From the NCBI RefSeq assembly GCF_017352155.2, contig NZ_CP071462.1, forward strand, positions 558,001 through 622,000: a stretch of 64,000 nucleotides of DNA, in the 5' to 3' direction. The DNA is from Haloterrigena alkaliphila. GTDB lineage: Archaea > Halobacteriota > Halobacteria > Halobacteriales > Natrialbaceae. Positions 1 through 64,000 of this stretch are shown here, in pieces (the first letter of the stretch is position 1; every line of letters starts with the position of its first letter). The notes under the pieces were generated by a model. The model made no database searches and had not been told where the DNA came from. It worked only from the letters and a program-made list of their open reading frames with translations. The position numbers and the translations under genes are program-made.

Positions 1-799
1 TCGTGTCCTCGTAGAGGCGCCGCGAGGCCCCGCGGACGCGGTCGATCTCGTGGGCCTCGCTGTCGGTCGTCTTCGTCAGGGTGACGCCGGAGATGCTGTT
101 CTCGAGGCGGGTGTTCAGCGCTCCGACCGCGGAGCGCTGGCGGGCGTAGCGCGGTTCGACCGCGCGCATGAACCAGATCGTGAAGGCGACCATCGCCGGG
201 ACGGCGACCAGCGTCACGATCGCCAGTTGCCAGTTGAGGTAGAAGAGGACGGCGGCGATCCCCCCGACCATCACCAGCAGTCGCGCGGAGTTCATCAGCG
301 CGTTGTCGAGGAACATCTCGAGGTTCTGCGTGTCGTTGTTCAACACCGCCATGACCTCGCCGGTCTCCTTGTCGTCGAAGAAGGTCATGTCCAGGCGCTG
401 CATCTTCTCGAAGCAGTCGACCCGCACCGCGTGCATCACGCCGTGGGCGAACAGGTTCGCGGTGACGCCGTAGATCCAGGTGAAGACGGCGACGACGAGA
501 AAGGAGACGGCGACGGCGCCGATGGTGAACCAGAACTGCGCCATCTGTGCGGTCGGCAGCCACGCGTCGGGCACCAGCGGCAGTTCGAACGACCCGTCGT
601 TGGCGAAGATGGCGTCGATGGCGACCCCCAGCAGGAGCGGCGGGACGAGACTCGCCATCCGCGCGACGAAGTTCGCGACCATCCCGGCGGTGAACCAGCC
701 CAGCCGGTCGGGGCCGTACTCGCGGAAGAGTCTCGAGAGCGGGCGCTCGACGTCCTCGCGGTAGGCGTCGAACGGCGTCTCCTCCTCGTGCGTACTCAC
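1..799 (-). CDS. ABC exporter, N-terminal transmembrane part (partial, continues off the left edge)
   Basis: The GTG start at 799 reads MSTHEEETPFDAYRED, and 266 codons are visible before the window edge. Several hydrophobic segments follow, then a cytoplasmic-loop region reading ENSISGVTLTKTTDSEAHE, typical of the transmembrane domain of fused (half-transporter) ABC exporters of the MsbA/multidrug type. The ATP-binding half should lie outside the window. The start fits a leaderless gene: a TATA-like element lies at 821-829, about 25 nt upstream. The substrate cannot be inferred. Confidence 0.85.
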   Translation of the reverse strand, partial: MSTHEEETPFDAYREDVERPLSRLFREYGPDRLGWFTAGMVANFVARMASLVPPLLLGVAIDAIFANDGSFELPLVPDAWLPTAQMAQFWFTIGAVAVSFLVVAVFTWIYGVTANLFAHGVMHAVRVDCFEKMQRLDMTFFDDKETGEVMAVLNNDTQNLEMFLDNALMNSARLLVMVGGIAAVLFYLNWQLAIVTLVAVPAMVAFTIWFMRAVEPRYARQRSAVGALNTRLENSISGVTLTKTTDSEAHEIDRVRGASRRLYEDT

Positions 800-820
800 T
801 GGACGATCGTTTCGGTGCGA

Positions 821-829
821 AATATAAAC
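821..829 (-). promoter_or_regulatory. TATA element of the ABC exporter gene
   Basis: Read on the minus strand this is GGTTTATATT, centred about 26 nt before the GTG at 799, the spacing of a leaderless haloarchaeal transcript. It supports the GTG start. Confidence 0.5.
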
Positions 830-904
830 CGGGCTCGGTTCCGCTCGAGTCCCCTCGAGGCGTGTCTGGTTCCGCGTCTCCAACTGCCGCCGCCCACGTC
901 CTCG

Positions 905-1045
905 CTACCGGTAGTACAGCAACACCAGACCGAGCGCGAGGAGCCCGATTCCCCACCACAGCGAATCGCCGGGCAGGGCCTTCAGGACCAGCGTGACGAT
1001 ACCGGAGGTGAACAGCGACCAGCCGAATGTTGTCTGGGAGGACAT
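905..1045 (-). CDS. small membrane protein (46 aa)
   Basis: The ATG at 1045 gives MSSQTTFGWSLFTSG and the protein ends WWGIGLLALGLVLLYYR. A second in-frame ATG two codons upstream (1051) is possible. There are two hydrophobic stretches, roughly residues 8-24 and 29-45, with a short polar turn (ALPGDS) between them, so it is probably a two-helix hairpin membrane protein. Small proteins ending in an LALG-type helix are common in haloarchaeal genomes, but no function is known to me. It is the only sensible coding reading between the ABC exporter and the hairpin-rich spacer. Confidence 0.55.
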   Translation of the reverse strand: MSSQTTFGWSLFTSGIVTLVLKALPGDSLWWGIGLLALGLVLLYYR

Positions 1046-1609
1046 AGGCATCGTACCGGCCCCAGCGCAAAAGATCACCGGCCTGCCACGAAACGGATGG
1101 GATTCAGGAGTCGGCAGTCGGACAGAAACACCTGCTCGGGAAATCGGATGGTTACAGATACAAATCGATACTCGACGAATTTGCCTCGAGCCGAGCATCG
1201 GCGAGTGAGCGGTTCGGAGAACCCGAGCGGTGCGCGGTTCGGAGCGAGCAAAGCGAGCGAGAACCGCGAAAACGTGAATAGCGCGGGATCGAAGATCCCG
1301 CGAACCGTGCGAACGGGCACTTCGTGCCCGTGAGCGGACGGGGAACGGAGTGACCCGTGAACGACGCCGTTCACCGAGCGCGGCTTCGCCGCGCTCGGGC
1401 CGACGAGCGACCAAGGCGCGGCGCGAAGCGCCGCGGGATGGCGAACGGCGCTAGCCGTGAGCCCGGGAGCGAGGAGTGCTTTTATACTAAATTTTGCCGA
1501 GGGCCGCCTTCGGCGGCCCGCAGAGCAAAATTTAGTTTAGCTCGCGGGTCACTCCGTTCCCCGCTCGCTTTCAGCGATTCTCGATCACTGCGTTCGCTCC
1601 GAATCGCTC
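1046..1609. other. gene-free spacer rich in hairpins
   Basis: No credible gene is seen. From about 1190 the sequence is a chain of short GC-rich inverted repeats with TTCG or GAAG loops, for example around 1315-1332, 1375-1400 and 1412-1432. They end in a long imperfect hairpin at 1486-1536, annotated separately. The open frames here are Arg-rich artefacts of high GC. Confidence 0.6.
1486..1536. repeat. long inverted repeat with internal GC hairpin
   Basis: Perfect 12-bp arms ACTAAATTTTGC (1486-1497) and GCAAAATTTAGT (1525-1536) enclose a second stem GGGCCGCC/GGCGGCCC (1501-1508, 1512-1519) with a short TTC loop. It lies about 75 bp past the thermosome stop codon, so it could act as a terminator for that gene. 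The AT-rich arms are unusual in this GC-rich DNA and also fit a small mobile palindromic repeat. Confidence 0.6.
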
Positions 1610-3280
1610 CTACATCATGCCGCCCATGCCGCCGCCCATGCCGCCCATTCCGCCGGGGGCACCACCGGGGCCGCCTTCCTCGTCGCCGCCCTTGTCGGTC
1701 GACAGGTCGCCGGCGGAGATGATGTCGTCGATCTTGAGGACGAGGTTCGCGGCCTCGGCGGCGGAGGTAACCGCCTGCTCCTTGGCGTGGGCCGGTTCGA
1801 CGACGCCGGACTCGAAGGTGTCCTCGACGTCGCCCGAGAAGACGTTCAGGCCGGCCGTGATCTGGCCGTCGTCGTGAGCCGCGCGAAGGTCGACGAGCGT
1901 GTCGATGGAGTCCAGACCCGCGTTCCCGGCGAGGACGCGCGGGACGAGCTCGAGCGAGTCGGCGAAGGCCTCGACGGCCAGCTGCTCGCGGCCGGAGACG
2001 GAGTCAGCGTAGTCGCGGAGGCGGCTGGCGAGTTCGACCTCGATGGCGCCGCCGCCGGCGAGGACGCGGCCGTCGGAGACGGTCTGGGCGACGACGTCGA
2101 GCGCGTCGTTGACGCCGCGCTCGAGTTCGTCGACCACGTGGTCGGTCGAGCCGCGCAGCAGGAGGGTGACGCCGTGGGCGTCGTCGCCCTCGACGTAGAA
2201 CAGTTCGTCCTCCTCGTCGCGGGTGACGTCACCGAAGCCGAGGTCGTCGGCGGTCGCGCTCTCGAGGTCGGAGACGACGTTCGCGCCGACGACTTCCGAG
2301 AGGAATTCCAGATCGCTCTTCTTCGCGCGGCGGACGGCGAGGATGCCCTCCTTGGCGAGGTAGTGCTGGGCGAGGTCGTCGATGCCCTTCTGGCAGAAGA
2401 CGACGTCGGCGCCGGTGTCGACGATGTGCTGGACCTTGTCCTTGAGCTGTTTCTCCTCGCGGTCGAGGAACTTCTGGAGCTGGTCGGGGTCCGTGACGGA
2501 GACTTCGGTGTCGACGTCGGTCTCCTCGACTTCGATGGCCTCGTTGAGCAGCAGGATGTCGGCGTCGGTGGCCGACGTGGGCATGTTGTCGTGGACGGGG
2601 TCCTTGTCCACGATGCCGCCCTCGAGCAGGTCGGACTCGCCGGCCGAGCGGCCGGTCTGGGTCTCGATGTTGAGGAACTCGAGGTCGACGACGTTGTCGC
2701 CGTCCTCGCTCTCGACGGTGACCTGCCGGATGGCCTCGACGATGAGCGCCGAGAGGTGCTCCTTGTTGACCTCGGTACCCTTGCCGGTCATCGAGGTCTC
2801 GGCGACCGAGCGCAGGAGGTCCTCGTCCTCGGTGTCGACGTCCTGGGCGATGTCGTCGATCTCCTCGCGAGCCTGCTCGCTCGCCATGTGGAAGCCCTTG
2901 ATGATCGCCGTCGGGTGGATGTCCTGCTCGAGGAGGTCCTCGGCGTTCTTGAGGAGTTCGCCCGCGATGGCGACGGCCGTCGTGGTACCGTCACCGGCCT
3001 CGTCCTCCTGGGTTTCGGCGACCTCGATGATCATCTCGGCCGTCGGGTTGTCGATGTCCATCTCCTGAAGGATGGTGACGCCGTCGTTGGTGATCGTTAC
3101 CGATCCCATGGAGTCGACGAGCATCTTGTCCATCCCTTTCGGGCCGAGCGTGGACCGAACGGCTTCAGCGACCGCACGGGCGGCGCTGATGTTGTAATCC
3201 TGCGCGTCCTTGTCCTTGACGCGCTGGGAGTCCTCGCTCATCACGATCATCGGCTGTCCCTGCTGCATTCGCTGGCTCAT
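1610..3280 (-). CDS. thsA: thermosome (group II chaperonin) subunit
   Basis: Cytosolic ATP-dependent protein-folding chaperonin that assembles into a double-ring complex. The protein shows the GDGTTT nucleotide/Mg motif, [12 protein letters not shown] near the N-terminus, and a Gly/Met-rich tail (GGMGG repeats). That tail is usual for haloarchaeal thermosomes. An ATG at 3295 would add five residues, but I prefer the ATG at 3280 ([10 protein letters not shown]). It matches the usual family N-terminus, and the TATA element at 3308-3317 would put the transcript start near 3285-3290, downstream of the 3295 codon. Length is then 556 aa, normal for the family. Which paralogue this is cannot be decided here; the symbol is tentative. 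Confidence 0.95.
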
Positions 3281-3307
3281 AGTCAACTGAGTCATTGATT
3301 GTGATTC

Positions 3308-3317
3308 TATATAAATA
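3308..3317 (-). promoter_or_regulatory. TATA element of the thermosome gene
   Basis: TATATAAATA on the plus strand (TATTTATATA on the coding strand). Its centre is about 32 nt from the ATG at 3280 and only about 17 nt from the ATG at 3295, so it supports the shorter protein. Thermosome genes are usually heat-inducible; no separate heat-shock element can be identified from sequence alone. Confidence 0.55.
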
Positions 3318-3604
3318 CTTCGCTATTCAACTCTCGTGATGATCGGCTGCGAACGCACAAAGTATCTCAAAACCGCCGTAGTGCGCGGTGTTCGGCGCAC
3401 AACATCGAGGTGTGTTACCACTTCTAAAGGCGGCGCAGAAGGTGGGGATATCCGCCATATTTAAGTCATTTCGATTTGCACGACGGGGGAAGTCCGCCTC
3501 GAGACGATCGTCAGCGAGCCGAAATGCGGGTCGTTTCGAGCCCGAACCGGCACACTCGTGGCCGAAGACAACAGGATTAACCCGGCGTCCGTGAATCGTC
3601 TCGT
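3318..3604. other. intergenic region between divergent thermosome and epimerase genes
   Basis: No gene is supported. An AT-rich run near 3454-3470 (ATATTTAAG) could be a promoter, but it lies about 150 nt before the next start codon. No copy of the TTTAGG-N4-CCTAAA operator found further right is present. Confidence 0.4.
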
Positions 3605-4534
3605 ATGACGGACTCGAACGGACGCGCTCTCGTGACGGGCGGTGCCGGCTTCATCGGTTCGCACCTCACGGAACGCCTGCTCGCGGACGGTATCGACGTA
3701 ACGGTCGTCGACGACTGCTCGAACGGCGATCCCGACCGCGTTCCCGACCGCGCGACGTTCGTCGAGGCGGACCTGACGAACCCCGACGCACTCGAGGGGC
3801 TCCTCGACGGTATCGACCGCGTCTTCCACCTCGCGGCGTCGAAACACGTCGATACGGACCGTCCCCACGGTCAGTTCGACGACAACACGCGGATGACCCG
3901 GAACATCCTCGAGGCGATGGCCGACGCGGACGTGACCGAGATTCTGTACACCTCGACCTCGACGGTCTACGGCGAGGCCCCGCGGCCGACGCCGGAGGAC
4001 TACGCGCCCCTCGAGCCGATCAGCGCCTACGGGGCGAGCAAACTGGCCGACGAGGGACTGCTCTCCGCGCGGGCGCACAGCCACGACCTGACGGTCTGGA
4101 ACGTCCGGTTCGCGAACGTCGTCGGGCCGCGCCTGCGCGGGGCCGTCATTCCCGATTTCATCGAGAAACTGCGAGACGACCCCGAGACGCTCACGATCCT
4201 CGGCGACGGCCGACAGGAGAAGTCCTACCTCCACATCGAGGACTGCCTCGACGCGATGCTCCACGTCGTCGAGCACGCCGACGACGCGATGAACACCTAC
4301 AACCTCGGGACGCGAACGACGACCTCGGTCGATCGGATCGCCGCGATCGTCGCCGACGAACTGGAACTCGATCCAGACTTCGAGTACACCGGCGGCGAAC
4401 GGGGCTGGACCGGCGACGTCCCGAAGATGCGCCTCTCCATCGAGAAGCTCTCGGCGCTGGGGTGGGAGCCGACGCTCTCGAGCGACGAAGCCGTTCGACG
4501 AGCGACCCGCGAGATCATCGCGGAGATGGATTGA
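3605..4534 (+). CDS. NAD-dependent epimerase/dehydratase (extended SDR, nucleotide-sugar type)
   Basis: Cytosolic enzyme of the UDP-glucose 4-epimerase/dTDP-glucose dehydratase superfamily, supplying nucleotide sugars for surface glycans. The NAD-binding GGAGFIG loop is at residues 12-18, a Ser/Thr cluster (TSTSTVYGE) at 116-124, and the catalytic pair Y142-x3-K146 lies in AYGASK. At 309 aa it is full length. It stands immediately left of the operator-linked sugar/iron cluster and points the same way, but has no copy of that operator itself. Its substrate (UDP-Glc, GDP- or dTDP-sugar) cannot be told. It could feed the downstream sugar enzymes. Confidence 0.9.
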   Translation: MTDSNGRALVTGGAGFIGSHLTERLLADGIDVTVVDDCSNGDPDRVPDRATFVEADLTNPDALEGLLDGIDRVFHLAASKHVDTDRPHGQFDDNTRMTRNILEAMADADVTEILYTSTSTVYGEAPRPTPEDYAPLEPISAYGASKLADEGLLSARAHSHDLTVWNVRFANVVGPRLRGAVIPDFIEKLRDDPETLTILGDGRQEKSYLHIEDCLDAMLHVVEHADDAMNTYNLGTRTTTSVDRIAAIVADELELDPDFEYTGGERGWTGDVPKMRLSIEKLSALGWEPTLSSDEAVRRATREIIAEMD

Positions 4535-4610
4535 CCGTCGGACTGGGTGTGATCGGCTAACAGCGAAGGAATCGGACTCGAGAGCCGCCGTCGACCCCGC
4601 GCGACCGAGT

Positions 4611-4626
4611 TTTAGGTGGGCTTAAA
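4611..4626 (+). promoter_or_regulatory. 16-bp palindromic operator, copy 1 (before the flippase-like gene)
   Basis: TTTAGG-TGGG-CTTAAA, one mismatch from a perfect 6-4-6 inverted repeat. Its right half overlaps the likely TATA element (TTAAATAT, 4622-4629), which is about 25 nt before the ATG at 4651. A protein bound here would block TBP/TFB. The half-site TTAGGT resembles that of metal-dependent DtxR/IdeR-type repressors; assignment to iron is inference. Confidence 0.7.
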
Positions 4627-4650
4627 TATCTGGGTGCGGGAGAGACGTCC

Positions 4651-5826
4651 ATGAACGGCGGCGGCGAAGAAACGGCTCGCGAAGGCGACGACGAATCAGC
4701 GTCGCCGAACGCCGACGAGGAATCCGGGGACCGCGGAGTCGTCGACGTCCTGACCCGCCGTCGAGTGACGATCGCCGGAACGGTGCTCGTCGTCCTGGGG
4801 CTGCTCGTCGCCGTCCGCGAGATCGACCTCCGGACCGTCGCCGCGGAGGTCTCGAGCGCCGACCCGCGGCTGCTCGCGGCCGCGGTCGCCGTCTACGCGC
4901 TCTCGTGGCCGCTCCGCGGGCGCCGGTACGCGGACGTGCTGGCGGCGATGGGTCACCGCTGCGGAACTGGCGTTCTCACGCTGGCGGTCTTCCTCAGCCA
5001 GACGGCCAACCTCGCGATTCCCGCGCGGGCGGGCGATACGGTGCGTGCGTACGTCGTCAATACGCAGCGGGACGTCCCCTACACCGCGGGGTTCGCGTCG
5101 CTGGCGGTCGAACGCGTCTTCGATCTGGCCGCGATCGCCGCGCTCGCCGGACTCGCGACCGCGTGGCTCGCGCTGGGCGGGCGGGCCGGCCCGCTCGAGA
5201 TCGTCGCGGAAGCCGGCGGCGCGCGGACGGCCCTGCTGGCCGCGGCGGCGGTGAGCGCGGCGACGGTCGTCGTCGTTACGTCTGCCCGGGTAGACTACGG
5301 GCAGGGGCTGGCCGCGCGGCTCCGCACACGCGTTCGAGGCCGGTCGCGGATCGAAGGACCGCTCGAGACCGCGCTCCGGTTCGCGACCGACGTGCAGGTC
5401 GTCGCGCGACAGCCGCGGGCGCTGGCGGCGATCGGCGCGACGAGCCTGATCGTGTGGTCGCTGGACGTCCTCACCGCGGTGCTCGTCCTCGCGGCGCTGG
5501 GCAGCGGCCTCTCGACCGGAACGCTGCTGGCGGTCGGGACGCTGGCGGTCAGCGTGGGGAATCTCGCGAAGGTGCTCCCGCTCTCGCAGGGCGGCGTCGG
5601 GCTCTACGAGGCCGCGTTCACGGCGCTCGTGGTCGGGCTGACCCCCGTCGGTGCCAGCACGGCGCTGGCGGCCGCCATCGTCGACCACGCGCTGAAAAAC
5701 GGCGTGACGCTGGTCGGCGGCGCCGGCGCGGTCGCCGGGCTTGGCATTTCCCTGTCGAAGGCGTCGACCGAACCCGACTCGAAGACGCGAGAAACCGGCA
5801 GTTTTTTAGGTGAGCCTAAAAGATAG
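4651..5826 (+). CDS. UPF0104 / lysylphosphatidylglycerol synthase-type membrane protein (flippase-like)
   Basis: Integral membrane protein of 391 aa with about 8 predicted helices after a polar, acidic N-terminus of about 35 residues. The conserved family stretch LAIPARAGDTVRAY followed by VERVFDL lies near residues 124-165. The family is the membrane half of bacterial lysyl-PG synthases (MprF flippase domain) and stands alone in many archaea, often near glycosyltransferases. A role in flipping or handling a lipid-linked sugar is inference. The gene is probably leaderless behind operator copy 1. Its last codons (FLGEPKR, stop 5824-5826) are written through operator copy 2. Confidence 0.85.
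   Translation: MNGGGEETAREGDDESASPNADEESGDRGVVDVLTRRRVTIAGTVLVVLGLLVAVREIDLRTVAAEVSSADPRLLAAAVAVYALSWPLRGRRYADVLAAMGHRCGTGVLTLAVFLSQTANLAIPARAGDTVRAYVVNTQRDVPYTAGFASLAVERVFDLAAIAALAGLATAWLALGGRAGPLEIVAEAGGARTALLAAAAVSAATVVVVTSARVDYGQGLAARLRTRVRGRSRIEGPLETALRFATDVQVVARQPRALAAIGATSLIVWSLDVLTAVLVLAALGSGLSTGTLLAVGTLAVSVGNLAKVLPLSQGGVGLYEAAFTALVVGLTPVGASTALAAAIVDHALKNGVTLVGGAGAVAGLGISLSKASTEPDSKTRETGSFLGEPKR
5805..5820 (+). promoter_or_regulatory. 16-bp palindromic operator, copy 2 (before the RGP-like gene)
   Basis: TTTAGG-TGAG-CCTAAA, a perfect 6-4-6 inverted repeat inside the 3' end of the upstream coding sequence. It sits 14 nt before the ATG at 5834 and abuts a T-run (5802-5807) at the TATA position. 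See copy 1 for the likely regulator class. Confidence 0.75.
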
Positions 5827-5833
5827 CGGGGCA

Positions 5834-7015
5834 ATGAGTCAGGATATCTGCGTGATCGTCCCGACGATCCGGGAGTACGAGTGTCTGCGCTCGTACTTCG
5901 GGAACGCCCGCGCCCACGGCTTCGACCTCTCGAGGCTCCACGTCGTGCTCGTCACCGAGGACTTCTGCGAGACCGACGCCATGGAACGGCTGCTCGAGGA
6001 GGAGGGCGTCTCCGGCGAGGTGTTCGACGGCAGCCGCCGCGAGGAGTGGTACGAGGCCTACGGCGTCGCCGACTACGACCACGTCGTGCCGGCGGCGAGC
6101 CACGCCGAGACGAGTTTCGGCCTGCTCTACATGTGGGCCCACGACGAGTTCGACTACGGCTTCTTCATCGACGACGACACCCTTCCCCACGAGGATCAGG
6201 ACTTCTTCGGTACCCACATGGAGAACCTCGCGTTCGAGGGCGAAATCGAGGCGGTCTCCTCGGACGAGCAGTGGGTCAACGTGCTCTACCAGAACGCCGA
6301 CGAACACGGACTCTACCCGCGCGGATATCCGTACTCCGCGATGGGAGAGACCGTCGAGACCGGGACGACCGAAATCGGCGCCGGCGAGGTCGTCGCCTCG
6401 CAGGGCCTCTGGACGAACGTGCCCGACCTCGACGCCGTCCGCATCCTCATGGACGGCGACCTCGAGGGCCAGGCCCAGACCCGAACGAGCAGCGACGACT
6501 TCGGCGACGACTTCGTCGCCGAGCGGGGCAACTACCTCACCGTCTGCTCGATGAACCTCGCCTTCCGTCGCGAGGTGATCCCCGCGTTCTACCAGCTCCC
6601 GATGGACGACAACGAGTGGGACGTCGGCCGCTTCGACGACATCTGGTCGGGCGTCTTCCTCAAGCGCGCCTGCGACGTTCTGGGCAAGCGCATCTACAAC
6701 GGCGCGCCGCTCTGCGAGCACAACAAGGCCCCGCGCAGCACCTTCGACGACCTGAACAACGAGGTACCGGGGCTCGAGTTGAACGAACACCTCTGGCGGA
6801 TGATCGACGACGTTGGAGAGGACGCCGACTCCTACGCCGCGGTCTTCGAGGCGATGGGCCGCGAACTCGCCGACGGCGACTGGGAGACGTACAACAACGG
6901 CGCCTTCTTCAACTACGTCGGCGAGCACATGCTCGACTGGCTCGAGTGTCTGTCCGAACTCCGACCGGCGCCGGGGCTCGAGACCGAACGTGATCGCGTC
7001 GTCGCCGACAGCTGA
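5834..7015 (+). CDS. reversibly glycosylated polypeptide (RGP)/UDP-arabinopyranose mutase-like protein
   Basis: 393-aa cytosolic protein. Segments match the plant RGP/UDP-arabinopyranose mutase family (also annotated as alpha-1,4-glucan-protein synthase): IDDD at 112-115 (metal/nucleotide-sugar site), RGYPYS at 163-168 (its Arg corresponds to the self-glycosylated region of plant RGPs), SQGLWTNVPDLDA, CSMNLAF and GRFDDIWSG. Plant members interconvert pyranose and furanose forms of UDP-arabinose; archaeal substrates are not known to me. An upstream GTG at 5810 falls inside the operator, so I use the ATG at 5834. The transcript is probably leaderless and controlled by operator copy 2. Confidence 0.85.
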   Translation: MSQDICVIVPTIREYECLRSYFGNARAHGFDLSRLHVVLVTEDFCETDAMERLLEEEGVSGEVFDGSRREEWYEAYGVADYDHVVPAASHAETSFGLLYMWAHDEFDYGFFIDDDTLPHEDQDFFGTHMENLAFEGEIEAVSSDEQWVNVLYQNADEHGLYPRGYPYSAMGETVETGTTEIGAGEVVASQGLWTNVPDLDAVRILMDGDLEGQAQTRTSSDDFGDDFVAERGNYLTVCSMNLAFRREVIPAFYQLPMDDNEWDVGRFDDIWSGVFLKRACDVLGKRIYNGAPLCEHNKAPRSTFDDLNNEVPGLELNEHLWRMIDDVGEDADSYAAVFEAMGRELADGDWETYNNGAFFNYVGEHMLDWLECLSELRPAPGLETERDRVVADS

Positions 7016-7067
7016 CGACCGTCCGCGGCCCGCTCGGTTTCGGGCGAGGAATCGTCAGCTATAAGTT

Positions 7068-7083
7068 TTTAGGTTGGCCTAAA
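7068..7083 (+). promoter_or_regulatory. 16-bp palindromic operator, copy 3 (before the iron-type ABC operon)
   Basis: TTTAGG-TTGG-CCTAAA, a perfect 6-4-6 inverted repeat. It starts right after a TATA-like CTATAAGTTT (7059-7068) and ends 7 nt before the ATG at 7090. It therefore covers the expected transcription start of a leaderless mRNA, the position of a repressor. Confidence 0.78.
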
Positions 7084-7089
7084 CCGAGT

Positions 7090-8250
7090 ATGAACGAAGG
7101 AAGTGAGGAACGTGGGGTTTCACGCAGGAACGCGCTGCGAGTCGGCGCCGGACTGGGTGTCACCTCGCTCGCGGGGTGTCTGGGCCTGTTCGGGGACGAT
7201 CAGAACGTCGAGATTCCGGCGCTCTCGGAGTTCCGGGGGTCCGGTTCGCTGGTCGAGGGTCGCCCCGCGCCGGGCGGGACGTCCATCGAGGACCTCCCCG
7301 ACCTCTCCGGGGACCTCGCGCTCTACATCGGCGGCGGCGAGGGCGGCATCTACTACGAATTCGTGGAGATGCTCCAGAACATCTACTCCGACTTCGAGGT
7401 CCATACCACCGACAACGCTTCGTCGTCGCTGGCCGAGACCATCGTCGAGGAGGTCGACGCCGGCGCGTCCCGGGCCGACGTCTTCTGGTCGATCGACGCC
7501 AGTTCGCTGGGGTTCGTCGCGGCAAACGACGCCTACGAACCGCTATCGGACGAGGTGGTCGACATGGTTGCAAACGGGCAGTTCGTCGGCGACGACAAGG
7601 CATGGGCCGGCGTCGCCGGACGGGCCCGCGCCGTGCCGTACAACACCGACGAACTGAGCGAGTCGGACATCCCGAACACCGTACAGGACTTCCCGTCGAC
7701 CGACGCCCTTCAGGGGACGGTGGGCTGGGCGCCGACCTACGGCGCGTTCAAGTCGTTCGTCACCGCCATGCGGCTGATCAACGGCGAGGACGCGACCCGC
7801 GAGTGGCTGGTCGCCATGCGGGAGGCCGGCACCGAGCGACACGGTAACGAGTACGCCGTCTCGCAGTCGGTCGCCGAGGGGTCGCTGGCCGCCGGGTTCG
7901 CCAACCACTACTACGCGATGCGCGTCAAGAACCAGCAACCCGACGCCCCGATCGACCTCGCGTTCACCGAAGGCGACGCGGGCGCGTTGATCAACGTCGC
8001 CGGCGCGCTGAAGATCCAGGGAACGCAGCGGGGCGACCTGGTCGACGACTTCGTCCGCCACCTGCTGTCCGCGGAGGCCCAGGAGTACTTCGCGACGGTC
8101 AGTTTCGCCTACCCGATGATCGGCGGCGTCGAGCCGGTCGGCGGACTCCCCTCGATCGACGAACTGAGTCCGCCGGATATCGACCTCGCTGAGCTGGCGG
8201 ACATCGAACCGACCCTCGATCTGATGGACGAGGCCGGCGTCTCGGGATGA
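7090..8250 (+). CDS. iron(III)-type ABC transporter substrate-binding lipoprotein (FbpA/FutA-like)
   Basis: Extracytoplasmic solute-binding protein, 386 aa. The Tat signal SRRNALRVG (residues 11-19) leads into a hydrophobic stretch and lipobox LAGC with Cys30. The mature part has the class II binding-protein fold seen in Fe(III) binders. Adjacent tyrosines Y274-Y275 in NHYYAMR match the paired Tyr iron ligands of FbpA-type proteins. It overlaps the permease gene by 4 nt (ATGA), so the two are translationally coupled. Operator copy 3 and the paired tyrosines both favour iron; thiamine or polyamine binding is less likely. Confidence 0.88.
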   Translation: MNEGSEERGVSRRNALRVGAGLGVTSLAGCLGLFGDDQNVEIPALSEFRGSGSLVEGRPAPGGTSIEDLPDLSGDLALYIGGGEGGIYYEFVEMLQNIYSDFEVHTTDNASSSLAETIVEEVDAGASRADVFWSIDASSLGFVAANDAYEPLSDEVVDMVANGQFVGDDKAWAGVAGRARAVPYNTDELSESDIPNTVQDFPSTDALQGTVGWAPTYGAFKSFVTAMRLINGEDATREWLVAMREAGTERHGNEYAVSQSVAEGSLAAGFANHYYAMRVKNQQPDAPIDLAFTEGDAGALINVAGALKIQGTQRGDLVDDFVRHLLSAEAQEYFATVSFAYPMIGGVEPVGGLPSIDELSPPDIDLAELADIEPTLDLMDEAGVSG

Positions 8251-9857
8251 GCGCACGCGAGCGCATCGCGAGTGCGGTCGGTCGAAGGGGCGACGGAGAC
8301 GGCGCCGTCGACGTCGGCCTCACCCTGCTCGCCGCGGCCATCGCCGCTGCGCTCGTCCTTCCGCTGACTTGGCTGTTCGTGGACGCCGCCGCGCTCGGCG
8401 ACCGGGCGTTCGAACTCGCCGTCGCACCCCGAACCCTCGAGGTGCTGGTCAGAAGCGTCGCCCTCGTCGCCGTCGTCACCGGCGCGAGCGTCCTCCTCGG
8501 CGTCCCGCTCGCGCTGTTGACGGTCCAGGGCGATATCCCGTTTCCCCGATTCTGGACGATACTCGCCGCCCTGCCGCTCGCGGTTCCGAGCTACCTCGGG
8601 GCGTTCGCCTTCGTTTCGGCGTTCGGGCCGCAGGGCGAACTCGCCGACCTCCTGGCGCCGCTGGGAATCGAGTCGATCCCGTCGATCTACGGCTTCGCCG
8701 GCGCCGCGTTCGTGCTGACGCTGTACACCTACCCGTACGTGTTTCTGACGACGCGCGCGTCGCTGCTCTCCTTCGACGGGTCGCTCGTCGAAGCGGCGCG
8801 GACGCTCAACGCCGGCCGCTGGGAGGCGTTTCGTCGGGTCACGCTACCCCAGATCCTGCCGGGAATAACCGCCGGCGCGTTACTCGTCGCGCTGTACGCG
8901 CTCGCCGACTTCGGCACGCCGAACATCATGCGGGTCGAGGTGTTCACGCAGGCCATCTACGCCCGGTTCCACGCCCACGCCCGCGACTACGCCGCGTTGC
9001 TGTCGCTGCAGTTGCTGACCGTGACGGCGGTCATCCTCGCGCTCGAGTCGCGCATCGGCGTCGACGAGTCGGGCGCCTACGAGAGCAGCGGCCACCGCGG
9101 AACCGCCGAACTCGACCTCGGCGCCTGGCGGTACCCGGCCCTGTTGCTGCCGGCCGCGATCGGCCTGCTGGCGATCGTCCTGCCGATCGCCATCTTCGGG
9201 ATGTGGCTGTCGACGGGCGGCCCCGGCTACCAGGTCGGTCGGCTCTCGTTCGACTGGGAGTACGGCTTCAACTCGGCCTACGTCGCGGTGCTGGCCGCCG
9301 CCGTCTCCATCCTCGTGGCGCTGCCGATCGCGATCAGTGCGGCGACCTCCGACTCGCGGCTGGCGGCGCTGGCCGACCGCGCGCCCTACGTCGGGTACGC
9401 GACGCCGGGGATCGTACTGGCGATCGCGTTGCTCAGTTTCAGCCTCGACGTGCTGCCGTCGGTCTACAAGACGGTGCCGCTGCTGGTGTTCGCCTACGTC
9501 GTCCGGTTCATGCCCCAGGCGATCGGGTCGATCCGGACCTCGACGCTGCAGGTCGACCGGCAACTCGTCGAGGCGGCCCGGACGCTGGGCCGGTCGCGAT
9601 TGAACGCCTTCCGGACGGTGACGCTCCCGCTGATCCTGCCGGGGGTGGCGGCCGGCGCCGCGCTGGTCTTCCTCACGACGATGAAGGAGTTGCCCGCGAC
9701 GCTGATGTTGCGCCCGCTTGGGTTCGACACGCTGGTGACGTACATCTGGCGCGTCGAAGAGGCCGGCCTCTACGGGCAGGCGGCGGTCCCGGCGCTGGTC
9801 CTGATCGGTATCTCCGGCCTCTCGATGGCCGTCATGCTCGCCCAGGAGGGGCGGTGA
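8247..9857 (+). CDS. iron-type ABC transporter permease (fused double domain, FbpB-like)
   Basis: 536-aa membrane protein with about 12 helices in two homologous halves. Each half carries an ATPase-docking EAA loop: EAARTLNAGRWEAFRRVTLP in the first half and EAARTLGRSRLNAFRTVTLP in the second. That is the layout of FbpB/AfuB permeases. It overlaps the binding-protein gene by 4 nt. The expected third component, an ATP-binding protein, is not encoded next to it or anywhere else in this window; the next gene is a glycosyltransferase. The ATPase may be shared with another importer elsewhere in the genome. Confidence 0.9.
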   Translation: MSARERIASAVGRRGDGDGAVDVGLTLLAAAIAAALVLPLTWLFVDAAALGDRAFELAVAPRTLEVLVRSVALVAVVTGASVLLGVPLALLTVQGDIPFPRFWTILAALPLAVPSYLGAFAFVSAFGPQGELADLLAPLGIESIPSIYGFAGAAFVLTLYTYPYVFLTTRASLLSFDGSLVEAARTLNAGRWEAFRRVTLPQILPGITAGALLVALYALADFGTPNIMRVEVFTQAIYARFHAHARDYAALLSLQLLTVTAVILALESRIGVDESGAYESSGHRGTAELDLGAWRYPALLLPAAIGLLAIVLPIAIFGMWLSTGGPGYQVGRLSFDWEYGFNSAYVAVLAAAVSILVALPIAISAATSDSRLAALADRAPYVGYATPGIVLAIALLSFSLDVLPSVYKTVPLLVFAYVVRFMPQAIGSIRTSTLQVDRQLVEAARTLGRSRLNAFRTVTLPLILPGVAAGAALVFLTTMKELPATLMLRPLGFDTLVTYIWRVEEAGLYGQAAVPALVLIGISGLSMAVMLAQEGR

Positions 9858-9867
9858 CGATCGACCG

Positions 9868-11880
9868 ATGAAACGCCGAACGTGGCGGTCGGCGGTCGTC
9901 GTCGTCGCCCTCGTCGGCGCCGTCATCGTCTGGCTACTCTCGACGCGAACGTTTCCCTACCACTCGATCAACCACGACGAGGGCGTCTACCTCCAGCAGG
10001 CGGCGATGCTTCTCGAGGGCCAGCTCTTCGTCCGGCCGCCCGTCGAGGAGTCCCTCCGCCCCTGGTTCTTCGTCGAGGACGGCGGACGACTCTACCCGAA
10101 GTACGCGCCCGTCCCCGCGGTGATCTTCGCGCTCGGCGAACTGGTGGGGAGCTACCGGCTCGCCCTCCCCGGAATCGCCGCCGCCATCCTCGCGCTCGTC
10201 GCCCTCGTGGTCCGCGAGGTGTTCGACCGCCGAACCGGCGTCGCGGCCGCCGTGGCCGTGCTGTGTTCGCCGCTGTTCCTGATCGACGCGTCCCTCTTCC
10301 TGCCGTACGCGCCGACGGCGATGTTGAACCTGGCCTTCGCCTACTGCTACCTCCGGGCCGACCGGACGGACGACCGACGCTGGGCCGGCGCGGCCGGCGC
10401 GGCGATCGGGCTGGCCTTCTTCGCGCGGCCCTACACCGCCGTCCTGTTCGCCGCGCCGTTCCTCGCCCACGCCTGCTGGACCCTCTATCGGGACCCGCGA
10501 GCGGCGCTCCCCCGACAGAGCGCGACGGCGGCGTTCGGGCTGGCCGGCGTCGGTTTGGCGCTAACCTACAACACCGTCGTGACCGGGTCGCCGCTGCTGT
10601 TTCCCTACGAGGCGTTCGCCCCGCGGGACGGTCTCGGATTCGGCCACCGGCGGATGCTCCATCACGAGATCGAGTACACCGTCGGGCTGGCCCTGCGGGC
10701 GAACGCGCTGGTGATGCGAACGTTCGTCGCCGAGTGGATCGCGGGCGGGATCCTCGGCGCGGCGGTGGCCGTGGGCGGGTTCGGCGTCGCCGTCCGGCGC
10801 GGGCTCTCGCCCCGCGAGGCCATCCTCGCCGGACAGGCGGTCTCTATCGCCGTCGGCAACGTCTACTTCTGGGGGAACTTCAACGTCCTCGGCGACCTCG
10901 AGCGCGCCGGTGACGGGCTGATCGCCGTCCACGGTCCGTACTACCACTTCGATCTCCTGTTGCCGTTCGCGGCGTTCGCCGCCGTCGGCGCGCTGGCAGC
11001 GGTCGCCGCCGTCCGGCGGGCGGCCGACCGGAATTTGCGGCCCCAAACCGCCCGCGTGGCGTTCGTCGCGGTGGTGCTCGCGAGCGCGCTCGCGCTGGGT
11101 GGCGTGACGGCGGCGAATTTCGACGAGAAGATCGATCGAAACGCCGCGGCGACGGACACCTACGAGCGCGTCTACGCCCCGCTCGAGGAGGGGACGTCCG
11201 ACCCCTCGGTCGTGTTCCTCCCGACGACGTACGGCGACTGGCTCGCCCACCCGTTCCAGCCGCTTCGCAACGAGCCGGGCTTCGACGGGCAGCGGGTGTA
11301 CGCCCTCGACGAGCGGCCGTTCGCCGTCGCGGACGCGTATCCCGACCGGTCGCTGTACCGCTTCGCCTACCGCGGCCAGTGGGATCCCACCGCCGACTCG
11401 CCCCGAGCGGCCCGGCTCCAGCGGGTCGACCACGTCGCGGGGTCCGCGGTCGAGTTGAACGCGACCCTCGGCGTCCCGCCCGCGGCGGAGAGCCTCTCCG
11501 CCACCGTCACGGCGAACGGGACCAGCGCCACCTACGTCGCCGAGAACGTCTCCGAGCGGACGCGGGTTCGACTCACCGTCACCGACGGCGCCGTGCGCCT
11601 GCGCGGGGCGAACTGGGACGCCGACGAACCGCTCTCCGTCGACGACCGGGAGGACGTCACCCTGACGGTGTTCGTCGACCGCGGACCGGGGGGCAGCTTC
11701 AGCTACCGCCTCGAGCTCCCGATCCGCGCGGAGGGCGAGGCCGTCCGCGCGCTGACGCCCAGAATCGAACGGTGTAGCGCGGTCCGCGACTGCGGGGGCG
11801 ACGCGGCGTACATTCCCGATCGGTCGCCGGACGGCATCTTCGTCCGCACGGAACTCGCGGCGCTGGACGGGAGCGAGTAG
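9868..11880 (+). CDS. GT39/ArnT-like membrane glycosyltransferase
   Basis: 670-aa protein: about 10-12 helices over the first ~420 residues, then a ~240-residue soluble domain rich in beta-type sequence that probably lies outside the cell. The first extracytoplasmic loop has HDEGVY (Asp37-Glu38), the acidic pair typical of GT-C enzymes that take sugars from polyprenyl phosphate. A loop with RPPVEESLRPWF follows. It starts 10 nt after the permease stop, so it belongs to the operator-copy-3 operon. Co-transcription of a surface glycosyltransferase with an iron-type importer is unusual. The acceptor is unknown. Confidence 0.8.
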   Translation: MKRRTWRSAVVVVALVGAVIVWLLSTRTFPYHSINHDEGVYLQQAAMLLEGQLFVRPPVEESLRPWFFVEDGGRLYPKYAPVPAVIFALGELVGSYRLALPGIAAAILALVALVVREVFDRRTGVAAAVAVLCSPLFLIDASLFLPYAPTAMLNLAFAYCYLRADRTDDRRWAGAAGAAIGLAFFARPYTAVLFAAPFLAHACWTLYRDPRAALPRQSATAAFGLAGVGLALTYNTVVTGSPLLFPYEAFAPRDGLGFGHRRMLHHEIEYTVGLALRANALVMRTFVAEWIAGGILGAAVAVGGFGVAVRRGLSPREAILAGQAVSIAVGNVYFWGNFNVLGDLERAGDGLIAVHGPYYHFDLLLPFAAFAAVGALAAVAAVRRAADRNLRPQTARVAFVAVVLASALALGGVTAANFDEKIDRNAAATDTYERVYAPLEEGTSDPSVVFLPTTYGDWLAHPFQPLRNEPGFDGQRVYALDERPFAVADAYPDRSLYRFAYRGQWDPTADSPRAARLQRVDHVAGSAVELNATLGVPPAAESLSATVTANGTSATYVAENVSERTRVRLTVTDGAVRLRGANWDADEPLSVDDREDVTLTVFVDRGPGGSFSYRLELPIRAEGEAVRALTPRIERCSAVRDCGGDAAYIPDRSPDGIFVRTELAALDGSE

Positions 11881-12034
11881 GGACCCGATCGACCGGCCCT
11901 CGTTCGGCGTGGTTCGAGCAGTTCGGGCAGGTTGGTGGGTTCGGTCGGGAGCCACCGACCGGCAGCGCTCGGGCGAACCTGCACCGAGGAATATCAGGCA
12001 CCAGCGTTAGGATCCGGCTCGTGTCAGAGCGCCT

Positions 12035-13117
12035 ATGACCGAGCAGCGGTGCGGTCACGTCACGAGCACCAGCGGAGTCGAGGACGCCGGCGCGGTCTGT
12101 TGTTGACGGCCCACGTGGGAGGACGCCGGCGCGGTCTGTTGTTGACGGCCCACGTGGGAGGACGCCGAGCGCTGTCACTGGCACGCCGAGGCCGCCGTTC
12201 CGACGACGGCCTACGAGCGAAACCCGCCGGAACCGGGCGAACGACTCGACGGGGCGAACTTCCGGGGAGCCACGCTGAGCGGAACGTCGTTTCTCGCCGG
12301 GCGGTCGCTCGTCGGGGCCGACTTCGCGGACGCGGTCCTCGACGATACCGACCTCTCGGGTGCGGATCTCCGCCGAGCCACGTTCCGGGACGTCGACGCC
12401 CACGCCGCGTCGTTCCGGGACGCGAACCTCCACGACGCGGCGTTCGTCTTCGCCGACCTCCGCGGCGCGGACTTTCGAGGCGCGCGACTCTACCGCGCGG
12501 GGCTGACCGACGTTCGGATCAACCTCGAGACGTCGTTCGGCGAGCGGTCGGTCTACGAGGAGGAGTTTGCCGGCGAGCCGTCGGACGAGAGGACTACGGC
12601 GTCCGCCGACTCCGCGCAGTGGGTCTACCGCGAGCTACAGCGCCTCTACGACGAGAACGCGTTTCCGGAACGGGTCAACGACTACTACCTGCGCGAGATG
12701 AACTTCCGACGGCGACACGCCTGGCGGGTCGGGAACTACCTGCAGGCGATCAAACTCGCCGGCTCGCGCTGGATCATGCACTACGGGACGAGTCCGTGGC
12801 GCGTCGTGGCGACGTCGCTCCTGTTGATCTTCGTCTGCGCGGCGCTGTACCCGCTGACCGGAGGCATTCAGGAGGTCGGAACCGAGACCGCGGTCACGTA
12901 CGATATCGACGATCCGACAGAGACGCCCGGCCCCGTCCTCGTCCGGGCGTTCCTCAAGAGCCTCTACTTCAGCGTCATCACCTTCGCGACGCTCGGCTAC
13001 GGCGACATCCAGCCGGTCGAGGGGTGGGCCCGCGCGATCGCCGGGATCGAAACCCTGCTCGGATCGCTGCTGATGGCGCTGCTGGTGTTCGTCCTGACCA
13101 GGAGCGTCCACTACTGA
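12035..13117 (+). pseudogene. pentapeptide-repeat two-helix potassium-channel-like protein, broken by in-frame TGA codons
   Basis: A single frame runs from ATG 12035 (MTEQRCGHVTS) to the stop at 13115-13117. It has pentapeptide repeats (GANFRGATLSGTSF, GADLRRATF and so on) and a two-helix pore domain with the selectivity filter TLGYGD. The frame is cut by TGA at 12101-12103 and again at 12140-12142. Both lie in copies of a 39-bp tandem duplication, where related proteins have Cys-Cys-Trp-Arg (TGG to TGA). No in-frame ATG or GTG occurs after the stops until ATG 12698, deep in the protein. That would leave only the pore part (139 aa), which might still be made. Confidence 0.75.
12080..12157 (+). 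repeat. 39-bp tandem duplication (2 copies)
   Basis: Two identical 39-bp units (12080-12118, 12119-12157) begin GAGGACGCCGG. They are followed by a third start of the unit (GAGGACGCCG) that runs on into unique sequence, so the duplication probably arose between 10-bp microhomologies. The unit is a multiple of three and keeps the frame, but each copy carries an in-frame TGA. Confidence 0.9.
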
Positions 13118-13153
13118 GCGTCGCCGGCTGCGGATCGATCGGAAGCGCCGTTC

Positions 13154-13945
13154 CTATCGCGTCGGTTCGTGTGGCAGTTCCCGCAACCGCTCCTCGAGAC
13201 AGACCTTGACGATCGACTTCGCGATCTCGGCGCCACCCCGGAGCGGGTCGAGTTTCGTTTCGCCGGCGCGCTCGCGGTACTCGATGGGGTGCTCGCGGAT
13301 ATCGTACCCTCGCATCAGCGGTCGAATCAGGAGTTCCGCGGAGAGGCCGGTGTTCTCGGTCCACTCGATCGATTCGACAACGTCGCGTCGGTAGGCCCGC
13401 ATGCCGGTCGTCGTGTCGTGAACGCGGGTGCCCATCAGCACGCTGGCGATGGCCGCGAAGGCGTGGTTCCCGAAGCGGTTGAACGCCGGCATCGCGTCGG
13501 CGCCGTGGTAGAGCCGGTCGCCGCTGACGACGTCGTACCCCTCGTTGATCAACTCGAGGAACTCGGGGAGTTGCTCCATCGGGTAGGTGTCGTCGCAGTC
13601 GGTCGTGACCACGATGGGGCGGTCGGGCTCGAGAACGGCCGCGCGGACCGCGACGCCGTACCCCTGTGGCTCCTGTTCGATCACCGTCGCGCCGTGCTCG
13701 CGGGCGATTTCGGGCGTGCGGTCCGAGGAGCCGTCGACGCAGACGACCTCGGCCTTCCCGTCGGTGATTTCCTCGACGTCCGAGAGCACTTTGCCGATCG
13801 CTTCCGCCTCGTTGTAGGTTCCCATGACGACGCTGACGTCTTCGAAGGTGTACTCGCCAGCCTCGTCGCCGCTCACGGTGTCGATACCGTCGTCCGTTCC
13901 GTCCGTCCCGCGTTCGTTTCCGTCGGGAGCCTCGGCGCTACTCAT
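13154..13945 (-). CDS. GT2 glycosyltransferase, dolichyl-phosphate-mannose synthase (DPM1) type
   Basis: 263-aa soluble enzyme likely to transfer a sugar from a nucleotide donor to polyprenyl phosphate on the cytosolic face. GT-A features: VVMGTYNEAEAI at residues 39-50, VDGSSDRT at 70-77, and the metal-binding Asp cluster DCDD at 116-119. Conserved DPM/AglJ-like segments follow (HDTTTGMRAYRR; TGLSAELL). No C-terminal helices are present. A GTG at 13954 is possible, but the TATA element at 13971-13980 places a leaderless start at the ATG 13945. Operator copy 4 sits directly upstream. Its product is the natural donor for a GT39-type enzyme such as the one at 9868. Confidence 0.88.
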   Translation of the reverse strand: MSSAEAPDGNERGTDGTDDGIDTVSGDEAGEYTFEDVSVVMGTYNEAEAIGKVLSDVEEITDGKAEVVCVDGSSDRTPEIAREHGATVIEQEPQGYGVAVRAAVLEPDRPIVVTTDCDDTYPMEQLPEFLELINEGYDVVSGDRLYHGADAMPAFNRFGNHAFAAIASVLMGTRVHDTTTGMRAYRRDVVESIEWTENTGLSAELLIRPLMRGYDIREHPIEYRERAGETKLDPLRGGAEIAKSIVKVCLEERLRELPHEPTR

Positions 13946-13977
13946 TATCAGCACTCCCTGCGGGCCGCACTTATATT

Positions 13978-13993
13978 TTTAGGTTCGCCTAAA
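13978..13993 (-). promoter_or_regulatory. 16-bp palindromic operator, copy 4 (before the GT2 gene)
   Basis: TTTAGG-TTCG-CCTAAA, a perfect 6-4-6 inverted repeat. For the minus-strand gene it lies just upstream of, and overlaps by a few bases, the TATA element at 13971-13980 (AAAAATATAA), covering the BRE/TFB side. The gene to its right reads toward the site, so only the GT2 gene can use it. Confidence 0.78.
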
Positions 13994-14007
13994 ATGTGGC
14001 GGTGGGG

Positions 14008-15684
14008 TTACAGCACTTCGAGCACGTGATCCGCCGCCTTCAGCGCCAGCGCCGCGATCGTCAGCGTCGGGTTCGTCGCGCCGCCGGTCGGGAAGACGCT
14101 GCTCGAGGCGATCCAGCAGTTCTCGAGGTCGTGGGTCCGCAGATCTGGGCCGACGACGCTCTCGGCCGGATCGTCGCTCATCCGGGTCGTCCCCATGTGG
14201 TGGAAGGCCGGGCCGGCGTTCTCCGGACCGACCTGCCAGGTGATCTCTGCGCCGAGTTCCCCCAGCACTCGCTCCTGGATCTCGTTCGCCCGATCGAGGG
14301 TTCGCAGCGCCCGATCGTCGATCGTCCAGTGGACGTCCGGAACGGGGTTGCCGCGGTCGTCCGTGCGGTCGGGATCGAGTCCGATGTAGCTGTCTTCGCG
14401 GGGGAGTTGCTCAACCAGCGCGCCCACGCCGATCTGGTTGCCGTACTCCGTTCGGAGGCGCTCGAGCAGGTCGTCGCCCCAGTCCTCGCCCTCGAGGGCC
14501 ATCGCCGGCGGCGCCATCTCGAGCGCTGCCGGGCCGCCGTAGTTCAGGAACTCGAGTTTGAACGGCGCGTACTCAGCGTCGGCGTCGTCGTAGAACTGGT
14601 GGGACTCGCTGGTGAGGAAGCCGACGTGGTTCAGTCGGGTCCGCTCGTCGAGGATCCCGCCCGTCCCCGCGAACAGGTGCTCCATGAAGAACTTGCCGAC
14701 CGTCCCGCTCGAGTTAGCGAGGCCGTCGGGATAGTGGCTCGATTCGGAGAGCAACAGCAAGCGGGGCGTCTCGACGCCGCCGCAGGCGACCACGAACGCG
14801 TCCGCGTGCTGGCGGTGCTCCTCGCCGTCGGGCGCGGCGTAGACGGCGGCGTCGATCGCGTCGGGGCCGTGTGCTAAGCGCTGGACGGGGACGCGGTCGA
14901 TCACCGTCGCGCCCTTTGTCTCGGCGCGCTCGACGTGGACCGTCGCGTCGTACTTCGCGCCGGACGGACAGACCGGTTCGCAGGTGCCGTAGCCGACGCA
15001 GGCGCTCCGGCCGTCGTAGCGTTCCGAGTTGCGGGCGTTGGGCACGGAGTGCATCGCGATCTCGAGTTCCTCGCAGGCCTCGGCGAACAGCGAGTCGCTG
15101 TAGGAGGGCGGAAACGCCGGCATCGGATGGGGTTCCTCTCGGGGCGGCGCGAAGGGGTTGTCGTCGGCCCCGGCGATGCCGAGTTCCCGCTCGGCCTCGG
15201 CGTAGTAGGGCCGCAGGTCCTCGTAGTCGATCGGCCAGTCGGGCCCGACGCCGCGAGCGCTGGCGGAGTTGAAGTCGTCCTCGTGGAGCCGCATCACCAT
15301 CCCCTGCCAGTGCAGCGTCGAGCCGCCGACGCCCTTGGCACGGGTGTAGTTCAGCGGGTAGTGGCGCGCGCCCGAACTCTCGTAGGCGTCCCGCTCGGGG
15401 TGGCCGTCCCAGACGGCCGGCCGGTCGTAGGCCGGTCTGATCGCCCGTTCCTGTCGCGCGTGGCGGTCCGACGGATCGAATCGGGGGCCGGCCTCGAGGA
15501 CGACGACTTCGAGACCGGCGTCGGCGAGTCGATCCGCCACGATTCCGCCCGCGGGCCCGGCGCCGATCACGCAGACGTCGGCGTCCGCGACGGGCGTTCG
15601 ATCGACGTCCGCATCAGCGCTGCGTTCGGCGTCCCCATCGGTCCTCGACCCCGCCGACTGCGCGGGCGGCCGATCCCAGCTCAC
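14008..15684 (-). CDS. GMC-family FAD dehydrogenase (sugar/alcohol dehydrogenase catalytic subunit)
   Basis: 558-aa flavoprotein. FAD-binding GAGPAGG is at residues 41-47. A GMC signature region, GVGGSTLHWQGM, is at 118-129. The C-terminal catalytic region has FHHMGTTRM and GGATNPTLTIAALA. Cys229, Cys235 and Cys239 (CVGYGTCEPVC) form a C-x5-C-x3-C cluster like that proposed to hold an Fe-S centre in bacterial FAD glucose dehydrogenases. It has no signal peptide of its own. Its GTG start (15684) overlaps the stop of the Tat-exported small subunit, so it probably travels with that subunit. Regulated from operator copy 5. Substrate uncertain. Confidence 0.88.
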   Translation of the reverse strand: MSWDRPPAQSAGSRTDGDAERSADADVDRTPVADADVCVIGAGPAGGIVADRLADAGLEVVVLEAGPRFDPSDRHARQERAIRPAYDRPAVWDGHPERDAYESSGARHYPLNYTRAKGVGGSTLHWQGMVMRLHEDDFNSASARGVGPDWPIDYEDLRPYYAEAERELGIAGADDNPFAPPREEPHPMPAFPPSYSDSLFAEACEELEIAMHSVPNARNSERYDGRSACVGYGTCEPVCPSGAKYDATVHVERAETKGATVIDRVPVQRLAHGPDAIDAAVYAAPDGEEHRQHADAFVVACGGVETPRLLLLSESSHYPDGLANSSGTVGKFFMEHLFAGTGGILDERTRLNHVGFLTSESHQFYDDADAEYAPFKLEFLNYGGPAALEMAPPAMALEGEDWGDDLLERLRTEYGNQIGVGALVEQLPREDSYIGLDPDRTDDRGNPVPDVHWTIDDRALRTLDRANEIQERVLGELGAEITWQVGPENAGPAFHHMGTTRMSDDPAESVVGPDLRTHDLENCWIASSSVFPTGGATNPTLTIAALALKAADHVLEVL

Positions 15685-16199
15685 GCTCCCGGCCCCCGCT
15701 GGTAGCTGTCGAGGCCGCCCGCGTGGCCCTGCGGGTTCTCGATGCCGACCAGTTCGCCGCCCGCCGGCGAGGCGTACAGCGCCAGCAGCAGGTCGTTCAC
15801 CACGTAGTAGCGGACCCGTTCGGCGGTCGTCCCGTCGGGATTTTCGTCGGCGTCGGCCGCGCCGATACCCCGCAGGGCGCGATCCCGGTCCTCGATCGAC
15901 AGCGCCGCGAACGACTCGTCGAACCACACCGCCGCGTGCTCGTCCAGATCCGCGACGGCCTCGTCCAGCCCAGCCGCGTGCGTCGGGTCCTCGAGTCGGC
16001 CCTCGAGAAACGACTCGACGAACGTCGCCGTGCCGGTGACCTCGCTCGGGTAGACGACTTCGGCGGCTGCGACCAACACCTCGCGGATCCGATCGACGTC
16101 GAGCGGTTCGGCCCCGGGCGGGGCCACACAGCCCGACAGCGTCCCGCCGACGCCGAGCGCCCCCAGCGCGGCGACCGCGTCCCGTCTGGTCAGCTCCAT
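15681..16199 (-). CDS. gluconate 2-dehydrogenase subunit 3 family protein (Tat lipoprotein)
   Basis: 172-aa small subunit of a GMC-type dehydrogenase. The N-terminus TRRDAVAALGALGVGG is a Tat signal ending in a lipobox SGC (Cys24), so the complex should be anchored on the outer face. In bacterial FAD glucose and gluconate dehydrogenases this subunit carries the catalytic subunit through Tat as a hitch-hiker. It overlaps the GMC gene by 4 nt. No cytochrome subunit is nearby, so the electron acceptor is open. Operator copy 5 lies 9 nt upstream of the ATG. Confidence 0.85.
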   Translation of the reverse strand: MELTRRDAVAALGALGVGGTLSGCVAPPGAEPLDVDRIREVLVAAAEVVYPSEVTGTATFVESFLEGRLEDPTHAAGLDEAVADLDEHAAVWFDESFAALSIEDRDRALRGIGAADADENPDGTTAERVRYYVVNDLLLALYASPAGGELVGIENPQGHAGGLDSYQRGPGA

Positions 16200-16207
16200 G
16201 TGAGCGA

Positions 16208-16223
16208 ATTAGGTGAACCTAAA
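16208..16223 (-). promoter_or_regulatory. 16-bp palindromic operator, copy 5 (before the GMC dehydrogenase operon)
   Basis: On the plus strand ATTAGG-TGAA-CCTAAA, one mismatch from the perfect 6-4-6 repeat. The TATA element of the minus-strand operon (TATTTGTTTT, 16221-16230) overlaps its end, and the ATG at 16199 is at the leaderless distance. The site thus lies between TATA and the start codon. Confidence 0.72.
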
Positions 16224-16289
16224 ACAAATACCCGTTGGAACGTGACGGGCACCGATCGGCGATCGTCGACGAACGGAAGCCAAAGCGAG

Positions 16290-17000
16290 TCAGGACTGCT
16301 CCAGCGGCTCGACCAGCGCCGGCTCGTCGACCGACGGATCGTTGACCGCCCGGGAGACCGGATACGCGCGCATCTCGTCGGCGGGGTGGGGCTCGAGGAG
16401 GTCGCTCGGATCGTCGGCCGTCAGCCACTCCCCCTCGGTGCCGGGCTCGAGGACGACCGCCATGCGGTGGTGGAGGTCCGCGACGAGGTCGTTCGGCTCG
16501 GTCGTAACGATAGAGAAGGTCTCGAGCGGGCCGTCGTCGCCCTCGTCCTCGACACCGCCGCCGAAGGCGTCGAGACCGGCCTGGGTCGTCGCGTCGTCGG
16601 GCTCCCAGCGCTCCCACAGCCCCGCCATCGCGAACACCCGATCGTCCGCGAAGGTGACCCGGTAGGGCTGTGTACCGTTCTCGGTCTCGACCCACTCGTA
16701 GAAGCCGTCGGCCGGGACGAGACATCGGCGTCGCTCGTAGGCCGCCCGGAACGTCGGCTTCTCGGCGACCGTCTCCGCCCGCGCGTTGATGAGCCCGCCG
16801 CTCTCGTCGTCGGCCCACGACGGCACCAGCCCCCACTCGAGGCGTCGGATCGCGTCCGGTTCCTCGTTGGTGATCACCGGCAGGCGCTGTCCCGGTGCCG
16901 CGTTGTACCGCGGTTCGAAGCCGTTCTGGTCAGGAAATCGGGCGTCGAACCGCTCCTCGAGCGCCGCCTGCTCGACCAGCAGCGTGTAGCGACCGCACAT
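16290..17000 (-). CDS. SRAP-domain protein (YedK/HMCES family)
   Basis: 236-aa protein of the SOS-response-associated peptidase family, which covalently shields abasic sites in single-stranded DNA. Met1 is followed by the catalytic Cys2 (MCGRYTLL), which must be freed by removal of Met. Other hallmarks are the RYNAAPGQ segment, INARAET, RRCLVPADGFYEW with its catalytic Glu, and HHRMAVVLEP with the active-site His. All key residues look intact. It stands alone between the GMC operon and the tRNA. Confidence 0.93.
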   Translation of the reverse strand: MCGRYTLLVEQAALEERFDARFPDQNGFEPRYNAAPGQRLPVITNEEPDAIRRLEWGLVPSWADDESGGLINARAETVAEKPTFRAAYERRRCLVPADGFYEWVETENGTQPYRVTFADDRVFAMAGLWERWEPDDATTQAGLDAFGGGVEDEGDDGPLETFSIVTTEPNDLVADLHHRMAVVLEPGTEGEWLTADDPSDLLEPHPADEMRAYPVSRAVNDPSVDEPALVEPLEQS

Positions 17001-17522
17001 ACCGGACGGACGGGCGCTTGGGATAAATCGTTGTCCGGTTCGTCGTTCGCGCCGTTGTCCGGTTCGTCGTTCCCTCGCGGGCCTCGAGCGCGGGAGGCGC
17101 TCGACTGACGACTACCGCCGATAGGGCGCTCGAGGCGGCCCGACAAATCGACGATCGTTCGCCGTCGGACGGTCCCCGATCGGGGCGGTATGGAGTCCAT
17201 ACTGCCGCCGAATCGGTCGGTAAGTGCCACGTTACGATATCCGATCCCCCTGCAGGTCACGACGGGGTCGCGATGACGGATCGATACGAAATGGTGGTGT
17301 GTCAAAGTGGCAAACTCGAACTTCGCGATCCGGAGGACCCCGGCTGCTGGCTGACGACCGACTCGCCAGCCGAAGTGACGCGGTAACCCGTCTCGCCTCC
17401 ACGATTTCGCGGTACCGCTCATCATTTTTCGCGGCGGAAACTGGTTGCTCTCGAGCGCGCAGTGTCCCCACGTACACCCAACGTATATCCAATACATTCG
17501 TCTAAAAGTGTTGTTTTTCGAA
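17001..17522. other. gene-free spacer upstream of the SRAP gene
   Basis: Nothing coding is supported. The open frames are short, overlap one another and lack family resemblance. No strong repeat is seen before the tRNA-derived sequence that begins at 17523. Confidence 0.45.
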
Positions 17523-17679
17523 GAAAACGCCAGGACAGGGATTTGAACCACGGTCGGACGTGCTCGCTCGCTCCGCTCGCTGTGCGCGACCTCTCTGATT
17601 CAAATCCTGTGATACCGTTTCATGATTTTGGATTACTCGCGCCGCTACGCGTCGCTCGTAGCAAGCAAAATCATGAAAA
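17523..17679. repeat. tRNA-Ser 3'-end direct repeat with two inverted repeats
   Basis: A 27-bp sequence at 17523-17549, containing the last ~22 nt of the tRNA-Ser gene plus 4-5 flanking bases, recurs exactly at 17675-17701 in the tRNA itself, 152 bp away. Between them lie two inverted repeats. ACAGGGATTTGAA (17535-17547) pairs with TTCAAATCCTGT (17599-17610), apart from one extra G. TTTCATGATTTT (17618-17629) pairs perfectly with AAAATCATGAAA (17667-17678). The arrangement resembles an att scar of an integrating element or a tRNA-derived repeat. Confidence 0.75.
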
Positions 17680-17760
17680 CGCCAGGACAGGGATTTGAAC
17701 CCTGAATCCCAAAGGGAACACGCTTTCCAGGCGTGCGCCTTACCGTTCGGCCATCCTGGC
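17680..17760 (-). tRNA. tRNA-Ser (anticodon GGA)
   Basis: On the minus strand the acceptor stem GCCAGGA pairs with TCCTGGC. The anticodon arm is CACGC-CTGGAAA-GCGTG with anticodon GGA. A long variable arm (about TTCCCTTTGGGA), typical of serine tRNA, precedes the T arm CAGGG-TTCAAAT-CCCTG. Discriminator base is G; CCA is not encoded. 81 nt. Confidence 0.95.
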
Positions 17761-17787
17761 TCGGGTCAACCTAACGGGGACCGTCGT

Positions 17788-18072
17788 TTAACTCTTACTT
17801 TTACCGTCGCCGCCGTGTGACTCGGTTTCAGGCCCCGCGCGGCGCGCCGCCCAGACGGCGACGCGGTGCTCGAGGGCGTAGGCCGACCCCGCCGTAACCG
17901 ATCCCACGAGCAGGGCGACGACGACCGCTCGCCCGATCGACAGCAGCGGGTCCCGGAGCAGGGCGTAGCCCTGGACGAGCGCCAGGAAGGCCAGACAGCC
18001 GACGGCGCCCCACAGCAGGGCCGAGACGACGCGCGGGTGGGCGTCGACCGCCGACGGCATCGGCGGCGCCAT
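17788..18072 (-). CDS. small membrane protein (94 aa)
   Basis: Starts MAPPMPSAVDAHPRVVSALLWG at the ATG whose A is the last base of the RidA stop codon (TGATG), so translation is probably coupled. Two hydrophobic segments are visible (about residues 15-38 and 47-66), then a polar C-terminus ending GGDGKSKS. No recognised domain. The coupling suggests co-expression with RidA but gives no function. Confidence 0.7.
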   Translation of the reverse strand: MAPPMPSAVDAHPRVVSALLWGAVGCLAFLALVQGYALLRDPLLSIGRAVVVALLVGSVTAGSAYALEHRVAVWAARRAGPETESHGGDGKSKS

Positions 18073-18452
18073 CACTCGAGGGAGGCGACGGCCTCGATTT
18101 CGACGCCGACGCCCTTCGGCAGCGCGGCGACCTCGACGGCGCTGCGGGCCGGCGGTTCGTGGTCGAAGTAGTCGGCGTAGGTCTCGTTCATCTCGTCGAA
18201 GTCGTCGATGTCCTCGAGGTAGACGGTCACCTTGAGCACGTCCGCGGAGGTCGCGCCGGCCTCGTCGAGGACCGCGTCGAGGTTGTAGAGGGCCTGTTCG
18301 GTCTGGGCCGCGATGGACTCGTCGTCGAGCGGGTCGCCGTCGGCCGTCAGGGGGATCTGTCCCGCAGTGAACAGCAGCGAGCCGTTGCTGGTCGCCTGAC
18401 TGTACGCGCCGACCGCGGCCGGCGCGTCGTCGGTTTCGATGATCCGTTTCAT
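18072..18452 (-). CDS. RidA family enamine/imine deaminase
   Basis: 126-aa cytosolic protein of the YjgF/YER057c/UK114 family, which hydrolyses reactive 2-aminoacrylate-type enamines made by PLP enzymes. The conserved substrate-binding Arg103 lies in PPARSAVEVAALPKG, and the N-terminal block YSQAT...LLFTAGQIP is typical. An ATG 27 nt upstream would add a non-conserved MPTGLESTT, so I start at MKRIIETDDA (18452). The threonine ammonia-lyase at 30923-32134, a source of RidA substrates, is not linked to it. Confidence 0.93.
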   Translation of the reverse strand: MKRIIETDDAPAAVGAYSQATSNGSLLFTAGQIPLTADGDPLDDESIAAQTEQALYNLDAVLDEAGATSADVLKVTVYLEDIDDFDEMNETYADYFDHEPPARSAVEVAALPKGVGVEIEAVASLE

Positions 18453-18538
18453 AGTGGTCGACTCGAGGCCCGTGGGCATAAAACGGGCGAAGCGGTCGCT
18501 CGAGTTGCGCCAGCATCCGACTTGGCGGCTGGCATACG

Positions 18539-18675
18539 GTGGCGCGCGCTGGGCCGCGATGAGGGACGCGAGGCCTGAACGGAGCGAGGGCCTCGGAAGA
18601 GCGAACGGGGAGCGCAGCGACCGAGTGAGTCGGCTGGGGAGGGCGTGGCGATCCCTGTCTCCAGTGGAAGCAACA
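18539..18675 (+). repeat. intergenic repeat family A, copy 1
   Basis: Starts GTGGCGCGCGCT, passes through a GAGTGAG box, and ends with GGGGAGGGCGTGG plus about 20 nt. It faces copy 2 in inverted orientation. The same ordered blocks recur at 38114, 38433, 40956 and here. Confidence 0.7.
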
Positions 18676-18776
18676 TACTCCCTCTCTCCGTCCGAATCGA
18701 ACCCACGTCCCCCTCTGGCAGAGAGCTACTCGTAACCGACATCTACCACTAGTCGAACGGAACGTACACTACTCGC

Positions 18777-18902
18777 GCTGGCAACACTGATTTCCACACC
18801 CTCCCCAACCGATTCGCTCGTTCCCTTCGGTCACTCGCTCATCCCTCGCACGGCTTCGTGCCGTGGTTCACTAGCCGTTCACCACGGCTCAGCGCGCGCC
18901 AC
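18777..18902 (-). repeat. intergenic repeat family A, copy 2
   Basis: Inverted relative to copy 1: reading right to left it shows GTGGCGCGCGCT, GCGAGGGATGAGCGAGTGA, CGAATCGGTTGGGGAGGGTG and a terminal CTGATTTCCA/TGTTGCCAG-type block. Confidence 0.72.
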
Positions 18903-18968
18903 TGTGGAGGATCGTCCGTCGGATAGATTCCCGTCCGAGGTTGCGTCCTGCTCGGTGGGAGGCGCGAC

Positions 18969-19766
18969 TCAGACGAACGCCAGCGGAACCATCACGGCGA
19001 CGCCGACGACGAGGCCGGCGACCAGTTCCGGTTTCCCGCCCCGCGGGAGGTCGCGGCCGACGTCGAGCGCCTCCGGGATGAACTCCGTGAGGACGAGGTA
19101 GATCATCGCGCCGGCCGCGAAGCCGAAACCGTAGGGGAGGAACTCGCGGGCGTAGCGGACGAAGCCGAACGCGAGGACGGCCCCGATCGGCTGGGGGAGA
19201 CTCGAGAAGACCGCCCACCAGACGAGTTTCCAGTTGGCGACGCCCATCGAGGTCAGGGGGATCGAGATGGCGGTCCCCTCGGGGACGTTGTGAATCGAGA
19301 TGGCGATCGTCATGAAGATCGCGAGCACCGGCACCGTGAAGCCGAGGACGGCGATGCCGCCCTCGAGGCCGAGGTCGGCGAAGGAGACCCCGATCGCCAC
19401 GCCCTCGGGAAAGCTGTGGACGGTCAACACGCCGAGAATGAGCACGAGTTTCTTGAAGTCGGCCTCCTCGTACGCGCGGGGATCGATCTCGGCGTCCATC
19501 AGCACGTCGTGGGCGACGACCACGAGCGCGACGCCGGCGGCCATCCCCACGGCGATTTCGAACGGCGTCCCCTCGGCCAGCCCCTCCTCGACGAGGCCGA
19601 ACGTCGACGCGGAGATCATGATCCCCGAGGCCAGTCCCCAGAGGACGACGTTCCGTCGGTCGCTGATCGTCTCGAAGAAGAAGAAGGGGACGGCGCCGAG
19701 GCCCGTCGCCAGCGCCGTCACGAGGCCGGCGACGAACACCAGCACGAGGTTCTCGAGGAGCGCCAT
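18969..19766 (-). CDS. ZIP family metal (zinc-type) transporter
   Basis: 265-aa membrane protein with about 8 helices. The two ZIP metal-site motifs are present: HSFPEG (117-122) in helix IV and HNVPEG (159-164) in helix V. The start at 19766 (MALLENLVLV) puts the first helix at the N-terminus as in ZupT-like proteins; a start 75 nt upstream would add an unrelated polar extension. It probably imports Zn2+ or other divalent metals. It carries no copy of the TTTAGG-N4-CCTAAA operator, so it is not part of that regulon by sequence. Confidence 0.92.
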   Translation of the reverse strand: MALLENLVLVFVAGLVTALATGLGAVPFFFFETISDRRNVVLWGLASGIMISASTFGLVEEGLAEGTPFEIAVGMAAGVALVVVAHDVLMDAEIDPRAYEEADFKKLVLILGVLTVHSFPEGVAIGVSFADLGLEGGIAVLGFTVPVLAIFMTIAISIHNVPEGTAISIPLTSMGVANWKLVWWAVFSSLPQPIGAVLAFGFVRYAREFLPYGFGFAAGAMIYLVLTEFIPEALDVGRDLPRGGKPELVAGLVVGVAVMVPLAFV

Positions 19767-19871
19767 CGTCGTCCCGATATTAGCCCGTGCACGTAAATCG
19801 CCACCGGAGCCCGTGCCGTCGCTCGAATACGATACGGGCACCGCCTGGCGGCGTCTCCGCTCGAGGCGCCG

Positions 19872-20618
19872 TCACTCCAGCAACGACCGGTACTGGCCGA
19901 CGACGTCGTCGCCGGGCGCCCCGTCGAACCGGAGGCGGCCGTCGACGACGACGGAGAGGCGGTCCAGCGAGTCGGCGAAGGCCGCGACGTTGTGCGTCGA
20001 GACGACGACCGTCCGATCGTTCTCCCGGTAGTCGTCGAGGAAGCGCCCGATTCGCCGCCGCGAGTAGTCATCGACGTCGGCCAGCGGTTCGTCGAGCAGG
20101 AGGTACTGGGGGCGCTTGATCAGCGCGATCCCCAGGTCGAGTTTCTTGCGGAACCCGCCCGAGAGTTGGTCCGCGCGCCGGTCCGCGGCGGGCGCGAGGC
20201 GCAGTTCCTCGAGCAACGTCTCGAGCCACGACGCCGGCGGCGGGTCGTCGACGAACCCCCGGAAGACTTCGAGGTTCTCGCGGACGGTCAGCGACGGGTA
20301 GAAGCGCGGTTCCTGAAAGCTGTAGCCGACGGTCGCCGTCGAGCGCTCGATCCGGCCGCTCGAGGGCCGGACGAGTCCGGCCAGCAGCGCGAACAGCGTC
20401 GTCTTCCCCGACCCGTTCGGGCCGATCAGTCCGTGGAACTCCCCCGGACGGAACGCGAGGGAGATGTCCTCGAGGGCGGTCGTCTCACCGTAGCGTTTCG
20501 TCACGTCGACGAGCGCGAGTTCGGCAGTGGCGTCGTGGGTTTCGGAATCGGTCGCGGCGCGCGTTTCGCCGTGAGTCGGATCGGTACCAGTCTTCGTTGT
20601 CGGATCGGTATCAGTCAT
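19872..20618 (-). CDS. ABC transporter ATP-binding protein
   Basis: 248-aa ATPase. After a Thr/Asp-rich N-terminus it has Walker A GPNGSGKTT, Q-loop SFQEPRFY, signature LSGGFRKK, Walker B YLLLDEP and a switch His in VVVSTHNVA. It starts 2 nt after the stop of the ABC-2 permease gene and is the last gene of a three-gene operon with the lipoprotein at 21692. The layout points to an ABC-2 type export system; cargo unknown. Confidence 0.93.
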   Translation of the reverse strand: MTDTDPTTKTGTDPTHGETRAATDSETHDATAELALVDVTKRYGETTALEDISLAFRPGEFHGLIGPNGSGKTTLFALLAGLVRPSSGRIERSTATVGYSFQEPRFYPSLTVRENLEVFRGFVDDPPPASWLETLLEELRLAPAADRRADQLSGGFRKKLDLGIALIKRPQYLLLDEPLADVDDYSRRRIGRFLDDYRENDRTVVVSTHNVAAFADSLDRLSVVVDGRLRFDGAPGDDVVGQYRSLLE

Positions 20619-20620
20619 CG

Positions 20621-21685
20621 TTATCGCCTCCGTCGGTAGACGACCAGCGCCAGTTGCAGGGCGACGAGCGACGCCAGCGCCGTCGCGGCGAGCCACAGCA
20701 GGTAGTCGGCGTACAGCGCGGCCGGAGCGTCGCGCAACATCGTGCTCCGGAGCGTGATCGCCGAGTAGTGGGTCGGCAGCGCCCGGGCGATCGTCTGCTG
20801 GGTCGTCGAGAAGAAGCCGACCGGGTAGACGATACTCGAGAGGCCGAGGACGGCCAGCGACAGCCCGAGATTGACGAACAGCGCCGTCTGCCGGAGACCG
20901 AGCGCGAAGCAGACGGCCAGCCCGATCGCCGCCAGATAGCAGAAGGTGAGCCCCAGTACGAGCAGCGTCGCGGGAGCGAGGACGGCCACGTCGTAGCCGA
21001 GCCACGCCGCCGTCGCGGCGATGACTACCGCCGGAACGGCGAGGACGGCCCCGTAGAAACAGAGTTTGCTCGCGACGACCGTCTCGAGGCTCGACTCCGT
21101 CTGCAGCCGATCGAGCACGAGCCGTTCGGAGCGCACCTGATAGGGCAGGTAGACCAGCCCGTAGAGCGTCACGAACGCGAAGACGCCGGTCGGCACGAGG
21201 AACTCGGAGAGGGTTCGCGGCTCGCCGACGCGGTCGTGGGCGACGCTCACGTCCGCCGCGACGCTCGCGTCGAGTTGGGATTCGGCGACGCCGATGCTCT
21301 GCTCGACCGGTTCCTCGAAGGGGACGAAGGCGTGATCGGAGACGACGGTCAGGTTCGCGTCGGTCTCCGGGTTCATCACGTCGGTCGGTACCCGTACGAT
21401 CAGATAGATCTCCTCGCGCTGGAGGGCCTCGCGGGCCTCGGCCGACGACTCGTACTCGATCGGCGTCGCGAACCCGGCCAGTCCGGCCTCGGCGACGGCG
21501 ACGTCGGTGTCGGTCGCGTTCGCCTCGGGGACGATGCCGACCGGCACGTCGCGCGGAATCGTCTGCTCGAAGACCGCGGTGCCGACGACCAGCCCGCCGG
21601 GCAACAAGAGTAGCAGGACGACGATCAGGCCCAGGTTCCGTCGGACGGTGATCGTCTCCTTTCGCAGCAGTGCGAGCAGATCCAC
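20621..21685 (-). CDS. ABC-2 type permease
   Basis: 354-aa membrane protein starting with GTG (MDLLALLRKETITVRRN). One N-terminal helix precedes a ~150-residue extracytoplasmic domain (about residues 40-165), followed by six helices. This is the ABC-2/NatB arrangement with a large first loop. The substrate is unknown. It lies 6 nt downstream of the lipoprotein gene and 2 nt upstream of the ATPase gene. Confidence 0.88.
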   Translation of the reverse strand: MDLLALLRKETITVRRNLGLIVVLLLLLPGGLVVGTAVFEQTIPRDVPVGIVPEANATDTDVAVAEAGLAGFATPIEYESSAEAREALQREEIYLIVRVPTDVMNPETDANLTVVSDHAFVPFEEPVEQSIGVAESQLDASVAADVSVAHDRVGEPRTLSEFLVPTGVFAFVTLYGLVYLPYQVRSERLVLDRLQTESSLETVVASKLCFYGAVLAVPAVVIAATAAWLGYDVAVLAPATLLVLGLTFCYLAAIGLAVCFALGLRQTALFVNLGLSLAVLGLSSIVYPVGFFSTTQQTIARALPTHYSAITLRSTMLRDAPAALYADYLLWLAATALASLVALQLALVVYRRRR

Positions 21686-21691
21686 GTCCCC

Positions 21692-22798
21692 TCACACCTC
21701 GTCGAGGAGGGCGAACACGTCGACGCTGCCCTCGTACTGCAACCTGACGACCGCGCCGTCCCGCCCGAGGTCGATGTCGCCGGGCTCGAGTCCGTCGAGA
21801 TCGCTCGCCTCGAGATCGACGCCCTCGAGGTTCGTGACGATTTCCGGATCGGTGAGCAGCGGGAGCAGCCCCTCGAGGACCGACTCCAGTTCCGCGGCGG
21901 CGTCCTCGTCGCTGACGTGCAGCGCGGCGTCGAGCGCGGTCCCCTGGTCGGTCGCGGCGTAGCTCCGTCCGACCGCTTCGATCGCCTCGAAGGGGTCGCC
22001 GTTCACCAGCGGGTGCGACTGCACCGACTCCGGGAGGAACGATCCGGACGGCAGCGACGCGACGGTCAACTGCGCGCCGCGGGCGTCGTCGTGGGCGTCG
22101 CGAAGTCGGCCGTCGACGGGGCCGGCGCCCCCGTGCCGGACGGCGAGCGCGGCCTCGACCGCCGCCCCGTCGCCGGCGACGAACCGACCGTCGGTGAGGG
22201 AGCCGAGAACGACGGGGGCGGTCGTCGAGCCGGCCGGCTCGCTGGTCCGTTCATCCGACTCGTTCGGGTCCGGTGTGGTCGATTCGGTCGAATCCGCCGC
22301 GTCCGCGGCCGGCGCGTCGGTCGGGCGATACAGGACCGACTCGTCCTCGAACGACTCCGCCTCGTATTCGAGGCCGGTCGCCTCCTCGAGCGAGGCGACG
22401 GCCGCGTCGGTCGTCCAATCGCCCTCGGCGACGACGGCGGTGGCGGCCCCGTCGCTCCCGGGAACTGCGAACGAGAGCGTCTCGATCGCGTCGAGCGGGT
22501 CCAGTCCGGTTCGGGCTGCGAGCGTCGCGGCGGCCGCAGCGATCGGTTCGACGGCCGCGAGACCCTCGAGCACCCGGTCCGGGTCGTCCGCGGCCGCGAT
22601 CGATTCCGTCTCGAGGTGTGCGAGCACGGTCGCGTCGGCCGGCGCGTCGGCCGCGAGTACGCGGCCGTCGTCGCTGTGGCCGTTGCCGTGGCCGGTACAG
22701 CCGGCCATCGCGGAAACGAGGGCGGCGCCGCCGGCGAGCGCAGTCCGCCTCGAGAGGCGCGGGCCGTCGACGGTGTGATCTGGCGGGGGAGTCGACAT
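21692..22798 (-). CDS. Tat-exported lipoprotein, partner of the ABC-2 exporter
   Basis: 368 aa from MSTPPPDHTVDG. It has a twin-arginine signal SRRTALAGGAALVSAMAGC with lipobox Cys (MAGC). The mature protein is acidic and repeat-like, with a low-complexity Ser/Thr/Asp/Glu stretch in the middle (about residues 165-200). It resembles haloarchaeal surface proteins of unknown function. Being first in an operon with an ABC-2 permease and ATPase, it is probably an accessory or cargo-interacting component. An upstream start (22825) would place residues before the Tat signal, which is less likely. Confidence 0.75.
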   Translation of the reverse strand: MSTPPPDHTVDGPRLSRRTALAGGAALVSAMAGCTGHGNGHSDDGRVLAADAPADATVLAHLETESIAAADDPDRVLEGLAAVEPIAAAAATLAARTGLDPLDAIETLSFAVPGSDGAATAVVAEGDWTTDAAVASLEEATGLEYEAESFEDESVLYRPTDAPAADAADSTESTTPDPNESDERTSEPAGSTTAPVVLGSLTDGRFVAGDGAAVEAALAVRHGGAGPVDGRLRDAHDDARGAQLTVASLPSGSFLPESVQSHPLVNGDPFEAIEAVGRSYAATDQGTALDAALHVSDEDAAAELESVLEGLLPLLTDPEIVTNLEGVDLEASDLDGLEPGDIDLGRDGAVVRLQYEGSVDVFALLDEV

Positions 22799-22867
22799 AC
22801 GGCACCTCTCGGAAGCGAGTAACATTAACAGTTCGGCTCGAATGAACGACGACGGCGCGGACGAACG

Positions 22868-24109
22868 CTACAGCAGGTCGTCGAAACCGAGGCGTTGTTT
22901 CGCGAACTCGGCGAGCATCGGCAGGTCGTCGAGTTCGAACAGTCGCAGAATGGAGCGGACGTCGCCGCGGTTGGCCTTCGCCAGCGTGTCGTCGTCGAGG
23001 CGCTGAAGGTCGCGCATGAACTGGTCGTAGCGATCGTTCGGCGCGAGGTAGAGCAGCTGGGTCATCAGCAGTCGCTTGCGCTGGTTGGGCGCGACGTCGC
23101 GGTGCCAGAGGGTGTCGTACACCTCGAGGTTCTCCGCGGTCGGCTCGATGTCGTGTTTGAGACAGCTATCGACCGCGGCGGCGGCCATGCGACCGGACTG
23201 CATGCACTTGTTGATCCCTTCGCCCCAGAGCGGGTCGACCGTCGGGACGGTGTCGCCGATGGCCATGAACCGGTCGGTGTGCATCCGCTCGGGCAACTGG
23301 ATGTGCGCCGAGCCCCGGTGTTGTTTCCCCTCGAGGGCCGTCGCGTCGGCGAATCGCGGGTCCGTCTCGAGCCAGTGCTCGAGGTAGTCGTCGATCCCGA
23401 AATCGTCGCGCGCGTACTGCTTGTGGCTGCCGTTCTGGATGTAACAGAGACCGACCTTGGCGGTGTCCTCGCCCGTGTGGAAGATCCACGAGTAGCCGCC
23501 GGGGGCGATATCGTGGTCGAGTCGGAGCATCATCGCGTCGCGGAGGTCGGCGAACCCGGGGCGGTCGATGTCGATCCCCTCGAACTCGTACTCGATCCCG
23601 ATCGCGTGGTTCTCGCGTTTGAGATCGACGACGTCGAGTTTCTTCGCCAGCGGCGCGGACGGTCCCGTCGCGTCGATGACAATGTCGCCGTAGACCTCCT
23701 CGTCGCCGTTGTACCTGACGCCGGCGATCTGTCCGTTCTCCATGATCGGGGCGGTGACGCGCGCGTCGAAGCGGTACTCCGCGCCCTCCTCGCGGCTGTC
23801 GGCGACGAGGAACCGCTTGAAATCGGCGAACTCGAGGACCGCCCCGGCCTGCTCGCGGACGTAGTGGTCGTGTGGCGACTCGAGGACGACCTTGTCGGTG
23901 TACTGCATGACGACGTCGTCCGGAATCCCGAACGAGGCCATCATCGACGGGAACGTCCCCGCGGTGGACTTGTTACTCTGGCGCGGGAACTCGTCTTCCG
24001 ACTCGGTCTCGAGGACCACGACGTCGTAGCCCCGCGCGGCGAGATCGCGTGTACACTGGCCGCCGGCCGGGCCGGCGCCGGCGATGACCACATCGTAGCG
24101 GTTGTTCAT
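22868..24109 (-). CDS. geranylgeranyl reductase family flavoprotein
   Basis: 413-aa FAD enzyme. GAGPAGG lies in the N-terminal FAD motif (residues 9-15), the central GDIVIDATGPSA block marks the second FAD contact, and the FAD ribityl-site block FMAIGDTVPTVDPLWGEGI is followed by a helical C-terminus. The family reduces the isoprenoid chains of archaeal lipids or menaquinone. The ATG at 24109 fits a leaderless transcript from an AT-rich element (AATAAACTAAT on the coding strand) near 24131-24141. It may saturate archaeol precursors, but the exact substrate is not shown. Confidence 0.85.
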   Translation of the reverse strand: MNNRYDVVIAGAGPAGGQCTRDLAARGYDVVVLETESEDEFPRQSNKSTAGTFPSMMASFGIPDDVVMQYTDKVVLESPHDHYVREQAGAVLEFADFKRFLVADSREEGAEYRFDARVTAPIMENGQIAGVRYNGDEEVYGDIVIDATGPSAPLAKKLDVVDLKRENHAIGIEYEFEGIDIDRPGFADLRDAMMLRLDHDIAPGGYSWIFHTGEDTAKVGLCYIQNGSHKQYARDDFGIDDYLEHWLETDPRFADATALEGKQHRGSAHIQLPERMHTDRFMAIGDTVPTVDPLWGEGINKCMQSGRMAAAAVDSCLKHDIEPTAENLEVYDTLWHRDVAPNQRKRLLMTQLLYLAPNDRYDQFMRDLQRLDDDTLAKANRGDVRSILRLFELDDLPMLAEFAKQRLGFDDLL

Positions 24110-24268
24110 ACTGGCGTGACTATTTCGGAGCCTCATTAGTTTATTCAGTCGCGGTTGAGTTTCCGTTCTCGAGCGAACGACAGTGAAGAGATACTGTCGG
24201 CGTTGACGCATCGATTCGATCGGGCGGGCGATTCGACTCGAGGCGGCCTCGTCCGTCGGCGAGTGGCC

Positions 24269-24685
24269 TCAGCGGACGATCGTTACGGGAACCGGCGAGC
24301 GGCGGGCGATCCGCTCCGCGACGCTCCCGAGCAGGACCCGCGAGACGCCCGTCCGGCCGTGACTGCCGACGACGATCCGGTCGATCACGCGGTCGGCGGC
24401 GTGGTCGACGACGGCATTCGCCGGTTCCCCGACCAGCAACGCCGTCTCGACCTCGCAGTCGTGCTCGGCCGCGCGCTCGCGGGCCGTCTCGAACAGGTCG
24501 GCCGCCTGCTCCCGGTGGCGTTCCTGAACCCCGTCCGCGCCGAGGTGAGCGACCTCGCCGTACCCGCTTCGGTTGGGATCCACGACGTGGGCGACGACGA
24601 TCCCCGACTCGGGCCGCTCCGCGAGCGCGAACTCGAGGGCGGCCCAGCCCGGATCCGAGTCGTCGAGGGCGACGAGCAGCGTCAT
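24269..24685 (-). CDS. universal stress protein (UspA family)
   Basis: 138-aa single Usp domain. N-terminal strand MTLLVALDDSDPG and the ATP-binding motif GSHGRTGVSRVLLGS (G-x2-G-x9-G-S) near the C-terminus are intact, so this is an ATP-binding type member. Cytosolic. No operon partner; the flavoprotein gene begins 160 bp away on the same strand. Confidence 0.92.
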   Translation of the reverse strand: MTLLVALDDSDPGWAALEFALAERPESGIVVAHVVDPNRSGYGEVAHLGADGVQERHREQAADLFETARERAAEHDCEVETALLVGEPANAVVDHAADRVIDRIVVGSHGRTGVSRVLLGSVAERIARRSPVPVTIVR

Positions 24686-25212
24686 GTGAATCTGTTGGAA
24701 CGGGGACCACTTGAGTGATTCCGTCGCACCCGTCGCTCGCGCGGGCGCCGCCGACTCGATGTGCGATCGATCCGTCGAAACCCGATTCGTCCGAGCGGCC
24801 CCCCGCGAGCGTGCAGGCGAGCGTCCCCGTCATCTCGAGCGGCGACGGCGTGACGGTCGCCGCTGGTGGAGTGTTCGAAACGCGATAGCGTCCGTACCCG
24901 CTCGGCCCCGTTCGTTATCCGGGGAGTACGGACGATCAGTCCGGCGTTTCCCGCCCGACGTCGGGGACTCGTTGGCGGACAAGCCGGGATTGGACCCCGA
25001 GCGGTCGGGGAGACGGAGCGAGTCGATGAGCACCGGATCGGGACTCGAGGCGAGCGACGGCGAACCCGACGCGGTTCGTTCGCGTCGAGGGACGGCGATC
25101 CGCGGTTCGTTCGCCTCGAGAGGCGGCGCTCGTTTCCGCGACGGTCGTGCTTGCACAGCCAACGGATGCTATAACGGGGGTGGGGAGAATACGGTTGTGA
25201 AACTCTAGCACG
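24686..25212. other. intergenic region upstream of the NrfD gene
   Basis: No gene is supported; the overlapping open frames are Arg/Ser-rich high-GC artefacts. A TATA-like GCTATAACG near 25167-25175 is a candidate promoter for the NrfD gene. Confidence 0.4.
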
Positions 25213-26556
25213 ATGAGCACAAAGAGACCACGAAAGGCCGACATCCTGCGGCCGATACAGAACACGTCGTCGAAGTACTTCGTGCTGAGCGCCGTCGCGG
25301 GGTTGGCGTTCCTTATCTTCCTCATCGGGTGGGGGTACCAGCTGTACGAGGGGATGGTCGTGACCGGGCTGTCGGACTGGGGGAGCGGCGGCGGGGTCAC
25401 CTGGGGCGTCTACATCGGCGCGTTCATCTGGTGGGTCGGCATCGCCCACGGCGGGATCATCCTCTCGGCCGCCGTCCGGTTGCTCGGAATGGATCGGTAC
25501 ATGCCGGTCGCTCGCCTCGCGGAACTGCTGACGATCGCCGGCCTCTCGGCGGCCGGCTTCTACATCATCGTCCACCTCGGACGGCCCGACCGCATGGTCA
25601 CCAGCATCATCACCCACTATCACATCACGATCCACGGATCGCCGCTGGTGTGGGACGTGACCGTCATCACGGCCTACTTCGTGCTGACCGCGACCTATCT
25701 CGCCCTGACGCTTCGCTACGACGTGAGCCGACTCCGGGACGACCTGCCGGATACGTTCGATCCGCTCTACCGGTTCATGACGATCGGGTACAGCGAACGG
25801 GAGGACGCCATCGTCCAGCGGATGGTCTGGTGGCTCGCGCTGGCCATCATCATCATGGCGCCGCTCCTGCTCCACGGCGGCGTCATTCCGTGGCTGTTCG
25901 CCCTGATCCCCTCGATGCCGACGTGGTTCGGCGCGGTCCAGGGGCCGCAGTTCCTCACCATCGCGCTCACTTCGGCGATCAGCGGCGTGATCCTCCTCTC
26001 CTACGCCTTCCGCTGGGCCTACGACTGGGATCACATCATCACCGACGACGTCTTTCGGGGCCTGTTACTGTGGCTCGGCTTCTTCTGCCTGCTCTTCCTC
26101 TGGCTGCAGCTGCAACAGCTCACCACCGGACTGTTCGTGGCGCCCGTCGACGTGACCCACGCGGCCGAGGCCCGAATTCACCACCCCGTCTACATCCTCT
26201 CGATGGGGCTGGTCTTCTCCACGCTCGCGTTCATCTTCGCGCAGACGATCCGTCCGACGCTGTTCACCAAGAAGCGGGCCGTCGTCGCCGGACTCGCGGT
26301 GCTCTCCGGGACGCTGATGGAGAAGATCCTCTTCGTCGCCGAGGGGCTGCTCCACCCCACATTCGACATCTACGCGGCGACCCCCGGCGAGTACTTCCCG
26401 AGCCTCATCGAACTCTCGTCGATCACCGGAACGATCGGGATGGTGACGCTGTTCTTCCTCACGGTCACCAAGGTCTTCCCGGTCGTCGAACTCCACGCCA
26501 TCGAACACCTCCAGGAGGAGCAGAGCCACGACGATACGGTGACTCACGACGACTGA
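25213..26556 (+). CDS. NrfD/PsrC-like quinone-binding membrane subunit
   Basis: 447-aa membrane protein with about 10 helices. The first helices read YFVLSAVAGLAFLIFLIGWG, and WGVYIGAFIWWVGIAHGG is typical of NrfD/HybB/PsrC quinone subunits. Such proteins normally anchor a four-cluster ferredoxin and a molybdopterin or cytochrome partner. None is encoded next to it: the left neighbour is a Usp on the opposite strand and the right neighbour a tiny protein. It may serve an enzyme encoded elsewhere. The His/Asp-rich C-terminal tail (HDDTVTHDD) is cytoplasmic or extracytoplasmic, undetermined. Confidence 0.88.
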   Translation: MSTKRPRKADILRPIQNTSSKYFVLSAVAGLAFLIFLIGWGYQLYEGMVVTGLSDWGSGGGVTWGVYIGAFIWWVGIAHGGIILSAAVRLLGMDRYMPVARLAELLTIAGLSAAGFYIIVHLGRPDRMVTSIITHYHITIHGSPLVWDVTVITAYFVLTATYLALTLRYDVSRLRDDLPDTFDPLYRFMTIGYSEREDAIVQRMVWWLALAIIIMAPLLLHGGVIPWLFALIPSMPTWFGAVQGPQFLTIALTSAISGVILLSYAFRWAYDWDHIITDDVFRGLLLWLGFFCLLFLWLQLQQLTTGLFVAPVDVTHAAEARIHHPVYILSMGLVFSTLAFIFAQTIRPTLFTKKRAVVAGLAVLSGTLMEKILFVAEGLLHPTFDIYAATPGEYFPSLIELSSITGTIGMVTLFFLTVTKVFPVVELHAIEHLQEEQSHDDTVTHDD

Positions 26557-26774
26557 CGACAGGTATCGACGATTCTCACTCGAGCGAGCCCGGCCGGAAC
26601 GGCCCGGGCCCCGGCGGTCGACCGGCCGCAGCACGTCGGCGAACCGCGTCCCGGTTTCTGCCCCGACGCGCTCGACGGTCCGCGCGTCTCGAGAGGGCGT
26701 GCTCACTGGCCGTTCCGTCGTCCGTTTCAAAATTGGCGAGGACGGAGGGGGACTCGAGTGCCATGCGGCCGCGG

Positions 26775-26924
26775 TCACTCGGAGTAGCCTTCCTGCAGAA
26801 ACGCGCCCTCCGTCTCGTAGATCGTGAGCAGTTCCTCGAGGAACTCCTCGTAGGATTCGCCCTCCTCGCAGTGGTTGTCGAGTCGATCCTTCATGTCGTC
26901 GCTGATCTCGATGGTGTGGGTCAT
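26775..26924 (-). CDS. small acidic protein (49 aa), antitoxin-like N-terminus
   Basis: MTHTIEISDDMKDRLDNHCEEG followed by SYEEFLEELLTIYETEG. The short beta strand plus helix (TIEISDDMKDRL) looks like the ribbon-helix-helix DNA-binding fold of VapB-type antitoxins, and such 45-60 residue proteins are common in haloarchaea. No toxin gene is adjacent. The longer upstream start would add an Arg/Pro-rich tail with no support. Function unknown. Confidence 0.7.
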   Translation of the reverse strand: MTHTIEISDDMKDRLDNHCEEGESYEEFLEELLTIYETEGAFLQEGYSE

Positions 26925-27100
26925 TGGTGCAAGAACGGACCGTCGGTCGTACTCTCGTCGTCCGTGGTCAAATAGTCCGGGGCCGCGCTTGCAGCCATCG
27001 TGTCCGGGACTCGCCCGCGGTCGGGCGGCGACCGAAGCCCCGTCCCCGGCAGGCACGGGACGGGCCGACAGTTAACCGGCTCGTCGTGCTATCGGGCGAT

Positions 27101-27340
27101 ATGACAGCGACACTGACCGACGACGAGGTCGGCAAGACGGTGGTCGACGCGGAAGGGAAGGAACTCGGCATCGTCGCGAAAGTCGACGGCGGGCGCGCCC
27201 ACGTCGATCCGAACCCGTCGATCGCGGAGAGCGTGCTCGCCTCGATCGGCGTCGAGGGCGAGGACGAGGAGGACTACGTCGTCACGGAGGACATGCTCGA
27301 CTGGGTCGGCGACGAGATCCGACTCCGCGGCGAACTCTAG
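27101..27340 (+). CDS. PRC-barrel-like small protein (79 aa)
   Basis: MTATLTDDEVGKTVVDAEGKELGIVAKVDGG is the typical strand pattern of a PRC-barrel domain (GKTVVD-x-GKELG). The middle is acidic (EGEDEEDY) and the C-terminus reads WVGDEIRLRGEL. PRC-barrels mediate RNA or protein interactions; haloarchaea encode several stand-alone copies. It is 132 bp upstream of the acyl-CoA synthetase gene and probably independent. Confidence 0.8.
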   Translation: MTATLTDDEVGKTVVDAEGKELGIVAKVDGGRAHVDPNPSIAESVLASIGVEGEDEEDYVVTEDMLDWVGDEIRLRGEL

Positions 27341-27471
27341 CGCTCGAGAGCCGACCCTCTCCTCCGAGAGCCGATACTCGCCGCCGAGAGCCGACCCTCC
27401 TCGAGACGCATCGAATTCGTCCGAGCGGACGCGGCACAATTACTATGTGTTCGCCGCCGGTTATCGTGGCC

Positions 27472-29139
27472 ATGGTTACCACCGAGCACGACGAGTTCCC
27501 GGAGGGAGTTCCGCCGGAGCCCGCGTTCCCGCTGGGGCAACGGCCGCTCCACGAGTACGTCGCCCACTACGCCCGCGAGGCGCCGGATCGGGTCGCGATC
27601 GACTACTACGGGGCCGAACTCACCTACGGCGACCTCGAGCGCGCGATCGAGTCGTTCGCGACCTGGCTCGACGAGCGGGGATACGGCCACGGAGACACCC
27701 TCCTGCTCGCTCTCCAGAACTGCCCGCAGTACGTGATCGCTTACTACGGCGCCCAGCGGCTGAGAATGCGGGTGAGTCCGTGCAGTCCGATGGCGAAGGA
27801 ACACCGTCTGTCGTACCAGCTCGAGGACGGCGACGCGCGAATCGCCGTCGCGCACGACACCCACGCCGGCCTGCTCGAGAGCGTCCGCGAGGAGACGCCC
27901 CTCGAGGAGGTCGTCTACGCCCGATTCGACACCTATCTGCCCGACGAACCGGTGCCCGCGATCCATCCCGACATGGAGGCCGCCCTCGAGACGGAGCGCC
28001 GGGCCGAGACGGAGACGGAGCGCTACCTCGACACGATTCTCGCCGAGACGGCCGCGGATCCGCCGGACGTCGAGGTCGCGATGGACGATATCTGCCTGCT
28101 GCAGTACACCTCGGGAACCACGGGGCTGCCGAAGGGCTGCAAACACAGCTACGCGAACGTGCTGTTCGCCGCGTCGACCTCGTCGACGCTGATCGAGCAG
28201 GACGCGGAGACGCGCCACCTCGCGGTGATGCCGGTCTTCCACGTCGCCGGCAAGCTCAACGCCGTCGACTCGCCGATGATCCAGGGGAGCACGACGATCC
28301 TCCTGACGCGCTACGAGGCCGAGGCCTACCTCGAGGCGCTCGAGGCCCACGACCCCACCAACGGCTGGATCACCACCCCGATGGTCCGGGAGGTCCTCCC
28401 GCTGCTCGAGGAGGGCGACCGCGAGGTCGACTCGCTCGAGTCGATGCCGGTGACGAGTTTCGGGCAGGCGCTGACCGAGGAACTCTGCGAGCGCTGGGAG
28501 GCGGCGACCGGCGCGGAGATGTCCGAGGCGTCCTACGGGCTGACCGAGACCCACACTCGAGACACGTTCACCGACGAACTCGGGATCGTCGAGGAGGGGT
28601 TCGTCGGGAAACCGGTCTACGAGACCGACATCGTGATCAGAGACTGGGAGAGCCACGAGGAGGTACCCCGCGGCGAGACGGGCGAGATCAGCGTGAAAAC
28701 CCCCTCGCTGTTCGAGGGCTACCTGAACAAACCCGAGGAGACGGAAGAAGCGATGTACGACGGCTACGTGCTCACGGGCGACATCGGGCGAATGACCGAG
28801 GACGGCTGCCTCTACTTCCTCGGCCGGCGCAAGTACATGATCAAGTCCAGCGGCTTCTCCATCGCTCCCGCGGAAGTCGAAACGGTGCTGAAGTCCCATC
28901 CCGGCATCGCGAACGCCGCCGTCGGCGGCCGCGACCACGACCGGAAGGGCGAGGAGGTCGTCGCCGCCGTCACCCTCGCAGACGAGTCGCTGACGCCGGA
29001 CGACGTGCTCGAGTGGGCCGAAGACCAGCTCGCAGCCTACAAGCGGCCGCGGGCGGTCGTCGTGCTTGAGGAACTGCCCGTTACGGACCTCGGGAAACTC
29101 GATCGGGAGCGACTCGGCGAGGTCGTCGCGAGCGAGTGA
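27472..29139 (+). CDS. AMP-forming acyl-CoA synthetase
   Basis: 555-aa ANL-superfamily enzyme that activates a carboxylic acid as acyl-AMP and then forms its CoA thioester. P-loop motif YTSGTTGLPKG, motif SYGLTETHT (A5), the YVLTGDIGRM (A7/A8) region and a C-terminal lysine in VTDLGKLDR are all present. The N-terminal MCSPPVIVA of a longer reading is dispensable; I start at MVTTEHDEFPEG. The carboxylase subunit gene follows 120 bp downstream, so a fatty- or short-chain acid use pathway is plausible. The exact acid is unknown. Confidence 0.9.
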   Translation: MVTTEHDEFPEGVPPEPAFPLGQRPLHEYVAHYAREAPDRVAIDYYGAELTYGDLERAIESFATWLDERGYGHGDTLLLALQNCPQYVIAYYGAQRLRMRVSPCSPMAKEHRLSYQLEDGDARIAVAHDTHAGLLESVREETPLEEVVYARFDTYLPDEPVPAIHPDMEAALETERRAETETERYLDTILAETAADPPDVEVAMDDICLLQYTSGTTGLPKGCKHSYANVLFAASTSSTLIEQDAETRHLAVMPVFHVAGKLNAVDSPMIQGSTTILLTRYEAEAYLEALEAHDPTNGWITTPMVREVLPLLEEGDREVDSLESMPVTSFGQALTEELCERWEAATGAEMSEASYGLTETHTRDTFTDELGIVEEGFVGKPVYETDIVIRDWESHEEVPRGETGEISVKTPSLFEGYLNKPEETEEAMYDGYVLTGDIGRMTEDGCLYFLGRRKYMIKSSGFSIAPAEVETVLKSHPGIANAAVGGRDHDRKGEEVVAAVTLADESLTPDDVLEWAEDQLAAYKRPRAVVVLEELPVTDLGKLDRERLGEVVASE

Positions 29140-29175
29140 CGAGCGGGTCCGCCGCGACCCGGACTCGATGACGGG

Positions 29176-29184
29176 TTTTATTTT
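29176..29184 (+). promoter_or_regulatory. TATA element before the 19-codon leader ORF
   Basis: TTTTATTTT, centred 28 nt before the ATG at 29208, not before the carboxylase ATG at 29264. It suggests a leaderless transcript whose first codon belongs to the short ORF. Confidence 0.5.
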
Positions 29185-29207
29185 CCGATCCTCTGTACTG
29201 GCGTGAC

Positions 29208-29267
29208 ATGACACGGCAAGGCGAGACGCTCCGGTTCCATCACGAGCCTCGAGAGGGGTCCCGATGA
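29208..29267 (+). CDS. possible 19-codon leader ORF, coupled to the carboxylase gene
   Basis: MTRQGETLRFHHEPREGSR, stop TGA overlapping the ATG of the carboxylase gene (ATGA). It sits at the leaderless distance from the TATA element, so ribosomes would meet it first and could re-initiate at 29264. No recognised product; it could be a regulatory upstream ORF or just untranslated leader. Confidence 0.4.
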   Translation: MTRQGETLRFHHEPREGSR

Positions 29268-30856
29268 CCGATAGGCACGACGCCGCCGTCGAGGACCTGA
29301 TCGAGTACGTCGAGTCCGAGAAGGCGGCCGTCTCGGACGCGGGCCGCGAGGACGACATCGCGAGCCAACACGAGCACGGGAAGCTGACCGCCCGCGAACG
29401 AGTCGACTACCTCTGTGACTCCGACAGCTTCGACGAGATCGGGACGCTCGCGGCGCCGGCGCCGACCACGCCCGAGACGGCCGACTGGGGGCGCGAGGAC
29501 GCTCCCGCAGACGGCATTATCTCGGGGATCGGCGAGATCGACGGTCGCCCGATCGCCGTCGCGGCCACAGACTTCACCGTCAAGGGCGGCTCGATCGGCC
29601 ACACCGGTGGCTCGAAGCTCCGGCGGGTGATGCGACTGGGCTTAGAGCAGGGCTACCCCGTCATCCTGCTCCACGACGGCGGCGGCCACCGCATTCAGGA
29701 GGGACTCGATGCTCGCCCGACCGCGCAGGGCGACGGCGGCCTGACGACGCTGCAGACGAAACTCTCGGGCTGGGTGCCGACCGTCTCGGCGATGATGGGC
29801 CCCGGCTTCGCCGCGTCGACCAACTGGGCGGCGATGTCGGACTTCGTCCCGATCGTTCGGGGAACGGGAACGATGGGGGTCGCCGGCCCCTCGCTCGTGA
29901 ACGCGGCGCTCGGGACCGACCTCTCGAAGCAGGAACTCGGCGGCGCCGACTTCCAGACCGCCGAGACGGGAGTGGCCTCGCTCGCCTGCGCGGACGACGA
30001 GGCCTGCCTCGACGCGATCCGGCGGTACCTCTCTTACCTCCCGCGGAACGCGCAGGCAGACCCGCCCGTCGAGGACGACCCGACGCCGCCGACCGACGAG
30101 ATGCGAGAGCGACTGCTCGAGGAGATGCCGGCTGACCCGAAGAAAGGGTACGATATCTATACGATCGTCGACGGCGTCGTCGATCGCGAGTCGTTCTTCG
30201 AGATACGGCCGACCTACGCACAGAACATCGTCACCGGCCTCGCGCGGATCGACGGTCGACCCGTCAGCGTCGTCGCGAACAATCCGCGAGTCAAGGCCGG
30301 AACGATCGATACTGCGGCCTCGGACAAGGCCTCGCACTTCGCGAGCGTCTGCGACGCGTTCGGCCTGCCGATCGTCCTGCTGGCCGACGTCCCCGGCATC
30401 CTGCCGGGCCCCGACTCCGAGCGCGACGGCGTCGCCCGCCACTCGGCGAAGCTTCCGTACGAACTCAACCGGGCGACGGTGCCCACCTGCAGCGTCGTCC
30501 TCCGCCGGGGGTACGGCTACGGCTACGTCGCCATGGGCGGCGGCCGTTCGCTCGAGAACGATCTCGCCGTCGCGTGGCCGACCGCCGAGATCGCCGCCAT
30601 GGGGATCGAGGGCGCCGTCGACGTCGCCTACAGCCGCGTCTACGAGAACGCCGAGGACCCCGAGGCCAAGCGGCAGGAACTGATCGACGAGTTCATCGAT
30701 CGCACGGGCCCCGTCCGGGCCGCCGAGGCGGTCGGAATCGACGGCGTGATCGACCCGCGGGAGACGCGCGATCGGATTCGACGGGCGCTCGAGCGCAGCG
30801 GCCCCGAGCACGAGGAGTCGTGGCCGCCGAAGAAGCACTCGATCAACCCGATGTGA
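29264..30856 (+). CDS. acyl-CoA carboxylase, carboxyltransferase (beta) subunit
   Basis: 530-aa protein of the propionyl/acetyl-CoA carboxylase beta family: two crotonase-like halves (about 20-270 and 280-520). These carry the acyl-CoA and biotin pockets (DFTVKGGSIGHTGG; LHDGGGHRIQEG in the first, LLADVPGILPGPDSE and YGYGYVAMGG in the second). Partner biotin carboxylase and BCCP genes are not in the window. With the acyl-CoA synthetase upstream it may form a short-chain acyl-CoA carboxylation route. The C-terminus is intact (WPPKKHSINPM). Confidence 0.88.
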   Translation: MTDRHDAAVEDLIEYVESEKAAVSDAGREDDIASQHEHGKLTARERVDYLCDSDSFDEIGTLAAPAPTTPETADWGREDAPADGIISGIGEIDGRPIAVAATDFTVKGGSIGHTGGSKLRRVMRLGLEQGYPVILLHDGGGHRIQEGLDARPTAQGDGGLTTLQTKLSGWVPTVSAMMGPGFAASTNWAAMSDFVPIVRGTGTMGVAGPSLVNAALGTDLSKQELGGADFQTAETGVASLACADDEACLDAIRRYLSYLPRNAQADPPVEDDPTPPTDEMRERLLEEMPADPKKGYDIYTIVDGVVDRESFFEIRPTYAQNIVTGLARIDGRPVSVVANNPRVKAGTIDTAASDKASHFASVCDAFGLPIVLLADVPGILPGPDSERDGVARHSAKLPYELNRATVPTCSVVLRRGYGYGYVAMGGGRSLENDLAVAWPTAEIAAMGIEGAVDVAYSRVYENAEDPEAKRQELIDEFIDRTGPVRAAEAVGIDGVIDPRETRDRIRRALERSGPEHEESWPPKKHSINPM

Positions 30857-30922
30857 GTCGACTCGAACGGGATGCGGGCCGGGTCGGTCGATGGACCGCG
30901 AGCGGCGGTCGCCCGCCGCGGG

Positions 30923-32134
30923 TCAGGCCAGCACCTCGACCGCGTACCCCGCATCCCGGAGGTCCGCGAGGAAGGCGTCGACGTGGTCGGGGCCGCGCAT
31001 CTCGAGTTCGATCTCGACCTCGGTGTCGCTCATCTCGACCTCGCGGGAGGTCCGATCGTGGTGGATGGCGTAGATGTTCGCGCGGTGGGCGGTGAAGATG
31101 TCGAGGAGGTCTTCGAGCGCACCCGGACGATCCTTCAACACGGTCCTGATCTTCAGGTAGCGCCCGGTCTCGACGAGGCCGCGGACGATGACGTTGGTGA
31201 GGGTGTTGAGGTCGATGTTGCCCCCGCAGAGCGCGGGGACGATGACCTCGCCGTCGTCGTAGTCGAACGTCTCGAAGAGCACGGCCGCGAGGGGGACGGC
31301 GCCGGCGCCCTCCACGAGGGTCTTCGAGCGCTCGAGCAGGTAAACCAGCGCGACGGCGATCTCGGGGTCGGAGACGGTGACGATCTCGTCGACGTACTCT
31401 TTGATATACGGAAAGGTCTCTTCGCCGATGCTGCGGGTGGCGATGCCGTCCGCGATGGTGTCGACCTCGTCGATCGAGACGCGTTCGCCCTTCTCGAGCG
31501 AGGCGGCGGCGCTCGAGGCGCCCGCGGCCTGGACGCCGATGACGCGGACGTCGGGTTTCTGCTCCTTGATCGCGGTCGCGATGCCGCTGATGAGGCCCCC
31601 GCCACCGATCGGGACGACGACGGTCTCGACCTCGGGGCAGTCCTCGAGGATCTCGAGGCCGATCGTTCCCTGGCCGGCCATGACGTACTCGTCGTCGAAG
31701 GCGTGGACGTAGGTCCGGCCCTCCTCGCGTTCGATCTCGTGGGCGCGCTCGGCGGCCGCGTCGTAGTCCCGGCCCGAGAGGACGACCTCGGCGCCGTAGT
31801 TCTTCGTGGCCTTGACCTTCGAGATCGGCGCGTGCTCGGGCATGACGATCTTCGAGTCGACGCCCGACCGGGTAGCCGCGAGCGCGACGCCCTGCGCGTG
31901 GTTGCCCGCACTAGCGGTGACGACGCCCGCGTCCTTCTGCTCCTCGGAGAGCGTCGCGATCCGGTTCGTCGCGCCGCGGATCTTGAACGCGCCCGTGCGC
32001 TGGAAGTTCTCCAGTTTCAGGCGGACGTCCGCGCCGGTCATCGACGAGTAGGTGTGCGAGTGCTCGAGCGGCGTGTGTCGGGAAGTCTCCCGGACACGCT
32101 CGCGCGCCTCGCGAATAGCTTCGAGTTCGAGCAT
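30923..32134 (-). CDS. ilvA: threonine ammonia-lyase (threonine dehydratase)
   Basis: 403-aa PLP enzyme converting L-threonine to 2-oxobutanoate, the first step of isoleucine synthesis or threonine breakdown. The PLP lysine lies in TGAFKIRGA, the phosphate-binding glycine loop is PIGGGGLISG, and a C-terminal ACT domain (about residues 325-403, YLKIRTVLKDRPGALEDLL) suggests allosteric control. The start MLELEAIREARERV at 32134 matches the usual N-terminus. Confidence 0.93.
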   Translation of the reverse strand: MLELEAIREARERVRETSRHTPLEHSHTYSSMTGADVRLKLENFQRTGAFKIRGATNRIATLSEEQKDAGVVTASAGNHAQGVALAATRSGVDSKIVMPEHAPISKVKATKNYGAEVVLSGRDYDAAAERAHEIEREEGRTYVHAFDDEYVMAGQGTIGLEILEDCPEVETVVVPIGGGGLISGIATAIKEQKPDVRVIGVQAAGASSAAASLEKGERVSIDEVDTIADGIATRSIGEETFPYIKEYVDEIVTVSDPEIAVALVYLLERSKTLVEGAGAVPLAAVLFETFDYDDGEVIVPALCGGNIDLNTLTNVIVRGLVETGRYLKIRTVLKDRPGALEDLLDIFTAHRANIYAIHHDRTSREVEMSDTEVEIELEMRGPDHVDAFLADLRDAGYAVEVLA

Positions 32135-32387
32135 ACGCCCGACTACTCGGCGGTTGTTGTAAGAGTGTCGGGGGCCGGGCGGGCCGGTCGTTCCAGCCCT
32201 CGCGGCGACCCCGACCGGAACGTGCTGCCCGGTGGGCAACACGACAGGGAATACAGGGAATGCACGGCGTGTGACGTGCGAGTGGAGAAGGGAACGCGTT
32301 GCATATAAATCTCATGGGTGGGAAGCGAAAGTGAAACCGCAAGACGTGACGCCGATAGTGGGGTGTCTGACGGTCGTCTGCCGACCG

Positions 32388-32795
32388 TCATTCGAGAGTT
32401 CGTACCGTGACAGAGTGACCCACAATATAGTCGCGGACGGCGTTGCGAAACGACCCCGCATCCGGCCACCCCCGACTGACCTCCGCCCCGAGTCGGGCCG
32501 GGTCACCGACGTAGGTCTGAACCGACGCGCCGTCGACCCGCGGGACGGCCACCCGGACGTACAGGCCGCGATCGACCCCCTCGTACCGATCGAGTCGCTC
32601 GAGCGCGGCGTCGTCGACCGCGAGCAGTCGACCCTCGACGCTGCCGCCGGGCGCGAGCGTCGGGTACTCACCCTCGACGCGGTGGAGTCCCTCGAGCGTC
32701 GCCGGGCCGGCGAACGCGTACTCGCCGGGACCGCTCTCGAGCAGCGCGGCGACCTGGTCCGGGTCGGTCAGCGTCCCGTAGACGAAAACCAGCAC
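32388..32795 (-). CDS. gamma-glutamylcyclotransferase-like (GGCT/AIG2 fold) protein
   Basis: 135-aa protein starting with GTG (MLVFVYGTLTDPDQVAALL). VYGTLTD is the fold's signature substrate-binding loop, and the acidic catalytic Glu is probably in EGRLLAVDDAALERLDRYEG. Haloarchaea make gamma-glutamylcysteine, a possible substrate class, but the family is broad. Alone, not in an operon. Confidence 0.88.
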   Translation of the reverse strand: MLVFVYGTLTDPDQVAALLESGPGEYAFAGPATLEGLHRVEGEYPTLAPGGSVEGRLLAVDDAALERLDRYEGVDRGLYVRVAVPRVDGASVQTYVGDPARLGAEVSRGWPDAGSFRNAVRDYIVGHSVTVRTLE

Positions 32796-32920
32796 GCGTC
32801 ATCGTTCGAGCCCCTCCGTCTTGCCAGTGCCGTTCCGACTCTCGACGCGGGAGCCCATACACGATCGCGGTAACGTCTCAGCACACAAAGCACTTATACA
32901 ACTGATCAAATCGAATTGAT

Positions 32921-33973
32921 ATGAATCGAGAGTACGTCCTGGCCATCGCCGCGCTGGTGGTCGTGGTCGGGGCGCTGTCGACCCTCGCGCTCACCGGCGC
33001 GGTGTCCAGTCCCGACGAGCCGGAGACGGACGCCGCCGTCGAATCCGGTGGCGAGGTGTCGCTGACCGAGATCACGATCAGCGCGGACGAGATCACCGGC
33101 GGCACCGCCTCGCTGGCCGTCGACACCCACCTCGAGCACCGGGGCGCCCCCGTCGAGAACGTGACCGTCGTCCACCGGGTGACGGACACGAAGACCGGTC
33201 TCGTCGAGGACACCACCGAGCGACCGGTCGAGACCCTCGAGGACGAGTCCGAACGCGTCGTCTCGAGTACGGTCGCGGTCCCTCGAGAGAGCAGCTACGA
33301 GATCGAGACGTTCGTCTACCGGGACGGGAGCCGAATCGAGTCGGCCAGGCAGACTATCGACGGCGTCGACGCGCTGACGCCCGCCTACGCCGATACCGAC
33401 GTCGAGTTCCACCGGTTCGGGAGCGGCCCCCTCGCGGACGTCCCCGCGATCGAGTACTCGGTCGCGTCGACGACCGACGACCGGGCGACCCTCGACGTCT
33501 CGACCTACCTTACGAACACCGGCGACGAACCGGAATCCGGGCTCGAACTCGAGGTGAAGGCCCGCCAATCCGAGTCGAACATCGTCGCCGACACTGCGAC
33601 CGCCGACCTGTCGACGCTCGAACCCGGGACGACCGCCTCGCCGTCCGTCGACCTCGAGGTCCCTCAGGAGTACGACTACTACCTCGACGCGGTCCTCTGG
33701 CGCGACGGGACGATCGTCGCGACCGACCGCGCGGTCGCCAACCTCGGCCCGGGCGCGCTGTCGCTCGAGGAGACGAGCGACGAGGGCGGCCTCGAGGTGG
33801 GCGACTTCTCCGGCGCTGACGGCGCCGACCGCGAGTCCGCGGCGGACGATGGCGCTCGCACCGACGACGGAGCCGATGAGGACTCGTCCGAGGACGGGAC
33901 TCCGGGCTTCGGCGTCGCCGCGGCCGCCGTCGCACTGCTCGCAACCATCGCACTCGCACGGAGGAACACATGA
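32921..33973 (+). CDS. secreted surface protein with PGF-CTERM anchor
   Basis: 350 aa. N-terminal helix (residues 4-27) as signal anchor, two repeated beta-sandwich-like regions (about 45-135 and 140-260), a Asp/Ser/Glu-rich linker, and the archaeosortase signal TPGFG followed by a hydrophobic helix and ARRNT. The protein is therefore predicted to be cut and lipid-anchored by archaeosortase A. It overlaps the next gene by 4 nt (ATGA). Function unknown. Confidence 0.85.
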   Translation: MNREYVLAIAALVVVVGALSTLALTGAVSSPDEPETDAAVESGGEVSLTEITISADEITGGTASLAVDTHLEHRGAPVENVTVVHRVTDTKTGLVEDTTERPVETLEDESERVVSSTVAVPRESSYEIETFVYRDGSRIESARQTIDGVDALTPAYADTDVEFHRFGSGPLADVPAIEYSVASTTDDRATLDVSTYLTNTGDEPESGLELEVKARQSESNIVADTATADLSTLEPGTTASPSVDLEVPQEYDYYLDAVLWRDGTIVATDRAVANLGPGALSLEETSDEGGLEVGDFSGADGADRESAADDGARTDDGADEDSSEDGTPGFGVAAAAVALLATIALARRNT

Positions 33974-34389
33974 CTGAGACACCGACCACGGCGCAGACCG
34001 ACGCGGAGACCGAACGACCGATCGACGACCCGGAGACGACGGACGCGGTGTCCGATCCGGCGACCGACGAATCCGAGTCAGCGGCTGCCGACCCCGATTC
34101 GGCGACCGACGGTACGGATCCGTCGGCTACGGCCGGCACGACGACCGATTCCGGCGGCGGCCTCGACCCGCAGTCGGAGACGGTGCGACGGTACCTCGCG
34201 TGGGCCGCGCTCGGGATCTGCTCGATACTGGCCGTCTTCGCCCTGATCCAGTTCTACGGGAGCGTGACCGCCGCGATCGACCTCTGGGTCGCTCCCAAGT
34301 ACCAGCCGCTGATGGGCGCCGCGTTCAACCTCGCGGTCCTGCTGGCGTCGCTGATCGGCGTCTCGCTGGTGGTTCGAGAACTGAACTGA
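33970..34389 (+). CDS. membrane protein with long acidic N-terminus
   Basis: 139 aa. About 65 residues of Thr/Asp/Glu/Ser-rich, low-complexity sequence precede two hydrophobic helices (about 76-97 and 112-134) and a short tail. It is coupled by a 4-nt overlap to the PGF-CTERM protein gene, so the two probably act together at the surface. No recognised domain. Confidence 0.78.
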   Translation: MTETPTTAQTDAETERPIDDPETTDAVSDPATDESESAAADPDSATDGTDPSATAGTTTDSGGGLDPQSETVRRYLAWAALGICSILAVFALIQFYGSVTAAIDLWVAPKYQPLMGAAFNLAVLLASLIGVSLVVRELN

Positions 34390-34531
34390 CGGTCGAGTAG
34401 TCGAGTAGCGTCGCAGCGCGATTCTCGAGTCGATCGTTTTTCTCACGCGCCGTCCACTCGAGGCGAGACCCGCGTCGCGGCGCCGCTGTCGGCTGTGACG
34501 CCAGTAAAAATCGAAGCGATCGAACCGCGCG

Positions 34532-35680
34532 TTACCGCTCTTCGAGCGGGACGAACTCCTGATCCTCGGGGCCGGTGTACCGCGAGAGCGGCCGGATGAG
34601 TCGGTTGTCCTCCTGGTACTCGAGGACGTGGGCGATCCAGCCGCCGGCGCGGCTCATCGCGAAGATGGGCGTGTACATGTCGATCGGGATGCCGAGCTGA
34701 TAGTAGACCGAGCCGGAGTAGAAGTCGACGTTCGGGGCGATCCCCTTCTCGCCGAGCCCCTGCTCCTCGGTGAGGTACTGCTCGATCGTCGTGGTGTAGT
34801 TGTACCACTTGTCGTCGCCCTCCTCGGCGAGTTCCTTGCTGCGTTCCTGCAGGATCTTCGCCCGCGGGTCCTTGACGTTGTAGACGCGGTGGCCGAAGCC
34901 GGGGATGCGCCGCCCCTCCTCGTTGGCCTGCTTGACCCACTCGCGGTGGTCGAGGTCGCTCTCGTCGATCTCGAAGAGGACCTCCATGACGTCCTGGTTC
35001 GCGCCGCCGTGGAGCGGCCCCGAGAGGGCGCTGACGCCGCCGGTGACGGCGCTGTAGATGTCGGCCATCGTCGAGCCGATCACCATCGACGTGAAGGTCG
35101 AGGCGTTCAGGCCGTGATCCGCGTGCAGGATGAGCGCCTGATCGAACGTCTCGGCGTGGACGTCGCTGGGCTCCTCGTCGGTCATCATGTAGAGGAAATT
35201 GGCCGCGAGCCCCAGGTCAGGGTGGGGGTCGACCGGCTCCTCGCCGAGTCGGTAGCGCTCGAAGGCCGCCAGCGCGGTCGGGATCTTGGCGGTGATCCGG
35301 CGTCCCTTCCGCAGCGTCGCCTCGAGGTCCTCGGGTTCGGCCTCGTCCTCGGGTTCGGTCGCCGAGAACATCGAGACCGCAGTCCGGAGTGCGGCCATCG
35401 GCTGCTCGTCGGCTGCGGCGAGCCGTTCCATGGTGTCGAGGACGTCCTCGGAGACCTCGCGCTCCTCGTTGATCGAGGCGATAAACGCCTCGAGTTCGTC
35501 CGCGGTCGGTAGCTCCCCGTGCCAGAGCAGGTAGACGACCTCCTCGTAGCTCGCGCCGCGAGCGAGATCCTCGATCGGGTACCCTCGATAGATCAGCCGA
35601 CCTTCGTCACCGTCGATCGTACTGAGTCCGGACTCTGCGACAAGGACTCCCTCCAGCCCTTTCTTGAGATCGTCAGCCAT
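34532..35680 (-). CDS. citZ: citrate synthase
   Basis: 382-aa TCA-cycle enzyme condensing acetyl-CoA and oxaloacetate. Active-site blocks: LHGGANQDVM (His), PGFGHRVYNV (His) and NVDFYSGSVYY (Asp), plus the family N-terminus GLEGVLVAESGLSTIDG. The start MADDLKKGLEG (35680) is preferred to an ATG seven codons upstream. A convergent membrane-protein gene ends 142 bp away. Confidence 0.96.
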   Translation of the reverse strand: MADDLKKGLEGVLVAESGLSTIDGDEGRLIYRGYPIEDLARGASYEEVVYLLWHGELPTADELEAFIASINEEREVSEDVLDTMERLAAADEQPMAALRTAVSMFSATEPEDEAEPEDLEATLRKGRRITAKIPTALAAFERYRLGEEPVDPHPDLGLAANFLYMMTDEEPSDVHAETFDQALILHADHGLNASTFTSMVIGSTMADIYSAVTGGVSALSGPLHGGANQDVMEVLFEIDESDLDHREWVKQANEEGRRIPGFGHRVYNVKDPRAKILQERSKELAEEGDDKWYNYTTTIEQYLTEEQGLGEKGIAPNVDFYSGSVYYQLGIPIDMYTPIFAMSRAGGWIAHVLEYQEDNRLIRPLSRYTGPEDQEFVPLEER

Positions 35681-35849
35681 AGTGGGAGTTTCGCATCCCA
35701 CTGGAAAAGTATTGTCGTTTGTTCGCCGTCACGGCCGAACGCGTGCGAAGTCGCCGTTTCGTTCCGGGCACACGAACAACTGAACGCGGAAGACGGGTTT
35801 CGAAGTAGACGAACGTGTACCGAATTATCTATTACCGAATTAGTTTCCA

Positions 35850-36500
35850 CTATTTTTCGAGTAACGCGTTCAGGAGCTTCGTCTGCGCCGCGGCGAGATG
35901 CTCGGTAAACGTCGACCGGGCGATGTCGAGTTCCTCGGCGACGTCGGTCGCGTTCGCCCCCTTGGGATACTCGAAGTAGCCCATCTCGTGGGCCGTCTCG
36001 AGGATCTCCCGCTGTCGCGCCGTCAACACGTCCCGATCGACGAGGATCGGATCCGTCGTCTCCTCGTCGTGGTCCTGGGTCAGTTCCTCGACGAGGACGC
36101 CGTCGAACCACTCCCGGAGATCGTCGACGATCTCGGCGATCTCGCTCAGCTCGAGCGTCCGGAAGGTCAGTTGCAGGGCGCCGTCCTCCGCGCTGACGGA
36201 GGAGACCGGCGTCCCGGTCAGTTCGACGACCTCGCACGCGCAGTCGGCGTCGGCCTCGCGCTCGAACCGGTAGACGGCCTCCCGCTCGTTGGCCTGGACG
36301 GGCGTTAGCTCGGTCGCCGTGCCGGCGTCGGCCGCCTCGGCGGATCCGGCGGCGACGCCGAACTCCTCGACGACCGTCCCGTCGCTCGAGGCGCGCGAAC
36401 GCGTGACGGAGGTGATCGGCTCGTCCGTCGCCGTCGACGCGTCGGCGATCGGGCAGTTCGCGGGATCCTGAACGACGACTGTTGCTCGAAACCCGGTCAT
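35850..36500 (-). CDS. Bat-type HTH regulator (bacterio-opsin activator family)
   Basis: 216-aa predicted transcription factor. Residues ~1-150 form the Bat-associated sensor region without a recognisable cofactor site apart from a Cys pair (DCACEV). The C-terminal HTH_10 domain reads LTARQREILETAHEMGYFEYPKGANATDVAEELDIARSTFTEHL, with the characteristic T/F-EHL recognition helix. Haloarchaeal genomes have many paralogues with unknown targets. It begins at MTGFRATVVV. Confidence 0.92.
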   Translation of the reverse strand: MTGFRATVVVQDPANCPIADASTATDEPITSVTRSRASSDGTVVEEFGVAAGSAEAADAGTATELTPVQANEREAVYRFEREADADCACEVVELTGTPVSSVSAEDGALQLTFRTLELSEIAEIVDDLREWFDGVLVEELTQDHDEETTDPILVDRDVLTARQREILETAHEMGYFEYPKGANATDVAEELDIARSTFTEHLAAAQTKLLNALLEK

Positions 36501-36714
36501 GCAAGTGCGTTACATCCCGATCGTAATAACCCGCCACCGGAATTCCCGGCGAGTGGAAACACCGAACGCCTCCGGACTGCTCGACACGAATCGTCGCTGG
36601 CGCTGGATTCTACGAGGAACGCCGGCGCGTGCGCCGAATGCGTTCGCGTTCGGAGGAGACGAGAACCGCCGACCCCGACGGTCGGCGAATCGAAGAAGAA
36701 CGGTCGCAGTTCGG

Positions 36715-37077
36715 TCAGGCCCGCTGCCCGAGTTTTTCGCGGCTGATGTGGACGCCGGTCGGCGTGATGATCATCTGGTCGTCGCCCTTCCGGACGATGT
36801 CGCCGTCGACCTCCTGGGCGACCTGGCGGAGTTCGTCGACGATGTGCTCGACGGTGCTGTCCGCGGTTCGCAGGCGGGTGATGTCCGCGATGACGATGTC
36901 GCCGTCGTAGACGGCGTCTTTGATGTCGATCGCGTCGGTCTGGTCGCTGATCTCGGCGATGTGCACCTGCATGGCCGCCTCGGCCGAGTCCGCGGAGGTA
37001 TCGTCGAGATCCAGTTCGACGTAGTCCTCGGCCGTGCGGGATTGCCCCCCACCGAGGATTTTGCTCATGAGTCCCAT
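36715..37077 (-). CDS. sepF: SepF, cell-division membrane anchor of FtsZ
   Basis: 120 aa. The N-terminal amphipathic start MGLMSKILGGGQSR is the membrane-targeting helix. An acidic linker (YVELDLDD) follows, then the SepF core with DAVYDGDIVIADITRL and a hydrophilic end REKLGQRA. Length and N-terminus match haloarchaeal SepF. It is monocistronic, with a TATA-like element (AACTATACT on the coding strand) near 37103-37112. Confidence 0.93.
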   Translation of the reverse strand: MGLMSKILGGGQSRTAEDYVELDLDDTSADSAEAAMQVHIAEISDQTDAIDIKDAVYDGDIVIADITRLRTADSTVEHIVDELRQVAQEVDGDIVRKGDDQMIITPTGVHISREKLGQRA

Positions 37078-37274
37078 TGGCGTAACCCACCGGGGCCGCC
37101 AGTATAGTTCTTACGTCAGACGCACTGTCAGGACGCAGTGATCGTCCGTCCCGATTCGTACCAGTGCCGACACGGGCGACGGTCGCGGTGACGCGCCCGC
37201 GCACTGATCGGTATGTTCCCGTTGTACCGATCACCGTCCCCGTATTTTTGGTCTCGAAGCACGACGGAGAACCC

Positions 37275-38039
37275 GTGACCTTCAGCATCTGCGTTCGCGA
37301 AGCCTACGAGACGACTGAGGGCGACTCTCACCACCGCTTCGGGGTCGCCGTCACGACCCGCCTGCCCGGCGTCGGTACCCTCTGCCCGTTCGTCGGCGAG
37401 GACGGCGCCGTCGCGACCCAGAGCCTCGTCAACGTCGACCTCGGCGAGCGCGGCCTCGCGTACCTCGAGGACGGCCTCGCGGTCGACGACGCGCTCGAGG
37501 CGCTGCTCAACGCCGACGACGCCGCGCCGCAGCGACAGCTCCACGGCGTCGGCCGCGAGGGAACCTTCGCCTTCTCCGGCGCGGAGTGCGTCGACTGGTT
37601 CGGCCACGAGGAGCGCGAGCACTTCACCGTCGCCGGCAACATGCTGACCGGCGAGGCCGTCCTCGAGGCGACCGCCGCGAACTACGCGGAAAACGCCGTC
37701 CACGAGACGACCGACCCGTGGACGGGCCCGGAGAGCGTCACCGACGAGGCCGAAACCGACCCGCTCGCGAAGCGCCTGATCGACGCCCTCGCCGCGGGTT
37801 ACCTCGAGGGCGGCGACAAGCGCGAGGAGCTCCCGATCCAGAGCGCTGCGGTCGCGGTCGCGACGACCGAACACCGCGACGTCGTGCCGCCGTACAACGA
37901 CCTCCGCGTCGACGCGACCGAGACCCCCGTCGACGACCTGCGGGAGACGTACGCCCTCGCGAGGCGAGGGTACGTCGACACGCTCGCGCGCTACGGAGAT
38001 GCCTTCGAGGACGACTCGCTCGAGGACCTCGACGAGTAG
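37275..38039 (+). CDS. DUF1028 protein (Ntn-hydrolase-like)
   Basis: 254 aa from a GTG start (MTFSICVREAYET). DUF1028 proteins normally begin M-T/S-F-S-I, as here, and the family is thought to have an N-terminal-nucleophile fold with Thr/Ser2. Conserved blocks GDSHHRFGVAVTTRLPGVGTL, NVDLGERGLAYLEDG and AGNMLTGEAV follow. The long upstream extension reading MPTRATVAV is not conserved, and a TATA-like TATTTTTGG at 37242-37250 puts a leaderless start at 37275. Enzymatic role not established. Confidence 0.88.
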   Translation: MTFSICVREAYETTEGDSHHRFGVAVTTRLPGVGTLCPFVGEDGAVATQSLVNVDLGERGLAYLEDGLAVDDALEALLNADDAAPQRQLHGVGREGTFAFSGAECVDWFGHEEREHFTVAGNMLTGEAVLEATAANYAENAVHETTDPWTGPESVTDEAETDPLAKRLIDALAAGYLEGGDKREELPIQSAAVAVATTEHRDVVPPYNDLRVDATETPVDDLRETYALARRGYVDTLARYGDAFEDDSLEDLDE

Positions 38040-38113
38040 CCGCTCGAGCGAGACGGGTTCCGGACGCGCGAACTCGAATCGCAGTGCGCCAGCGCCGCGG
38101 CGTCGGTTGTGCT

Positions 38114-38285
38114 GTGGCGCGCGCTATCGATCGACCCGAGCGAAGCGAGGGTCGATCGTATGACACTGCGCGAGGTCGTCGCGAGGAACACGAGCGACTG
38201 CGTGGAAGACGCGAAGCGTCTTTCGAACGACAGTGAGTGAGCGAATCGGTTGGGGAGGTCGTGGAAATCCCCGCTGCCACGACAG
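38114..38285 (+). repeat. intergenic repeat family A, copy 3
   Basis: GTGGCGCGCGCT at its left end, GTGAGTGAGCGAATCGGTTGGGGAGG near the right end, then GTGGAAATCCCCGCTGCCAC. It carries extra internal sequence with GATCGA palindromes and so is about 45 bp longer than copy 5. Confidence 0.72.
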
Positions 38286-38432
38286 CAAGTGGTGCGGGAG
38301 CGGTATCGGGCAGATCGGTAAACGATCGGGAAATCGACACTTCACGAGAGACGCTGACTTCACAGAGAATTCGGAGCCGGATTGAACGCCGTCCTCGAGC
38401 GAGATCGTAATGGAAAGGAGAACCCTGCACAC

Positions 38433-38560
38433 CGTGGCAGCACGGAATTGCCACACCCTCCCCAACCGATTCGTTCGCTCCCAACGGTCGCTCACTCATC
38501 CCTCGCACGAGATCGTCGACCGCCCTCGAATCCTCTCGGCCGGTCGACAGCGCGCGCCAC
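38433..38560 (-). repeat. intergenic repeat family A, copy 4
   Basis: Inverted copy facing copy 3: right end AGCGCGCGCCAC (38549-38560) and left end GTGGCAGCACGGAATTGCCAC, with the GGATGAGTGAGCGA box (complement of TCGCTCACTCATCC) in between. Confidence 0.72.
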
Positions 38561-38659
38561 CGTTCGGAAGCCTGACGGCTCGAGCGGCGAGACACGGAGT
38601 ACCGATCTGTCGTTCGATCGCGGCGATACCGTCTGTAAAACGAGGCCGGTCGCGACGAC

Positions 38660-39139
38660 TTATCCAGAGAACTCGTAGAGATCGTCGCCGACGTGGTGCA
38701 GCGAGTCGACGACTTTCCCCTCGCTTCCGGTCATGTCGTCGCCGTCGACGCGGGCGCGGCCGACGGCCAGCACCTTCCCGTGGGACTCCTCGGCGATGAC
38801 CACCAGGTCGTCCGGCGAGATGTCCGCGGTCGCCTCGGTGATCCCGGGCCGCATCACGTCCGCGCCGTCGCTGACGAACGAGACCGCGCCGGCGTCGACG
38901 GTCACCAGCCGCTTCTCGGGTTCGTAGGCGTTGGCCCCTCTGACCGTCACGAACGGCTCGTCGTCGAAGTACGCGACCTGCGGTTCGCCGTCGATGAGGA
39001 CGACCTCCCAGTCGGTCTCCTCGAACTCCACGCGTTCGTAGGCGTCGCCCGCCGGCGACACGCCGAGCTGGTCCTCGAGCGCGGCTTCGACGTCCGAGAC
39101 GGCGTCGCTCCGGAGGTGGTGTCGAGACTTGACCTGCAT
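38660..39139 (-). CDS. PUA-domain RNA-binding protein
   Basis: 159 aa starting MQVKSRHHLRSD. An N-terminal ~75-residue domain is followed by a PUA domain from about residue 78 (LVTVDAGAVSFVSDGADVMRPGI), with the canonical RPGI turn and VAVGRA-type strand (LAVGRARV). Stand-alone archaeal proteins of this kind are related to MCT-1/Tma20 ribosome-associated factors. Likely a role in translation or RNA modification; not proven. Confidence 0.88.
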   Translation of the reverse strand: MQVKSRHHLRSDAVSDVEAALEDQLGVSPAGDAYERVEFEETDWEVVLIDGEPQVAYFDDEPFVTVRGANAYEPEKRLVTVDAGAVSFVSDGADVMRPGITEATADISPDDLVVIAEESHGKVLAVGRARVDGDDMTGSEGKVVDSLHHVGDDLYEFSG

Positions 39140-39262
39140 ACCCGGGCCAACGGGTGGTCCGGAGATAAAAGGCCCGTTCCGGCGACCGATCGGACGGCCT
39201 GAGAGTCGGCCGGAACGACGAGTGTGGTAATCGCTAAGTGCTAGCACGGCGTCGTCGTACGC

Positions 39263-39556
39263 ATGTGGCCCTCCCGGAACCGCGCTGAGACGGTGACGTG
39301 TCTCGCGTGTGGCGATCGGATCACCCGATCGACGGCCCGCGAGTACGACAAACACGGCGATCGCTGGAACCGCGAGGACAAGGCCTTCGAGTACCTCTGC
39401 AAATCCTGCCACGGCGACCTCTGTCACCACCCGCGGGACGAACTCGAGGCCCTCCTCGTCGAACTCGAGGCCGGCGACGTCGACCGGGAGGCCTTCCTCG
39501 CGGGCTATCTACAGACCGTCGAGGAGCGATACGGGACGCTCGAGGAGGAGTCCTGA
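39263..39556 (+). CDS. small zinc-finger-like protein (97 aa)
   Basis: Cys13-x2-Cys16 and Cys46-x2-Cys49, with a further Cys54/His55/His56, could form one zinc site. The C-terminal half is acidic and helical (ELEALLVELEAGDVDREAFLAG). Such single zinc-ribbon proteins are widespread in haloarchaea and of unknown function. It is 52 nt upstream of the RNase gene on the same strand and may be co-transcribed. Confidence 0.8.
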   Translation: MWPSRNRAETVTCLACGDRITRSTAREYDKHGDRWNREDKAFEYLCKSCHGDLCHHPRDELEALLVELEAGDVDREAFLAGYLQTVEERYGTLEEES

Positions 39557-39608
39557 TTCCCGGTCCCGTCCCGACACGACTTTCACTCTTTCGTCCGTAC
39601 CCCTCCCT

Positions 39609-40907
39609 ATGAGTAACGACGCACAGGCCGACGCCGGGACGGCCGAAGGCCAGGGCCCCGTCGAGATCTCGGAAGACCTCGCACGCCACCTCGAGAACAA
39701 GCGCGAGGACCTCTTCGAGAAGTTCGAGATCCGCGACGAGTTTCCGACCGCCGTCCTCGAGGAGGCCGAGGCCCGAACCGAGGGCGTGATGGCCGAGATC
39801 GAGGAGGAGATCGACGAGCGAACGGACCTGCGCGATCTGACGACGTGGACGACGGACCCGATCGACGCCCAGGACTTCGACGACGCGCTCTCGATCGAGG
39901 AGCGCGAGGACGAGTACGTCCTCTGGGTCCACATCGCCGACGTCACCCACTACGTCAATCCCGACACGGCGATGTGGGACGAGGCCGTCGAGCGCGGGAA
40001 CACGGTCTACCTGCCGGGCTACACCATCCACATGCTCCCGCCGGTGCTGGCCGAGACGGTCTGTTCACTGGTTCCCAACGAGGATCGACTGGCCCACACC
40101 GTCGAGATGCACCTCGACAAGGAGAACCTGGGCTACGAGACCATCGACATCTACAAGTCGGTCATCGAGTCCGACGAACGGCTGACCTACTCGCAGGCGG
40201 AGAACCGCCTCGAGGACCCCGATGCTGACCTCCACGAGGAGAACAAACTGGTCTACGAGGTCGCGAACCGCATGCACGAGCAGCGCAAGGAGGACGGGTC
40301 GCTGGTCCTCAACCCCGCCCGCGACCGCGCCCACACCATCATCGAGGAGTGCATGCTGAAGGCCAACAAGGCCGTCACGCACGAACTCATGTGGAATCGC
40401 GGCGTCGAGGCGATGTACCGCGTCCACCCCCAGCCCAGCCCCGACGAGTGGTCCGAGGCCCTCCGGGAGATCCAGGATCTGGACGGCGTCTCGATCCCCG
40501 GTGACACCTGGGACGACCCCCGGAAGGCCGTCAACGCGACGCTCGAGGACGCGCCCGGCCGGCAACTCGACAAGATCCAGTGGGCCGTGATGAAGGTGAT
40601 GCCCCGCGCGAAGTACATGAACGACCCGTTCGGCGGCCACCACGCGCTGAACTTCGAGATCTACGGCCACTTCACCAGCCCCATCCGCCGGCTCTCGGAC
40701 CTGATCAACCACTGGATCGTCTACCAGAACGACGTCCCCGAGAACCTGATCGAACTCTGCGACCGCGCCAGCGACAAGCAGAAGGACGCCGAGCAGTGCG
40801 AGCGCGAGTACAAGAACTTCCTCCAGGAGGTCGGTCTCGATCCGATGGCGGTCAACAACCGTGGAATCGAAATCGTAGACGAGGACGAAGCGGAGAAGAC
40901 GCTGTAG
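39609..40907 (+). CDS. RNase II/R (RNB-domain) exoribonuclease
   Basis: 432-aa exonuclease consisting of little more than the RNB catalytic domain. The metal-binding Asp cluster DPIDAQDFDDAL is at residues 83-94 and the family signature YGHFTSPIRRLSDLINHW lies further on. Bacterial RNase R has cold-shock and S1 domains; these are absent here, as in other haloarchaeal homologues. The start MSNDAQADAG is preferred because everything before it is out of character. Confidence 0.92.
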   Translation: MSNDAQADAGTAEGQGPVEISEDLARHLENKREDLFEKFEIRDEFPTAVLEEAEARTEGVMAEIEEEIDERTDLRDLTTWTTDPIDAQDFDDALSIEEREDEYVLWVHIADVTHYVNPDTAMWDEAVERGNTVYLPGYTIHMLPPVLAETVCSLVPNEDRLAHTVEMHLDKENLGYETIDIYKSVIESDERLTYSQAENRLEDPDADLHEENKLVYEVANRMHEQRKEDGSLVLNPARDRAHTIIEECMLKANKAVTHELMWNRGVEAMYRVHPQPSPDEWSEALREIQDLDGVSIPGDTWDDPRKAVNATLEDAPGRQLDKIQWAVMKVMPRAKYMNDPFGGHHALNFEIYGHFTSPIRRLSDLINHWIVYQNDVPENLIELCDRASDKQKDAEQCEREYKNFLQEVGLDPMAVNNRGIEIVDEDEAEKTL

Positions 40908-40955
40908 CAGTCGGTATTCGACCTATTTTCCCGCTACTCGATCGAACCACGTGCG

Positions 40956-41082
40956 GTGGCGCGCGCTTTCGTCCGTCCGAACGAGAGTGAGGGCGGACGA
41001 GAACTCCGTGCGAGGGATGAGTGAGCGACTGAAAGGAGCGAGCGAATCGGTTGGGGAGGGCGTGGCGATTCCCCGTTGCCAC
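40956..41082 (+). repeat. intergenic repeat family A, copy 5
   Basis: The most complete copy: GTGGCGCGCGCT, then GTGCGAGGGATGAGTGAGCG, then GCGAATCGGTTGGGGAGGG, then GTGGCGATTCCCCGTTGCCAC. It lies between the convergent RNase and hydrolase genes. Confidence 0.75.
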
Positions 41083-41171
41083 GAGAGCAGCGTACTCGAG
41101 TCGTCAACCCCCGCTGTACAGACGGGCCCGTACAGCCGTTACGTGAGTGTGCAAACGGTACCGAGTTCGAT

Positions 41172-41951
41172 CTACACTCCCTCTCGTTCGAGAAACTCGA
41201 GCACGACGTCCGTAAACTGCTCGTCGGGAACCGTCGTCAGGTGGTCGGCGTCGTCGACGACGACGGCCTCGCCGTCGGGGAAGCCGTCCGCGAGTTCCCG
41301 CGGATCGCCGGTGATGTCGTCGTGTTCGCCGGCCACGATCAACACCGGGTGCTCGACCTGCGCGATCTCTTCCCAACCGGCGGGCGCCGTTCGCGTTCGA
41401 GCGCAGGCCGCCAGCGCCTCGAGGTCGTTGTCGTTCAGTTCGGCGAAGGTTCGAAACCGCTCGCCGAGGGGATCCGTCACGTCCGCCGGATCGTCGGCCA
41501 GGAGTCCGTCGGCGATCCGGTCGCCGGCGTCGCTCGGCTCGAGCGTCGCCGCGCCGATACCGGCCAACACGGCGGCGTTGAACCGCTCCGGGTGGCGGTA
41601 CAGCGCCTCCGTGCCGATTCGACCGCCCATCGAGTAGCCCAGGAAGTCGGCCCGCTCGATCTCGAGGTGATCCAGCAGGCGGACCACGTCCGCCGCCATC
41701 ACGTCGGTCTCGTAGGCCGCCGGGTCGTGGGGTTTCCCGCTCTCGCCGTGGCCCCGACAATCGAAGGCGATCACGCGCCGCCCCGCCTCGAGCAGCGTCT
41801 CGTCCCAGCCGAGGTCGCGCCAGTTATTTGCGCGACTCGAGGCGAACCCGTGAACGAGGACGATCGACGGCGCGTCGGGGGCCTCCTCGGGGTCGATATC
41901 GTCGTACGCGATCCGAACGCCGTCGGCGTCGAACGTCTGTCCGGTCGGCAT
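41172..41951 (-). CDS. alpha/beta hydrolase
   Basis: 259 aa from MPTGQTFDADG. Oxyanion block LVHGFASSR at 32-40, nucleophile elbow GYSMGG with Ser107, acid residue probably in VAGEHDDI, catalytic His in DDADHLTTVP. All triad residues are present. Substrate unknown. It is transcribed toward the RNase gene. Confidence 0.9.
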   Translation of the reverse strand: MPTGQTFDADGVRIAYDDIDPEEAPDAPSIVLVHGFASSRANNWRDLGWDETLLEAGRRVIAFDCRGHGESGKPHDPAAYETDVMAADVVRLLDHLEIERADFLGYSMGGRIGTEALYRHPERFNAAVLAGIGAATLEPSDAGDRIADGLLADDPADVTDPLGERFRTFAELNDNDLEALAACARTRTAPAGWEEIAQVEHPVLIVAGEHDDITGDPRELADGFPDGEAVVVDDADHLTTVPDEQFTDVVLEFLEREGV

Positions 41952-42027
41952 GCTACCACAGACCGTCCGAACCCCCGTAACGGTTCGGTTAGTGAACCGA
42001 TCGGATCGCGGTCCCGACGCGAATCGG

Positions 42028-42630
42028 TCAGAGTCCCTTCTCGTAGACGCGTTCCTCGAGCCCGTCACCCAGATCTGACGCTCGCGTCTCGAGGCGCTCG
42101 AACCCGGCGGATTCGTAGAACGAGACGCCGACCGCGTTGGCCGCGAAGGCGGTCAGCCGCAGCCGGTCGCAGACCGGCCGGAGGTCGGTTTCGACGCGCT
42201 CGAGCAGGGCGGTGCCGGCTCCCTCGCCCCACAGGTCCGTCCGAACGTAGAGCCGGAACAGCGTGGCGGCGTCGGCGTCTTTCGGCACGCCCGCGTGAGC
42301 GAACCCGGCGACGTCCGTTGCGCTCGCCGCGTCGTCCGCACCCATCGCACTCGCTCCGTCGTCCCCGCCCGTCGCACTGGATTCGTCGGCGTCCATCGCG
42401 TTCGTTTCGCCGGCCGCGTTCGGAACGGCGAGGAGGAACGTTCGATCGCTCCGCTCGAGCGCCGCCGCGATCGAGTCCTCGAGGGCGTCGATCGCGTACC
42501 ACTCGTCGGTGACCTCGTCGACCGTCTCCGGGCTCAGGAACTCGTCGTAGGCGGCGTGCCAGCTCTCGCGGGCGATCTCGCGAACGGTCGGTGCCGCGTC
42601 CGGCGCGGCCGGACGAACGCTCCACTCCAT
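42028..42630 (-). CDS. GNAT N-acetyltransferase (first of a tandem pair)
   Basis: 200 aa. GNAT acetyl-CoA pocket in LFRLYVRTDLWGEGAGTALLERVE, N-terminal RPAAPDAAPTVREIARESWHAAYDEFLSP, and C-terminal YESAGFERLETRASDLGDG. A 40-residue insertion rich in Asp/Ala/Gly (around residues 80-115) breaks the domain. It ends in EERVYEKGL, identical to the neighbour. Probable duplicate of the gene at 42681. Confidence 0.88.
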   Translation of the reverse strand: MEWSVRPAAPDAAPTVREIARESWHAAYDEFLSPETVDEVTDEWYAIDALEDSIAAALERSDRTFLLAVPNAAGETNAMDADESSATGGDDGASAMGADDAASATDVAGFAHAGVPKDADAATLFRLYVRTDLWGEGAGTALLERVETDLRPVCDRLRLTAFAANAVGVSFYESAGFERLETRASDLGDGLEERVYEKGL

Positions 42631-42680
42631 AGGACGACGTGTGAACTATCGAACGAAAATCCACCGGAGCCGCGTCGCGC

Positions 42681-43238
42681 TCAGAGCCCCTTCTCGTAGA
42701 CGCGCTCCTCGAGACCTTCGGCCAGACCCGTCTCTCGCGTCCCGATCCGTTCGAAGCCGGCCGACTCGGCGAACGAGACTCCGACGTCGTTGGCCGCAAG
42801 TACGGCCGAGCGGACGCGGCCGAAGGGGCCGTCGAGTGACGCCTCGAGGGACTCGAGCAGGGCGGTTCCGGTTCCCTCGCCCCATCGACCGGGCCTGACG
42901 TAGAGGCCGGCCAGGTACGCGACGGACGTGTTCTCCGGCCACGGAACGGCGTGTGCGAACCCGACGGGTACCGCCGCGGTCGGGTCCCGGCCGCCGTCAG
43001 TTCGGTCCCGACCGTCGCCGCCGGCGGTCGGCTCGGCGACGAGAAACGCGACGTCGTCGCGGCCGCGAGCGTCACCGATCGTCGACTCGAGGTCGCCCAG
43101 CGCGTACCAGTCGTCGACGACGTCGTCGACCGTCGCCGGTCCCAGCACGTCGTCGTAGACGGCGTGCCAGCTCTCGCGGGCCGTCTGCTGGATCGCCCAG
43201 ACGTCGTCGGTCGTCGCCCGGCGGACGTCTCGAGTCAC
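42681..43238 (-). CDS. GNAT N-acetyltransferase (second of a tandem pair)
   Basis: 185 aa from a GTG (MTRDVRRATTDDVWAIQ). Acetyl-CoA-binding block YVRPGRWGEGTGTALLESLE, shared N-terminus RESWHAVYDDVLGPATVDDVVDDWYAL and the same last residues EERVYEKGL as the gene at 42028. The ~30-residue stretch TAGGDGRDRTDGGRD sits where the other copy has its own insertion. It is followed by the paralogue after 50 nt. Confidence 0.87.
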   Translation of the reverse strand: MTRDVRRATTDDVWAIQQTARESWHAVYDDVLGPATVDDVVDDWYALGDLESTIGDARGRDDVAFLVAEPTAGGDGRDRTDGGRDPTAAVPVGFAHAVPWPENTSVAYLAGLYVRPGRWGEGTGTALLESLEASLDGPFGRVRSAVLAANDVGVSFAESAGFERIGTRETGLAEGLEERVYEKGL

Positions 43239-43379
43239 GTGACATCGTACCACTGCCGCGGCTAAAAGGGCGTGGCAGGCCCTTGATCGGTTAAATTGTT
43301 TCGAACAGGTTTCCGGACGATAACTCGAACTCATCCCGACAGCCGACAGTCCGCGGACGAGTACCGATCGCTCGAGCGA

Positions 43380-43799
43380 TCATTCGACGGCGAACGTCTC
43401 CGCGTCGATCAGGGCGCCGCCGAGCCAGCACTCGCGGGCGAACCACGCGAAGTAGCCGACCATGGCGACGGTGAGGACGGCCTCGAGCGGGCCGAGACCC
43501 GTGATGCCGTCGCCCGCACGGAGGCTCGCGGCGCTGATACCGCCCCAGCCGACCGCCAGCGTCGCGATCGCGATCGCGGCGACGCGGGGCCACTCGAGGG
43601 TCGTCGAGCCGACCGAAACGCGCTCTCGGCGGCCGGCGGCGAGCATGCCGCCGCCGACGGCGACCAGCCACGCGACGATCGCGAGCCTCGAGGGCGTCGT
43701 CGGGACGCCGAGCGCGGCGACGAAGGCGACGGCCAGCAGGAGCGTCGCGACACCGCCGCCCGCGAGTCCGCGGCGGACGACGGCCTTTCGGGTGTTCAT
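43380..43799 (-). CDS. membrane protein (139 aa, about four helices)
   Basis: MNTRKAVVRRGLAGGGVATLLL. Hydrophobic segments near residues 13-31, 37-54, 71-90 and 103-122; the tail DAETFAVE is acidic. No conserved motif known to me. It lies between the GNAT pair and UvrA on the same strand, 140 bp upstream of the GNAT start, and is probably independent. Confidence 0.72.
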   Translation of the reverse strand: MNTRKAVVRRGLAGGGVATLLLAVAFVAALGVPTTPSRLAIVAWLVAVGGGMLAAGRRERVSVGSTTLEWPRVAAIAIATLAVGWGGISAASLRAGDGITGLGPLEAVLTVAMVGYFAWFARECWLGGALIDAETFAVE

Positions 43800-44008
43800 C
43801 GGGCGTCGATTCAGCCGCGGCCATCGTTAACCGTTCGGATCGGCGGCGAAACGCGAGCCGTCGATACCCGTTCGGCCCGCCGGCCGCGTACTCGAGTCGC
43901 GTCGCTGCCGATCGCGAGTACTGGAAACGCGGCGATCGGGATCGGAACCGAGAGCGGAATCGGAACCGGAAGCGGGAGAGAACGGAACCCGAAGCGGCAG
44001 CGGCGGTA

Positions 44009-46972
<2,964 letters not shown>

Positions 46973-47163
46973 GGCTCGGTGGTGACTGGTGTCTGCATAT
47001 GTTCGCGACTCACTGCTCGATTCACTGTGATAGAGTCAGTGGCCGGAAGGACTTAACGGGTCTGAAAGCGGGGTAGCGTGGTGTCTGCTAGCATTTCAGA
47101 TCCGCGCGGCCGTCGCGCGTGCCAGTCCAAAGTGACTTCGCCTCCAAGCCCCAACGGACTGGC

Positions 47164-47667
47164 ATGAGCGACGACACCGACCCCGAACTGGTGGTCGAGG
47201 ACTTCGTCGACTACTGCCACACGCAGGCGGGGCTGCTCTCGGGGCGCGTCGAGACGATGCGCGCGGAAGCCGACGACCTGCTCTCCGAGATCGACGAGGA
47301 CATGGCCGAACTCCGCAGCCAGCTCGAGGATCACGCGGCGGCGACGGAGGGGACCGAAGCGCCCTCGACGCCCGGCGGCCCCGCCGGCGCCGATATCGAC
47401 ATCGAGGCCTTCGAGGACGTAGAGCGCGACGTCAAGGAGAAACAACAGCTCCTCGAGGCCAAACAGACCCGAATGGAGATCTTTCAGAAGCTGGCCGGGG
47501 CCTACACGGATCTCGCCGAGGAACTGGACGCCGACGTCGACGACGGCGAGGCGGCCCTGTCCCGCGTGGTCGAGTTCGAAGCCGAGCGCGACGCCCCCCT
47601 GTACTTCGAGGAGCGGGGAACGATGCTCGAGGCGGCCACGGATTCGGAGTCGGAAGAGAGCGAGTGA
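47164..47667 (+). CDS. haloarchaeal coiled-coil protein of unknown function (167 aa)
   Basis: Starts MSDDTDPELVVEDFVDYCHTQAGLLSGRVE. The sequence is almost all helix with heptad-like Leu/Glu patterning (ADDLLSEIDEDMAELRSQLE; VKEKQQLLEAKQTRMEIFQ), broken by an Ala/Gly/Pro linker (TEAPSTPGGPAG). No enzyme motif is present. It is divergent from uvrA with ~190 bp between, and stands alone. Confidence 0.8.
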   Translation: MSDDTDPELVVEDFVDYCHTQAGLLSGRVETMRAEADDLLSEIDEDMAELRSQLEDHAAATEGTEAPSTPGGPAGADIDIEAFEDVERDVKEKQQLLEAKQTRMEIFQKLAGAYTDLAEELDADVDDGEAALSRVVEFEAERDAPLYFEERGTMLEAATDSESEESE

Positions 47668-47715
47668 CCAGCGGGACAGCCGATACCAAGTGACCCCGGA
47701 GTCTCCCGGGTCCGC

Positions 47716-48549
47716 TCAGTCGTCGGTCGACGCGCGAACCGTCAGCACGGGGGTCGTCGCCGTCCGCAACACTCGTTCCGTCGCGCTGCCCAGCAGCAGC
47801 CGCTCGAGTCCGCTGCGCCCGTGGGTCCCCATCACGACCAGATCGGCGCCGACGTCGTCCACGTAGGCCCGGATCCGCTGGTCCGTCGACCCGTACTGGA
47901 CCGCGCTCACCGCGTCGACCCCCGACTCCTCGGCCGCCGCGACGGCCTCGTCGACGACCCGATGCGCGGAGTCCTCGAGTCGCTCGAGTCGGAGATCGGT
48001 TCGGTCGTCGATCCCCGCCGGCGTCACGTCGACGACCGAGAGGACGTGAACGGTCGCGTCGAGGTCTCGGGCGATCGCCAGCGCGCGCTCGAGGGCGACC
48101 TCGGCGTGGTCGCTGCCGTCGCTCGGCACCAGAATGGTCTCGAACGGATAGCGGCGCCTGACCTCGGACGCGCCCCGCACGACGAGAACTGGGACGTCGG
48201 CGTCGCGGACGACCGATTCGGTCACGCTGCCCAGCAGGAGTCGCCCGACGCCGCGTCGCCCGCGGGTCCCCATCACGATCGCGTCGACCCCGTACTCCGC
48301 GGCGTACTCGAGGATCGCGTCCCGGGGCTCGCCGGTCTGTATCTCGTCGATTACGGGCGCGTCGGTGTCGCCGGCCCACTCGCGGCCGTCGGCGAGCAGG
48401 TCGCCGGCCTCGTCCGGATCCGCGTCCGGATCGATCACGTGCAGGACGTGAACGGTGAGCCGCTCCCTGGCCGCGATTTCGCCGGCGAACTCGAGGGCCG
48501 CGTTCGCCGGGCCGCTCCCGTCGGTCGGCACGAGGATCCGTTCGAACAT
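47716..48549 (-). CDS. tandem-domain universal stress protein
   Basis: 277 aa containing two UspA domains (about 1-135 and 140-277). Each has the ATP-binding motif: GTRGRRGVGRLLLGS and GTHGRSGLERLLLGS. Each begins with a short strand, MFERILVPTDGS and FETILVPSDGS. Cytosolic; a likely stress-response protein. The aminotransferase gene begins upstream on the same strand, 68 nt away. Confidence 0.93.
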   Translation of the reverse strand: MFERILVPTDGSGPANAALEFAGEIAARERLTVHVLHVIDPDADPDEAGDLLADGREWAGDTDAPVIDEIQTGEPRDAILEYAAEYGVDAIVMGTRGRRGVGRLLLGSVTESVVRDADVPVLVVRGASEVRRRYPFETILVPSDGSDHAEVALERALAIARDLDATVHVLSVVDVTPAGIDDRTDLRLERLEDSAHRVVDEAVAAAEESGVDAVSAVQYGSTDQRIRAYVDDVGADLVVMGTHGRSGLERLLLGSATERVLRTATTPVLTVRASTDD

Positions 48550-48616
48550 ACGCTATCGACGTCCCGCAAGAACTTACACCCACAGCGCCGTTCCCGGCGG
48601 CCGGGAGCGACCGAAG

Positions 48617-49744
48617 TCACGGGGCCGCGGTCTCGAGGGCCTCGAGCAACCGATCGACGTCCTCGCGGGTGTTGAACGCGTGGACGGACGCCCGGATCGC
48701 CTCGGGTTCGGGGAGCGACCTGACGACGATCCCCTCCTCGGAGAGGCGTTCGACGGTTCCCTCCGGATCGTCGACGTCGATCGTGACTAACCCGGACTCG
48801 AAGGCCCGCGGACTCAGTAGGCGCTCGTCCGCGATGCCGTCTTTGAGCCGATTCGTGAGCGTCTCGATCCGCGCTTCGATCGCCTCGATGCCGATTTCCT
48901 CGAGACACGCGATGGCCTCGGTCAGCCCCGCGTGGGGTGCGGGACTGGCGGTCGCGACCTCGAACCGCCGCGCGCCCGGCGCGTACCGGTACTCGTCGGC
49001 GTTCTCGTCGACGACGCTCCGATAGCCGATCGCGGCGGGGACGAGGTCCCGCTCGCGCTCGAGACCCTCGCGAGCGTAGAGGAACCCGGAGCCGAAGGGG
49101 CCGAGCAGCCACTTGTGGCCCGCGGCGACCACGAAGTCGGCCCCCCACTCGCGGACGTCGACCGGGACCTGACCCGGAGCCTGCACCGCGTCGACGAGGA
49201 CGAGCGCGCCGGCCTCGTGAGCGATGTCGACGATCTCGGCGATCGGGAGCCGAGTGCCGTGGGTCCACGTGAGCGAACTCACGCAGAAGAGCGTCGCGTC
49301 GCTCGCCGCCGCCTTCACGGCCTCCAGATCCAGCCGGCCGTCCTCCGTCTCGAGGACGCGCACGTCGATCCCGCGCTCGCGCTCGAGGCGTTGCCAGGGG
49401 AGGATCCCCGCGGAGTGCTCGAGATCCGTCCTGACGACGACGTCGTCGTCGTCCCACTCGAGTGCGCCCGCGACCCGGTTGATCCCGTCGGTCGTGCTCT
49501 CGGTCAGTGCGATCTCCTCGGGTGTGGCGCCGAGCAGGCCGGCGACGGCCGCTCGCGCCTCGTCGTAGGCCTCGAACGCCGCGGGGTACTGGCCCTCGGC
49601 GGTCGGCGCCTCGTACTCGTGGTACTCGAGGCTCGATTCGGCCGCCTCGACGACGCGGCGGGGGCTGGGACCGCCTGCACCCCAGTTCAGGTAGGTACTG
49701 GACTCGAGGGCGGGCATCGTTTCGCGGAGGTCGCGCGGGTCCAT
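48617..49744 (-). CDS. class V aminotransferase (cysteine desulfurase/isopenicillin-N-epimerase-like)
   Basis: 375-aa PLP enzyme. The PLP lysine is in VVAAGHKWLLGPFGSGFLY, with VDAVQAPGQV (Asp/Gln PLP contacts) and LNWGAGGPSPRRVVEA at the N-terminus. The pattern fits the NifS/CsdA-like or kynureninase-like branch without the cysteine of true desulfurases in the expected loop, so I avoid naming a reaction. Confidence 0.88.
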   Translation of the reverse strand: MDPRDLRETMPALESSTYLNWGAGGPSPRRVVEAAESSLEYHEYEAPTAEGQYPAAFEAYDEARAAVAGLLGATPEEIALTESTTDGINRVAGALEWDDDDVVVRTDLEHSAGILPWQRLERERGIDVRVLETEDGRLDLEAVKAAASDATLFCVSSLTWTHGTRLPIAEIVDIAHEAGALVLVDAVQAPGQVPVDVREWGADFVVAAGHKWLLGPFGSGFLYAREGLERERDLVPAAIGYRSVVDENADEYRYAPGARRFEVATASPAPHAGLTEAIACLEEIGIEAIEARIETLTNRLKDGIADERLLSPRAFESGLVTIDVDDPEGTVERLSEEGIVVRSLPEPEAIRASVHAFNTREDVDRLLEALETAAP

Positions 49745-49846
49745 GGCGTACTCCTTCGGTCGTCGTCGTGTTCGTTCTGGCGGTCGACCGCGAACCGCAG
49801 CGAGCGGCCGCGAGCCGTGGATTTGAAGCCGATCATTGTTCGGGAG

Positions 49847-49854
49847 TATTTAAA
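49847..49854 (+). promoter_or_regulatory. TATA element of nirK
   Basis: TATTTAAA, with a predicted start near 49875-49880 and an ~80-nt leader before the ATG at 49957. Unlike most genes here nirK is therefore probably not leaderless, leaving room for leader control. Inference only. Confidence 0.45.
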
Positions 49855-49956
49855 CACCCACGATATCGGGGGACGTGTCGCTCAGATTACTACTGGTCAG
49901 GAATCGTCGAGGGGGTTGACCGTTTGTCCACCCGTACACTCAGATGGAGAAGGACA

Positions 49957-51042
49957 ATGACCCTAACTACAGCCAACCGACGGCGGTTCATGCAGACGAT
50001 CGGTGCGGCCGGCGCCGTTGCGGTCGCCGGCTGTCTCGGCGGCGACGCGCCCCAGGCGGACAGTGCGGCGAACGAAACGGACGCCGCCGAGCAGGGACTG
50101 CCGGCGGCGAAGGCTGTCGACGTCGACCGGATCGCCCGCGATCCGACCGACATCCCCGCGCCGGTCGACTGGACCGAGCCCCGCGAACACGATATCACGA
50201 TCCGGGCCCAGGACGTGACCGCCGAGATCGAACCCGGCGTCACGTTCACCTACATGACCTTCGAGGGGCAGGTTCCCGGTCCGATGGTCCGCGTGCGCCG
50301 CGGCGACCGCGTCAACCTCACCTTCGAGGTCCCCGAAGCGGAGAACTTCGCGAGCCACAACATGGACTTCCACGCGGTCTACGGCCCCGGCGGCGGCGCC
50401 GAAGCGACGACGATCGGGCCCGGCGACGACGCCGCCCGAATCAGCTTCACCGCCGACTACGCCGGCGCGTTCGTCTACCACTGCGCGATCCCGGACATGG
50501 ACTACCACATCAGCGCCGGCATGTTCGGCACGATCCTCGTCGAACCCGAAGAGGGCCTCCCCGAGGTCGACAACGAGTACTACCTCGGCCAACACGAGAT
50601 CTACACCGACGGCCAAGTCGGCGCGGAAGGCCACCACACCTTCGACTTCGACGCGATGCTGGCCGAACGGCCCACCTACGTCGTCTTCAACGGCCAGGCC
50701 TACGGCTTCACCGAAGACGGCGCCATGCAGGCCAAAACCGGCGAGACCGCCCGCGTGTACTTCGCCAACGGCGGCCCCAACCTGCTGAGCTCGCTCCACC
50801 CCATCGGTAACGTCTTCAGCCGCTACTACCGCGACGGCGACCTCGTCAGCGACCCCGATCGCAACGTCGAGACCGCCCCCGTCGCCCCCGGGACGACGAC
50901 CGTCGGCGAGATGGAGTTCCCCGTCCCCGGCCCCGTCAAAATCGTCGACCACGCGCTCACCCGCGCCGCGCGACGCGGCGCCCTCGCCGTGATCGACGTC
51001 CAGGGCGAACCCACCCGCGACCTCTACGACGAGGACGCGTGA
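49957..51042 (+). CDS. nirK: copper-containing nitrite reductase (NirK), Tat lipoprotein
   Basis: 361 aa reducing nitrite to NO outside the membrane. Tat signal NRRRFMQTIGAAGAVAVAGC with lipobox Cys26. Copper ligands by homology: type 1 His134, Cys176, His184, Met189; type 2 His139, His175, His281. Catalytic Asp137 is in HNMDFHA. The YHCAIPDMDYHISAGM block is intact, so the enzyme should be active. No nor/nos genes or regulator are nearby; the next gene is a membrane protein of unknown role. Confidence 0.95.
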   Translation: MTLTTANRRRFMQTIGAAGAVAVAGCLGGDAPQADSAANETDAAEQGLPAAKAVDVDRIARDPTDIPAPVDWTEPREHDITIRAQDVTAEIEPGVTFTYMTFEGQVPGPMVRVRRGDRVNLTFEVPEAENFASHNMDFHAVYGPGGGAEATTIGPGDDAARISFTADYAGAFVYHCAIPDMDYHISAGMFGTILVEPEEGLPEVDNEYYLGQHEIYTDGQVGAEGHHTFDFDAMLAERPTYVVFNGQAYGFTEDGAMQAKTGETARVYFANGGPNLLSSLHPIGNVFSRYYRDGDLVSDPDRNVETAPVAPGTTTVGEMEFPVPGPVKIVDHALTRAARRGALAVIDVQGEPTRDLYDEDA

Positions 51043-51241
51043 ATCGGAACGGGACCACCCCGACCGCCCTCGAGCCCTCCGCTTCTTCCCTGACGACTCC
51101 CGTTCCCGCGAGTGACCACGACCGCCCGATCAGTCCCGACTCGAGGGCGCCATCGACCGTCGCGTTCGCGACCCGCTCGCGTTCCCGTCCGGCGGTAACG
51201 GAGGGTGGGCTTTTACGAGTCGGCCGATCAACACGCAGCCG

Positions 51242-52030
51242 ATGATGTTCGTTCCGGTACCGTCGATCACGTTCGACGCCAGCGATCCCGAAACGACGGT
51301 CGCGATCGGCCGGCTGTTCGCGTCCCTCGCGATCGGCGTCGCGGCCGTGGTCCTGCTGTACTACACCTCGATCTACGTCCGCGACGTCCTCGTGGCCGAC
51401 GTCAGCGCAGCCCAGTGGTACCTGTTCGTCGGCCTCGGCGCCGCGGTCGTCTACGCCGTCGCCGGCACCGGCGCGCTGGTGCTCGAGTCCGACCCGCTCT
51501 CGCTGTTCGCCGAGGGGGCGGTGCTGTTCTTTATCCTCTTTCTGGCCCTGGGGATCCGGGCGATGTACCACGCCGAGGGGCCGGGCGACGGCCGGTCGCA
51601 ACTGCTGCCCGCGTGGGCCGACGTCGCCGTCATCGCGATCTTCGTCGGCGCCTGGTGGGGCACCTTCCTCCTCGAGAGCGACTGGACCCGGCCGGTGATC
51701 GCCGTCGGCTGGATCCTCACCTCCGCGTGGGCCGTGCTCTACGGCGTCCAGACCGTCCGCGTCCACGAGGGAACGACGCTGGCCGCGCTGACGCGACACC
51801 TGCTGCCGGCGATCGTCTGCGTCGTCGCCGTCGTCTTCGTCGATCTGGTGACGGGCTATCTCGCCGGCTACGGCGCGCTCGCCGACGCGGCCTGGATCGT
51901 CGGCACGACGCTGGTCGCCGCCTTCCTCTTCGACACCGCCGTCGCCATCCGCCAGCAGGGCGGCGAACTCGAGCGCCTCTACGACTGGACGACCTGGCGC
52001 GAGCAGTCGCTCGAGGAATCGGGACCGTGA
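51242..52030 (+). CDS. seven-helix membrane protein downstream of nirK
   Basis: 262 aa starting MMFVPVPSITFD, with hydrophobic segments near 24-44, 60-80, 88-106, 125-145, 152-170, 184-206 and 213-235. Conserved-looking YYTSIYVRDVLV follows helix 1. TTTTACG at 51211-51217, about 28 nt before the start, suggests its own leaderless promoter, so it is probably not in the nirK operon. No recognised family; a role near nitrite reduction is only positional. Confidence 0.8.
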   Translation: MMFVPVPSITFDASDPETTVAIGRLFASLAIGVAAVVLLYYTSIYVRDVLVADVSAAQWYLFVGLGAAVVYAVAGTGALVLESDPLSLFAEGAVLFFILFLALGIRAMYHAEGPGDGRSQLLPAWADVAVIAIFVGAWWGTFLLESDWTRPVIAVGWILTSAWAVLYGVQTVRVHEGTTLAALTRHLLPAIVCVVAVVFVDLVTGYLAGYGALADAAWIVGTTLVAAFLFDTAVAIRQQGGELERLYDWTTWREQSLEESGP

Positions 52031-52142
52031 CGCGGGACGGGTGAGCCAGACTGAGCGCAAGACGGGTAAGTCAGACTGGGACGGAGGACCGGCGAGTCGG
52101 AACCGTGGCGCGGACTGGGGCCGATCGCGCGGGGCGTCCGGC

Positions 52143-52610
52143 TTACTCGAGGACGGTCCCGCGGTCGTCGATCTCCCCCTTCACGATCCGGGTCGAGGAG
52201 ATGCGCTCGCCGTCGTCGGCGAGGACGTAGGGGGCGACGATCCCCGAGATGGGCTCGAGATCGCGGTCGCGCCGGCGGTCGTTGATCGCCTCGAGTTCGG
52301 GCGCGGTCTCGGGCGAGACGACCAGCGCGTCGATCGAGGGGTCGTCCTCGGCGATGTCGTACTCGCCCGCGAGCTCCCGGATCTCGACCTCGCGGTCCCA
52401 CCGATCGATCTCGGCGACGGCGTCGGTCACCGCCGCGACGCGATCGTCGAACGACGGGATCTCGCGGGGCTCGTGGCGCGTCTCGACCGCCAACTCGTCG
52501 CTGGTCAGGGCGACGACGACGCCGTCCTCGCCGAACCGGAGGGCGTGCTCGAACAGGTTCCGATGACCGTCGTGTAGCGGGCCGAACGTGCCGGCGACTG
52601 CGACTCGCAT
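52143..52610 (-). CDS. coaD: phosphopantetheine adenylyltransferase (archaeal type)
   Basis: 155 aa, CoA synthesis: transfer of AMP to 4'-phosphopantetheine. Nucleotidyltransferase motif GTFGPLHDGHRNLF holds the T/HxGH element (HDGH), and GERISSTRIVKGEI is the ISSTxI motif. Start MRVAVAGTFG (52610) is preferred to one nine codons upstream. Monocistronic. Confidence 0.92.
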   Translation of the reverse strand: MRVAVAGTFGPLHDGHRNLFEHALRFGEDGVVVALTSDELAVETRHEPREIPSFDDRVAAVTDAVAEIDRWDREVEIRELAGEYDIAEDDPSIDALVVSPETAPELEAINDRRRDRDLEPISGIVAPYVLADDGERISSTRIVKGEIDDRGTVLE

Positions 52611-52749
52611 GTGTCGCCCGAGTACGGGCACGCCCATAATTGTACTCGCGATTCCCGTGGGATCTCCGTCTCGTGACCGCTCGAGACCGTCGCTCGGTTC
52701 GAAACGGCGGTGCGAACCGAGCGGACCGAGTACAGCATCGGGGTCGAAA

Positions 52750-53082
52750 TCAGTCCTCCGGATCGGGTGGCGACGACCGGTCGTCCGTGGGGTCGGGCTG
52801 TAACTGGCGGACGAGATTCAAGTGCATCAGATGCAGGTGCATTCCGATCCCGTACAGGATGGTTCCCAGTCCGACGAACGTGAGCGGCATGAGTATCGAC
52901 TCGATCGCCTGCGACGGACTGTCGAGGTTCGCGGGAAGGACGACACCGACGGCTAACAGAAATGCGCTCAGAATGATCACCAATCCCGCGCGGACTGCGC
53001 GTGAGTACCGGCCGACCCGTTGAATTCGGTTTTCGATCTCCGCTCTGGAGGGTGGACCGCGTTCGTCTGGTTCGCGAGTCAT
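52750..53082 (-). CDS. small membrane protein (110 aa, two helices)
   Basis: A basic N-terminus (MTREPDERGPPSRAEIENR) is followed by helices at about 31-51 and 65-86 and a hydrophilic Asp-rich tail. A His-rich bit (GMHLHLMHLN) ends the second helix. No recognised family. It faces away from the SDR gene promoter, lying downstream of it on the same strand. Confidence 0.7.
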   Translation of the reverse strand: MTREPDERGPPSRAEIENRIQRVGRYSRAVRAGLVIILSAFLLAVGVVLPANLDSPSQAIESILMPLTFVGLGTILYGIGMHLHLMHLNLVRQLQPDPTDDRSSPPDPED

Positions 53083-53162
53083 AGCGTTCGACGCATCGTA
53101 TCACACCGCGCGTTTTAAAAACACCTCGCCAACACGCCGTTCGCGAACGTTATCACGGCAAT

Positions 53163-53903
53163 TCAAACCGTCTCGGGCAACCAGCCGCCGTCGACCTCCA
53201 CGTTCTCGCCGCTGACGTACTCCGTTTCGGGGTCGAGGAAGAAGTACAGCGGCTGGATGAGGTCCTCGAAGCTCGCGGCCCGGCCGCGGGGGAGTTCCTC
53301 GGGGAACTCGTCGGAGTTCTCGACGACGTACGGCGAGATCGCGTTGACGGTGACGGGATCGTCCTGCGTGTCGTTCGCGAGCATTCTGGTAAACATCAGG
53401 ACGCCGGCCTTCGCCACGAAGTAGGGGAAGTTCTTCGGGCTGACGAGCCCCTTCTCGCTCGAGGCGTAGCCGATATTCACGATCCGGCCGTACTCGCCCT
53501 CGCACATCGCGGGCAGTGCGCGCTTCGAACAGAGGTAGGTGCCGTTCAGGTTGGTCTCGAGGACGCGATTCCAGGCGTCGAACTCGAGGTCGGCCCAGTG
53601 GGCGGGCGCGAAGTCGCCGACGTTGTTCACGAGGACGTCGACGCTCCCGAGTTCCGACTCGACGGCCGAAAAGAGCCCGTCGACGCTCTCGGGGTCGGTG
53701 ACGTCGGCCTGCACCGTCATCGCGTCCGCGGCGCCGCGCGACTCGGCCTGGTCAGCCACCTCGCGGGCCGCGTCGGCGCTCGTGTGGTAGTGGACGGCCG
53801 TCCGCGCGCCGCAGTCGGCCGTCGCGAGCAGGAGTTCGCGACCGACGCCGCGCGCGCTGCCCGTCACGAGTACCGTCCGGTCCGAGAGATCCGGTCCCTC
53901 CAT
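53163..53903 (-). CDS. short-chain dehydrogenase/reductase (SDR)
   Basis: 246 aa from MEGPDLSDRTVLVTG; an ATG five codons upstream (53918) is also possible. The dinucleotide motif is TGSARGVG; NNVG is the usual NNAG-type strand, though here Val replaces Ala. The catalytic Ser, Tyr and Lys would normally lie in a S-x12-Y-x3-K; here NIGYASSEKG and YFVAKAG give Tyr-x3-Lys. Substrate unknown. Divergent from the Usp gene at 54071. Confidence 0.9.
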   Translation of the reverse strand: MEGPDLSDRTVLVTGSARGVGRELLLATADCGARTAVHYHTSADAAREVADQAESRGAADAMTVQADVTDPESVDGLFSAVESELGSVDVLVNNVGDFAPAHWADLEFDAWNRVLETNLNGTYLCSKRALPAMCEGEYGRIVNIGYASSEKGLVSPKNFPYFVAKAGVLMFTRMLANDTQDDPVTVNAISPYVVENSDEFPEELPRGRAASFEDLIQPLYFFLDPETEYVSGENVEVDGGWLPETV

Positions 53904-53949
53904 CGGTGCCGTCCTCATCGACGACAGTGTGGAAAAAACGCCCGGAACC

Positions 53950-54040
53950 GGAGCCAGACGAGGGTAAGCACTGGAGCCAGACGAGGGTTTCAGGGATCGA
54001 AGCCGGACGAGACGTCCAGGGCCCGAATCCAAACGAGGAT
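53950..54040 (+). repeat. short degenerate tandem repeat (four units, 23-26 bp spacing)
   Basis: GGAGCCAGACGAGGGT occurs exactly twice (53950-53965, 53973-53988), then as GAAGCCGGACGAGACG (53999-54014) and GAATCCAAACGAGGAT (54025-54040). It lies between the divergent SDR and Usp genes and could contain repeated binding sites. Confidence 0.65.
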
Positions 54041-54070
54041 TTACGGTGCTCGAGGGGGTTAGTCGCCAGT

Positions 54071-54535
54071 ATGGAGCTCAAAACCGTCTTGCTCGCGGTC
54101 GGACCCGGCGACGCCGATCGGAGCGCGAAACTCGCCGAAACTGTTCTCGAGGTGGCGACACCCGCCGACGCGACCGTCGTGCTCGCACACGTCTTCACCA
54201 GGAGCGAGTACGACGACGTACTCACCCGACTCGAGTTCGATCGGGACCTCGACGAAGTCGACCCCGACGACGTCGCGGGACGCCACTCGACGATCCGCGA
54301 CGTGCAGGCGAAACTCGACGAGTACGACGTCGACTACGAGATCAGGGGCGCGGTCGGCGAACACGGCCCGGCGATCGTCGACCTCGCGACCAGCGTCGAC
54401 GCCGACCGCGTCGTCGTCGGCGGCCGCCGGCGCTCGCCGACCGGGAAGGCGGTGTTCGGCTCGACGGCCCAGGAGGTCATGCTCTCGGCCCCGTGTCCGG
54501 TGACGTTCGTCCGGAGCGACGACTTCGACGACTGA
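54071..54535 (+). CDS. universal stress protein-like (variant loop), first of a tandem pair
   Basis: 154 aa from MELKTVLLAVGPGDAD. The Usp fold is clear, but the ATP motif reads GGRRRSPTGKAVFGSTAQEV (G-x1-RRR), unlike the standard G-x2-G. The segment APCPVTFVRSDD ends the domain. It is paralogous to the gene at 54683, which shares GGRRRSP-xx-KAV and APCPVT. Confidence 0.85.
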   Translation: MELKTVLLAVGPGDADRSAKLAETVLEVATPADATVVLAHVFTRSEYDDVLTRLEFDRDLDEVDPDDVAGRHSTIRDVQAKLDEYDVDYEIRGAVGEHGPAIVDLATSVDADRVVVGGRRRSPTGKAVFGSTAQEVMLSAPCPVTFVRSDDFDD

Positions 54536-54682
54536 TCGCCCGCGGGACGTCGGCGACCGATCGCCAGCAGTTGGGCTCTCGAGCGGGAGCCGTGGCGACC
54601 AGTTGCGGCCGACGCGGCCGGCGGTTGCCGTAATACTGCGATGACGCGAATACTTAAGCGGGTGGCACTATCACTGGCTGGT

Positions 54683-55147
54683 ATGGCGATCGATACGATA
54701 CTGCTTGCTGTCGGGCCGATGGATACCGTCCGCGCCGAGGAGTTGGCCGAGACCGTCCTCGAAATCGCCGACCCCCTCGACGCGACCGTCGTGATCGGAC
54801 ACGCCTTCACGGCCGAGGAGTACGAGGAGTTCCGCGAGGACCTCGGCTTCGACGCCCGCGTCGAGGACGTCGATCCCGACGAGGTCGCCCGTCGCCGCCC
54901 GCCAGTCAGCGACTTGGAGGAGATGTTCTCCGAGGCCGGCGTCGAGACCGAGATCCGCGGCGAACTCGGCGAGGTCGCCACCAAGGTCGTCGACATGGCC
55001 ATCGACGTCGACGCCGACCGGATGGTCGTCGGCGGCCGCCGGCGCTCGCCCGCCGAGAAGGCCGTGCTGGGCTCGGTCTCCCAGGAGATCATCCTGCAGG
55101 CGCCCTGTCCGGTCACCTACTTCCGCGATCTGGACGTCATGGAATAA
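54683..55147 (+). CDS. universal stress protein-like (variant loop), second of a tandem pair
   Basis: 154 aa from MAIDTILLAVGPMDTV. Loop VVGGRRRSPAEKAVLGSVSQEI and end QAPCPVTYFRDLDVME. A candidate TATA element (ATACTTAAG, 54651-54659) sits 25-30 nt before this ATG, supporting it over an earlier ATG at 54641. Probable duplicate of the gene at 54071. Confidence 0.85.
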   Translation: MAIDTILLAVGPMDTVRAEELAETVLEIADPLDATVVIGHAFTAEEYEEFREDLGFDARVEDVDPDEVARRRPPVSDLEEMFSEAGVETEIRGELGEVATKVVDMAIDVDADRMVVGGRRRSPAEKAVLGSVSQEIILQAPCPVTYFRDLDVME

Positions 55148-55272
55148 TAGGCGGCCGTCCGCAGCCCCGTTCGTCACCCTCCTCGCCGCCGTTCCGACCT
55201 ATCGGAATCACTACTCGTTGCCGAGTACGATCTGTGTAGTTAAGTACGGGCGCGGCCGTCCATTAGGACAGC

Positions 55273-56244
55273 ATGGACTACTATGCGGGCGTCGATCTCG
55301 GCGCGACGAACGTCCGTGCCGTCGTCGCCGAGGACGACGGGACGACGATCGGTGCGAGCCGTCGATCCACGCCGCGTGGCCCGACGGGGATCGACGTCAC
55401 GGAAGGCGTGTTGCGGACGCTTCGCGAGGCGTGTGGCGACGCCGGCATCGCTCCCGAGGAGATCGTCGCGGCCGGGATCGGTTCCATCGGCCCGTTCGAC
55501 CTCGCGGAGGGGGCCGTGATCGACCCGGCGAACCTGCCGGACTCGATCGATCGGATCCCCCTGACGGGACCGATCGAGGTACTGATCGACAGCGACGACG
55601 TCTACCTCCACAACGACACCAACGCCGGGGTGATCGGCGAACGGTTCCACGCCGACCGCAACCCCGACGACATGGTCTACATCACCATCTCCTCGGGGAT
55701 CGGCGCCGGGGTCTGCTGCGACGGCGAGATCATGGACGGCTGGGACGGCAACGCCGGCGAGGTCGGCCACTGCGTCGTCGACCCGCAGGGGCGGCTGACC
55801 TGTGGCTGCGGCCACGACGGCCACTGGGAGGCCTACTGCTCGGGCAACGCGATCCCCGACTTCGCCCGCCTGCTCGCCGAGGACGATCCGACGATTTCGA
55901 CCGACCTGCCCCTCGAGGGACCCGAGTTCACGGCGCCAGACGTCTTCGAACTGGCCGGCGAGGACGAACTGGCCGACTACGTGATCGACCAACTCGCCCA
56001 CTGGAACGCCATCGGCGTGGCGAACGTGGTCCACTCGTTCGCACCGATCGTCGTCTCCATCGGCGGCGCCGTCGCCCTCCACAACGAGGAGTTGGTCGTC
56101 GACCCCGTCCGCGAGCGCGTCGCCGAGATGGTGATGTCCAACGTCCCCGAGATCCGCGTCACCGAGTTCGGCGACGACGTCGTCGTCGAGGGCGCGCTCG
56201 CCAGCGCCCTGACCGGCGGGACGGGCGACCGGCAGCGACTCTGA
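55273..56244 (+). CDS. ROK-family sugar kinase (glucokinase-like)
   Basis: 323 aa. ATP-binding DLGATNVRAV at residues 8-17, the catalytic Asp region VYLHNDTNAGVIGE, and ISSGIGAGV. The ROK zinc module is complete: GHCVVD, CGCGHDGHWEAYCSG (Cys-x-Cys-x-x-x-x-His-x3-Cys pattern). Haloarchaeal ROK members include glucokinases; glucose as substrate is a guess. It has its own promoter region, no operon. Confidence 0.9.
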   Translation: MDYYAGVDLGATNVRAVVAEDDGTTIGASRRSTPRGPTGIDVTEGVLRTLREACGDAGIAPEEIVAAGIGSIGPFDLAEGAVIDPANLPDSIDRIPLTGPIEVLIDSDDVYLHNDTNAGVIGERFHADRNPDDMVYITISSGIGAGVCCDGEIMDGWDGNAGEVGHCVVDPQGRLTCGCGHDGHWEAYCSGNAIPDFARLLAEDDPTISTDLPLEGPEFTAPDVFELAGEDELADYVIDQLAHWNAIGVANVVHSFAPIVVSIGGAVALHNEELVVDPVRERVAEMVMSNVPEIRVTEFGDDVVVEGALASALTGGTGDRQRL

Positions 56245-56373
56245 GCGCCCCGCCGGACCGCTGACGGTCGATAGCGGCCGTAACTGCCCGTCGAACCGAA
56301 TATCACCGATACTGAACTACCGCCGGCGGTGAAACTCCGCGAATTATTTCACGCCGCGGGCGCTGGTGTCGGT

Positions 56374-57777
56374 ATGAACCGGAGACCCGGTATGCACCGG
56401 AGAGCGTTCCTTCGCGCGGGCGGAGCCGCCGGCGTCACTCTGACCCTTCCCCAGACGACCGCGGCGACAGCAGTCGACGCCGACCCCGAGGCGTTCGAAC
56501 CGCTCGGCTCCGTCGAGGTCACCGGCGCCGCCGAAGCCGTCGTCGGCGACGACGGTGAGACGGCGTATCTCGCCACCACCGCCGGCTTCGCGACCGTCGA
56601 CATCCGCGATCCGTCCGCGCCGGAACTCCTCGAGCACCGGTATCCGCTCTCGGTCGACGGCGTCTCGTTCTCCGACATCTACGACGTGAAAGTCGACGGC
56701 GACCGACTGGCGGTCGTCGGCCCGGCGAATCCGACGTCCGCGGAGGTCTTCCACGGGTTCGCGATCTACGACGTCAGCGACCCGGCCGATCCCGTCCTCG
56801 TCGGCCACCCCTACGAGACGGGGTTTAGCATCCATAACTGCGCTTTCGAGAACGGGATCCTCTACGTCACCCACTACGAGTTCGACGGGGACTCCCTCGT
56901 CGTCTACGACGTCGGCGACGGCGTCTCGGAGATCGGCCGCTGGTCGCTGCTCGAGCACGACCCCGACTGGGAGGCGGTCGATCCGCTCGCTCGCACGCCC
57001 CACGACGTCACCGTCCGCGACGGGATCGCGTCCCTGGCCCACTGGGACGCCGGCACCTACCTGCTCGACGTCAGCGACCCGGCGGCGCCGACGTACGTCT
57101 CGCACGTCCGCAGCGCCGACCTCGAGGAGACGCGGGACCGCGGCGGGCGGGCGGGAGCGTACGGACTGCCCGGTAACGATCACTACGCGGCGGTCGACGA
57201 CACCGGCGACCTCCTCGCGGTCGGCCGGGAGGCCTGGTCGATCGACGGCGAGTCGTGGGCGCCCGACGACCCCGAGCCCGACGGGCCGGGCGGGATCGAC
57301 CTCTACGACATCAGCGACCCCGAGAACCCCGCGGAACTGGCCTCGATCGAGGCTCCCGAGACCGACGACGCGTCCATGACGGGGACCTGGACGACCTCCC
57401 ACAACTTCGAGTTGCGCGACGGACGCCTCTACTCCTCGTGGTACCAGGGCGGCCTCGCGGTTCACGACGTCACCGAGCCCGCCGAACCGGTGGAACTGGC
57501 CCGCTGGCGCGAGACCGACACGGCGGCCTTCTGGACGGCGCGAGTCGCCGTCCCCGGCGAGACGCTCGTCGCGAGTTCGACGGGACAGACCGCCAACCTC
57601 GAGACCGACGGCGGACTGTACACCTTCCCGATCGGGTTCGCCGACGCGGACAGGGACGCGGACGGCGACGGCGACGCCGGCCGCCGCGACTCGATCCCCG
57701 GCTTCACCGGTGCGGCCGGTCTCGCGGGCGGCGCCGTCGCCCTCGAGTGGCTGCGCCGCCGCGCTCGCGACGCGTAG
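56374..57777 (+). CDS. secreted LVIVD-repeat-like surface protein with C-terminal anchor
   Basis: 467 aa from MNRRPGMHRRAFLRAGG; ATG 56392 is also possible. A Tat signal RRAFLRAGGAAG is followed by beta-propeller-like repeats with recurring VYDV/YDVSDPADP/YDISDPENP blocks (xDxSDPxxP). The C-terminus has IPGFTGAAGLAGGAVALEW plus RRRARDA, i.e. a PGF-CTERM-like sorting signal. It should be surface-anchored; the binding partner is unknown. A TATA-like TTATTT (56344-56349) fits the start used. Confidence 0.82.
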   Translation: MNRRPGMHRRAFLRAGGAAGVTLTLPQTTAATAVDADPEAFEPLGSVEVTGAAEAVVGDDGETAYLATTAGFATVDIRDPSAPELLEHRYPLSVDGVSFSDIYDVKVDGDRLAVVGPANPTSAEVFHGFAIYDVSDPADPVLVGHPYETGFSIHNCAFENGILYVTHYEFDGDSLVVYDVGDGVSEIGRWSLLEHDPDWEAVDPLARTPHDVTVRDGIASLAHWDAGTYLLDVSDPAAPTYVSHVRSADLEETRDRGGRAGAYGLPGNDHYAAVDDTGDLLAVGREAWSIDGESWAPDDPEPDGPGGIDLYDISDPENPAELASIEAPETDDASMTGTWTTSHNFELRDGRLYSSWYQGGLAVHDVTEPAEPVELARWRETDTAAFWTARVAVPGETLVASSTGQTANLETDGGLYTFPIGFADADRDADGDGDAGRRDSIPGFTGAAGLAGGAVALEWLRRRARDA

Positions 57778-57857
57778 CCCGCAACCGTCAGGAACGATCC
57801 TGATGGATGGTAGCGGGTGTCAAAACCTTATTCAGCGCTCGAGCCGTAGCTCGAGCC

Positions 57858-58253
57858 ATGACCGATTCCGACGCGGTATCCGACGCCGATACCGACGCCG
57901 ACGGGGAGCCCTCGCTTCGCGAGCGCGTCGAGAACTGGCTCAGCCGGGAGATGCCGATCATCCAGATGCACGGGGGGACCAGCGCCGTTCGCGAGGTCAA
58001 CTCCGAGACCGGCGAGGTGATCATCGAACTCGGCGGCGGCTGCAAGGGGTGTTCGGTCAGCGACGTCACGACGGGCAACATCCAGGCCGAACTGCTCAAA
58101 TGGCCCGAGATCGACGACGTCACCGTCCGCGTCCCGGACGCCCGCGAGCAACTCGGCGGTCCCGACCAGGCCGAGTCGATCATGGGTATCGACCGGACCG
58201 AGGGCGGCCGCGGCGACTGGGGCTCCTCGAATCCGGGGAAAGACCACCTCTAG
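57858..58253 (+). CDS. NifU C-terminal-domain protein (Fe-S scaffold/carrier)
   Basis: 131 aa. The Nfu-type CxxC in LGGGCKGCSVSDVTTG (Cys-x2-Cys) is the Fe-S cluster-holding site, with MHGGTSAVREV before it. An acidic N-terminal extension of ~20 residues precedes the domain. Probably transfers or assembles Fe-S clusters. The start is taken at MTDSDAVSDAD; upstream residues are not conserved. Confidence 0.92.
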   Translation: MTDSDAVSDADTDADGEPSLRERVENWLSREMPIIQMHGGTSAVREVNSETGEVIIELGGGCKGCSVSDVTTGNIQAELLKWPEIDDVTVRVPDAREQLGGPDQAESIMGIDRTEGGRGDWGSSNPGKDHL

Positions 58254-58370
58254 GCGCGTTCTCCAGGAAGAACCGTAACCGACTCGAGTATCGTGATCCG
58301 CTCACGAACGATGCCGGCGACCGCCCGGTGTGGGGTGTGCTCGCAGGACCGGAGAGTTTTGGGAAGTCCT

Positions 58371-58383
58371 ATATCCTTTTACG
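58371..58383 (+). promoter_or_regulatory. promoter (TATA-like) of the ACT/homoserine dehydrogenase unit
   Basis: ATATCCTTTTACG lies about 25-35 nt before the ATG at 58407 and 64-75 nt before the GTG at 58447. It suggests transcription starting at or just before the leader ORF. Confidence 0.45.
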
Positions 58384-58406
58384 CGCCCATTACGGATTCG
58401 TACACC

Positions 58407-58454
58407 ATGACGACGTGGAGACGCCCGCAAGCGGGAGGTGACGGCAGTGAGTGA
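58407..58454 (+). CDS. possible 15-codon leader ORF upstream of the ACT gene
   Basis: MTTWRRPQAGGDGSE, stop at 58452-58454, overlapping the GTG start (58447) of the ACT-domain gene. It starts where a leaderless transcript would begin. The pathway downstream is threonine/homoserine synthesis, and the peptide opens MTTW; whether that matters is speculative. Confidence 0.4.
   Translation: MTTWRRPQAGGDGSE
58434..58441 (+). promoter_or_regulatory. Shine-Dalgarno sequence of the ACT gene
   Basis: GGAGGTGA, 5 nt before the GTG at 58447, complementary to the 16S 3' end. It favours GTG 58447 over GTG 58438, which lies inside it. Confidence 0.6.
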
Positions 58455-59001
58455 CGAGTCCGCCGGCGAGGACGCCGAGACCGACGGCGGCGTCCGCGCC
58501 TACACGGTTCGCCTCGAACTCGTGGACGAACCCGGAGAGCTCCTGCGCGCGCTCGAGCCGATCGCCAACAGCGGCGGTAATCTCCTGAGCATCCACCACG
58601 AACGCGGCAACATCACGCCTCGCGGGCACATCCCCGTCGAGGTCGACCTCGAGTGTCCGCCCGACCGGTTCGACGGCATCGTCGACGCGCTCCGGGACGC
58701 CGGCGTCAACGTCATTCAGGCCGGCGCGGAGCAGTACGGCGAGGAGATCAACGTCGTGCTGGTCGGCGACCTCGTCGACACCGACCTCTCGAACACGCTC
58801 TCGCGGATCGAGGACGAGGCCGACGCCGTCGTCCGCGACCTCTCGCTGGCCGCGCCCGACGGCACCGCGGCCGTCTCGAGCGCCCGCGCGCGCCTCGCGA
58901 TCGACTCCGGGCGGACCGAGGCGGTGCTGGCGGCGATCCGCTCGATCGGCTCGGACAAGGAGCTCACCGTCGTCGAACCCCTGCTCGGAGGTGAGGCCTG
59001 A
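58447..59001 (+). CDS. ACT-domain amino-acid-binding protein (regulator-like)
   Basis: 184 aa from VSDESAGEDAETDGG. Tandem ACT-like folds: RAYTVRLELVDEPGELLRALEPIANSGGNLLSIHH (beta-alpha-beta-beta) and INVVLVGDLVDTDLSNTLSRIED. ACT domains bind amino acids to regulate enzymes. It overlaps the homoserine dehydrogenase gene by 1 nt (TGATG), so it is probably its regulatory subunit; bacterial enzymes carry such a domain in the same chain. Preferred start has an SD element; GTG 58438 is the alternative. Confidence 0.85.
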   Translation: MSDESAGEDAETDGGVRAYTVRLELVDEPGELLRALEPIANSGGNLLSIHHERGNITPRGHIPVEVDLECPPDRFDGIVDALRDAGVNVIQAGAEQYGEEINVVLVGDLVDTDLSNTLSRIEDEADAVVRDLSLAAPDGTAAVSSARARLAIDSGRTEAVLAAIRSIGSDKELTVVEPLLGGEA

Positions 59002-59948
59002 TGCGACTCGCCATCCTCGGCGCCGGCGACGTCGGTCGCTCGGTCGCCGACCTCGCCGACGAGTACGGCCACGAGGTCGTCGCGCTCGCCGACTCGACGT
59101 CCGCCGGGATCGACCCCGACGGGATCGACGTCGACGGCGCGCTCGAGCGGAAGGTCGGCGGCGACGCGCTGGGCTCGAGCGACCCCGAGGACGTCTTCGA
59201 GACGGCGTACGACGTCCTCGTCGAGGCGACGCCGACGACGCTGGGCGACGCCGAACCCGGCTTCTCGCACGTCGAACGCGCGCTCGAGGCCGACCGCCAC
59301 GTCGTGCTGGCCAACAAGGGCCCCGTGGCCGAACGGTACGAGGAACTGCAGGCCCTCGAGGCCGACAGCGCGGGCTCGATCCGGTTCGAAGCGACGGTCG
59401 GCGGGGCGATTCCCGTCCTCTCGACCATCGAGGACGAGACGCCACAGGCCGTCACGGCGGTCCGGGGCGTGCTCAACGGCACCGCGAACTTCATCCTCAC
59501 CCGGATGGCCGCGGAGGGCCTGGACTACGAGCACGTCCTCGCGGAGGCCCAGGATCTGGGCGTGGCCGAGGCGGATCCGACCTTCGACGTCGACGGCACC
59601 GACGCCGCCCTGAAGTTCGTCATCCTCGCGAACGTGCTCGCCGGCGGCGGCTTCGCGCTCGAGGACGCCACCGTCGAGGGCATCCAGTCGATCCCCGGCA
59701 GCGCCCTGGATCTGGCGTCCGAGGACGGCCGGACGATCCGGCTCATCGGCGAGGCGACCCGCGAGGACGTCCGCGTCGGCCCGCGACTCGTCCCCGAAAA
59801 CGGCGCGCTCGCGGTGACCGGCACGCGAAACATCGTCCAGATCGAGACGCGCCACGCCGGCTCCCTGCACTCGAGCGGGCGGGGTGCGGGCGGCCCCGAA
59901 ACGGCGACGGCGGTCCTCTCCGACGTCGGCCGCCTTCCGCCCCTGTAG
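59001..59948 (+). CDS. hom: homoserine dehydrogenase
   Basis: 315-aa NAD(P) enzyme reducing aspartate semialdehyde to homoserine (threonine/methionine branch). Rossmann motif GAGDVGRSVADLAD at residues 6-19, catalytic-lysine region LANKGPVA, and the substrate region LNGTANFILTRM plus EADPTFDVDGTDAALKF. It lacks a C-terminal ACT domain; that function may lie in the preceding coupled gene. The asd and thrB/thrC genes are not in the window. Confidence 0.93.
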   Translation: MRLAILGAGDVGRSVADLADEYGHEVVALADSTSAGIDPDGIDVDGALERKVGGDALGSSDPEDVFETAYDVLVEATPTTLGDAEPGFSHVERALEADRHVVLANKGPVAERYEELQALEADSAGSIRFEATVGGAIPVLSTIEDETPQAVTAVRGVLNGTANFILTRMAAEGLDYEHVLAEAQDLGVAEADPTFDVDGTDAALKFVILANVLAGGGFALEDATVEGIQSIPGSALDLASEDGRTIRLIGEATREDVRVGPRLVPENGALAVTGTRNIVQIETRHAGSLHSSGRGAGGPETATAVLSDVGRLPPL

Positions 59949-60450
59949 GCGGCCGTTCCGACCGTTCCGGCCGGAACCCGTCTGGCACGTAATCGGCACC
60001 ACGTCAGCCCCTCTTTTCGAGCGCGACGGGGTCCGCGACATCGCTTCTGGCCGTCGCCACCCGCTGCTGAGGGCCGGTGGCGCTCGCGCTCGTGCCGTCG
60101 ATCCGCTCCTTCTCGTGGCCGTCGCGTACACCGGGCTACTCGAGGAGACGCTACCGGCGTCCTCGCGGTGTGACGCTGAAACGGTTCGAGAGTGCCGATG
60201 CACACGCGTCAAACGCGTCACGTCGATCACGTTGGGAATTCGATCGGGTTCGAACGACGCGCGCGTAATGCGGAGACGAGGGGATACACCCGCCAGTGAT
60301 TTCGGGTCGCTCGAGTCGGCGTGGCGGTCGGCGTCGCGGTCGCCGATCGAACCTCCCGAGTCGTGTGAATGCTCAGCAAACCGCAAGACGGCGACGGGAT
60401 CGACTGAATACGCTTTCGAAATGGTTTTAACCGCAACGAGCCAAAGAGAC
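59949..60450. other. intergenic region upstream of the EF-1 alpha gene
   Basis: About 500 bp without a supported gene or repeat. Its right end carries the promoter of the translation operon (TATA-like GATATAAGC, 60452-60460). Confidence 0.4.
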
Positions 60451-60451
60451 C

Positions 60452-60460
60452 GATATAAGC
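60452..60460 (+). promoter_or_regulatory. TATA element of the EF-1 alpha/S10 operon
   Basis: GATATAAGC, about 27 nt before the ATG at 60484 (leaderless or nearly so). Preceded by an AT-rich GGTTTTAACC (60424-60433), a possible BRE-type element. Confidence 0.5.
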
Positions 60461-60483
60461 GCCTCTGCGCGTGAGCTACAACA

Positions 60484-61746
60484 ATGAGCGAACAACACCA
60501 GAACCTGGCCATCATCGGCCACGTCGACCACGGGAAGAGTACGCTCGTGGGACGACTCCTCTACGAGACGGGGAGCGTACCCGAGCACGTCATCGAACAG
60601 CACCGAGAAGAGGCCGAGGAGAAGGGCAAGGGCGGCTTCGAGTTCGCCTACGTCATGGACAACCTCGCCGAAGAGCGAGAGCGCGGTGTCACCATCGACA
60701 TCGCCCACCAGGAGTTCTCGACGGACACCTACGACTTCACCATCGTCGACTGTCCCGGCCACCGTGACTTCGTGAAGAACATGATCACGGGTGCCTCGCA
60801 GGCCGACAACGCCGTCCTCGTCGTCGCCGCCGACGACGGTGTCGCGCCCCAGACACAGGAGCACGTCTTCCTGGCCCGCACGCTGGGTATCGACGAGCTC
60901 ATCATCGGCGTCAACAAGATGGACATCGTCGACTACGAGGAGTCGACGTTCGACGAGGTCGTCGAGGAGGTCAACCAGCTCCTCAACCAGGTCCAGTTCC
61001 AGACCGACGACGCCTCGTTCATCCCGATCTCGGCCTTCGAGGGCGACAACATCGCCGAGGCCTCCGACAACACGCCGTGGTACGACGGCGTCACCCTGCT
61101 CGAGGCCCTGAACAACCTGCCGGAGCCGGAGCCGCCGACGGACGCGCCGCTCCGACTCCCGATCCAGGACGTCTACACCATCTCCGGTATCGGTACCGTC
61201 CCCGTCGGACGTATCGAGACCGGCGTCATGAACACCGGCGACGACGTCTCCTTCCAGCCCAGCGACGTGGGCGGCGAAGTGAAGACGATCGAGATGCACC
61301 ACGAAGAGGTGCCCAAGGCCGAGCCCGGTGACAACGTCGGATTCAACGTCCGCGGCATCGGCAAGGACGACATCCGCCGCGGTGACGTCTGTGGCCCAGC
61401 CGACGACCCGCCGAGCGTCGCCGAGACGTTCCAGGCTCAGGTCGTCGTCATGCAGCACCCGTCCGTGATCACGGCCGGCTACACCCCGGTCTTCCACGCA
61501 CACACCGCACAGGTCGCGTGTACGATCGAATCCATCGACAAGAAGATGGACCCCGCGAGCGGCGAGGTCGCCGAGGAGAACCCCGACTTCATCCAGTCGG
61601 GCGACGCCGCTGTGGTCACCATCCGACCGCAGAAGCCCCTCAGCATCGAGCCGTCCAGCGAGATTCCCGAACTCGGGAGCTTCGCCATCCGCGACATGGG
61701 TCAGACCATCGCCGCCGGCAAGGTCCTGAGCGTCAACGAGAAATAA
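60484..61746 (+). CDS. tef1A: translation elongation factor EF-1 alpha
   Basis: 420-aa GTPase that brings aminoacyl-tRNA to the ribosome. G1 [10 protein letters not shown]3 DCPGHRDF, G4 NKMD, and the G2 threonine in GVTIDIA are all present, followed by the beta-barrel domains ([29 protein letters not shown]). Stop TAA is directly followed by the S10 start codon. Confidence 0.98.
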
Positions 61747-62055
61747 ATGCAGCAGGCACGCGTTCGACTCGCGGGCACGAGTCCAGACGACCTCGACGAC
61801 ATCTGCGACGACGTCCGCGAGATCGCGAACAACACCGGCGTCAACCTGAGCGGTCCGATCCCGCTGCCGACGAAGACCCTCGAGGTCCCGACCCGGAAGT
61901 CGCCTGACGGCGAGGGCACTGCCACGTGGGAGCACTGGGAGATGCGCGTCCACAAGCGCCTGATCGATCTGGACGCCGACGAACGCGCACTCCGCCAGCT
62001 CATGCGCATTCAGGTGCCGAACGACGTCTCGATCGAGATCGTCCTCGAGGACTGA
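61747..62055 (+). CDS. rpsJ: 30S ribosomal protein S10
   Basis: 102 aa: [54 protein letters not shown] and [14 protein letters not shown] are conserved S10 segments. It starts immediately after the EF-1 alpha stop codon, the usual archaeal EF-1 alpha/S10 arrangement. A T-rich stretch at 62073-62092 could end the transcript. Confidence 0.97.
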
Positions 62056-62168
62056 GGCGATCGCGGTTGCGGTGCGTTTTTCACCATTTTAGTGGCCGTG
62101 CGTAGCTGTAGGACTATTCGCTAGGATGGGTGACTGAGACTGTACAACTTGGGACCCGCTCGAGAACA

Positions 62169-62488
62169 CCACGAAAGCCCCTTCCGCGCTCGACTCCCAG
62201 GACTCGCTGCGCGCCTCGCTCCCTTCGGTCGCATCGGTGCTTACGTCGTCCGGGTTCGCCGAGCGCGGAAGCCCCTTTCATTCCCACCCACGGTGGCCCG
62301 ATCGGTCAGCCGGAACGGGTGGGAATGAAAGGGGCTGCCAGTTCCGGGAAGACGGGCGACGGTGAGCCGAACGAAGGGAGGCGAACGTCGGAAAACGAGC
62401 GAAGCGAGTCTTCCGGTACAAGCACCGCAGGCCGAAGGTCGAGGAGCACAGCGAGCCCCTCAACCGGAACTGGCAGGGGCTTTCGTGG
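62169..62488. repeat. nested inverted-repeat element (about 320 bp)
   Basis: Outer arms CCACGAAAGCCCC (62169-62181) and GGGGCTTTCGTGG (62476-62488) are perfect 13-bp inverted repeats. Inside are a perfect 19-bp pair, GCCCCTTTCATTCCCACCC (62271-62289) and its complement (62317-62335), and TGCCAGTTCCGG (62336-62347) pairing with CCGGAACTGGCA (62464-62475). No ORF is convincing inside. It resembles a small non-autonomous mobile element. Confidence 0.75.
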
Positions 62489-62490
62489 TA

Positions 62491-62550
62491 TTTGCAGTGA
62501 TCACGTGGTCATCCCAGTAGTTTGTAGTGACCACGCGGATATCCCAGTAG
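62491..62550 (+). repeat. imperfect 30-bp tandem repeat before the rhomboid gene
   Basis: TTTGCAGTGATCACGTGG (62491-62508...) and TTTGTAGTGACCACGCGG (62521-62538...), both continuing to ATCCCAGTAG; about 25 of 30 bases match. It lies 62-121 nt upstream of the rhomboid ATG. Confidence 0.7.
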
Positions 62551-62611
62551 CTCCCACCTAGCCATCAGTGGCGACGCGGGGACTTTTGGGGCATGCCGTC
62601 TGACTACCCCC

Positions 62612-63298
62612 ATGGCGGATGGTTCGCGGTTACGCTCGAGCGTCGGCAGGCGGGGGACCGGGTCGGGGACCGACGACTCGAGTAGCCCCATCTTCGAACT
62701 GCTGGTTCTGTTCGTCCTCGTCTTCGCAGTCCAGCAGGTCGCGGCGCTGCTCAGCATCGGGCTGATGGCCGGCCTGTTCGTGCTCGCGCCGCCGCTGACG
62801 AGCAACCCGTGGACGATCGTGACGAGCGTCTACGCCCACGGCGGGGTCGGTCACCTCGTATCGAACAGCCTCGCGCTGATCGTCTTCGGCTGGCCCGTCG
62901 CGCGGGCGACGACCCGACTGCGGTTTCACCTGTTCTTCCTGGTGACGGGCGCCATCGCGGGGGTGTCCCAGATCGTGCTCACCAACGCCGCCGCGTTAGT
63001 GCTCCCGGTGCCCGGGACCGGCGGCGTGCTCGGGGCCAGCGGCGCGGTCTTCGCCCTGCTTGGGTACCTGATCGCCTCGAATCGGCTGTCGGCCGGCCTG
63101 GCCTCGTTCGTCGACGTCCCCGGCTGGCTGGCGGCGCTGGTCTTCCTCGGGCTCGCGATCGCGGTCACGATGGCCACCGCCGCGCCGGGCGTCGCGCTGA
63201 TCGCGCACTTCGCCGGCTTCCTGGTCGGACTAGTGGCCGGGCGCGCTCGCGTGTTGAACGCGGGGTCGCGCTCGAGTCGGCGACGGTCGACCGTGTGA
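62612..63298 (+). CDS. rhomboid family intramembrane serine protease
   Basis: 228 aa with about six helices. Catalytic Ser143 in GASGAVFAL (GxSG) and His199 in LIAHFAGFLVG form the dyad; Asn85 in HLVSNSLAL matches the conserved H-x3-N region. A 25-residue Ser/Gly-rich N-terminus precedes the first helix, and an Arg-rich tail ends the protein. Substrates unknown. It lies 62 nt past the tandem repeat. Confidence 0.92.
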   Translation: MADGSRLRSSVGRRGTGSGTDDSSSPIFELLVLFVLVFAVQQVAALLSIGLMAGLFVLAPPLTSNPWTIVTSVYAHGGVGHLVSNSLALIVFGWPVARATTRLRFHLFFLVTGAIAGVSQIVLTNAAALVLPVPGTGGVLGASGAVFALLGYLIASNRLSAGLASFVDVPGWLAALVFLGLAIAVTMATAAPGVALIAHFAGFLVGLVAGRARVLNAGSRSSRRRSTV

Positions 63299-63430
63299 AT
63301 TGGTGGGTGGCTCGAGGATCAGTTGATGAGGGGCACGGAGGTCCGTTGGTCAGTGACTCGAGGGTCAGTCGGTGGTCGCTCGAAGGAGAGTTGGTGAATC
63401 GCTCGAGAATCGAGTATCCGCCGACCGAGT

Positions 63431-64000
63431 TCACCAGCCGTCGACGATATCCGCGGGCGCGAACAGCGAGACGTCGTCCCGTTCTTCCGCGACCGCTTCC
63501 AGGCCGTCCGAGAATCCGGACCGGCAGAAACAGCAGTAGTGGTGTGTCACGTCGCCGCCGCCCGGTGGCGTCCACCGGACCTGATCGGCGCTTCGCTCGA
63601 GGTCGGCGAGGTCGGCCTCGTCCATCGCTCGGGTGGTGTACTTGCACTCCCCGGTGACGAGCGTGCCGTCGCTCGCGAGTCCCACGACGTCGAGTTCGTG
63701 ACGGTCGTGCCACCAGTAGCCGATCCCGTGGTACGTCTTGGGTACGAGCGACGGGAGCGCGTTCTGGCAAACGCGTTCGAACATCGTCCCCATGTACTCC
63801 GAAACGGTCGGTTCGACCAGCTGTTCGTAGGCGTCGTCGCCGAGCTGGGCGAGTTTTCCCTGCTGCCCGTAGACGTACTGGAACCAGAACCGGAACAGCG
63901 GCTCCGTCAGTCGGTAGCGACTCTTTCGGGTCGAGTTCGGATCGGCCGTCACCGGAATGTCCCGCTCGACCAGCCGAAGCCGGCGCAGTTTCGAGAGGTA
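63431..64000 (-). CDS. archaeal ATPase with C-terminal DUF234-type domain (partial)
   Basis: The frame runs off the right edge; reading in from the edge gives YLSKLRRLRLVERDIPVTAD and then RYRLTEPLFRFWFQYVYG. This winged-helix plus DUF234/restriction-like tail is typical of archaeal AAA-family ATPases, whose P-loop half lies outside. The C-terminal domain has a conserved-looking WHDRHELDVVGLASDGTLVTGECKYTT that looks nuclease-like (D-x-E-x-K-like). A CHHYCCFC-like stretch (THHYCCFCRSGFS) is notable. Cytosolic. Confidence 0.8.
   Translation of the reverse strand, partial: YLSKLRRLRLVERDIPVTADPNSTRKSRYRLTEPLFRFWFQYVYGQQGKLAQLGDDAYEQLVEPTVSEYMGTMFERVCQNALPSLVPKTYHGIGYWWHDRHELDVVGLASDGTLVTGECKYTTRAMDEADLADLERSADQVRWTPPGGGDVTHHYCCFCRSGFSDGLEAVAEERDDVSLFAPADIVDGW

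Follow-up and report, generated by a model that had tools for sequence, protein, structure and literature searches.

A conserved 16-bp palindrome, predicted operator of a haloarchaeal DtxR-type iron regulon, at iron importer and surface-sugar genes of Haloterrigena alkaliphila

Predicted operator sites in the window

The window analyzed here is a 64,000-nt stretch of the Haloterrigena alkaliphila genome (contig NZ_CP071462.1, forward-strand positions 558,001 to 622,000). It contains five TTTAGG-N4-CCTAAA palindromes, three perfect and two with one mismatch, located at the promoters of an iron importer, of several glycosylation genes, and of a sugar-dehydrogenase-like gene pair (Table 1). A preliminary description had reported five 6-4-6 inverted repeats, three of them perfect, and verification of the coordinates showed these to be exact. 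All five sites lie 7-48 nt upstream of a start codon, and these short distances fit leaderless starts. In operator 5, the core TTAGGN4CCTAA is perfect despite the mismatch in the 16-mer. Operator 2 also covers the last codons of gene b.

Table 1. Predicted operators and associated genes, in window coordinates.
Feature	Coordinates	Strand	Description
Operator 1	4611..4626		TTTAGGTGGGCTTAAA, 1 mismatch; gene b promoter, -25..-40 from ATG 4651
Gene b	4651..5826	+	LPG_synthase_TM / UPF0104 flippase-like membrane protein; PF03706, 1.4e-43
Operator 2	5805..5820		Perfect; gene c promoter, -14..-29 from start
Gene c	5834..7015	+	GT75 / reversibly-glycosylated-polypeptide family; PF03214, 4.3e-18
Operator 3	7068..7083		Perfect; d-e-f promoter, -7..-22 from gene d start
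Gene d	7090..8250	+	FbpA-type ferric-iron binding lipoprotein
Gene e	8247..9857	+	Two-domain FbpB-type ABC permease; PF00528 (two stretches), 1.1e-23
Gene f	9868..11880	+	PMT_2-type membrane glycosyltransferase with C-terminal DUF7846
Gene h	13154..13945	-	Dolichyl-phosphate hexose transferase (GT2); NCBIfam NF041391, 416.7 bits (cut-off 375)
Operator 4	13978..13993		Perfect; gene h promoter, -33..-48 from start
Gene i	14008..15684	-	GMC flavoprotein related to the large subunits of FAD glucose/fructose dehydrogenases
Gene j	15681..16199	-	Small subunit, Gluconate_2-dh3 family; PF13618, 2.7e-7
Operator 5	16208..16223		ATTAGGTGAACCTAAA, 1 mismatch; j-i promoter, -9..-24 from gene j start

The sites were originally described as lying on or next to TATA elements. 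This is clear for genes b, d, and h, where operator 1 overlaps the TATA-like element TTAAATAT, a TATA-like element (TATAAG) lies directly 5′ of operator 3, and the TATA element AATATAAG lies just downstream of operator 4. It is plausible for gene j; for gene c, no clear TATA element could be identified. Dinucleotide shuffling gave a chance expectation of 0.07 matches at up to two mismatches in the window, and none of 100 shuffles reached six. A sixth window match, at 58358 with two mismatches, was judged not credible; it was the sole extra match.

Genes under the predicted operators

Gene d has 27 relatives in the PDB, the best being a ferric iron ABC binding protein (1.3e-43). The di-tyrosine motif NxYYxxR of gene d was found in 79 of 80 relatives. 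The dedicated ATPase of the importer is absent from the window cluster; its ortholog resides at genome position 2730284, 2.2 Mb away from genes d and e, and has its own operator. The 30 family orthologs of this ATPase that were inspected all carry a perfect site ~50 nt upstream, and at 21 other haloarchaeal loci the ATPase is encoded inside the cluster. The distant ATPase is the probable physical partner of the gene d/e importer. Like the FbpABC/FutABC importers, the system combines an FbpA-like di-tyrosine binding protein with a two-domain permease and an iron-type ATPase, whereas in the H. alkaliphila lineage the ATPase gene has become detached, with its operator kept, and the importer is linked to glycan genes.

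Gene b scores above the cut-off for NCBIfam TIGR00374. Gene c is predicted to encode an NDP-pyranose mutase; its PDB relatives 7xpr and 7yua are structures of MtdL (1.7e-21). Alignment to MtdL, for which residue roles were taken from PMC9937993, revealed equivalents of the DDD motif, Arg159, Asp195, Arg257, Asp260, and His287, and a residue other than Asp at the Asp87 position. Gene c resembles the GT75 mutases (MtdL and plant UAM/RGP) in its DDD motif, in the Arg that is autoglycosylated, and in equivalents of the catalytic Asp and His residues, and differs from them in lying under a predicted iron operator beside an importer. Gene f matches PF13231 (1.6e-8) and PF25230 (8.3e-47), and is present in 79 of 80 relatives. 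Gene i matches PF05199 (3.2e-21) and a glucose dehydrogenase in the PDB (4.4e-87). No PDB match was obtained for gene j, the N-terminus of which, MELTRRDAVAALGALGVGGTLSGC, is Tat/lipobox-like. The j-i pair has two features of an FAD glucose dehydrogenase complex, a GMC catalytic subunit and a predicted Tat-exported small subunit, and is predicted from sequence to form an exported glucose-dehydrogenase-like pair.

Conservation and genome-wide distribution

At 80 related loci, 252 perfect copies of the palindrome precede orthologous genes, compared with none for four control palindromes, and the perfect motif is present in 192 of 194 sampled Halobacteria genomes. The site before gene c occurs in all 80 relatives, that near the gene d start in 72 of 80, and that of the j-i promoter in 46 of 59, mostly 14-18 nt from the start. 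In the conserved sites the 6-bp arms are kept, the N4 center varies freely, and the bases flanking the 16 bp carry almost no information. A second, separate site is present in some promoters, the most common spacing being 35 bp. These findings support the palindromes as operators of a class-wide haloarchaeal regulon. The switch is found in nearly all relatives, and is therefore of a known type.

The whole 4.27-Mb genome contains 16 sites with up to one mismatch, 9 perfect 16-mers, and 12 exact TTAGG-N4-CCTAA cores, whereas the reversed-pattern controls gave 3, 0, and 0, respectively. Of the 12 exact cores, 10 have a start codon within 60 nt downstream. Targets elsewhere include a FecCD permease, a siderophore ATPase, and a Peripla_BP_2 binding protein, as well as a second Peripla_BP_2 protein with an FAD oxidoreductase and the iron-type ABC ATPase; no convincing gene could be attached to the site at 1289490. 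The iron-storage gene dpsA, a classic member of iron regulons, has a one-mismatch site about 55-70 nt upstream; across 30 dpsA loci, weak or degenerate sites were found in only 11, including this one. The proposal that the window promoters belong to a single regulon gains support from the number of genomic sites, from the richness of their targets in iron uptake genes, and from the recurrence of the sites before orthologous genes in 80 species.

Could the palindromes instead be structural elements of RNA or DNA, such as terminators or hairpins? They are inverted repeats, and operator 2 lies over the end of gene b. However, the sites lie closely upstream of starts rather than after stops, the arms are kept around a free center, a T-run is not required, and no Rfam match was found. 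The position of the sites and their free center rule this reading out for practical purposes, leaving operators as the preferred reading.

Regulator and effector metal

The core of the haloarchaeal sites is exactly identical to TTAGGNNNNCCTAA, the redefined 14-bp one-dimer consensus of IdeR/DtxR (PMC8464063). The similarity to DtxR/IdeR-type sites is thus closer than first claimed, and four DtxR-family genes (PF02742, over the cut-off) are present in the genome, all outside the window. Actinobacterial IdeR/DtxR operators share this core, but are usually 19 bp long (TTAGGTTAGSCTAACCTAA) and accommodate two dimers, whereas the haloarchaeal sites extend little beyond 16 bp in information. According to PMC8464063, the role of the one-dimer half-site in bacteria still awaited investigation.

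As summarized in PMC11349517, haloarchaeal iron and siderophore uptake genes share a FerR/FetR regulon signal (Leyn & Rodionov 2015), and DtxR-family regulators act in iron homeostasis, including Idr, SirR, and TroR in Hfx. volcanii and Idr1/Idr2 in Hbt. salinarum. The fhu iron transporters of Hfx. volcanii carry the ‘ferR’ regulon signal (PMC11349517). Both the operator type and the haloarchaeal DtxR-type iron regulon are already known. The present set matches that regulon in having iron-uptake targets with a common signal and DtxR-family regulators, and may differ in that its targets also include a glycosylation and sugar-dehydrogenase cluster. The Hfx. volcanii UPF0104 protein HVO_1859 rises 11.6-fold on iron starvation (PMC11349517), and was considered as a link to gene b. 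This link was rejected: the Haloferax homologue of gene b has no site within 1.5 kb, and the rise is therefore not attributable to the TTAGG-N4-CCTAA operator.

Sequence comparison revealed that the long DtxR protein resembles IdeR/DtxR structures, while a short paralog is MntR/ScaR-like. The surroundings of the four DtxR genes held no operator at up to three mismatches. An attempt to assign the regulator by comparing site-rich with site-poor genomes failed, because a long and a short DtxR protein occur in the two groups alike. Binding of the sites by a protein of another family, with a coincidental IdeR-like core, would agree with the location of all four DtxR genes beyond the window. This is nevertheless very improbable, given the identity of the core with the redefined consensus, the presence of DtxR genes in 13 of 13 haloarchaeal genomes checked, and the iron-uptake targets. 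A somewhat more serious, though still unlikely, alternative retains the operator and the DtxR family but has manganese, or a mixture of manganese and iron, as effector, so that the window genes would answer manganese supply. By eye, the long DtxR proteins seem to show Asp in place of Met10 and Cys102 of DtxR, a feature shared with the manganese regulator MntR, so that sequence by itself does not decide between the metals. In addition, GT75 and other glycosyltransferases are divalent-cation enzymes, the GT75 mutases requiring Mn2+ or Mg2+ (PMC9937993). On the other hand, the operators precede genes for ferric and siderophore uptake, rather than for NRAMP, ZIP, or TroA-type manganese transporters, and the short MntR/ScaR-like paralog is the better candidate for a manganese sensor.

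The proposal of a metal-responsive regulon is therefore supported, since the core is a published IdeR/DtxR site and a DtxR-type haloarchaeal iron regulon has been described, and the metal can be narrowed to iron because the targets are iron uptake genes. Taken together, the 16-bp palindrome very probably serves as the operator in the DtxR-type iron regulon of haloarchaea, for which we infer DtxR binding, repression, and iron as the effector.

Proposed mechanism and significance

When iron is sufficient, a metal-loaded dimer of one of the four DtxR-family paralogs would bind TTAGG-N4-CCTAA and switch the genes off by blocking TBP/TFB or RNA polymerase, since the sites sit on the TATA-to-start region. 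When iron is scarce, the metal would leave and the five window transcription units would be derepressed together. The products would comprise the ferric FbpA-type importer (d and e, with the distant ATPase under its own operator), enzymes for an extracellular glycan (the mutase c, the flippase-like b, the dolichyl-phosphate hexose transferase h, and the PMT-like transferase f), and the exported FAD sugar dehydrogenase (j-i).

Any role of the glycan genes in iron supply is hypothetical. The likeliest use of the glycan and the dehydrogenase, put forward tentatively, is that surface sugars are made or oxidized to capture, solubilize, or help reduce ferric iron for the importer. A more elaborate version, which we regard as rather doubtful, is that iron starvation elicits a new surface glycan (from NDP-furanose, dolichyl-phosphate hexose, and the flippase-like and PMT-like proteins), which, with iron-binding acids made by the dehydrogenase, would form a ferric-iron capture coat feeding the FbpABC importer, under the control of single-dimer DtxR half-sites.

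What seems new is the predicted co-regulation of an FbpA-type importer with a GT75 mutase, a flippase-like protein, a dolichyl-phosphate hexose transferase, a PMT-like transferase, and a dehydrogenase pair; predicted operator control of surface-sugar genes beside an iron importer looks unreported. The detached ATPase that kept its operator is a clear case of a common regulatory site reuniting the parts of one transporter. The findings point to an archaeal iron regulon that spans the class and relies on the one-dimer IdeR/DtxR half-site, and the predicted regulon would tie surface glycosylation and extracellular sugar oxidation to haloarchaeal iron acquisition.

Operator sites in the window and genome

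A scan of the window recovered the five TTTAGG-N4-CCTAAA inverted repeats exactly where the preliminary description had placed them, three of them perfect, whereas shuffled sequences predicted 0.07 such matches. Genome-wide (4.27 Mb scanned), a search allowing up to one mismatch gave 16 sites versus 3 for the reversed pattern; perfect 16-mers numbered 9 (0 for the reversed control) and exact TTAGG-N4-CCTAA cores 12 (0 for the control). Promoter placement, for which a genome scan had been proposed as the check, was borne out: a start codon lies within 60 nt downstream of 10 of the 12 exact cores. The exceptions are a site flanked by methyltransferase and DUF7090 genes (L019) and the site at 1289490 (L018), which lacks a convincing gene and perhaps marks a small unrecognised or decayed target.

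Operator sites, predicted targets and other features (L016 to L023 are loci elsewhere in the genome, with locus-internal positions)
Locus	Position	Feature	Gene(s)
Window	4611	operator	b, flippase-like
Window	5805	operator	c, GT75
Window	7068	operator	d-e-f: ferric-iron binding protein, permease, PMT-like transferase
Window	13978	operator	h, dolichyl-phosphate hexose transferase
Window	16208	operator	j-i: small subunit, GMC dehydrogenase
Window	12080-12176	39-bp tandem duplication, 2.5 copies	5′ end of pentapeptide-repeat/ion-channel-like ORF
Window	17529-17550 and 17680-17760	tRNA gene with partial 3′-end copy	tRNA-Ser(GGA), minus strand
L016		operator	dpsA-like ferritin
L017		operator	cupin protein
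L018	4991-5006	perfect operator	
L019	5312/5346	paired operators	
L020		two operators	FecCD permease, its ATPase, Peripla_BP_2 binding protein
L021	5473/5508	two operators 35 bp apart	another Peripla_BP_2 protein, then FAD oxidoreductase
L022		operator	iron-type ABC ATPase with TOBE domain
L022	4532-4679	19-bp minisatellite, 7.7 copies, 98% alike	immediately upstream of the ATPase operator
L023		operator	DUF7331 protein

Elsewhere in the window, the 39-bp duplication introduces in-frame TGA codons, so that the affected gene probably starts further downstream or is damaged. The partial tRNA copy, about 150 bp from the gene, might be the remnant of an integrated element.

Operator architecture

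Beyond the 16-bp palindrome, aligned sites carried almost no sequence information; within it, the central N4 was variable, with a mild Y...R preference. The suggested resemblance of the half-site to DtxR/IdeR sites was upheld by TTAGGNNNNCCTAA, the sequence put forward in a structural study as the redefined IdeR/DtxR consensus, which one dimer binds (PMC8464063). The proposed TATA placement held in most promoters, where the operator overlaps the TATA-to-start region, an arrangement that fits repression. At dpsA, outside the window, the operator lies upstream of the TATA and would fit activation, although its conservation is poor. Paired operators, also seen in many relatives, recur at centre-to-centre distances of about 35 bp (exactly 35 in 8 of 18 close pairs) and may reflect cooperative dimers.

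Conservation and candidate regulator

The 80 haloarchaeal loci fetched with gene c (1.56 Mb in total) contained 252 perfect and 85 one-mismatch operators, compared with 0 and 1 for four control palindromes together. An operator was found upstream of c in 80/80 relatives, d in 72/80 and h in 59/63; the counts for j (46/59) and b (23/46) were lowered by uncertain start codons. None was found in these loci upstream of the neighbours a, k or f. Among sampled genomes, the perfect 16-mer was present in 192 of 194 Halobacteria, mostly in multiple copies (reversed controls, about 0), and mostly absent beyond this class.

DtxR-type iron regulation is already known in haloarchaea: a 2024 proteome study (PMC11349517) cites the regulators Idr, SirR and TroR, and a Leyn and Rodionov regulon signal upstream of Hfx. 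volcanii siderophore transporters. Four DtxR-family genes were found in this genome. Three are of the long type, two of them near-identical and the other close to IdeR/DtxR; the fourth is short and lies nearer to ScaR and MntR. A genome carrying 15 to 23 operators can hold just one long and one short protein, indicating that one of these types suffices; the recognition helix would make the long type the better candidate.

A ferric-iron transporter probably split over two places

The iron-type ABC binding protein previously noted in the cluster proved to be FbpA-type (gene d), with its di-tyrosine motif kept in 79 of 80 relatives. The cluster encodes this protein and a permease, and no ATPase gene was found within it. 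The operator-bearing L022 ATPase lies 2.2 Mb away; a perfect operator occurs about 50 nt upstream of each of the 30 family orthologs examined. In 21 loci from other genera, the ortholog resides inside the cluster, usually with c first, followed by the genes for the binding protein, the permease, the ATPase and the PMT. Read most simply, the L022 ATPase would power the d-e transporter.

Glycan and dehydrogenase genes

The glycan and dehydrogenase content is the less expected part of the regulon. In gene c, the DDD motif of GT75 NDP-pyranose mutases is retained, as are their reactive Arg, Asp and His positions, and it thus probably makes an NDP-furanose. Gene h exceeds the NCBIfam cut-off for its family, b encodes a flippase-like protein and f a PMT-like membrane transferase, and the i-j pair is similar to exported FAD glucose dehydrogenase. 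The shared operators suggest that iron limitation would switch on a glycan at the cell surface along with an extracellular sugar dehydrogenase, and it is hypothesized that they serve in the capture or mobilisation of ferric iron.
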